Shown here: piece after piece, positions 1 to 34,109 of the stretch
Numbering within the stretch: position 1 is the stretch's first letter
Layout of the letters: every line of letters begins with the position of its first letter
From: Lachnospiraceae bacterium
GTDB taxonomy: Bacteria; Bacillota; Clostridia; Lachnospirales; Lachnospiraceae
Direction of reading: 5' to 3'
Assembly (NCBI GenBank): GCA_024698555.1
Contig: JAILRI010000019.1
Coordinates: forward strand, 1-34,109
Length of the DNA stretch: 34,109 bases
Position numbers and translations under genes: made by a program
The notes under the pieces: model-generated
What the model was told of the DNA's origin: nothing
Databases searched by the model: none
What the model saw: the letters and a program-made list of their open reading frames with translations, nothing else

Positions 1-9
1 ATTCATTTT

Positions 10-86
10 AGATACCTCTCGTGTTTTTTGGATTTTACCAACGTCCAGGTCAGTAATAATCCAAATGTACTTGAGGTATCTTTTTT
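10..86 (+). terminator. Possible intrinsic terminator or end of a truncated upstream feature: AGATACCTC ... GAGGTATCT followed by TTTTT
   Basis: 9-bp perfect inverted repeat (10-18 / 73-81) with a long ~54-nt loop, followed by a T-run. Confidence 0.35.
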
Positions 87-128
87 AGTCAAGGTTTTCT
101 GTCACTGTTTATAGTATACAGGAAGCTC

Positions 129-261
129 CTGCTTATCGCAATCGAGCAGGAGGCGGCCAGCCCCTCCTGCTCAATTCGACAGGTCACCTCGCGAACCTTC
201 AGTTCGCTCGGTGCCCGTTCGCTCGGGGCAGTTTCTTAGAAGAACACCTCTGAAACTGCCC
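129..261. repeat. Copy A of a mosaic intergenic hairpin element
   Basis: CTGCTTATCGCA + stem GAGCAGGAGG/CCTCCTGCTC (144-153/163-172) + GTCACCTCGCGAAC..GTTCGCTCGGTGCCCGTTCGCTC + stem GGGCAGTTTC/GAAACTGCCC (226-235/252-261); related modules at 10730-10958, 25443-25527 and 30586-30640. Confidence 0.7.
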
Positions 262-274
262 TCGGGCTTTAGTA

Positions 275-313
275 CAAAAAAACCTCGCTGCGGAGCAAAA
301 CGCCCGCAGCGAG
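275..313 (-). terminator. Intrinsic terminator of recA
   Basis: On minus strand CTCGCTGCGG...CCGCAGCGAG (304-313 / 284-293) followed by GTTTTTTT; lies 22 bp past the recA stop. Confidence 0.85.
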
Positions 314-334
314 ACAGTAATAAAGTAAGGATGT

Positions 335-1420
335 TTATTCTTCTGTGTTTGCAGCCGTATCATTCTGAGCATCTGAATCATTGGAATGAGTGCAGCATTT
401 TTCCCTCACCTGCTCCTCTATACGAGCCATGATATCGGGATGATCCGCAAGCCACTGTTTCGCGTTTTCCCGTCCCTGACCGATTTTCTCATCGTTGTAG
501 GCAAACCAGGCACCTGATTTGATGACGATATTCTGATCCGCCGCCAGATCCAGCACATCTCCCTCACGGGAAATGCCCTTCCCGTACATGATGTCAAATT
601 CGGCTTCCTTAAACGGAGGCGCGATCTTATTCTTTACTACCTTGATACGGGTCCTGTTACCGATAGTCTCGCCTGCAGCCTTGATGCTGTCGATCCTTCT
701 TACATCAAGACGCACTGAAGCGTAGAACTTTAAAGCCCGGCCTCCTGTAGTGGTTTCCGGATTGCCGAACATGACTCCGACTTTTTCACGCAGCTGGTTT
801 ATAAACACTACGATACAATTGGTCTTATTAACAACGCCTGTCAGCTTGCGCAGAGCCTGTGACATGAGACGTGCCTGGAGTCCGACATGCGAATCGCCCA
901 TGTCGCCTTCGATCTCAGCCTTGGGTACCAGCGCGGCAACCGAGTCAACAATGATAATGTCAACCGCGCCCGAACGTACCATCGTCTCGGTGATCTCCAA
1001 TGCCTGTTCTCCGTTATCCGGCTGGGAAATGTAGAGATTATCGATATCTACTCCGATATTCTTCGCGTATACAGGATCAAGGGCGTGCTCGGCATCTATA
1101 AATCCGGCTATGCCACCCCTCTTCTGTATCTCGGCGACCATATGCAGCGCCACAGTGGTCTTACCGCTGGATTCGGGACCATATACCTCAATGATACGGC
1201 CTTTGGGTACACCGCCGAGTCCTAAAGCTATATCGAGGCTCAGGCACCCCGTAGGAACCGTCTCGATATTCATATGGGCGCTGGTATCGCCCAGTTTCAT
1301 GATGGAACCCTTGCCGTACTCCTTCTCTATCTGAGCAAGCGCCGATTCCAGTGCCTTTAATTTGTTGTTGTCTTCCGATGCTTTGTTCTTGTCTGTCTTA
1401 TTTTTTTCCTCTTTTGCCAT
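335..1420 (-). CDS. recA: Recombinase RecA
   Basis: Walker [10 protein letters not shown], motifs [93 protein letters not shown] upstream. Confidence 0.99.
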
Positions 1421-1439
1421 GTTTAGCTCTCCTTAATAT

Positions 1440-1453
1440 CGAACTTATGTTCT
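1440..1453. promoter_or_regulatory. LexA/SOS box (promoter-downstream copy)
   Basis: CGAACTTATGTTCT, matches Gram-positive LexA box CGAAC-N4-GTTC; downstream of the recA -10. Confidence 0.75.
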
Positions 1454-1459
1454 GTTATC

Positions 1460-1488
1460 ATGTTACATCAAGTAAAAGCATTTGTCAA
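1460..1488 (-). promoter_or_regulatory. recA promoter
   Basis: Minus strand TTGACA (1483-1488) - 17 nt - TAACAT (1460-1465). Confidence 0.7.
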
Positions 1489-1498
1489 CAACTTTTTA

Positions 1499-1512
1499 CG
1501 AACATTTGTTCA
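1499..1512. promoter_or_regulatory. LexA/SOS box (promoter-upstream copy)
   Basis: CGAACATTTGTTCA, matches CGAAC-N4-GTTC. Confidence 0.8.
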
Positions 1513-1582
1513 TTTTCCCTCAAATACTATTTTACTCTTTAGTTCCTGCGATTGCAAGTCATCCTTTTAATCTTACTGATTT

Positions 1583-2269
1583 TCATAAATCATCCGCGCC
1601 ATTCTTCTTTCCCGTGTAAAGCATAACGTAATGCTCCAGCGCGTTTTTATATGTTGAGCTATCCATGATCTTAAATCCGAAATGCTCATACATTCCCACA
1701 TTATCCGAGAGATTCGTTTCCAGGCAGAGACGGCTGCCGGTACTGTCGGCAAACGAAAGCATCAGGTTCATCAGTTTTTTCCCGTGCCCTTTATGCTGAT
1801 ATTCCTTCCGGGTCGCGAAAATATAAATATACCAGGTTTTTTCATCCAGATAAGCCCGCCTTTTATTCAAGGCAAATTTTTCATAATCTTCCTGTCTGTA
1901 TATCGCAGGTTTAAAGATCAGCGAGTAGTCTGCGGCATTCGCCGCTTTTACGTACTGAGCCATTCCTGTCTTTCGCGCCAGCGGAGGCTCGATCATCATG
2001 ATCGATTCGTATTCATTTCCGGAGGCGATGCCAACCATAACGCCCAGCCTGCTCCTGAAATCCACCGACATCATCCGTCCCAATGTCTTTTCATCATACC
2101 TGCCGCCAAAAACATGTAAAAACAGCGGATAATCGCGATACGCGTCAACCGATGCCGCAATGTACTTTTCAATATTATCCTTTGATAAAAACACTTCTTT
2201 GGACAGCCCGTTCTGAAGACAATGATCGTAAAACCCTTCAGTATATCCGTCAGTGTTCGCGTAACTCAT
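1583..2269 (-). CDS. GNAT-family N-acetyltransferase
   Basis: C-terminal GNAT pattern: WYIYIFATRKEYQHKGHGKKLMNLMLSFADSTGSRLCLETNLSDNVGMYEHFGFKI; SD GGAGG; start overlaps upstream gene by about 20 bp. Confidence 0.85.
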   Translation of the reverse strand: MSYANTDGYTEGFYDHCLQNGLSKEVFLSKDNIEKYIAASVDAYRDYPLFLHVFGGRYDEKTLGRMMSVDFRSRLGVMVGIASGNEYESIMMIEPPLARKTGMAQYVKAANAADYSLIFKPAIYRQEDYEKFALNKRRAYLDEKTWYIYIFATRKEYQHKGHGKKLMNLMLSFADSTGSRLCLETNLSDNVGMYEHFGFKIMDSSTYKNALEHYVMLYTGKKNGADDL

Positions 2270-3461
2270 AGTCCTTATCCTCCCTCATGATCCCAAGCAT
2301 TATCTCTGCTAGTTCGGGATCAAACTGGGTCCCCCTTCCCTTCTCGAGTTCCTGTTGAACTATATCCTGCGGCATATATTGTCTGTAGCTGCGGTTACTG
2401 GTCATTGCGTCATACGCGTCCGCCACCCCGATGATCCTGGCAGAAAGAGGTATCTCATCTCCTTTCAGGCCATCCGGATAGCCTTTCCCGTCGTAACGCT
2501 CATGATGCCATCTGGCTCCGATCCCGATATCCCTGATCTCCGGCATCTCCGAAAGGATCTCGTATCCTATGGACGGATGTCCTTTGATTATGTTATACTC
2601 CTCTTCGGTCAGTTTGGTCTTTTTGTTTATGATATCATCCGGAACGCCTATCTTGCCGATATCATGGAGCATTGCCATCTTTTTTATCTCATCTGTTTCC
2701 GTCTCGCCAAGTCCCAGCCTCTTGGCGATCATCTCGGAATAGTCGGCTACGCGCATGGAATGACCTTTCGTGTACTTATCCTTTGCGTCGATGGTTTTGG
2801 CCAGAGTATACATGGACTGCAGTGTGATCCTCTCATTTGCCTGTTCCAGGAACATATTGGCTTCATCGAGTTCCTTCTTTTTCTTCTCGTAAGCGCGGCT
2901 CTGATATTTGATAATGATCCCGAAGATCAGGGACACCAGGATCAGTGACTGTATCACATCTACCGCTGCGGCATGTTCCGAATCAAACAGGGTCACCGAT
3001 TCGGGATGCCGCTCACTGTAAAGGATACACCCGCACTGGAACAAAAGTCCCAGACCATAGATCACATACAGGATCTTTCTGCGTATCACCACCCAGCTGA
3101 TCACCAGACTGAGAAGCAGCCACAGGGGCATGCCTCCCTGGTATCCTCCCGATGAAAAATACATGAGGGGAAACATCACAAAATTTGCAACGACTGAAAA
3201 AAGTACCGCGGCGTAGATCACATCCTTCGATTTAAGCGAAATTATAAGACAGATGATAGCAAATACGCACGTGATCAGGATAGCCGCTATAGCCATCGGT
3301 GAACTTTCGATAAATATGGAAACGACCGCGGATACCAGTGCTCCCACTATGGCGATAACAACCGCTATATTGAGCAGCTGCTGCCACAGGTCATGTCCCC
3401 CGATCAAAACATCATACAGCTTTTTATAAACAGCTTTTATCTTATCTAAAAACGTTTTCAT
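2250..3461 (-). CDS. Membrane-anchored HD-GYP domain phosphodiesterase-like protein
   Basis: N-terminal TM segments; HDIGKIGVPDDIINKKTKLTEEE..HPSIGYEIL..HHERYDGKGYPDGLKGDEIPLSARIIGVADAYDAMTS. Confidence 0.92.
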   Translation of the reverse strand: MKTFLDKIKAVYKKLYDVLIGGHDLWQQLLNIAVVIAIVGALVSAVVSIFIESSPMAIAAILITCVFAIICLIISLKSKDVIYAAVLFSVVANFVMFPLMYFSSGGYQGGMPLWLLLSLVISWVVIRRKILYVIYGLGLLFQCGCILYSERHPESVTLFDSEHAAAVDVIQSLILVSLIFGIIIKYQSRAYEKKKKELDEANMFLEQANERITLQSMYTLAKTIDAKDKYTKGHSMRVADYSEMIAKRLGLGETETDEIKKMAMLHDIGKIGVPDDIINKKTKLTEEEYNIIKGHPSIGYEILSEMPEIRDIGIGARWHHERYDGKGYPDGLKGDEIPLSARIIGVADAYDAMTSNRSYRQYMPQDIVQQELEKGRGTQFDPELAEIMLGIMREDKDYELREH

Positions 3462-3491
3462 GTTCACCCTTCCAAATCAGAAATATATGAT

Positions 3492-5681
3492 TTACAGCCA
3501 AAGCTTGAATTTATGCCAGAAGTATGTTCTGCCATATTGGTCCTTCATAAGGTCATCCAAAGTTTTGCGGCATTCAAACATGCGCAGAGTATCCTCAGCT
3601 GTGGGAGTCACGCTCCCGTAGGCAAATGCTTCATAAGCTTCGATGCACTGTTCAAATCCGGGAATATCAGCCCTTGCGGAAAACTCTGACAGCGTTTCCG
3701 CAGGTTCCTTTTTCACACCGAGTTCCGTAAGATATCTCATGACCATTTCATACTCACGGCAGAAACGCTCCTGTTCATCCATAGTGGAAAGCTTCCGCCT
3801 TTTTATCAGTATCCGTGCCAGGAAAAGCAAGGCCAGGCTGACCACAGCCACTCCGGTGATCATTAGCATCATCATCACCGGAACACTGAATCCTCCGGTC
3901 TCGTCCTCAGACTCCGGTTCCTCATCGGGAATCTGCACGGAAACGCCCTCCCGGCCGGTCTCGGTACGGCTATAGTCCCTGATCTGTCCGGAGCTTACTT
4001 CCCATCCGGCGTATCTTTCACCGTCCATGCCGGGCGTGGGTTCAAACGGGATCCATCCCTTGCCTTTAAAATATACTTCCGGCCAGGTATGTCCGGTATC
4101 GTCCGTGATCACGACTGTTTCTCCGGCATTCACCCGCACCTTATACCCTTGAATGACTCTTGCGGGATACCCCATATGTCTGGCAAGGATGCAAAAAGCG
4201 GTAGCGAAATGTACACAGTAACCCTCTCTTTTTTCCATTAGAAAATAATCGAGAAAATCACCCTCGCTCTTCACGTAAGTCGGCAAACTCCCTGTATTCA
4301 GTTCATACGGAAAATCTGAAAGTCCTTCTTCAACGGCAAGGAGCTGTTCGTAACCTGTCTCTTTTCCTTTGATCACTGATTCCAGCCAGTTTTTGACCGG
4401 TGTGCTTATCTCAGGTTCCGAAACATAATTCCTGTACACATATTCCCTGTATCCGTCCATACCGTCGTATTTAAGCTTTTCCGGATCAACAGGTTCATTC
4501 ATGTACTCAGTAAATACCGTATTTCCATAATTCATCTGCAGATAAGTGACCGAATACCCTTCCCCGTAAGTTGCCCGGTCATTAAAAAGCAGATGTTCAT
4601 TTTCACCATAGGTCTTTTTATTGGTTGAAATGTCAGCAAATGACGTAAGCTTTGCCGGAGAAAACACGATCGGAGAGATAATGTCCAGAAACCTTATCAT
4701 TACGGACGCTTCCCTGACCAGCGAATCGTACGGCACCTTTTCATACCCGTCAACACCCCTGCGAGTCTCCACCGCGTCCGTCATAGTGTAATTATCCCGT
4801 TCCGTCAGGGTATTATGCCAGGCTCCGTCAGAAAAACGGTTAAAGATCTCACCTCTTAAGTACAAGCTCCCGATCGCTCCTCCATTTACCTTTGCTTCAA
4901 ACAGTTCGCTGTTGTTACGATCGTTGTTATAGGTCATCCGCTCATCCATGCCGAATGTAACGGAAAAATACTCGGAATCAAGCTTTCCGTATCGGGTGGT
5001 AAGCCCGTGTACGAGTTTTTCTATCTGTTCCGTTGCCTTATCATAAAGCCTGACCACCCATTTCCAGCTGATAGGCTTTTCGGGCTTCGGAAGCATGAGC
5101 ATGAACAGCCCGAACCCCATCAGAAATGGCAGCAGAAAAACCACATACTTTCTCGTTCTCTTCAGATCCCTGCTGCTGATCCCGTCCCGCAGCAGCCGTA
5201 CTGCTGCAGCCAGTACATAAACACAGACCAGCACCGGAGAAGCCGCATGGATATCAAGCTCCATGACCATTCCCGATATCAGGTAGATGAGCGCTCCTCC
5301 CGCCAGCAGTATATTTAACGGCATGAAGCGGTCACAGGCTATAAATGCGGTAAATGCCGCCAGCCCGATAAGTATGAGACTGAATGTCGTGCTTTCCATC
5401 ATCGCGGGGATATCGTTCTTATCCGCAGCCAGATAAAACACGATCCCAACCAGCAGCAGCGCCGGAAGGATAAACAGTTTCACCCTGCGATAGAGCAGTA
5501 TGAGGGCATTTAAGGAGATGCCTGTCACGATCACGGTAATGATATTGCCTGCCGTGATCAGCTCATCATCCACTGTGTGATATATCTCGAAAAACACGAA
5601 CAACGCTATCAAAGCGGTAAATACCGACCTGAAAATCAGTTCTTGGAGTTCATCCGGAAGTGAAAAAAAATCTTCTTTCAA
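3492..5681 (-). CDS. Transglutaminase-like (TGc) domain membrane protein
   Basis: Multiple N-terminal TMs; catalytic-type triad context EGYCVHFATAFCILARHMGYPARVIQGY..DDTGHTWPEVYFKGKGWIPFEPTPG; C-terminal TM and DUF4129-like tail. Confidence 0.9.
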   Translation of the reverse strand: MKEDFFSLPDELQELIFRSVFTALIALFVFFEIYHTVDDELITAGNIITVIVTGISLNALILLYRRVKLFILPALLLVGIVFYLAADKNDIPAMMESTTFSLILIGLAAFTAFIACDRFMPLNILLAGGALIYLISGMVMELDIHAASPVLVCVYVLAAAVRLLRDGISSRDLKRTRKYVVFLLPFLMGFGLFMLMLPKPEKPISWKWVVRLYDKATEQIEKLVHGLTTRYGKLDSEYFSVTFGMDERMTYNNDRNNSELFEAKVNGGAIGSLYLRGEIFNRFSDGAWHNTLTERDNYTMTDAVETRRGVDGYEKVPYDSLVREASVMIRFLDIISPIVFSPAKLTSFADISTNKKTYGENEHLLFNDRATYGEGYSVTYLQMNYGNTVFTEYMNEPVDPEKLKYDGMDGYREYVYRNYVSEPEISTPVKNWLESVIKGKETGYEQLLAVEEGLSDFPYELNTGSLPTYVKSEGDFLDYFLMEKREGYCVHFATAFCILARHMGYPARVIQGYKVRVNAGETVVITDDTGHTWPEVYFKGKGWIPFEPTPGMDGERYAGWEVSSGQIRDYSRTETGREGVSVQIPDEEPESEDETGGFSVPVMMMLMITGVAVVSLALLFLARILIKRRKLSTMDEQERFCREYEMVMRYLTELGVKKEPAETLSEFSARADIPGFEQCIEAYEAFAYGSVTPTAEDTLRMFECRKTLDDLMKDQYGRTYFWHKFKLWL

Positions 5682-5705
5682 TGCTGTACTACCTTCTCAC
5701 TGTCA

Positions 5706-6899
5706 TCAAAGCACTTTGGCAAGTTCATCCTCAGGATGGACCGCTGTCACCGTCTGTCCGGGAAATGTGATGATCCCGGCCGTATCGGGCTCATAACCGA
5801 TATAATAGATCACACAGGGCGTCCCGCTTTTGAAGAATGTGTTCAGTGTTTCATTCAGCTCCCTGCTGCTGCCTGTTATAACCATAAACACCATCAGGCT
5901 GCTCCTGAATACGGGATCCTCTGACATCATCAGCGCAGCCCGCCGGGAAGCATCGTCGTTTCTGAATGGGATAGCTGATATCTGTGCATGAAAGCGTTCC
6001 ATGTCCCGGCTTCCCGTACAGGCAGCTTCATTAAGCCCGCATCCCGGTTCTGAAGCGTTTTCCGCTCCGACTCTGTAATATCTGCAAACACTCGGGATCG
6101 CTAAAGACGCGTAATAATTCGCGACAGCGAGGACTGTCTCCAGACACTTGTTTTCAACCGGAATATAGACATACTCATCATCCGATATCCTGTCAGTATC
6201 GAGAAAGATTGCAATTCCCTGCCTTTCTTCACCTATCCTCAACCTGCTCATAAGTTTGCCCGTTCTGGCAGTAAGCTTCTGATGGATTCCCTTTACAGGG
6301 TCACCCGGAACATATTCTCTCACGCTTGCGTCAAAATCCTGCTGCATACCGCTTTTTTCCTTATACGAGCTGAGCAGCGCGTCTGTCTGCGCCCGTAGGG
6401 ATGTAAGTTTCACGATACGCGGCGAAACCACGGCACTGATCGGTTCAGGCACATGGTATGTGATACTGAACAGCTTCAGATAATCGGTAATAGTGATCTT
6501 CCGGATCCCGACCTTATATTCACCTCTGTAACGGCATATAAGCCTTGTTTCATATCTGGCGCTCTCATAGGGGAGCAGTTCATATTCCTTATCCTCAGGC
6601 ATCTTTTCTATATATGAAAAGGTGGAATACATCGTAGTCCTGATATGGCAGAAATTCATCAGGTACTCATTCTGCAGCACAAAATAATATTCCACGGGTT
6701 CATACGCAGTAATATGCTTGCTCTGAACCACCTGATATATTTTGAAGAGCAGGAATACCACCAGCAGATAAATATACGATACAGGCGCTATAAGAAGCAG
6801 ACCGAACAGTATTGAGTAACTGACCGGTCCGCCGTAAAAGCTCGCCAGGATCACGGCGAGAATGCAGAAACAGTAATATATAACGCGGTTTCTTCTCAT
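5706..6899 (-). CDS. DUF58 family protein
   Basis: Two N-terminal TMs, YVPGDPVKGIHQKLTARTGKLMSR motif; start overlaps the moxR-type gene stop (ATGA). Confidence 0.85.
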   Translation of the reverse strand: MRRNRVIYYCFCILAVILASFYGGPVSYSILFGLLLIAPVSYIYLLVVFLLFKIYQVVQSKHITAYEPVEYYFVLQNEYLMNFCHIRTTMYSTFSYIEKMPEDKEYELLPYESARYETRLICRYRGEYKVGIRKITITDYLKLFSITYHVPEPISAVVSPRIVKLTSLRAQTDALLSSYKEKSGMQQDFDASVREYVPGDPVKGIHQKLTARTGKLMSRLRIGEERQGIAIFLDTDRISDDEYVYIPVENKCLETVLAVANYYASLAIPSVCRYYRVGAENASEPGCGLNEAACTGSRDMERFHAQISAIPFRNDDASRRAALMMSEDPVFRSSLMVFMVITGSSRELNETLNTFFKSGTPCVIYYIGYEPDTAGIITFPGQTVTAVHPEDELAKVL

Positions 6900-7834
6900 A
6901 CAGGTACTTCCACCCTTGACACCAGTCCCCGTAACAGCGTTTCAGGATCTTCCTGCGCCATCCTTGCTTCTACGGACAGGATCAGTCTGTGCAGTAACAC
7001 AGGAACGTAAAGCGCTTTCACATCATCGGGTTTGGCCCAGTCGCGTCCGTCCATCAGCGCATGTGCCTGAACCGCGCGTATCAGCGCAAGCATAGCCCTG
7101 GGGCTCGCCCCTGTCACGTAACGCTTCTCCTTCCGGGTAGCCGCGATTATGTTATAAATATATCCCAGAACCTTGTCGGAAACCTTAACCTCCTGCGCCT
7201 TTTTCTGAAGTTCTTCTATATCGGCGGCTGAACAGATATTTTGAAGTTCACCTGCCCGTCGTCCGCTCATAAACATGTCCGCAAGCTTTAGTTCATCCTC
7301 CTTCGAGGGATATCCTATGGAGAGTTTCATCATAAAGCGGTCCAGCTGAGCCTCGGGCAGAGGATACGTCCCGGCAAATTCGATGGGGTTCTGGGTAGCA
7401 ATGACCATAAATATCCCTTCTATCGGATATACAGCCCCATCCGCAGTCACGCTTTTCTCCTGCATCACTTCCAACAGCGCCGACTGCGTCTTGGGCGGCG
7501 TTCTGTTGATCTCGTCCGCCAGGAAGATGTTGTTCATCACCGGTCCGGGCTTAAATTCAAACTGCTTCGATGCCTGATTGTATATTGACAGTCCGGTGAT
7601 ATCCGACGGCAAAGTATCCGGCGAAAAAGAAACTCTTCCGAAGGAACAGTTTATGGAATGTGACAGTGCCAGCGCAAGAGTGGTCTTCCCCACACCGGGA
7701 ACGTCTTCAAACAGAATATGGCCTCCGGCCAGAAGACAGCATATGCTCAGATCCACTACTCTGGCACTTCCGACAAAGACTGTGTAGATATTATCCTTGA
7801 GTTTTTCGATCATCTCGGCATTTTCCAGCGCCAT
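6896..7834 (-). CDS. MoxR-family AAA+ ATPase
   Basis: GGHILFEDVPGVGKTTLALALS, FLADEINRTPPKTQSALLEVMQEKSVTADG, MVIATQNPIEFAGTYPLPEAQLDRFMMKLSIGYP. Confidence 0.97.
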   Translation of the reverse strand: MALENAEMIEKLKDNIYTVFVGSARVVDLSICCLLAGGHILFEDVPGVGKTTLALALSHSINCSFGRVSFSPDTLPSDITGLSIYNQASKQFEFKPGPVMNNIFLADEINRTPPKTQSALLEVMQEKSVTADGAVYPIEGIFMVIATQNPIEFAGTYPLPEAQLDRFMMKLSIGYPSKEDELKLADMFMSGRRAGELQNICSAADIEELQKKAQEVKVSDKVLGYIYNIIAATRKEKRYVTGASPRAMLALIRAVQAHALMDGRDWAKPDDVKALYVPVLLHRLILSVEARMAQEDPETLLRGLVSRVEVPV

Positions 7835-7934
7835 CCCATTCTCCCTTTTTAACCGGTAACGAAATCACCTGATATTCCGTTATCTGATCATACAGACATT
7901 TTATCCACGATCCATAACAGCACTTCTGCCCGGA

Positions 7935-8831
7935 TCACTGCGGCTGTGAGACATCATTGCCTTCATCATCCGAAATATGAACGACCTCCACATCCTTAAG
8001 CGGAGCACCGCATTCCTGGCAGAATACGGCGGTTGCAAAACACTTCGTGCCGCAGCAGGGACAGAATTTGAATTCCTTAAGATCACTGTCCGCTCCGTTT
8101 CCCGCCGCTGAAGGTTCTGGAGCCTGAGGCACCTGCTGCGCGAACTGCTGCATAAGCGACATCCCGCCGTTGTTCATCATATTGGGTCCGGCATATGCCA
8201 TCAGCATGATATTCTGGTTGTTCATCTGAACGGGACCGGCATAAACCGCGGCAATTATACGGGGATCACGGTCCGGATTCTGCTTTATGAAGGCTTCCAA
8301 AGCTTCCTCCTTTGTCATACCCATAAAGCCCGTGCTCTTATCTTTCTCATATTCCGAACCGGCATATACCATGTTGAAGCGCGCAGTCGGATCGGGATCT
8401 GATCCGGGTTCAGTACCACCATCGTTCGTATCAGATCCATCAGACACTTTGCCTGCTTCAGGAGCATCCCCGTCGGGCTCCCCGCATGCTTCGGGAGCAT
8501 CATCGTCAGGCTCATCGCATACTTCGGGTTCATCATATTCTTCAGGCTCTTCAGGCGGTCCCATGTACACGTCCTCCATCTCAGAAGGCCTGGATGTCCG
8601 TTTCTTCATCATTTCGGGACCGGCATAAACGCACTTCATCGATTTTCTTTCATTTTCAAAATATCCGGGTCCTGCATATACTTTTCCCATCGGCTTCCGT
8701 TTATTCCGGATTTCTTCGGGACCGGCATACACTCCCTCCATGCTCTTAGGATCCGCGTTCGGCTTCTTCGGATCCCGGTTTACACGCCCGGGGTACTTTT
8801 CCCCAAACAGATTTTTAAAGAAATTTTTCAT
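7935..8831 (-). CDS. Hypothetical protein with seven VYAGP-type repeats, an acidic linker and a C-terminal zinc ribbon
   Basis: VYAGPEEI, VYAGPGYF, VYAGPEMM, VYMGPPEE, VYAGSEYE, VYAGPVQM, AYAGPNMM; CPCCGTKC-x7-CQECGAPL; start MKNFF chosen because SD GGAG lies 6 nt upstream (ORF could open further upstream). Confidence 0.8.
   Translation of the reverse strand: MKNFFKNLFGEKYPGRVNRDPKKPNADPKSMEGVYAGPEEIRNKRKPMGKVYAGPGYFENERKSMKCVYAGPEMMKKRTSRPSEMEDVYMGPPEEPEEYDEPEVCDEPDDDAPEACGEPDGDAPEAGKVSDGSDTNDGGTEPGSDPDPTARFNMVYAGSEYEKDKSTGFMGMTKEEALEAFIKQNPDRDPRIIAAVYAGPVQMNNQNIMLMAYAGPNMMNNGGMSLMQQFAQQVPQAPEPSAAGNGADSDLKEFKFCPCCGTKCFATAVFCQECGAPLKDVEVVHISDDEGNDVSQPQ
8455..8553. repeat. About three imperfect 33-bp tandem repeats encoding an acidic 11-aa unit
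   Basis: GCTTCAGGAGCATCCCCGTCGGGCTCCCCGCAT / GCTTCGGGAGCATCATCGTCAGGCTCATCGCAT / ACTTCGGGTTCATCATATTCTTCAGGCTCTTCA. Confidence 0.75.
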
Positions 8832-9039
8832 ATCGGTCTCCTGACTGTATAATCGCTCACTGTGTTCCGTCATCATAAGTGTACCCCAAACATGCCGAAA
8901 TATCAATAAAAATATGGTTTTACAGCATCTGTTTTTCGTTATTATTTATATATGGATTTTCATTTTCATAAATTATATAATAGCGTTTATTCGGAGTTCA
9001 TCCGTGTGAAAAACAATGAACCCGGCATGGAGGATAAAA

Positions 9040-10728
9040 ATGAAATCTAAAACCAATACAAAACCGTCACAGGAAAAACTCAAGCCGAAGCTTTTCTCGG
9101 TCATGAAGAATTACAGCGCAGCTCAGCTCGGGAAGGACATAGTCGCCGGAATAATAGTCGCGATCATCGCGCTTCCGCTGTCTATCGCGCTGGCACTGGC
9201 TTCGGGAGTGGAGCCGGAACAGGGTATATATACCGCTATCATAGCAGGATTCCTCATTTCCTTCTTTGGAGGCAGCCGAGTGCAGATAGCCGGTCCTACC
9301 GCAGCCTTTGCCACCATCGTCGCCGGCATAGTAGCCACCGATGGCATGGAAGGCCTGGCCGTAGCGACCATCATTGCAGGCATACTGCTTATCTTTATGG
9401 GAGTATTCAGGCTCGGTTCCCTGATCAGGTTCATTCCGTACACCATTACTACAGGGTTTACCGCCGGTATCGCAGTAACTATACTGATAGGACAGATCAA
9501 GGATTTCTTAGGGCTGTCATTTCCTGCGGGAACCGTTACTATAGAAACCATCGACAAGCTGAAGGCTATCGCCGCCAATATCTCCACCGTCAACGTACAG
9601 TCTCTGATCGTCGGGGCAGTCTGTCTTGCGGTCCTGATCATCTGGCCTTTAATCAACAAAACTATCCCCGGCTCCCTGATCGCCGTACTGGTCGGAGTTT
9701 TCATGGTTAAACTGCTCAACATGAACGTTAATACCATCGGTGATCTTTATACCATCAACAATTCGCTGCCTGCCTTCAGGCTGCCCGCGTTCAGCCTGGT
9801 AACCGTGCGAAACGAACTGGGCAACGGTTTCACCATCGCGATCCTCGCGGCGATAGAATCGCTTCTTTCGGCTGTTGTCGCCGATTCCATGATCAATTCG
9901 AAGCATCGGTCAAATATGGAGCTGGTTGCCCAGGGCATCGGTAATATCGGTTCAGCCCTGTTCGGAGGCATCCCCGCTACCGGCGCTATTGCCAGAACCG
10001 CTGCCAATGTCAAGAACGGCGGACGCACTCCCATCGCGGGTATGGTACATTCCGTGGTACTGGTCATAGTACTCATAGTCCTGATGCCCTATGCCGCATA
10101 CATTCCGATGCCCACCATAGCCGCGATCCTGTTTATCGTTGCCTACAACATGTGCGGCTGGAGGAATTTCGCGGGTCTGTGCAAAAAAGCTCCCAAAAGC
10201 GATATCATTGTCCTGATCCTGACTTTTGTACTTACTGTCGTATTTGATCTGGTCGTAGCCATAGCAGTCGGCATGGTGGTAGCATGCGTCCTGTTCATGA
10301 AACGCATGAGTGAGGAAGCTGAGATCCATGGATGGAAATACGCTCTCGATGAAAGCGACAACGACCCCGCGGCACTCGAGCTGCGTACCATACCTCACGA
10401 GGTACGTGTTTATGAGATCACAGGTCCGATGTTCTTCGGTGTGGCGAGTCTTATCTCAGGTATCACCATAAAGGATTTCACAAAGGTTCTGATCATCCGT
10501 ATGCGCGGCGTTCCGGCCATTGATGCCACAGCCATGCAGTCTTTGGAAAGCCTTGTCGATAAGTGCAGGGAACAGAACGTTTCGGTCGTATTTTCACATG
10601 TAAATGACCAGCCCCGCCACGTTATGGAAAAGGACGGTCTGATCTCAAAGGTCGGCGCTGAGAACTTCTGTCCTCATATTGACGCGGCTTTAGCCAGAGC
10701 AGAAGAGATACTGAGTTCGCAAGCGTGA
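9040..10728 (+). CDS. SulP-family inorganic anion transporter with C-terminal STAS domain
   Basis: DIVAGIIVAIIALPLSIALALASGVEPEQGIYTAIIAGFLISFFGGSRVQIAGPTAAF; STAS segment FTKVLIIRMRGVPAIDATAMQSLESLV; SD GGAGG before ATG at 9040. Confidence 0.95.
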   Translation: MKSKTNTKPSQEKLKPKLFSVMKNYSAAQLGKDIVAGIIVAIIALPLSIALALASGVEPEQGIYTAIIAGFLISFFGGSRVQIAGPTAAFATIVAGIVATDGMEGLAVATIIAGILLIFMGVFRLGSLIRFIPYTITTGFTAGIAVTILIGQIKDFLGLSFPAGTVTIETIDKLKAIAANISTVNVQSLIVGAVCLAVLIIWPLINKTIPGSLIAVLVGVFMVKLLNMNVNTIGDLYTINNSLPAFRLPAFSLVTVRNELGNGFTIAILAAIESLLSAVVADSMINSKHRSNMELVAQGIGNIGSALFGGIPATGAIARTAANVKNGGRTPIAGMVHSVVLVIVLIVLMPYAAYIPMPTIAAILFIVAYNMCGWRNFAGLCKKAPKSDIIVLILTFVLTVVFDLVVAIAVGMVVACVLFMKRMSEEAEIHGWKYALDESDNDPAALELRTIPHEVRVYEITGPMFFGVASLISGITIKDFTKVLIIRMRGVPAIDATAMQSLESLVDKCREQNVSVVFSHVNDQPRHVMEKDGLISKVGAENFCPHIDAALARAEEILSSQA

Positions 10729-10729
10729 T

Positions 10730-10895
10730 GATCGCTCGGGGCAGTTCCCTGGAAGTGAACCTCCGGAACTGCCTTCTCTCTTATCAATCGAGTAGGAGGC
10801 GGCTTGCCCCCTCCTACTCGATACGATGAGTCATCTCGCGTACAAGTCCGCTCGATGACCGTTCACTCAGCCCTCAGCTTATAAGCAAGCTTATA
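10730..10895. repeat. Copy B of the mosaic intergenic hairpin element
   Basis: CGCTCGGGGCAGTTCC..GGAACTGCC (10740-10748/10765-10773); TTATCAATCGAGTAGGAGG..CCTCCTACTCGAT (10787-10799/10810-10822); GTCATCTCGCGTAC..CCGCTCGATGACCGTTCACTC; GCCCTCAGCTTATA..TATAGCTGAGGGC. Confidence 0.7.
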
Positions 10896-10920
10896 GCTGA
10901 GGGCATTCGTTTATCGCACA

Positions 10921-10958
10921 AAAAATTCCGCAGTACGATAACCGTCTGCGGAATTTTT
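10921..10958. terminator. Bidirectional intrinsic terminator (htpG on -, SulP gene on +)
   Basis: AAAAATTCCGCAG (10921-10933) / CTGCGGAATTTTT (10946-10958), 13-bp perfect stem with A/T tracts on both sides. Confidence 0.85.
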
Positions 10959-10987
10959 TAGTGTTTATATTAAGAACTGTATATTGC

Positions 10988-13126
10988 TCATTTTTCCTTC
11001 GAGATCATCTCAAGGATCTCATTGCTGCGCTCGATAAAGCCCGTCATAGCCTCGGGAGCGAGGGGCTTGTGGCTGAGCATCGCCAGGTCGTAAAGCTGAG
11101 CTGAAAGCAGCTCCACCTTCTTGCCCTTCTTGTGCTCGGCTATATACTGAACCAGAGAATTGTTGGCGTTAAGTATCAGGGTTTCCCGGCCGCCGAAGAG
11201 GTCATCGCCTCCCATGCCCGGCATGCTGTACATCTTCATCATGTCAGACATACGCCTGCTCTCCTCCGAGAGTGTCACCATAGCGGAAATCTTCTCGTCC
11301 TTGAGCTTCTCGACCTTTACTTCAAGCTTCTCCTTGTTTAAGACCTTCCTGAACAGTTTTTCAAGTGTTTTCTGTTCTTTCTCAAGATCCTTCAGCTCAT
11401 TGCCGCTTACTTCCTCCTTGATCCCGGCAGTTACATCGGAATCTATGCGCAGGAAGCGGATCTTGTCATTACCTGCCTCAAGCTGCTGGATAAAGGGCTG
11501 ATCGATATTATGGGTAAGCAGGACCGCATTGAGCCCTTCGGCGCGGAAAATGTTTATATACTGGCTCTGCTGTTTTTCGTCGGTTACATAGTATACCTTG
11601 TCGCGCTTGTCTTCCTTCTTGTCCTTGTCATCACCGTCGTAGAAATCGTCGTCCTCGGCAGCCTCTGAAGAATCATCCCTGCCCTGATCATCTTCAGCCT
11701 TATCAGCGCTGTCGTCCGTCTTCTCTACCTCTTTACCCTCGGCTGTATCAGTCTGCTCACCCTCTTTAGCCTCGTTCTCCTTAAGTGTATCCTTTTTGGC
11801 CGCGTCAAGGTACTCGGTAAGGGTTATATATTTTCCGTCCAGATCCTTATAGATGATATAGTCAGCGATCTTCTCCTTGAACTTTTCATCCTTTAAGAAG
11901 CCATACTTGATGAACGGGCTGATATCGTCCCAGTATTTCTCATAATTTTCACGGTCAGTCTTGAACATGCCGGAAAGCTTATCCGCCACTTTCTTTGTGA
12001 TATAATCGGATATCTTCTTGACAAATCCGTCATTCTGCAGTGCGCTTCTCGATACATTCAAAGGCAGGTCCGGACAGTCGATCACGCCCTTCAACAGCAT
12101 CAGGAACTCGGGAATGACTTCCTTGATGTTATCCGCAATAAATACCTGATTACTGTAAAGCTTGATCACGCCTTCTATACTTTCATACTCAATATTGATC
12201 TTCGGGAAATAGAGTATTCCTTTTAAGTTGAAAGGATAATCCATGTTCAGGTGTATCCAGAACAGCGGCTCACGGTAATCATGGAATACCTTGCGGTAGA
12301 ATTCCTTGTACTCGTCATCCGTGCAGTCGTTGGGATGCTTGGTCCACAGGGGAGCAGTCTCGTTAAGAGACTTCTTTTCAGGCTTCTTCTCAGCCTCTTT
12401 CGCCTTGCCGTCTTCACCGATCTCGGCATCTATCACCTTATCGTCAGTCTTACCGGAGGCCTCGTCCCCCTTCTTTTCCTCTTCCTCAGGCTTGTCGGCA
12501 TTCCTGAAATAGATCGGTACAGGCATAAATGAGCAGTACTTCTCCAGAACTTCCTTAGCCCTGTACTCGTTGGCGAACTCATAGCTGTCTTCATTGAGGT
12601 ACAATGTGATCTCGGTACCGCGCTCAGTCCTGTCACCCTCATCCATCTCGAACTCCATGCCTTCCTCTGAAGACCAGAATACAGGCTTTGCGTCAGGCTT
12701 ATAGGAAAGAGTGGAAATAGTTACTTTATGCGCAACCATGAAGGACGAATAGAAGCCCAGTCCGAAATGACCGATGATCTGGTCGTCATTTGCCTTATCC
12801 TTATATTTCTCCAGGAAATCAGCGGCACCCGAAAACGCGATCTGGTTGATATACTCCTTCACCTCGTCCGCGGTCATACCGATACCGTTATCACGGATAA
12901 CTATAGTCTTATCCTCGCTGGAAACCTCTACATCGATATGGTATTCCTCGCCGTCCTTCTCATCAAACTCGCCTATCATGGCCAGCTTCTTCAGTTTAGT
13001 GATTGCATCGCAGCCATTGGAGATCAGCTCACGATAGAAAATATCATGGTCGGAATACAGCCATTTTTTGATGATCGGAAATATGTTTTCCGAGTTGATC
13101 GATAGATTACCTTTTTCCATACTCAT
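10988..13126 (-). CDS. htpG: Hsp90-family chaperone HtpG
   Basis: ELISNGCDAITKLKKL, VIRDNGIGMTADEVKEYINQIAFSGAADFLEKY, IGHFGLGFYSSFMVA, LPLNVSRSALQND; SD GGAGGC before ATG at 13126. Confidence 0.97.
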   Translation of the reverse strand: MSMEKGNLSINSENIFPIIKKWLYSDHDIFYRELISNGCDAITKLKKLAMIGEFDEKDGEEYHIDVEVSSEDKTIVIRDNGIGMTADEVKEYINQIAFSGAADFLEKYKDKANDDQIIGHFGLGFYSSFMVAHKVTISTLSYKPDAKPVFWSSEEGMEFEMDEGDRTERGTEITLYLNEDSYEFANEYRAKEVLEKYCSFMPVPIYFRNADKPEEEEKKGDEASGKTDDKVIDAEIGEDGKAKEAEKKPEKKSLNETAPLWTKHPNDCTDDEYKEFYRKVFHDYREPLFWIHLNMDYPFNLKGILYFPKINIEYESIEGVIKLYSNQVFIADNIKEVIPEFLMLLKGVIDCPDLPLNVSRSALQNDGFVKKISDYITKKVADKLSGMFKTDRENYEKYWDDISPFIKYGFLKDEKFKEKIADYIIYKDLDGKYITLTEYLDAAKKDTLKENEAKEGEQTDTAEGKEVEKTDDSADKAEDDQGRDDSSEAAEDDDFYDGDDKDKKEDKRDKVYYVTDEKQQSQYINIFRAEGLNAVLLTHNIDQPFIQQLEAGNDKIRFLRIDSDVTAGIKEEVSGNELKDLEKEQKTLEKLFRKVLNKEKLEVKVEKLKDEKISAMVTLSEESRRMSDMMKMYSMPGMGGDDLFGGRETLILNANNSLVQYIAEHKKGKKVELLSAQLYDLAMLSHKPLAPEAMTGFIERSNEILEMISKEK

Positions 13127-13160
13127 TGTAAAAACGCCTCCAAAATTGTATTTGTGCTTT

Positions 13161-13189
13161 ATCATACACCGCTTAAAAATATTTGTCAA
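13161..13189 (-). promoter_or_regulatory. htpG promoter
   Basis: Minus strand TTGACA (13184-13189) - 17 nt - TATGAT (13161-13166). Confidence 0.8.
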
Positions 13190-13195
13190 GAAAAA

Positions 13196-13222
13196 TTAGC
13201 ACTCAATCCACCTGAGTGCTAA
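13196..13222. promoter_or_regulatory. CIRCE element (HrcA operator)
   Basis: TTAGCACTC-AATCCACCT-GAGTGCTAA: perfect 9-9-9 CIRCE consensus. Confidence 0.96.
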
Positions 13223-13249
13223 TAAAATTTCTATAAACTCCCTGATAAT

Positions 13250-13699
13250 TCATTTCACCTCATGGTCGATCCCATGTTTTTTTAGGAATCCAAGCATATT
13301 GTCATCCCACTCATGCTCACCGGAACGGTCGGTGGTAAATACCGAGCGCGAAACTCCGGTCACAAGCATTAGTGAATTATTGTCAAACCGTATATTGACA
13401 ATATACGTTATATCACCTGCGCCCGGCTTTTTAAGCACCAGCTTCATGGACACCGGCAGACGCCTGCCCCTGATAAGAGACTTCACCTGCTCCTTCATCC
13501 CGGACCAGCCGATGAAGTCCTCCATTTTCAAGTTTTCGAGTTCCTCCTCAGAATAGAAGTTCATGTTGACGTGGCCGTCTATATGATAACTCACAGCCAC
13601 ATCAATATCTCCTTCCACGAAGAAGAAGCTGTCAAACGCAGTGTCCGTAAACAGAAGATTCATAAAATCCTTTATATTCAAGACACGGATAGCGATCAT
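13250..13699 (-). CDS. Small hypothetical protein, possibly DUF5721-like
   Basis: ORF 149 aa, 20-bp gap to upstream gene; family suggested from N-terminal IDGHVNMNFYSEEEL-type pattern only. Confidence 0.6.
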   Translation of the reverse strand: MIAIRVLNIKDFMNLLFTDTAFDSFFFVEGDIDVAVSYHIDGHVNMNFYSEEELENLKMEDFIGWSGMKEQVKSLIRGRRLPVSMKLVLKKPGAGDITYIVNIRFDNNSLMLVTGVSRSVFTTDRSGEHEWDDNMLGFLKKHGIDHEVK

Positions 13700-13719
13700 C
13701 GGGCTTTCCTCCTGATTAA

Positions 13720-15687
13720 TTACTTGTTGGCACTTTCGGGATGATTAATCACCTGTTTTTTGATCGCGAACACCGCTATGCTTCTGGGCCTGATCACACA
13801 GGAGCGATGGTCGGTCAGCTTATTTGAGGCATCTGTGGTAAGTGCTGTCTCCACCTCATTCTTTGCCTCAACCGGAAGATCGAACTCATGCTCTTCCCAG
13901 TGCATATTGAACGCCACATAGAAAGTGGAGTCCTTATGCTTGCGATCTACCATGGCATAATCACCGTTGAGCAGCACTCCCAATGTGCGTGAAAAATACC
14001 CGAAATCGGGATACCACGCCCTGGTTCCGTGAAATGATATGTCAGGACGTCCGCTGTAGATGTAATCAAGTCCCTGCAGCTGAGCCCTGTTCGCGAAGAC
14101 CCTGTGTGAGGTCTTCAGTCTGGCCAGTTTCCTGACAAAATCATGCAGGTTCTTCGCTCTCGAACCTTTATCCCAGATAACCCGGCTCTGTTCGTTGTCG
14201 AGACAGTAAGGATTGTTATTGCCAAAATGGGTAAGTCCGAACTCGTCACCGGCCATCAGCATGGGTGTCCCCTGGCTTAAGAACAATACAGTCAATGCGT
14301 TCTTTATCATCCTGTAACGCAGTTTCAGCACCTGGCGGCTCTTTGTTTCCCCTTCCACGCCACAGTTCCAGCTGTAATTGATCTCACGTCCGTCTAAATT
14401 GTTCTCACCGTTATCCCTGTTATGGCGTTCGTCATACGAATACACATCTGCCAGGGTAAAGCCGTCATGGTCGGCAAGGTAATTGACCCTTCCTGTTTTT
14501 ACAAATCCCTTTCTGAACATTTCTGAAAACAGCTTTACCTGATCCTCATCGCCCTTTAAAAACCTGCGTACAGTCACCATAAAACCATCGTTACATTCAG
14601 CGATACGTTTCATGCAGGCCTTGTCACCGGATTCGCACATATCATGACCATTCATGATCAGTTTAACTCCCTTAAGCAAAGGATCACTCATGAAGAGCCG
14701 TTTAAAGACGTAATCACCAATTATGCGGAATCCGTCGATGCCATATTCGCTTCGCCACATTCTCAAAGCATCAAGCATCAAAGAGTCGGGAGTTCCCGAA
14801 GCAAAATCCATCTCCATAAATACCGCGATACCGCTTTCATGAAGCGCATTCACCATATCAAAAAATTCCCGTCTCGCATTTGAGGGGTCAGACGCATACC
14901 CGGATTTGGGCGCGAAATAATACCCTTCCGCCCCGTAGCCCCAGAAATTGAGTTTAGCCGGACTTCCCGCTCCCTGTATCATCCTCTCGTTAAATTCATA
15001 GCAGGGCATGAGCAGCACAGCATTTACGCCCAGCTGCCTCATATAAGGAATTTTTTCTACAAGCCCCGAATATGTCCCGGGGTGTTTTGCTCCGCTCGAC
15101 TTATCAACCGTAAACCCGCGAACATGCAGCTTGTAAATAAACAGATCCTCATAATCGGGACACTTAAATCCGAAATCCGGCCGCAGTTCTTCCCTTGACA
15201 AACGGGATCTTATATGCGGTCTGACTCCCGGATCCTCCCCGTCACCCTTTTTGGCTCTCCCGGATCCTTTTTTTTCAAGATCCGATCCTTCGCCAGCTCG
15301 ATCATCAATGCCATTATCCTTTAAGGCGGTCAGAGCTTCTTCAAGATCACGGCCTGCAGCCTGGACTGAGTTTGCACCTGACGCAGCCGCCGTACGGTAC
15401 TCATCGGTATCTGCCCAATATCCCCTTATCCCCGTCAGTTCCCGTGAATACGGATCAATAAAGCTGTCCTTGTCAGTCTCGAAAAGGTACTCACAAATAC
15501 CGGACGAACCGGACAGCGAAAAAGAACACTCAAAAATGCCCGTACATCCCTGCACGGGCAGCATTTCTATTTTATCAGCCGGTTTTCTGTCACCGGATCT
15601 ATACAGGTCGATGCTGCAGCGTTTCGCTTCAGGAGCATAACAAACCGCCTTAAAACCCGCACCTTCCGCTCTGACTCCAAAATCCAT
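13720..15687 (-). CDS. GlgX/isoamylase-like GH13 protein with degenerate active site
   Basis: GlgX-like NYLADHDGFTLADVYSYDERHNRDNGENNLDGREINYSWNCGVEGETKSRQV..LFLSQGTPMLMAGDEFGLTHFGNNNPYCLDNE; catalytic regions II/III altered (see findings). Confidence 0.88.
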   Translation of the reverse strand: MDFGVRAEGAGFKAVCYAPEAKRCSIDLYRSGDRKPADKIEMLPVQGCTGIFECSFSLSGSSGICEYLFETDKDSFIDPYSRELTGIRGYWADTDEYRTAAASGANSVQAAGRDLEEALTALKDNGIDDRAGEGSDLEKKGSGRAKKGDGEDPGVRPHIRSRLSREELRPDFGFKCPDYEDLFIYKLHVRGFTVDKSSGAKHPGTYSGLVEKIPYMRQLGVNAVLLMPCYEFNERMIQGAGSPAKLNFWGYGAEGYYFAPKSGYASDPSNARREFFDMVNALHESGIAVFMEMDFASGTPDSLMLDALRMWRSEYGIDGFRIIGDYVFKRLFMSDPLLKGVKLIMNGHDMCESGDKACMKRIAECNDGFMVTVRRFLKGDEDQVKLFSEMFRKGFVKTGRVNYLADHDGFTLADVYSYDERHNRDNGENNLDGREINYSWNCGVEGETKSRQVLKLRYRMIKNALTVLFLSQGTPMLMAGDEFGLTHFGNNNPYCLDNEQSRVIWDKGSRAKNLHDFVRKLARLKTSHRVFANRAQLQGLDYIYSGRPDISFHGTRAWYPDFGYFSRTLGVLLNGDYAMVDRKHKDSTFYVAFNMHWEEHEFDLPVEAKNEVETALTTDASNKLTDHRSCVIRPRSIAVFAIKKQVINHPESANK

Positions 15688-15700
15688 TTAGTTTCTCCCG

Positions 15701-17338
15701 TCAGTCCTCATCTTCGTCATTTTTGGCCGTAAGGACAGTACGTTTTCTGGCCATCTCATCATTTTCAAGATAGTCATCATATGTCGAAATCTTATCTATC
15801 AATGTTCCGTCCGGCAATATTTCCATGATCCTGTTTGCGGTGGTCTGGATGAACTGATGATCAAGGGCTGTAAAGAGCACTACTCCGGGGAATTTGATCA
15901 ACGCGTTGTTAAGCGCGGTGATGGACTCCATATCCAGATGGTTCGTAGGCTCATCCATGATCAGGACATTGGAGCCCAGGATCATCATCTTTGAGAGCAT
16001 GACGCGCACTCTTTCGCCTCCGGACAGTACGCAGACCTTTTTGACCCCGTCCTCTCCGGTAAAGAGCATGCGTCCCAAGAACCCTCTTACATACTGCTGA
16101 TCGTCCACCGGTGAGAACGGCATCAGGTGATCAACTATTGTTTCGCTTCCCTTGAATTCATCGGTATTATCCTTGGGGAAATAACTTCTCTCGGTCGTAA
16201 CCCCCCACTTAAAAGACCCCTCATCGGGTTCTATCTCCTCAGTCAGTATCCTGAACAGAGTCGTATTGGCCAGAGTATTGGCACCAACAAAAGCAACCTT
16301 GTCGTCATGACCGAGTACAAAGCTCACATTGTCAAGCACCTTCACTCCGTCTATAGTCTTGGAGATATTCTTGACTTCAAGTACCTCATTTCCGATAGTG
16401 CGGTTAGGCCTGAAATCGATATAGGGATATTTTCTGCTGGATGGCCTGATATCATCCAGCTCGATCTTCTCTAAAGCACGCTTACGGGATGTAGCCTGCT
16501 TTGATTTGGAAGCATTGGCGGAGAAACGCTGTATAAATTCCTGCAGCTCCTTGATCTTCTCCTCTTTCTTCTTGTTCGCTTCCTTCATCTGCTTGATCAT
16601 AAGCTGGCTGGATTCGTACCAGAAATCGTAGTTGCCGGCGTAGAGCTGTATTTTCGAATAATCGATATCCGCTATCTGCGTGCAGACCTTATTCAGGAAA
16701 TAACGGTCATGTGAAACCACGATAACTGTGTTGTCAAAATTGATCAGAAACTCGTCAAGCCACCTGATAGCCTCCAGATCCAGATGGTTCGTAGGCTCGT
16801 CGAGCAGCAGGATATCCGGATTGCCGAACAATGCCTGTGCCAGCAGGACCTTCACCTTGATCGTATCAGGCACTTCGCTCATCATCATGTAATGGAATTC
16901 GGTATCCACGCCCAGACCGTTCAGCAGAGTAGCTGCGTCACTCTCGGCTTCCCATCCGTTCATCTCGGCGAATTCACCTTCAAGCTCCGAAGCCCTGATA
17001 CCATCCTCATCACTGAAATCCTCTTTGGCATATATGGCATCCTTTTCCTTCATGACCTCGTAAAGGCGCTTATTGCCGAGTATGACAGTATCCATGACCG
17101 GATACGCGTCATATTTGAAATGATCCTGCTCCAGGAAAGACAGACGCTGCCCTGGAGTGACGATGATATCGCCCTTCGTAGGTTCAAGCTGTCCTGAGAG
17201 GATCTTCAGGAATGTAGATTTACCGGCACCGTTGGCACCGATCAATCCGTAGCAGTTTCCTTCCGTAAATTTGATATTGACATCCTCGAAAAGGGCACGT
17301 TTGCCCAATCTCAAGGTAACATTACTTGCCTGGATCAT
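15701..17338 (-). CDS. ABC-F family ATPase (YkpA/YbiT-like)
   Basis: Two NBDs without TMs; GANGAGKST, LLLDEPTNHLD, LSGGERVRVMLSKMM, LIMDEPTNHLD, interdomain linker rich in K/E. Confidence 0.93.
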   Translation of the reverse strand: MIQASNVTLRLGKRALFEDVNIKFTEGNCYGLIGANGAGKSTFLKILSGQLEPTKGDIIVTPGQRLSFLEQDHFKYDAYPVMDTVILGNKRLYEVMKEKDAIYAKEDFSDEDGIRASELEGEFAEMNGWEAESDAATLLNGLGVDTEFHYMMMSEVPDTIKVKVLLAQALFGNPDILLLDEPTNHLDLEAIRWLDEFLINFDNTVIVVSHDRYFLNKVCTQIADIDYSKIQLYAGNYDFWYESSQLMIKQMKEANKKKEEKIKELQEFIQRFSANASKSKQATSRKRALEKIELDDIRPSSRKYPYIDFRPNRTIGNEVLEVKNISKTIDGVKVLDNVSFVLGHDDKVAFVGANTLANTTLFRILTEEIEPDEGSFKWGVTTERSYFPKDNTDEFKGSETIVDHLMPFSPVDDQQYVRGFLGRMLFTGEDGVKKVCVLSGGERVRVMLSKMMILGSNVLIMDEPTNHLDMESITALNNALIKFPGVVLFTALDHQFIQTTANRIMEILPDGTLIDKISTYDDYLENDEMARKRTVLTAKNDEDED

Positions 17339-17347
17339 ATTTTCTCC

Positions 17348-19471
17348 TTAAACTTCAAAAATGAGTTCCCCATATGTCGGTACCGGCCAGAGCTTCGCGT
17401 CAACGCGCATTTCCAGCTTGTCTATCGGGGTACGCAGTGCCTCCATGGCAGGGAAAACTGTTTTTCTGAAAAACAGCGCTCTCTCCTTCATGTTGGAAAG
17501 CTTAAGCCCCTCCTCGATACACTTCTCCAATTCCTTCTCCGCAAAAAGAGCTTCGCGCAGAAAGCTTCTGCATTCATTCAAAAGTTCCTTCTCGGGAAGC
17601 CGCGAAGAGCCGTCTATCCTGTCTCCTCCAAAAACGTTTTCCAGCTTCGAGACTGTATCCGCAAGTCGTCCGACATATTCCACGGTTGCGGGTATAAACT
17701 TGCGCAGAGCCATTTCCACCATGGTCCTCGCCTCTATATTCATGGTCTTGGCGTATATTTCATAATTGATCTCGGCCCGTGCTTCCAGTTCGGTCTCAGA
17801 AAGCACATTCTGCCTGGTAAATACCTCTCTGGTCTTAGGATAAGTCAGGCTCTCAACAGACTCCACATAGCTCGGTTTATTGGGAAGACCGCGCCTTAAT
17901 GCTTCCTCCGGCCATTCGGGCGCGTAACCGTTGCCGTTAAAAATGACCCTCTTATGATCATTGATCGTCCTGCGGATAAGCTCCGATACCGCCAGATCAA
18001 AATCTTCGGCCTTTTCGAGCTCATCCGCCATCTCCATCAGCGAGTCAGCGACTATAGTGTTCAGTACGCTGTTGGCATCCGCTATGGACATGGATGAACC
18101 TACCATGCGCAGCTCAAACTTGTTACCCGTAAATGCAAAGGTCGAAGTCCTGTTACGGTCTGTGGTATCCTTGCTGATATACGGCAAGGTGCCTACTCCG
18201 AGACGCATTTTTTCCTTCTGTCTGGAGCTCGTAGCCTTTCCGGTAGCGATCATCTGGGCAAAGATATCTTCCAACTGTTCTCCGGTAAAAATGGAAACGA
18301 TCGCAGGCGGAGCTTCCGCGCCGCCAAGCCTCAGATCATTGCCCGGACATGAAGATGCCATGCGCAGAAGTTCGGCATGCTCATCTACTGCCTTTATCAC
18401 TGCTGCCGTAAAAAGCAGGAACTGCATATTATTATGCGGCTCTTTACCCGGTTTCATCAGGTTTTCACCGGTATCGGCCACCAAAGACCAGTTATTATGC
18501 TTGCCTGATCCGTTAACACCGGCAAATGGCTTTTCATGCAGAAGACAGGTAAGACCGTGCCTGGCCGCGATCTTCTTCATGCATTCCATGATCAGCTGGT
18601 TATGATCAGTCTCGATATTGACTGTACTGAAGACCGGCGCCAGCTCATGCTGGGCAGGGGCTGCCTCATTATGCTGGGTTTTCGCCAGGATCCCCAGCCG
18701 CCATAGCTCTTCATTCAGCTCATGCATAAAGGAGCTTACACGTTCCTTTATCGCGCCGAAATAATGATCATCCATTTCCTGCCCCTTGGGCGGCATTGCT
18801 CCGAACAGCGTCCTGCCGGTAAATATCAGATCATCACGGCGCAGGTATTTTTCGCGATCTATCAGGAAATATTCCTGCTCTGCACCCACACAGACATTGA
18901 CATGATGCACATCTTTCTTGCCGAACAGATGCAGAATACGTGTCGCCTGCCTGTCTATTGCCTCCATGGACCTTAGCAGAGGCGTTTTCTTGTCAAGTGC
19001 CTCACCTGTATATGCGCAAAATGCGGTGGGAATACACAAAGTCACTCCCGAGCTGTCCTCGCGCAGAAATGCCGGACTGGTACAATCCCATGTGGTGTAT
19101 CCTCTGGCCTCAAACGTAGCTCTTAAGCCGCCCGACGGAAAGCTTGACGCGTCAGGCTCACCCTTTACCAGCTCCTTCCCGGAGAATTCCATGATAACAC
19201 GTCCGTCTCCCGTAGGAGAAATAAATGAATCATGCTTCTCCGCGGTTACGCCTGTCATAGGCTGGAACCAGTGCGTAAAATGCGTGGCTCCGCGTTCTAT
19301 TGCCCAATCCTTCATGGCATGCGCCACGGTCTCTGCCATCTTGGGCGTCAGTTCTCCACCGTTTTCTATAGTTTTCTTTAACGCAAGATAAACATCCTCG
19401 GGAAGCCTTTCCTGCATAGTGACATCATTGAAGGTGTTCTCGCCGAAATATTCTGTAAGCATTCTGGGCAT
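17348..19471 (-). CDS. glnN: Glutamine synthetase type III
   Basis: [97 protein letters not shown]. Confidence 0.95.
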
Positions 19472-19474
19472 TTT

Positions 19475-21724
19475 TTATTTCCCCTTCTTCTTTGCTGCAT
19501 CCCTCTTGGCAGCCACATTCTCCGGTGTACAGGAGAATATCGCACATCCGAGCGGCGGCAGCTTTATGGTAATGCTGTTGTCCTGTCCGTCCCAGGGTTC
19601 GGGAACTGATCTCTTATCCTTGGGATTGATATTGCCCTGTCCTCCGTAGGTCGTCGAATCGCTGTTTAAGATTTCCTTATAAACACCGGCGAAAGGAACT
19701 GCCTGTGTATATTTTTCATATGTCACAGGGGTAAAATTGCATACAAAGAGAAGCGTATCCTCGGGTCTGCCGTTGCTTCTGATAAAGCTTACAATGCTGT
19801 GATCGGCGTCCTGGCAGCTCATCCATTTGAAGCCGTCCGGATCCTGATCAAGCGCTGTCATGGCAGTATTTGTCAGATAAAGTTCTCCAAGTTTCGCGTT
19901 GAATTTCTGGAGTTTACCGTGCAGCTCGTCCTCGCACTCTCCCCAGTCAAGACTTCTGGCCTCGCTCCATTCACGCTCCTGACCAAATTCCTGTCCCATA
20001 AACAGCAGCTTCTTGCCGGGATGTCCCATCATGAAAGCATATGCCAGTCTTAAGTTGGCAAACTTGTCCCCCCTAAGCCCCGGCATCTTATTCAGCATCG
20101 AACATTTGCCGTGGACAACCTCGTCGTGAGAAAGTACCAGTATGAAATTTTCACTGTAGGCGTACATCATTCCAAAGGTAAGCTGACCGTGAACACCCTT
20201 GCGGAAGAGCGGATCCTGCTTCATATATGAAGTGAAATCATTCATCCAGCCCATGTTCCACTTAAGATCAAATCCTAAACCATCATCCTCCACTTCCCAG
20301 GTGATCTTCGGCCAGGCCGTGGATTCTTCCGCAATAACGACTGCACCGGTCTTACGTTTGTGGAATACGGAATTGAGATGCTTTAACAGCTCTACAGCTT
20401 CAAGATTCTCATTGCCTCCGTATTTATTGGCAACCCACTGACCGGGCTTGCGTCCGTAATCGAGATAGAGCATGGAAGCAACAGCATCCATACGCAGACC
20501 GTCCGCATGGTACTTTTCAACCCAGAACAGAGCATTGGCAATAAGGAAATTGGAAATCTCGGGGCGTCCGAAATTGAAAATGAGCGTCCCCCAGTCCGGA
20601 TGCTCACCCAGACGTTTATCGGGATGTTCATACAGACAGGTTCCGTCAAAATTGGAAAGTGCCCAGGCATCCTTCGGGAAATGAGCCGGTACCCAGTCAA
20701 GGATCACTCCGATGCCCTCATTATGCATGAAATTGATAAAATACATGAAATCCTGAGGCGTCCCGTAACGCGATGTGGCCGCGTAGTACCCTGTCACCTG
20801 ATATCCCCATGATCCGTCAAAAGGATGTTCCATGACCGGCATCAGTTCAATATGTGTAAAATGCTGCTTTTTGACATATTTGGCCAGCATAGGGGCAAGC
20901 TCCCGGTAACTGTAAAAATCATTGTCTCCTTCGCCCTTGCGCATCCATGATCCGAGATGAACCTCGTAAATATTGAGCGGCATGTTCTTAATGTCCGCTT
21001 TCTTGCGGTTCTTCATCCATTCCTTATCTTTCCAGTCATAATCAAGATTTCTGACAATGGATGCGGTATTAGGTCTCAGCTCCGAATAAACGGCATACGG
21101 ATCCGCCTTGAGGTAAGTCAGTCCACCGTTGGTTTTAAGCTCAAACTTATAAAGCTCTCCTTCCTCTATGCCGGGAATGAACAGTTCAAAAATGCCCGAT
21201 GCGCGCAGTTTTCTCATCGGATGGCGTCTTCCGTCCCAGCCGTTAAAATCACCGACCACACTGACTCTTTCGGCATTGGGCGCCCATACCGCAAAATAAG
21301 TACCCCAGACATTATTGATCCTTCTGTAGTGAGCCCCCAGTTTTTCATATATTTCGTAATGGATGCCTTTAATAAAGCGATCTTCATCTTCCGCGGTTAT
21401 CTGAGACTCGAACATGTATGGATCGCGTACTTCATAGACTTCGTCATTGTCATATGTGACTTCATATCTGTAAGGCTCTGCTTTGCTTCCGGGGATCAGA
21501 ACAGAAAAATTGCCCTGTTCATCAGCGTTTTCCATATCATAATATTCTCTGCCAACGATCAGTCTTACTGACTTTGCCGTAGGCTGATACGTGTTAAACA
21601 GCACGCCTTTTTCCGTAATATGAGGTCCGAGCCACGAATGAGGGTCATCATGTTCGGAATATACGATAGCCTCCATGGCTCCCCAGTTCATAAGTCCGTA
21701 CATTTCGTCATTCTCGTAGATCAT
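19475..21724 (-). CDS. glgB: 1,4-alpha-glucan branching enzyme
   Basis: VSVVGDFNGWDGRRHPMR, YEVHLGSWMRK, DGLRMDAVASMLYLDYGR, IAEESTAWP, LSHDEVVHGKCSMLNKMPG. Confidence 0.97.
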   Translation of the reverse strand: MIYENDEMYGLMNWGAMEAIVYSEHDDPHSWLGPHITEKGVLFNTYQPTAKSVRLIVGREYYDMENADEQGNFSVLIPGSKAEPYRYEVTYDNDEVYEVRDPYMFESQITAEDEDRFIKGIHYEIYEKLGAHYRRINNVWGTYFAVWAPNAERVSVVGDFNGWDGRRHPMRKLRASGIFELFIPGIEEGELYKFELKTNGGLTYLKADPYAVYSELRPNTASIVRNLDYDWKDKEWMKNRKKADIKNMPLNIYEVHLGSWMRKGEGDNDFYSYRELAPMLAKYVKKQHFTHIELMPVMEHPFDGSWGYQVTGYYAATSRYGTPQDFMYFINFMHNEGIGVILDWVPAHFPKDAWALSNFDGTCLYEHPDKRLGEHPDWGTLIFNFGRPEISNFLIANALFWVEKYHADGLRMDAVASMLYLDYGRKPGQWVANKYGGNENLEAVELLKHLNSVFHKRKTGAVVIAEESTAWPKITWEVEDDGLGFDLKWNMGWMNDFTSYMKQDPLFRKGVHGQLTFGMMYAYSENFILVLSHDEVVHGKCSMLNKMPGLRGDKFANLRLAYAFMMGHPGKKLLFMGQEFGQEREWSEARSLDWGECEDELHGKLQKFNAKLGELYLTNTAMTALDQDPDGFKWMSCQDADHSIVSFIRSNGRPEDTLLFVCNFTPVTYEKYTQAVPFAGVYKEILNSDSTTYGGQGNINPKDKRSVPEPWDGQDNSITIKLPPLGCAIFSCTPENVAAKRDAAKKKGK

Positions 21725-21760
21725 TTTTCCACCTCTCCTTTATGATTATGTTTATTATGA

Positions 21761-22450
21761 TCACTCTCTGTACCATTCATCTATTCCTGTTTCTTCCGGA
21801 TCCCCGGCCGACTCTCCCTGATGCTGTTTGAGAACAGGTTCGATGATAAAGGATCTGATGAGCGAAGTCAGTCCGGGCGCTATAAACGGCACAAAAATGA
21901 GTAAAGAAAGCAATTCCACAGCACTCGTAAGCACCAGCAGTGTCAGTATCCAGAATGCCGCGATAAGCGCCAGCAGAAGCGTACGCACTATATGGCGGCT
22001 TCCCATGGCAAAGGAGCTTTTAAACAGCGCCCCCACCCCCACCGTAAATCTTGACAGCACGGGAAACATCCACAAAAGAGCCACTCCCGCTATCGAAGCC
22101 CCTATCGCGAACACCACGAAATATACCGTAGCCATGGTGGGATTGGAAGCATCAAGGGAACGCGCATATTGAAAATCAATATACAGCACGAAGGAGTAAA
22201 CCAGCATGATCACTGACATAATGGCTCCAACCTTGAAATTCATCTTAAAGCTTCTGAAAAACTCTCTGGTAACGTAGCTTCTCGATCTTCTCGTACATTT
22301 GACAGTGGCATAATACAGCGCGCTGGATGCAGGTCCTATAGTGATCAGGGGTATGGAACAGATCGTCCAGAGTATCCCCAGCCAGATAGTATCTACGATC
22401 TTGTTGATCGCTGTAAAAACCGCATTGTCAGGATTGAATAAATTGCTCAT
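21761..22450 (-). CDS. DUF624 / YesL-like membrane protein
   Basis: N-terminal LFNPDNAVFTAINKIVDTIWLGILWTICSIPLITIGPASSALYYATVK, several TMs. Confidence 0.85.
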   Translation of the reverse strand: MSNLFNPDNAVFTAINKIVDTIWLGILWTICSIPLITIGPASSALYYATVKCTRRSRSYVTREFFRSFKMNFKVGAIMSVIMLVYSFVLYIDFQYARSLDASNPTMATVYFVVFAIGASIAGVALLWMFPVLSRFTVGVGALFKSSFAMGSRHIVRTLLLALIAAFWILTLLVLTSAVELLSLLIFVPFIAPGLTSLIRSFIIEPVLKQHQGESAGDPEETGIDEWYRE

Positions 22451-22469
22451 AAATAACCGCTGCTTTCCT

Positions 22470-23927
22470 TTATCTCTTTTTCTTTTTACGTTTATCCGTT
22501 TTGTTTTCCGGCTCCGTCCGGGTTGGCGCGGGAGACTGTATTTCCTTATCTGAAGCTGTGGTTTCGTCCGCGCCGTTTTCGGAAACTGCCGGAATGGTAT
22601 CGCCGGATTCGCCCGGATCGTTCTCCTCTTCCCTTATCATCCACTTGGGAGGTCTGAACATCTCGGTCTCATCTTCATATTCCAGATCCTGATAGTATGC
22701 GGTATCCAGCTCCAGTCCCTTCCGGTACAGCCTGTTCTCTACTATCTCCTTCACGATCATGTAGATACATGCCGTAAGCGGAACCGCAAGCAGCATACCT
22801 CCCACTCCCCACAGGCTGCCGAAAAATACACAGCCGAAAAGCACCCATATCGGAGACAGTCCTATGGTCTCGCCCATGATCTTGGGCGTCAGGATATTGG
22901 AATCAAACTGCTGCAGAGCCACGATCATGATCAGGAAATACAGCAGCATGTGCGGATCCGCCACCAGAACCAGGAACGCGCTCGGTACGGCTCCTATGAT
23001 CGGGCCGAAGAACGGCACAACGTTCGTGACGCCTATCACCACGCTGATCAGTACAGCATATGGGAATTTAAATATGTACATGATCAGGAAACAGATCATA
23101 CCGATGATGAACGAGTCGATAAGTTTACCCATAAAAGCGTTCGTAAACTTTACATGGCACTGCCTGGCAATTCTGATCACGGTATTGGCATTCCTGCGCT
23201 TGAAGCAGGCATAAGTGATCTTTTTGGAAATGCCCAGGATCTTCTCTTTACTGCCAAGTATATATATGGACGCGACCAGACCAACGAGTACGTTGTAAAC
23301 GATACCGAACACACTCTTCATGCTGCTGGCAAGAACCGTCATGACATTTGTAACGGTTGCCAGCAGTTTGTTATCGATGAAATCCTCTATGTACTCACCG
23401 GCCTTTATGATGCTGCTGTCCAGCAGTTCACCGACCTGTGTATTTCTTATATCCAGACCGTAGTACCAGTCCTCAAGGTTCTGATAATGTCCGGGAAGAT
23501 CACTGCCCAGGCTCATAATGGTACTCTTCAGCTCAGGGACCAGCATGTTGACCAGGAATGCTATGATCACTACCAGCACTATCAGAGTAATGATGACGGA
23601 TATGGTCCTCGCAGCCTTGTCCGCTCTTATGATATTCTTGGCTTTGCGGTGAAAAAGATTCTTCAGTGTTCCTTCTATGGCCACCATCAGCGGATTCATC
23701 AGGTACGCGAAAACCGCTCCGTACATAATGGGCGCAAACGCTGTCTTGACGCCGTCCAGTATCTTGGATACGTCCTCCAGCCGGACAAACACAAATACCA
23801 GCAATACTACTGCCGCCAGAACCAGAAACGCGGTTATTCCGATCCCTGCGTAGCTTTTAAGTCCTCCCCCGGTGCGCCTGTCCCTTTTCTTGATATCTTC
23901 TTTTGCTTCCATGTTCGTCAACCCCAT
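22470..23927 (-). CDS. AI-2E family (PerM-type) transporter
   Basis: Multi-TM with FPYAVLISVVIGVTNVVPFFGPIIGAVPSAFLVL..ILTPKIMGETIGLSPIWVLFGCVFFGSLWGVGGMLLAVPL. Confidence 0.92.
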   Translation of the reverse strand: MGLTNMEAKEDIKKRDRRTGGGLKSYAGIGITAFLVLAAVVLLVFVFVRLEDVSKILDGVKTAFAPIMYGAVFAYLMNPLMVAIEGTLKNLFHRKAKNIIRADKAARTISVIITLIVLVVIIAFLVNMLVPELKSTIMSLGSDLPGHYQNLEDWYYGLDIRNTQVGELLDSSIIKAGEYIEDFIDNKLLATVTNVMTVLASSMKSVFGIVYNVLVGLVASIYILGSKEKILGISKKITYACFKRRNANTVIRIARQCHVKFTNAFMGKLIDSFIIGMICFLIMYIFKFPYAVLISVVIGVTNVVPFFGPIIGAVPSAFLVLVADPHMLLYFLIMIVALQQFDSNILTPKIMGETIGLSPIWVLFGCVFFGSLWGVGGMLLAVPLTACIYMIVKEIVENRLYRKGLELDTAYYQDLEYEDETEMFRPPKWMIREEENDPGESGDTIPAVSENGADETTASDKEIQSPAPTRTEPENKTDKRKKKKR

Positions 23928-23936
23928 AATATAATG

Positions 23937-24521
23937 TCATTCTGAATCCCTGAATACTATCTCTCCCGTTACATCGTTCATGCTCTCGATAACAGCCAGC
24001 GAATGAAGATTCACTCCGGTTGCGCGTATCTCATCTCCGCCCTTCTGGAATCCCTTCTCTATGACTATTCCAACCCCCTCGACTGTAGCTCCGGCAGCCT
24101 TTACCAGATCTATGAGACCGATAAGGGCACATCCGTTTGCCAGAAAATCATCGATGATAAGTACATGGTCATTGGGACTTAAATACTTCTTGGAGACGAT
24201 CACGTCGTAGATCTTCTTGTGTGTAAAAGACTCGATCTTAGTGGTGTATGAGTCGCCGTCAAGATTTATACTCTGTGCCTTTTTGGCAAATACAACCGGA
24301 ACCTTGAAATACTGGGCGGTAATGCAGGCTACCGCTATACCCGAAGCTTCGATCGTGAGGATCTTGGTAATATTTCTGTCTTCAAAGAGCCTCCTGAATT
24401 CCTTTCCGATCTCATTCATAAGACCTACGTCTATCTGATGGTTCAAAAAAGAATCTACTTTCAGAACATTTCCGGCCTTTACCGTTCCGTCCTTTTTTAT
24501 CCTGTCCTTAAGAAGCTGCAT
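23937..24521 (-). CDS. xpt: Xanthine phosphoribosyltransferase
   Basis: [39 protein letters not shown] loop [26 protein letters not shown]. Confidence 0.94.
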
Positions 24522-24743
24522 GATAACCACCCCGTTTTATAAAAATATAAAAAGACATAATCCGAGTATATCACAATTATGTCAATTATCAAATACATTT
24601 TTATTAAAATATATAAAACTGGCTAAATTCCAACAGTTTTTTCGTTGCATGTCTTGATAAAATTTTTTATATACAAAACCGGATCAGTGTGATAGTATTG
24701 TAGGTAATAATGTAACTATATAATTATCTTAAGGAGAAAGACC

Positions 24744-25388
24744 ATGGAACAAAAATATGAAAACGCATTTATCTTTGACCATCCGCTGATCCAGCACAAG
24801 ACTTCACTGCTGCGTGACAAAAACACGTCCACAAAAGATTTCCGCGAGCTTGTTTCCGAGATCTCCATGCTGATGGCATATGAAGTTACCAGGGACTTTG
24901 AGCTCGAGGACGCCGAAGTAGAGACCCCTATCTGCAAATGTACCACCAAAGTTCTGTCACACAAAAGAAAGATCACCCTGGTCCCTGTCTTGAGAGCCGG
25001 TTTGGGCATGGTGGACGGAATGCTCAAGATCCTGCCTCAGGTACGTGTCGGACATATCGGATTGTACAGAGATCACGATACACATCAGCCTATAGAGTAT
25101 TACTGCAAGCTTCCCGATGACGTTGCCGAAAGCGAGGTTATCCTGCTCGATCCCATGCTTGCTACCGGAGGTTCTGCCATCGCTGCCACCGAGTTTATCA
25201 AGAAACGCGGCTGTAAAAATATCCGCTGGGTCAGCATGATCGCCGCTCCCGAAGGAATCAAGGCTTTCCACGATGTATACCCCGAAATACCGGTATGGTG
25301 CGCAGTAGTAGATGAAAAGCTCAACGAAAACGCCTACATAGTTCCGGGTCTCGGAGACTGCGGAGACAGACTCTACGGAACCAAATAA
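24744..25388 (+). CDS. upp: Uracil phosphoribosyltransferase
   Basis: [78 protein letters not shown]. Confidence 0.98.
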
Positions 25389-25407
25389 ATATATTTTCTC
25401 ATAAGTT

Positions 25408-25440
25408 AAAAACCGGCAGAATCGGATTCTGCCGGTTTTT
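25408..25440. terminator. Intrinsic terminator of upp
   Basis: AAAAACCGGCAGAATC / GATTCTGCCGGTTTTT near-perfect hairpin with terminal T5. Confidence 0.9.
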
Positions 25441-25442
25441 AC

Positions 25443-25527
25443 TTGTGTGACAGGCGAGACTGCAGTTTCGGAAGCCTTTTTCCCGGAAACTTGCCCCGAA
25501 CGATGTCAAAAAGCCTCTGTCACACAC
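25443..25527. repeat. Copy C (inverted orientation) of the mosaic hairpin element
   Basis: Outer arms TGTGTGACAG (25444-25453) / CTGTCACACA (25517-25526); inner minus-strand CGTTCGGGGCAAGTTTCC..GAAACTGC resembles copy A/B CGCTCGGGGCAGTTYC..GRAACTGC. Confidence 0.55.
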
Positions 25528-25533
25528 ATAGCT

Positions 25534-26514
25534 TCAGACTGTCCCGGAATCAAACACATCCTGCGGATAATGATAAACCCTGTCTGAAAGAACGTCCATT
25601 GCTGACAGCGTGGTATGATTGATCTCGTTAACCATCCGGCTTAGGCCGGAAGCTTCTATTTTCCCGTTATCAGGAAGGATTATCACCTCGTGGACAGAGC
25701 TCGGAAGAATAAAGAATTCGGTTCCGAGTTTTCTGTATATACGCTCGAGCAGTCCCTCATAGGCTATACATGCCGCCCCGTCTATACCGTCGGTATTGGT
25801 CAGCACATAAAGCATGGAAATATCGTCGGCAAGCTCATAGCCGCACAATATACCATCCTGTTTGCTTTCGAGGATATTCTCAATACCGGGATCTGACATT
25901 CTGTTTTCAAGCAGCGCGGTCAGATTCGAGGTATTCAGCGTAAATACCTTCGGAGGAAAGAGCCGGGTCGAATTTACGCGAGCCAGTTCATACAGCTCCT
26001 CAGCGTTTGTATTCCATTTTTCCATGAGGGAATTATCGATCCTGACGGAAGAGATCCCGTCACCTTTGTGTTCGATCAAACACGCAAAGATAAGTGCCAA
26101 GTCGCCCTTTTGTATGTAAGGGAGGCTTTTGAGCAGTTCCAGATTGAGACTGAAATTGACCAGTTTGAAGAATATCCGTTCCTTCAGCTTTTCAAAGCTG
26201 AAATCATCAAACGTACTGACATCCAGACGATCCTTGTTCTCAAGGAAAACATTCAGAACATCTCCGGATATATCGGAAATGTCCCTGCCTTTTTGATATT
26301 CATGATAATAGGAGTCCAGAAAGATATTCGGAGCCGACACTGCGCCTCGTTCCCGAATAGTCAGAGCGGTAAGTTCCACTGAATTGTTCTTCAGAACCAT
26401 GTTGTGGGTGATCTCGTAATCACCGTTCAGCCTGCTTTTTACAAGTTCTGTCACGTTCTTTTCCAGGGCGTTTAAAAACAGCCCGTATTCTATGTTATCA
26501 TCATGTGTATTCAT
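25534..26514 (-). CDS. DUF5688-like protein
   Basis: NNSVELTALTIRERGAVSAPNIFLDSYYHEYQKG..., C-terminal FFILPSSVHEVIILPDNG pattern. Confidence 0.75.
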   Translation of the reverse strand: MNTHDDNIEYGLFLNALEKNVTELVKSRLNGDYEITHNMVLKNNSVELTALTIRERGAVSAPNIFLDSYYHEYQKGRDISDISGDVLNVFLENKDRLDVSTFDDFSFEKLKERIFFKLVNFSLNLELLKSLPYIQKGDLALIFACLIEHKGDGISSVRIDNSLMEKWNTNAEELYELARVNSTRLFPPKVFTLNTSNLTALLENRMSDPGIENILESKQDGILCGYELADDISMLYVLTNTDGIDGAACIAYEGLLERIYRKLGTEFFILPSSVHEVIILPDNGKIEASGLSRMVNEINHTTLSAMDVLSDRVYHYPQDVFDSGTV

Positions 26515-26681
26515 ACGATCTCCTGTTCAGGAAAAGAAAAAACACACCGGATGATCCCGTGACAATATTTATACCACCTGGTAAGAGAAAATGCAACTGT
26601 TTTTGTAACTATTCCGAATTTGCTGCCGGATCGGTATATCTGAAGTAAAAGCCTGCTTTTTTCCGCAAAGGGTGGTGACGT

Positions 26682-27185
26682 TTACAGTATCCCCATATTT
26701 TTAAGCCGTTCCATGGTCTGCGCGGCATCGGTGCTCAGCACACCGGTGCCGCCGCTGTTTTCCCATTCTCTGATATTCTTCTCATAATCGTCGATCAGAA
26801 TGCAGTCAGGACCCGTACAAAACATATATTTATCCCTTCTGAGCACCGCATTGATCACTATATCTTTACTGAGCAGCCGTCTTACCCATCTGGTCTTATC
26901 GGCGCCTGCAGAGACGATCCTTCTGTCCGGCTTGGGAACTCCGGTCAGGATCTCACAAGCGGAGCCGTATTTTCCATAAAGAGCCGCAAACATTTCTCCG
27001 GCTCCCGGCATAAGCTCCAGTCTGTCGTAGAAATTGCCTATCTCCCTGATCCTGTCCCACATGAGTTCTTCCTCAGGGCAGTTCATACCCTGCGCTACAG
27101 GCATAACGCCGCAGAGTTCCCTGACACCTCTTTCAAAATCGGCCAGAACTCCGTCCATATCCAGATAAATCTTCTTTACTGTCAC
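26682..27185 (-). CDS. HAD-family 5'(3')-deoxyribonucleotidase-like protein
   Basis: Motif I YLDMDGVLADFERGV; ILTGVPKPDR; CILIDDYEKNIREWENSGGTGVL; GTG start with SD GAGAGG. Confidence 0.85.
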   Translation of the reverse strand: MTVKKIYLDMDGVLADFERGVRELCGVMPVAQGMNCPEEELMWDRIREIGNFYDRLELMPGAGEMFAALYGKYGSACEILTGVPKPDRRIVSAGADKTRWVRRLLSKDIVINAVLRRDKYMFCTGPDCILIDDYEKNIREWENSGGTGVLSTDAAQTMERLKNMGIL

Positions 27186-27229
27186 CTTATTTCCTCTCTG
27201 TAAAAGCCGGATAAAATATGCTTACCGGA

Positions 27230-30200
27230 TCAATACCAGTCAGGCTTAGAGATACTCTCGTCAATATACGCCTTCTTGTCCGCGCCCACAGTGAAGCTCA
27301 CCTCTACCGATACTTCCTCGCCGTTCGTTTCACCTAGGTCTTTATATCTATATGTAGCGGTAAATGTATCGCCTATCTCGGCATTTATTATCCTTGCTCC
27401 GTCACCGCCTGCCGCGTTCATGGACAGACCGTTGTTGTTTATGCGGTATGAGCCTGTAGTGCTGTTGTAATCGGCATAAAGAGCATCCTTGTTCTCCTGA
27501 TATGCGGATAGTTCAATGATTATATCCTCATTTTTGATCTTCTTTGTCTTTCCGTAATTATCTGTTCCCCTCTTATAACCGCTGCCTGAGCTTCTCAGCG
27601 CCTCTATCAGGAATCCGGCCGTGATCACGCCGTTTTCAGCGCTGATGTAGGCCTTTTTCTTCGAGGTACTGATCCATTTTACATGTTTGGAAGAGGTGGT
27701 GGCGGTATTCAGCTTTTCCAGCTTACGGTTGAAATTACCGACTTCTTTGGTGATAGAGGCGGAACCCGCAGTCATATCCAGGTCTATCGCGCCTCCGGAA
27801 AGACTGCAGACCCTGGCCTCGATCTGAACCTCAAGGAGCCTGTCGGGATGGGTTCCGTCAGGTTTTGTCGCGGAATAATCAAGGAATGTATCATAAGTAC
27901 CGGGCAATCCGGTGGATACAGCATAGTTCGGGTACCAGTTAAAAGCAGAGTCTCCCCGGTCGTAATAATTTATAGCTGCCACAGAAACGGTATTGACAGT
28001 CATTTCAGGAATATAATATTTTACATATCTGTTGGGCACCTTCACTTCTGTTCCGTCGCTTAAACCGCCATACACCGTAAATTCGGATTCATCGCTGCTG
28101 TCCGCGTTTTTCAATGTATAGCTGTTTTTGCATTTGAGGGTAAAGCTGCTGAATGCGGTCACGTCAAGCAGGCCTAAGGGTATTTTTTTCCTGCTGCCGT
28201 TGACCTCTTTCCCGTCCGCGTCAAAAAGAGCAAACTCAATGTATGTGGTATCACTCCGCGAAACGGCGTTATCCTTTACGGTAACTGCGAAATAAGATAC
28301 TTTTGAAGCATTGTTGGGAGCTATACTGATCAGGGAAGCATCATAGTCCGTGACTTTTACAGTGCAACCCGTCGGACGGGATTCACAGATATATTTGTCC
28401 CCGTACTGATCGTTGTACGACAGATAGCTGTTATCATCATCCTTGTATGTATATATCCTGTAACTGCATCCATTTAGCGCGTAAGGCGCGACCACTGCCA
28501 CCATCTCACGAACTTCCACAGGTTTCCTCTTCTGTCTTACCTCCATCATGAGGCCTTCATTATGTCCGTTATTAAGGACAGTAGCTGACAGATAAACGGG
28601 GACGGAAACAATCTCGGTTGCCCCAAGGTTTGTGGGCGTATATAACAGCTTCGCGGTTCCGTCGTTGTTCTCGACCAGCTTCAGTCCTTTGCCCGAAAGT
28701 CTGACAGCTCCGGCCAGATCGCTGAATTCGGTAACAGGTTCACCTTCTGCATCGAAAGCCTCAAAATCCAGAACATACGCATCCGAATCCCCTGCGTCCG
28801 ATGCCAGTTCCGTAATAATATCACCGCAGGGAAGGATACGGAAGATATCCAGAACCTGTCCGCCCGCCAGTTTCAGGGTATATGAAGTATCGCCTCCGGT
28901 CTTCGAGGATATGAACCGTACGGATACCTTTCCGCCGTTTTTGGCGTAAAACCCGGGTGTTACCACCGCATACGCGTATTCCTCTCCTTCAATGATCACA
29001 CAGCTGCCGTCATATGAAATACCGGCGGTCAGCTGATCCAGACTCGTCACAGTCAGATTGTCAGCCTGAGTCTTACTGTAAGGCATGTCAAATCCAAGTG
29101 AATCCAGCAGCTTAAAATATATACCGTACTCACCTTTCTTAAAGTTTGCGGGAACCTTTTTGACGATTTTCTTTGTCTCAAGCTCCACTATGCCCATCAC
29201 CTCGACCTTATCGACAAAACGGGTGAAGCCTGCGGTAAACTGCGCGTTCGCGGTTACAACATTGCCCGCGGTGCCTGTATGCACTCCTGTAAGCACCACC
29301 GTCCGGCCAAACTGCAGGCCGTCGCCGGCGGCATCTTTAAATTCAAGTATTCCCCTGTTCCTGTCCTCTCCGGCCAGTATGCCGAATGACGAAGTCCATG
29401 ATACCGAAAAACGTTTGCGAGCCGATTCGCCATATTGATTCAGTATATCATAGTGAACATATACCGATTTGCGGTCATCGCTCATGAGCGCACTCTGTCC
29501 GTTTTCAGCTATAACTATTTCTTCCGCGCGTTCATCCTGTGCCTCAAAAGAAGCCGAATGCACACCGTCTGATACCGTATACGCAGCTTCACTTATGCGG
29601 CCCGCAAGTGTCAGAGTAGCCGAATCTCCATCCTTTGACGCGGAGATCTCACTTATTTCCACTTCTGTGTTTCCCCTCTTTACGGAAAAAGGAGTTTCTG
29701 AAGTGAATCCATCCCCGGTAACCTTAATTGTATATACCCCTGCAGGCTCCGCCGAAAAAGCGGGCTTGGGGGCTTTAGTCTTTATCACGATCTGAGCCGA
29801 AGCGGTAGTTCCGGGCTTCTTCTCACTTTGGAAGGCCTCACCTGTCAGGGTATATTCGCTCTCGGCATTGAATTTTATGGTCCACAGGCGGTTCCCGGTG
29901 CTTTTAGCCAGCTTGTCGGTTACGTCCTTGCCCTTTGCGTTCGTGATCACGAGCCTTCTCAGATCGGTATCCATTTTTACGCCGTCCCTGCTTCGAGGCA
30001 GGGACAGTTCATACTCCACTCCCGTTTCAAATACCTTTTCAGAGATATCTCCCGAAAAATCACGACCGAAATAAACCTCCCGGGCATGCTTTTTCACCAC
30101 GATCCGCACATCTGTCTTAAATGAATCACAGGTAAGGGTGATCGTGGCCGAGCCCATGCCGGAAGCAGTTACTTTTCTGACTGAATCATCGCAGAGCGCG

Positions 30201-30451
30201 ACCGAATCATCGGATGAAACGGCAGTCACTTTCAGCTTCTTTGCCTGTTTCCTGGTTATGCCCAGCAATTTCGCGTACCTGATGCTGTCTTTGGATTTTG
30301 TTTTTCCCTGATCCGAGTCCATACCACCGGTACTTAAGTACAGTACCTTCTTCTCCACGGGTTTTATATCTGTACCCGCATTGGCTGTCCTGTTACCTGT
30401 CATCAGTATTATCAATATCATTAACGCAACTATGCTTATAATTTTTTTCAT
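27230..30451 (-). CDS. Large secreted/cell-surface protein, probably with bacterial Ig-like domains
   Basis: Signal peptide MKKIISIVALMILIILMTGNRTANA; beta-rich Big_2-like segments (LKVTAVSSDDSVALCDDSVRKVTASGMGSATITLTC); no LPxTG motif seen at C-terminus. Confidence 0.8.
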   Translation of the reverse strand: MKKIISIVALMILIILMTGNRTANAGTDIKPVEKKVLYLSTGGMDSDQGKTKSKDSIRYAKLLGITRKQAKKLKVTAVSSDDSVALCDDSVRKVTASGMGSATITLTCDSFKTDVRIVVKKHAREVYFGRDFSGDISEKVFETGVEYELSLPRSRDGVKMDTDLRRLVITNAKGKDVTDKLAKSTGNRLWTIKFNAESEYTLTGEAFQSEKKPGTTASAQIVIKTKAPKPAFSAEPAGVYTIKVTGDGFTSETPFSVKRGNTEVEISEISASKDGDSATLTLAGRISEAAYTVSDGVHSASFEAQDERAEEIVIAENGQSALMSDDRKSVYVHYDILNQYGESARKRFSVSWTSSFGILAGEDRNRGILEFKDAAGDGLQFGRTVVLTGVHTGTAGNVVTANAQFTAGFTRFVDKVEVMGIVELETKKIVKKVPANFKKGEYGIYFKLLDSLGFDMPYSKTQADNLTVTSLDQLTAGISYDGSCVIIEGEEYAYAVVTPGFYAKNGGKVSVRFISSKTGGDTSYTLKLAGGQVLDIFRILPCGDIITELASDAGDSDAYVLDFEAFDAEGEPVTEFSDLAGAVRLSGKGLKLVENNDGTAKLLYTPTNLGATEIVSVPVYLSATVLNNGHNEGLMMEVRQKRKPVEVREMVAVVAPYALNGCSYRIYTYKDDDNSYLSYNDQYGDKYICESRPTGCTVKVTDYDASLISIAPNNASKVSYFAVTVKDNAVSRSDTTYIEFALFDADGKEVNGSRKKIPLGLLDVTAFSSFTLKCKNSYTLKNADSSDESEFTVYGGLSDGTEVKVPNRYVKYYIPEMTVNTVSVAAINYYDRGDSAFNWYPNYAVSTGLPGTYDTFLDYSATKPDGTHPDRLLEVQIEARVCSLSGGAIDLDMTAGSASITKEVGNFNRKLEKLNTATTSSKHVKWISTSKKKAYISAENGVITAGFLIEALRSSGSGYKRGTDNYGKTKKIKNEDIIIELSAYQENKDALYADYNSTTGSYRINNNGLSMNAAGGDGARIINAEIGDTFTATYRYKDLGETNGEEVSVEVSFTVGADKKAYIDESISKPDWY

Positions 30452-30585
30452 GATATCCGCAGATCCTTCCATATACTCATTCGGGAATCATTCTCTTCCT
30501 GTCCCGATATAGAATGATAGCATGAAAGAGAAAAAATGTAAACATTTTTGCCGTTCCCTCCAAAACGTGGTATAGTGATATGTGA

Positions 30586-30640
30586 CTGCTTATCGCACAA
30601 AAATCAACTCATGAAGACTTAAAGCTGTCTTCATGAGTTG
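30586..30640 (-). terminator. Copy D hairpin: minus-strand intrinsic terminator carrying the TTATCGCACAAAAA signature
   Basis: CAACTCATGAAGAC (30605-30618) / GTCTTCATGAGTTG (30627-30640), 14-bp perfect stem, followed on minus strand by ATTTTTGTGCGATAAGCAG. Confidence 0.75.
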
Positions 30641-30663
30641 GCACAGTAAACTTATATTCTTTT

Positions 30664-31524
30664 ATGAGGTATACAGATACAGTGAAAAAGAAACTATTTC
30701 CAATAACTGCATTTATCATCGCAGAATCGGCAATATATGCAGGTTTTCTTTACATGGAGCTTACGGGCCGTTATGACCCGGGTACAGGATTAAAATACGC
30801 GTCTATCGCATTGTGCGCGTTTTTTGCCATAATCAACGCGATCATACAGGTCTGCAGGGTCTCTGGCCGTAATTCTTCGGTAAACTCAGCAGACGGTTCT
30901 TTGCTGGGTAAAAAGCTGTACCACCTGCCACAGCCACTGATAGCCGGCGCCATGATACTAACATTGCTTGCAGATACGTTTCTCCTGTTATTGGACGAAC
31001 ATCTGTCGGGGGTTTTATGCTTTATTGCGGTTCAGACTCTATACCTTTGGACTGTCCTGACCGTTTCTCTTCGTCCGCAGACCGCTTCCGGGCAGATTTT
31101 GAAAGCATTTTCAGTCAGGCTTGCAGCTCGTTTTATCATTGCCGCCATAATATATTTTGCTGCCGCAAGACCTGCCATGGGCGCGGGAGGACTGACAGCG
31201 GCAACTTCCTTTTATGCTGTATCCTTTATCGACAATATACTGATTCTGAGCATGGCTTTACGTTCTTTGGCAGAATCATATCCTCATCCTGCCCTGCTGC
31301 TTACCGGACTGATCCTTTTTGCGCTGTGTGATATAAACGTTGCTTTTTTTAATATGTCGTCATATATGGAAATACAGGATGGCATTCTATCCCGGTTGAT
31401 CAGTTTTTCAGATTACCTGATGTGGGCTTTCTACCTGCCCGGTCAGGTCCTCATAGTGCTTTCATGCGCGGGTGCCGCTTCCAAAAAGCTTGATTACGAT
31501 CATCAAACTACAGATATTTCTTAA
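30664..31524 (+). CDS. Multi-pass membrane protein, weak YhhN/TMEM86-like character
   Basis: 286-aa ORF with about 8 hydrophobic segments; [22 protein letters not shown]; no strong RBS. Confidence 0.6.
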
Positions 31525-32734
31525 GGATTTCCGCCTTGTCAATCTTCTCCCATGGAAGGTCAAGGTCATTGCGTCCAAAATGACCGTAGCTCGCGGTCTG
31601 TTTGTAGATCGGACGGCGCAGGTCAAGCATCCTTATGATGCCGGCAGGCCTCAGATCGAAATTCTCGCGGATGATCTCAAGCAGTTTACCGTCGGAAAGC
31701 TTTCCTGTTCCAAAGGTATCGATATTGATCGATATCGGCGTGGCAACGCCGATAGCGTAAGAAAGCTGTATCTGGCACTTATCCGCCAAACCTGCCGCAA
31801 CTATGTTCTTGGCGACATAGCGTGCCGCATAGCATGCGGAACGGTCCACTTTGGTCGGATCCTTGCCGGAGAACGCTCCGCCGCCGTGAGGAGCGGAACC
31901 TCCATAGGTATCCACTATGATCTTGCGTCCGGTAAGACCGGAATCGCCGGCAGGACCTCCGATAACAAAGCGTCCGGTGGGATTGATATAGTATTTGGTG
32001 TCCTTATCTGTCATATTGTCCGGAACGACCGGATCGACAACATATTTTCTGATGTCCTCATGAATCTTTTCCTGTGTCACTTCAGGGCTGTGCTGGGTAG
32101 AAATGACTATTGCATCCAGTCTTGCAGGCTTGCCGTTTTCATCATATTCAACAGTGACCTGTGATTTGCCGTCGGGACGCAGGTATGCAAGAGTGCCGTC
32201 CTTTCTGACTTTCGCAAGCTGTTTGGTAAGCTTATGTGCCAGAGAGATGGCGTAAGGCATGTACTCATCCGTCTCATTGGTGGCATATCCGAACATCATG
32301 CCCTGATCACCTGCTCCCACATTATCGGGATCGGCTGACGCGTACTGTTTATTGGCCTCGGCTTCAGCTTCGAGAGTACTTCCCATGCTTACCTTTGTTT
32401 CCAGCGCTTTATTCACGCCCATGGCGATATCGCTCGACTGTTCATCAATAGCCACCAAAACACCGCACGAGTCGGCGCTGAAACCCAGATCGGCATCGTC
32501 ATAACCTATCTCGCGCACTGTTTCCCTGACTATTTTTTTAATGTCAACGTAACCCTTGGTCGTAATCTCTCCCATGACCAGCACCAGGCCTGTAGTACAT
32601 GCAGTTTCGCATGCCACGCGGCTTTCGGGATCCTGACGCAGCATCTCGTCAAGTACGGCATCAGATATCTGGTCACATACTTTGTCCGGATGTCCTTCTG
32701 TGACCGATTCTGAAGTAAATAAACGTCTTTCCAT
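31508..32734 (-). CDS. metK: S-adenosylmethionine synthetase
   Basis: [81 protein letters not shown] before ATG at 32734. Confidence 0.99.
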
Positions 32735-32771
32735 GATTGATTCTCCTTTCAAAAAAATGTCTTAATAATGC

Positions 32772-32797
32772 AAAACCGTCCGGCAAGCCCCGAACGG
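32772..32797 (-). terminator. Riboswitch-controlled terminator upstream of metK
   Basis: Minus strand CCGTTCGG-GGCTTG-CCGGACGG (8 bp incl. one G-U) followed by TTTTG. Confidence 0.8.
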
Positions 32798-32823
32798 ATT
32801 TGAAGACGAAGTGTATTCATAAT

Positions 32824-32930
32824 CCTCTTATTGTTCGATCGCTCGCTCAACTTGGCACCTTCCGCTGAATATCAACGGGGTTGTCGTGGCTTCACAGAGT
32901 TTTTTACTCTCCGCCACTCTGAATAAGAGT
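32824..32930 (-). ncRNA. SAM-I (S-box) riboswitch aptamer
   Basis: Minus strand CTCTTATTCAGAGTGGCGGAGAGTAAAAAACTCTGTGAAGCCACGACAACC..CCGTTGATATTCAGCGGAAGGTGCCAAGTT..AACAATAAGAGG: P1 CTCTTAT/ATAAGAG, conserved GAAGCC..RCAACC and AAGGTGCCAA. Confidence 0.95.
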
Positions 32931-33148
32931 TTAAGGAAAGAATATACCTATGTGTATCATTTGTCAAGCGGATATTTGTACGCCACCGGATCATATTGCC
33001 GAAAGGCAGCATTTTATTGTCTGCGACAGCTTTTTTGACTATTGCAGAAAGATGATTTATACTATGTATAAAGGCAATAGTGATGGCACATGAAATATTT
33101 TGTATTAAATAAACAACCGCATAAAAGGCGTAAAAGGATGGTAATCAT

Positions 33149-33829
33149 ATGGCTGAAACAATTATGATCAATAATAATACCTGGAGAATTGAAGACGGAA
33201 TGGTACGTTTTTTTGTCCTGGAGGGTGAGGAAAAGGCTTTGCTCATAGACAGCGGCATGAATACGCCCGATGCGGCGGAGCTTGCCAAAGCAGTCACAAA
33301 AAAGCCGCTCGAAATGCTCTATACTCATGCCGACCGCGACCATATTTCGGGAAACGCAGCGTTTGAAAAGTGCTATATGAGCCCCGCCGAAGAAGAAAAC
33401 TTCCGGGAAGCCGGCGGAACAGGCACGATCATTCCTATCGGCGAAGGTGACATCATTGATCTCGGAAACAGAAAGCTCGAGATCATTGATATCCCGGGAC
33501 ATACCCCCGGAAGTGTTGCGATACTTGATATCGGACACAGGGCGCTTATCGCCGGAGATTCCGTCCAGGACGGCAACATCTTCATGTTCGGAAAGTTCAG
33601 GGATCTCGGCAGTTACATAGAAAGCATGGAAAAACTTCTCAGCTTAAAAGATCGTTTTGATGAGGTTTATCCTTCACACGGCACATTTCCGGTACAGCCC
33701 GGCCTCATCGACAAACTCATCGATGGCGCTCATCAGATCGCAGACGGCCTTAGCGAAGGCAAGCCGGTAGATATCTTCGGGCATCAGGTGATGCTGCACA
33801 AATTCAACTACGCCGGTTTTTTGTGCTGA
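33149..33829 (+). CDS. Metallo-beta-lactamase-fold hydrolase
   Basis: LLIDSGMNTPDAAELAKAV, THADRDHISG, IDIPGHTPGSVAILDIGHRALIAGDSVQ, VYPSHGTFPV. Confidence 0.92.
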   Translation: MAETIMINNNTWRIEDGMVRFFVLEGEEKALLIDSGMNTPDAAELAKAVTKKPLEMLYTHADRDHISGNAAFEKCYMSPAEEENFREAGGTGTIIPIGEGDIIDLGNRKLEIIDIPGHTPGSVAILDIGHRALIAGDSVQDGNIFMFGKFRDLGSYIESMEKLLSLKDRFDEVYPSHGTFPVQPGLIDKLIDGAHQIADGLSEGKPVDIFGHQVMLHKFNYAGFLC

Positions 33830-33854
33830 GTCCGCATAGCTCTTAGTGTTTGTT

Positions 33855-33957
33855 TTCTTTTAAAAAACATTTTGTCTCCCTGGTTTACAACGAAATCTAC
33901 TTCCAACTGCTTTCTGATCTTCTTACCGTTTGCATCCTTGGTATCCCTAAAGTCGTA
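33855..33957 (-). pseudogene. C-terminal remnant of a DUF4143-type ATP-binding (AAA) protein
   Basis: Minus-strand frame YDFRDTKDANGKKIRKQLEVDFVVNQGDKMFF, resembling the conserved 'GKxxRKQLEVDFVxNxGxxRYY' region; stop codon in frame just upstream and no rest of the gene. Confidence 0.65.
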
Positions 33958-34049
33958 TAATAGTTACTCAAAACCTTTTTTGACTCAGAATAGGCCGGGC
34001 AGATTCCAAGAAAACTTTTGATTTTCCGCAGTTTTTCTGCAATTTGGTG

Positions 34050-34088
34050 TTGATTTCCGTTTGAGTATATATTATAATTTATATATAC
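34050..34088 (+). promoter_or_regulatory. Strong promoter with overlapping palindromic operator-like sequence
   Basis: TTGATT (34050-34055) - 17 nt - TATAAT (34073-34078); GTATATAT (34065-34072) / ATATATAC (34081-34088); SD AGGAGG at 34095-34100. Confidence 0.7.
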
Positions 34089-34109
34089 CCAAATAGGAGG
34101 AATGCCATA

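Follow-up and report, generated by a model that had tools for sequence, protein, structure and literature searches.

The window analysed here, the whole 34,109-nucleotide stretch of contig JAILRI010000019.1 from a Lachnospiraceae bacterium (GCA_024698555.1), encodes a protein with seven dispersed VYAGP-type repeats, and the question is what these repeats are for. From sequence comparison we consider it probable that a Tyr-directed radical SAM/SPASM enzyme modifies the protein at several sites.

The features of the gene and its product are listed in Table 1. The start codon is the ATG at 8831, and AGGAG lies six bases upstream of it; the TTG at 8906 merely begins the longest open reading frame. 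Translation and shuffling confirmed the seven repeats named in a preliminary description of this DNA: Y[AM]G[PS] occurs seven times, versus a maximum of two and a mean of 0.02 in 20,000 composition-preserving shuffles. As that description had also proposed, the repeats are held at the protein level, since codons differ between the copies (Val GTG, GTA or GTT; Gly GGT or GGA; Pro CCC or CCG). Five of the seven copies carry Met at position -4 from Tyr. The residue directly after Tyr is Gly in none of the seven. Two features had been missed, namely a second conserved motif, [KE]YPx[RN] (KYPGR in the window protein, residues 12-16), and the frequent Cys at position -2 (for example MKCVYAGPEMM). 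The protein does not belong to an already characterised family as judged by Pfam and NCBIfam, which gave nothing beyond weak zinc-ribbon and compositional matches, and by a literature text search, in which 'VYAGP' turned up in one unrelated paper.

Table 1. Features of the repeat gene and its product (coordinates in the window)
Feature	Coordinates	Strand	Residues or remark	Basis
CDS, VYAGP-repeat zinc-ribbon protein, putative multi-site radical SAM substrate	7935..8831	(-)	298 aa	translation and family comparison
Shine-Dalgarno AGGAG	8838..8842	(-)	six bases 5' of ATG at 8831	sequence
N-terminal MKNFFKNLFGEKYPGR, basic/hydrophobic, with YPx[RN] motif	8784..8831	(-)	1-16	family conservation
Repeat 1, VYAGP	8718..8732	(-)	34-38	
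Repeat 2, VYAGP	8667..8681	(-)	51-55	
Repeat 3, VYAGP, Cys at -2 (MKCVYAGPEMM)	8616..8630	(-)	68-72	
Repeat 4, VYMGP	8556..8570	(-)	88-92	
Repeat 5, VYAGS	8355..8369	(-)	155-159	
Short predicted helix in otherwise disordered chain	8253..8312	(-)	174-193	AF2 pLDDT 75-78
Repeat 6, VYAGP	8232..8246	(-)	196-200	
Repeat 7, AYAGP	8184..8198	(-)	212-216	
Four-Cys zinc ribbon	8004..8069	(-)	255-276; C257, C260, C271, C274	
				

In the AF2 model of the protein, only the zinc ribbon (C257-x2-C260 ... C271-x2-C274) is folded with high confidence; most of the remainder, repeats included, is predicted to be disordered. The C-terminal four-Cys zinc ribbon noted earlier appears to be real, judging by a pLDDT above 90 and by a homologue (L008) that clears the Pfam Zn_Ribbon_1 cut-off (33.1 versus 25 bits); the window protein itself reaches 16.8 bits against the Pfam zinc ribbons (PF13240/PF12773, cut-off 25). 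At the N-terminus, M1, K2, N3, F4, F5, L8, Y13, P14 and R16 are invariant in eight homologues. YP is present in 25 of 27 putative substrates, usually with Arg or Asn two residues on. We infer from the sequences that this YPx[RN] motif is the best candidate recognition element. An amphipathic membrane helix at the N-terminus of the window protein was rejected, as its hydrophobic moment is not significant (shuffle p 0.12).

The repeat gene is followed immediately downstream by an ordinary MoxR ATPase-DUF58-transglutaminase (DUF4129) set (window 3492-7834, minus strand), in which the DUF58 match of 17.2 bits is below the Pfam cut-off of 23.4. A role tied to these genes was rejected because they do not recur beside homologues. 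The window also holds a 1,080-aa open reading frame at 27230-30472 (minus strand) with no Pfam match at E ≤ 1e-5.

When GTDB genomes were searched with the protein sequence, six homologues emerged, all labelled Lachnospiraceae or Lachnoclostridium. They have in common the N-terminal MKNFF..L....YPxR and the V-Y-x-G-P repeats, which were found in every homologue; the conservation of the repeats is thus established. Motif number (1 to 10 copies) and spacing differ. Most homologues end in the zinc ribbon, three are short (90-125 aa) and lack it, and one locus (L012) carries two copies in tandem.

All six homologues adjoin the same radical SAM/SPASM gene. The reverse route, in which the enzyme profile alone was used outside the window's own genome, gave 18 loci, found in 13 of 397 family-level genomes (E ≤ 1e-90) and 5 of 378 class-level genomes, and all 18 have an adjacent or overlapping motif gene. 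Both routes together gave 24 loci in other genomes, many of them metagenome-assembled, and at all 24 a radical SAM/SPASM gene of this one family is adjacent to, or overlaps, a gene with the motif [V/I/L/T]Y[A/G][G/A/P]P; this tight pairing is established. Three weaker class-level matches (L078-L080) represent a 530-aa sister enzyme outside the VYAGP clade, and in a phylum-wide sample of 398 genomes (E ≤ 1e-100) the window's own genome alone matched. Strict VYAGP is found at 13 of the 18 enzyme-found loci and variants at five: TYAGP (L020), LYAAP plus VYAPP (L022), VYAAP (L027 and L030) and IYAPP (L029, where the motif gene is convergent to the enzyme gene). At L030 the motif gene adjoining the enzyme (2480-3757) encodes a kinase-like protein with an apparent FHA domain, TVYAAPGE and RPYPYSF, which suggests that signalling proteins can acquire the motif.

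In a background of 344 further neighbourhood genes (102,801 aa; genes with two or more motif copies were left out), only three contain [VI]YA[GAP]P, all of them enzyme-adjacent variants. The 397 genomes hold five coding double-VYAGP genes of this kind, each in an enzyme-positive genome. Four double-VYAGP occurrences in genomes without the enzyme were excluded by eye: a CRISPR-like array (G084), a stop between the motifs (G013), an out-of-frame pair (G256) and an RDD-like protein in which YAGPLQGGT is repeated in tandem (G262). The last of these (L036, G262:C71) is a membrane protein whose tandem repeat, YAGPLQGGTPGSDGR, is a chance look-alike of the motif. Single VYAGP sites elsewhere fall in unrelated proteins, by appearance sugar-kinase-like, ribosomal protein L13-like and glycosidase-like. 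Clustering of the neighbours revealed no third shared gene family (the enzyme at 24 loci, the next, unrelated cluster at five), no recurrent small gene and no recurrent protease or exporter/transporter gene beside the enzyme. As in RiPP systems in general, a putative precursor and its modifying enzyme are encoded together at all 24 outside loci; no genes for cleavage of a leader or for export recur there. An origin in a viral or plasmid element was rejected, since the protein is unmatched in plasmids and viral contigs hold no confirmed relative of the enzyme.

In the window's own genome (7.85% contamination) the two genes are unlinked. The enzyme orthologue, a single copy of its kind, lies on another contig (G000:C118:6741-7754) and is 82-86% identical to the enzymes at the six homologue loci (85% to that of L012). 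None of the genes near it carries the motif, and V-Y-A-[G/A/P]-P-E sites occur in this genome in the repeat protein only.

We tallied 113 motif copies from enzyme-adjacent proteins. Relative to Tyr, position -4 is Met, Ile or Phe in 75 of the 113, position -2 is Cys in 27 and position -1 is Val in 98. Ala follows at +1 in 94 copies and Gly in six, with Met, Asn and Phe also occurring; +2 is Gly in 104 and +3 is Pro in 111. Position +4 is often Glu, and +5/+6 are aromatic or Met. Tyr itself is constant in all copies, partly because the search pattern demanded it.

The family of the enzyme is established. It is about 340 aa long, carries the CX3CX2C motif of radical SAM enzymes together with the complete set of SPASM cysteines, which are invariant, and scores above the cut-offs of PF04055 (99-106 bits) and PF13186 (32-33 bits). 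For every member tested, the best NCBIfam model was TIGR04103 (nif11-class maturase 3), whose InterPro entry we take to be IPR026482, at 207-238 bits versus a cut-off of 725. The second was TIGR03913 (GDL-motif maturase), well under its cut-off, and TIGR03962 (MftC) gave 113-146 bits (cut-off 265). BLAST scores were about 160-245 bits to relatives with X-Y-[G/A/M] precursors versus 97-124 to MftC, and the nearest solved structure by sequence was SkfB. AF2 modelled the SPASM region of the enzyme poorly, and this model was left out of fold searches. In a phylogenetic tree all 24 VYAGP-type enzymes fall into a single group (95/88); only the unity of this group was used, because branches outside it are very long. 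One member (L027, G347:C20:65537-66544) has an in-frame TGA at a conserved SPASM Cys (..FLTGR-TGA-GEC..). Selenocysteine was rejected there, since G347 contains no SelB above cut-off, which makes a nonsense change or sequencing error likelier.

The annotated relatives of the enzyme on plasmids are found beside Tyr-centred precursors. A Nostoc TIGR04103 member adjoins a Nif11 precursor ending in ..IALYGLPPELF; Azospirillum and Aureibacter relatives adjoin DUF1843 proteins with LYGGA, PYGVA, MYMAT, LYAAG, MYAAS and PYGAG; and an Agathobacter rectalis relative on plasmid NZ_CP143948.1 adjoins a small open reading frame ending in ..GPVMYGTGVRM. This un-annotated frame (L102, 4704-4916) lies a short way upstream of the radical SAM gene and has the look of a precursor that annotation missed. 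The 530-aa Clostridia sister enzymes (L079 in G421, L080 in G454) go with LSDEELLDMVGG-leader precursors that carry repeated LYGIEP or LYGIKP, and these xYGI[EK]P precursors are likely multi-site splicease-type peptides. PlpX belongs to IPR026482 (PMC11002830), and PlpXY excises tyramine at X-Y-G, with MYG and LYG as natural sites and a mass change of -135.07 Da per site (PMC10533398).

We propose that the dedicated radical SAM/SPASM enzyme, encoded on the other contig in the window's own genome, would read short disordered motifs of the form [M/I/F]-x-x-V-Y-A-G-P-[E] and perform radical chemistry at the Val-Tyr pair within every copy. YPx[RN] may aid docking, and the zinc ribbon would persist, still folded, after modification. 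The VYAGP motif resembles the X-Y-G sites at which spliceases are known or predicted to act; VYAGP and VYGGP fit the pattern X-Y-[small]-x-P that they have in common with LYGLP, and we therefore favour action of the enzyme on Val-Tyr, most likely in a splicease-like manner. A splicease-like chemistry is plausible. The full version, a non-canonical protein splicing in which tyramine would be removed from many internal V-Y-A sites, instead of X-Y-G, with no recognition helper, leaving up to ten reactive alpha-keto-amides in a protein kept in the cell, is put forward tentatively and is on the doubtful side.

That the protein is a Tyr-directed substrate is supported by the gene pairing seen from both search directions, by the kinship of the enzyme, by the X-Y-[G/A/M] precursors beside the enzyme's kin and by the predicted disorder of the repeats. 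Several observations count against it: the residue after Tyr is mostly Ala, not the Gly of PlpXY sites, the TIGR04103 score of the enzyme falls far short of the cut-off, the two genes lie apart in their own genome, the constancy of Tyr is partly imposed by the search pattern, and no PqqD-type recognition domain was found in the genome, although PlpX works with PlpY.

The enzyme might act on the same Val-Tyr pair by another chemistry, namely a Val-Tyr carbon-carbon link, dehydrogenation of Tyr or, where the motif reads CVYAGP, a Cys thioether, and to this we give substantial though minority weight. SkfB is a thioether-forming enzyme, Ala after Tyr departs from PlpX, and by simple count 27 of the 38 cysteines outside the zinc ribbon sit at -2; on the other hand, just 27 of the 113 sites have this Cys. 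MftC, a more distant relative, acts on the Val-Tyr pair in ..MCGVY (review PMC8326336), but its target Tyr is C-terminal while Tyr is internal here, and bit scores put the enzyme nearer the X-Y-G group. Conserved pairing alone cannot separate a substrate from a regulator, so that the repeats could also serve a partner protein in recruiting, inhibiting or storing the enzyme, with no modification of the protein itself. This appears very improbable, as relatives use X-Y-[G/A/M] sites in precursors and the variation of motif number from 1 to 10, with variable spacing, is more like tolerated multi-site modification.

The preliminary description had offered two roles for the motifs, modification (at Tyr or Met) or binding of a partner on a scaffold or adaptor. 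The first, for Tyr, is better supported, because a dedicated radical SAM/SPASM enzyme accompanies the motif; the second found no direct support. A disordered chain with a zinc ribbon and multiple motif copies is indeed a layout typical of scaffolds, to which the enzyme would be a mere neighbour or client. We nevertheless consider a scaffold unlikely: the enzyme is the sole recurrent neighbour across several families, its relatives act on similar motifs, and no gene for a binding partner recurs. Equally improbable in our judgement is a classical RiPP precursor, whose modified VYAGP segments would be excised and leave the cell as small signalling or antimicrobial peptides. The layout of precursor and maturase, the short homologues without zinc ribbon and the tandem copies in L012 would fit such a precursor, but no protease or exporter gene recurs, a double-Gly leader is lacking, and the zinc ribbon in which most homologues end is unusual for a released peptide. 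Under the multi-site substrate reading, the modified protein would probably remain in the cell and no peptide would be released, because no maturation protease or exporter gene recurs; the zinc ribbon, together with the absence of export genes, suggests a cellular role.

The enzyme group is present in 14 of the 397 sampled Lachnospiraceae genomes and in five genomes from two further families of Clostridia. A system of this kind would add radical SAM enzymes with large multi-site protein substrates instead of small peptides. If it is splicease-like, the repeat would be a natural tag in which Ala, Met, Asn or Phe can follow Tyr, and the enzyme may need no helper protein, which would be useful for protein labelling.

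Among known systems, spliceotides (PlpA/PlpX/PlpY, TIGR04103) are alike in their enzyme, the best-scoring named family for every member tested, and in a short Tyr-centred motif with a small residue after Tyr and Pro shortly after (LYGLP in Nostoc/PlpA-type precursors versus VYAGP/VYGGP here). Unlike them, the enzyme here is far below the family cut-off, Ala mostly replaces the Gly of described PlpXY sites, and many sites lie in one large disordered zinc-ribbon protein. Neither a Nif11 nor a nitrile-hydratase-type (NHLP) leader was matched in Pfam or NCBIfam, and the own genome gave no match to a PqqD domain (PlpY-type RRE), a result that a divergent helper could escape. Because of the cut-off, the residue after Tyr, the leader and the helper, the system was not filed as a spliceotide. 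The DUF1843 or GDL-motif systems (TIGR03913) have the second-best enzyme family and X-Y-[G/A/M] precursors, so that Ala or Met after Tyr occurs there too; unlike the protein here, their precursors are small single-site paralogues without repeats or zinc ribbon, and their enzymes measure 474-516 aa versus about 340. The 530-aa Clostridia system (L079, L080) shares an enzyme about 40% identical and a motif repeated within one precursor, but that precursor is a small peptide with a double-Gly-type leader and no zinc ribbon, and its enzymes form a separate branch. Mycofactocin (MftA/MftC, TIGR03962) has a Val-Tyr target, an enzyme model of the same length (339 positions) and a precursor end, MCGVY, that resembles MxCVY. 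It has a C-terminal single site, however, and needs MftB, of which no equivalent was seen here; by its score below the cut-off and its internal VY, the VYAGP system is not mycofactocin. Judged by gene pairing, it would be a system for radical SAM modification of a protein that lacks the protease and exporter usually present, and it appears to be a new variant beside the filed spliceotides, possibly one already listed in the splicease survey of Scott et al. 2022.

Follow-up and report, generated by a model that had tools for sequence, protein, structure and literature searches.

The gene at 13720..15687 on the minus strand of the analyzed window (the whole 34,109-nt stretch of contig JAILRI010000019.1 from a Lachnospiraceae bacterium, whose assembly is called the source genome, G000, below) encodes a GlgX-like protein, here referred to as pseudo-GlgX, that is almost certainly a pseudoenzyme. 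As shown by alignment, the hydrolytic triad is gone, and every member of the clade to which it belongs has lost the loop closing the active site. A preliminary description of this DNA had proposed a pseudoenzyme, and that reading is upheld by the conservation seen among orthologues, by purifying selection and by the structure model. The observation is larger than was said there: pseudo-GlgX is fixed in Lachnospiraceae, where the family as a whole conserves it and its deletion has become fixed, and is not one decayed gene. The gene and the domains of its product are as follows.

13720..15687, minus strand: pseudo-glgX, 655 codons, ATG start at 15687
Residues 1-78: N-terminal beta-sandwich, degenerate CBM48-like
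Residues ~180-527: (beta/alpha)8 barrel
Residues ~546-645: C-terminal beta domain

Judged by its sequence, pseudo-GlgX is a derivative of the GlgX family by homology, but the name GlgX should not be applied to it, because the catalytic features that define the family (Asp, Glu and the stabilising Asp together with region I DxVxNH) are not present as a set and the score with TIGR02100, 276.7 bits, does not reach the curated equivalog cut-off of 640.9. Its overall homology and three-domain fold are those of the family according to profile, tree, model and Foldseek search, as in GlgX and TreX (TIGR02100; PDB 2wsk, 7u39, 2vnc), which together with isoamylase 1 are its best structurally solved relatives. 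The preservation of the fold, assumed in the preliminary description, is shown at the level of an AlphaFold2 model based on a 56-sequence alignment (pLDDT 87.4, pTM 0.87), where a complete barrel is flanked by the N-terminal beta-sandwich and the C-terminal beta domain; the top Foldseek matches are rice ISA1 in the ISA1-ISA2 complex, S. venezuelae GlgX and Chlamydomonas ISA1. The Pfam CBM48 model is reached by just 3 of 24 pseudo-clade members.

Residues were mapped with E. coli GlgX from NC_000913 and active GlgX of relatives as the reference, and the alignment places the changes in the catalytic centre as follows.

14737..14814, minus strand: strand 3 to strand 4, residues 292-317, with altered region I and the deletion
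14719..14721, minus strand: Ile323, codon ATT, at the position of the nucleophile Asp (E. coli D336)
14650..14652, minus strand: Asn346, codon AAT, at the position of the acid/base Glu (E. coli E371)

The codons read from the sequence agree exactly with the preliminary description, which had put Ile and Asn at these positions, and the replacement of both catalytic residues is confirmed by the alignment. The same is true of region I, reported there as replaced and followed by a shortened segment: EMDFAS stands where E. coli GlgX has DIVLNH, and strands 3 and 4 are separated by 12 residues versus 55 in every active relative. The deletion, of about 43 residues after region I, is identical in 79/79 orthologues. 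The substitution of the catalytic pair is likewise clade-wide, with Asp and Glu occurring together in none of the 79 orthologues and only two members retaining two of the three triad residues; the triad columns vary freely, the most common combinations being NSN, NRD, MHD and KYE. Region IV, described as well kept, is indeed intact in pseudo-GlgX (HDGFTL), but not across its clade: the stabilising (third) Asp is present in the protein itself and in only 25% of the clade. Truly conserved motif stretches of the clade are only GNNNxYCxDN, whose good preservation had been noted correctly, and HNxxNGExNxDG..NCGxEG. Both are shared with GlgX and TreX, as are the outer sugar-contact residues, while the nucleophile, the acid/base, the region I His and the closing loop are not, and pseudo-GlgX forms a separate clade.

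It is very improbable that the protein has rebuilt its catalytic centre and is still active, debranching or transglycosylating by means of, for example, the Asp of IIGD or another carboxylate pair. The column check showed that the pseudo clade conserves no carboxylate at or close to the catalytic positions, and catalysis by alternative carboxylates was rejected, all candidate columns being unconserved. In particular, an Asp/Glu pair in the catalytic register, which the preliminary description had named as the finding that would overturn its view, occurs in 0/79 orthologues, and the Asp of IIGD itself sits in a variable column (D 19, S 13, E 12, G 9). Moreover, His and Trp of the -1 subsite and region I are lost, the closing loop is deleted, and a normal GlgX is also encoded by many carriers of pseudo-GlgX. 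A rebuilt enzyme would, on the other hand, account for glycogen-making genomes, the source genome and several near-complete relatives among them, that have no recognised debrancher. The source genome, where glgC and its paralogue are adjacent on contig 77 and glgB lies in the window, makes glycogen according to this gene content. The debrancher seems to be missing because its assembly yielded neither an active GlgX nor a GH133 domain, nor any type I pullulanase above the cut-off; the assembly is MAG-like (94% complete, 7.85% contamination), so that gene absences are provisional. The same debranchers are absent from a near-complete relative of the same genus (G006), and recognised enzymes of these three types are likewise lacking in several near-complete relatives that make glycogen. 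The search for a second, active debranching enzyme, proposed in the preliminary description, thus gave none of the usual types, but contig 273 of the source genome encodes a 719-aa neopullulanase/maltodextrin-glucosidase-like GH13 protein with intact catalytic motifs (L129:613-2769). This protein could open branches and may be a candidate source of the missing alpha-1,6 cleavage, which also speaks against a rebuilt pseudo-GlgX.

The maximum-likelihood tree of 123 sequences separates 79 pseudo-GlgX from 44 active sequences with an SH-aLRT of 100, and a single clade unites all 79. The genome-wide scan likewise gave 80 loci in two discrete classes, 46 of the pseudo type versus 34 with complete motifs; the same deletion is present in all 46, and the catalytic pair in none. 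In the search with the pseudo-clade profile, scores are 429-845 bits for members and no higher than 363 bits for active GlgX. A copy is carried by 23/23 further genomes searched within the genus and by 108 of 130 Lachnospiraceae genomes (~83% of sampled genera; about one genome per genus, at least 95% complete except the source genome). In a class-wide Clostridia sample, pseudo-GlgX was found in 10/12 Lachnospiraceae genomes, and the profile search gave no copy in 231/231 genomes of other Clostridia families.

The substitution rates show strong purifying selection on pseudo-GlgX: dN/dS is 0.04-0.09 among close pairs, and therefore the protein is functional. The loss of the catalytic motifs and the MAG-like assembly with its 7.85% contamination could point to a pseudogene or to a sequencing or assembly artefact, but the chance of this is practically negligible, given reading frames open in nearly all orthologues, these dN/dS values, the occurrence in 108/130 genera and the same deletion throughout. 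A decayed gene was rejected on the grounds of dN/dS, prevalence and the common deletion.

The retained part of the substrate cleft was compared with S. venezuelae GlgX (SvGlgX), where acarbose is contacted at the -1 subsite by W222, Y224, H271, D342, E378, W380 and H449, and further out by R212, E470, N534 and Y536 (PMC9530166). This enzyme is regulated by c-di-GMP, with the dinucleotide-binding residues E47/R56/R438/R579 and related ones (PMC9530166). The equivalents of H271, D342, E378, W380, H449 and D450 are lost or variable in the pseudo clade, and that of R212 was left out of the comparison, its alignment not being confident. The retained positions, from the alignment and PMC9530166, are the following.

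14935..14943, minus strand: Trp249-Gly-Tyr251, the SvGlgX sugar contacts W222/Y224, conserved in 100%/90% of the pseudo clade
14404..14406, minus strand: Glu428, the SvGlgX outer sugar contact E470
14206..14223, minus strand: GNNNPY motif, residues 489-494

Asn492 and Tyr494 of the last motif correspond to SvGlgX N534 and Y536 and are 100% and 99% conserved. The column of SvGlgX E470 contains Glu in 79/79 members of the pseudo clade versus 59% Glu and 39% Trp in active GlgX; in these alignments, the pattern is the reverse of what simple decay would be expected to produce. Relative to active GlgX, conservation in the pseudo clade falls to 0.54 for the catalytic strand 4-5 region and 0.59 for the CBM48-like domain, the N-terminal domain being poorly conserved; the strand 7-8 loops stand at 0.91-0.96 and the C-terminal domain at 1.13. 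A wall that binds sugar, and perhaps a face that binds protein, retained without hydrolysis would be expected to leave such a distribution, although the conserved cleft residues may instead be structural.

In the window, pseudo-glgX belongs to an operon-like run on the minus strand, in the order glgB, glnA, ABC-F gene, pseudo-glgX, DUF5721 gene, with gaps of 3, 9, 13 and 20 bp.

19475..21724, minus strand: glgB, branching enzyme with intact catalytic motifs, first glycogen gene of the run
17348..19471, minus strand: glnA, type III glutamine synthetase, 3 bp after glgB
15701..17338, minus strand: ABC-F ATPase, 9 bp after glnA and 13 bp before pseudo-glgX
13250..13699, minus strand: DUF5721 gene, 20 bp after pseudo-glgX, a recurrent downstream neighbour

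The catalytic motifs of the neighbouring glgB product named in the preliminary description (DGLRMDAV, IAEES, SHDEVVHG) are all present. The order glgB-(x)-glnA-ABC-F-pseudo-glgX is found again elsewhere (L047, L081, G077, G147), and in G138 pseudo-glgX is directly upstream of glgB with a 6-bp gap. Active glgX, an ABC gene and pseudo-glgX follow each other on one strand in G146, and in G151 active glgX is ~1.6 kb from pseudo-glgX on the opposite strand. In most other genera, pseudo-glgX is found not among glg genes but amid gltX, uvrD and trpS and genes for DUF1292 and DUF5662, and a glycogen operon as the explanation for all genera was rejected because of these neighbours. In several genera a TraX-like gene is located directly 3' of pseudo-glgX (L137:3152-3826, L140:2544-3245, L141:12443-13126), the ends of the two genes overlapping in G146 and G077; in this position the TraX-like gene alternates with DUF5662 or DUF5721.

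Two further features of these loci were observed. Two GlgB proteins per genome, of ~640-690 aa and ~735-1000 aa, are common in Lachnospiraceae; the longer type lies near pseudo-glgX, and wherever both genes were seen on one contig they are on the same strand. The htpG gene, which follows the DUF5721 gene in the window, has a CIRCE operator of its own, a perfect TTAGCACTC-N9-GAGTGCTAA at 13195-13223 on the minus strand directly upstream of htpG, followed by a TTGACA-17-TATGAT promoter, and because of this arrangement htpG looks HrcA-controlled. Since its listed TTG start (13189) is inside the promoter, the true start is downstream.

It appears unlikely that pseudo-GlgX has moved out of glycogen metabolism and uses its isoamylase fold to sense maltodextrin, to take part in signalling or in translation and stress processes, or to scaffold unrelated partners such as ABC-F, DUF5721, DUF5662 or TraX-like proteins. 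Such a role would agree with recurrent neighbours that are housekeeping genes or genes of unknown function, and with a relaxed N-terminal glucan-binding domain next to strand 7-8 loops and a C-terminal domain that are the most conserved parts; against it, in several genera glgB adjoins pseudo-glgX or shares its operon-like run, the outer sugar contacts are invariant, and genomes without glgB are also without pseudo-GlgX. The latter are few: 3/130 genomes lack glgB and none of them has pseudo-GlgX (p=0.004, shared ancestry ignored), and with glgB in 127/130 genomes its co-variation with pseudo-GlgX has little power. Co-occurrence with glgC is uninformative, because glgC is above the cut-off in 128/130 genomes.

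Active GlgX was found in 40/130 Lachnospiraceae genomes, one of them with a partial copy, and 39 of these 40 also carry pseudo-GlgX (Fisher p 0.002, shared ancestry ignored). Together with the closeness of the two genes in G146 and G151 and the ISA1/ISA2 complexes among the top Foldseek matches, this would suit a subunit forming a hetero-oligomer with active GlgX, exactly as in ISA1-ISA2. However, active GlgX is missing in 69/108 carriers, the source genome included, so this cannot be the sole role of pseudo-GlgX; an obligate GlgX partner was rejected for the same reason, and the hetero-oligomer, a narrower form of the explanation preferred below, is rather doubtful.

In plants, ISA2 is a non-catalytic isoamylase paralogue of starch synthesis that shapes the storage polyglucan together with ISA1 (PMC12510319, PMC12892837), and the reason for its retention without catalysis has been described as not understood (PMC12510319). 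As in plant ISA2 (PDB 9j6x_C, 9xvi_C), the isoamylase fold of pseudo-GlgX has lost its catalytic residues and is retained by selection, here purifying selection over a large clade. Unlike ISA2, pseudo-GlgX is bacterial and has no obligate ISA1-like partner, many carriers being without an active paralogue, which accompanies it in only 39/108. The pseudo-GlgX profile scores 414 bits with ISA1 versus 203 bits with ISA2; these scores argue against membership in plant ISA2, and with the ISA1 score twice that of ISA2, the catalytic loss in pseudo-GlgX was probably independent.

The literature searched yielded no description of a bacterial pseudo-isoamylase, which is not proof of non-existence. The 'glgX2' product of Butyrivibrio hungatei MB2003, annotated as a debranching enzyme, has 648 aa and no assigned CBM48 (PMC5716241), in agreement with the length and missing CBM48 of the pseudo clade. 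Butyrivibrio genomes of the scan (L060, L062) carry pseudo-clade members, and 'glgX2' is probably one as well, judging from these carriers, its length and the absence of CBM48.

Taken together, it is moderately probable that pseudo-GlgX is a non-catalytic alpha-glucan-binding accessory protein in glycogen metabolism. The glycogen-binding or regulatory role suggested in the preliminary description is supported only indirectly, by the kept outer contacts, the linkage with glgB and glgX and the absence from genomes without glgB. Under the accessory-protein reading, alpha-1,4-glucan chains would be bound in the remnant of the substrate cleft, whose wall is formed by Trp249/Tyr251, Glu428 and Asn492/Tyr494, and the conserved C-terminal domain could be a further glucan-binding site. 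More tentatively, the protein might thereby dock onto glycogen and recruit, position or modulate active enzymes, the best candidate for a partner being GlgB, likely along with active GlgX where the latter is present. As ISA2 does for ISA1, pseudo-GlgX would then, as a subunit with no catalysis of its own, shape or protect the branched polymer and leave it uncut. A broader proposal is possible but less than probable: an independent bacterial ISA2-like pseudo-isoamylase that is a near-universal glycogen-docking subunit of Lachnospiraceae, controls glycogen branching or turnover via GlgB (and GlgX where present), and is part of a GlgX-free breakdown where the classical debranchers are absent.

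Since a widespread protein matches the debrancher family without having its chemistry, homology-based counts of GlgX in inventories of glycogen metabolism are probably wrong for Lachnospiraceae. The glycogen-making genomes with no recognised debranching enzyme expose a testable gap, and pseudo-GlgX gives this dominant family of gut bacteria a bacterial counterpart to plant ISA2.
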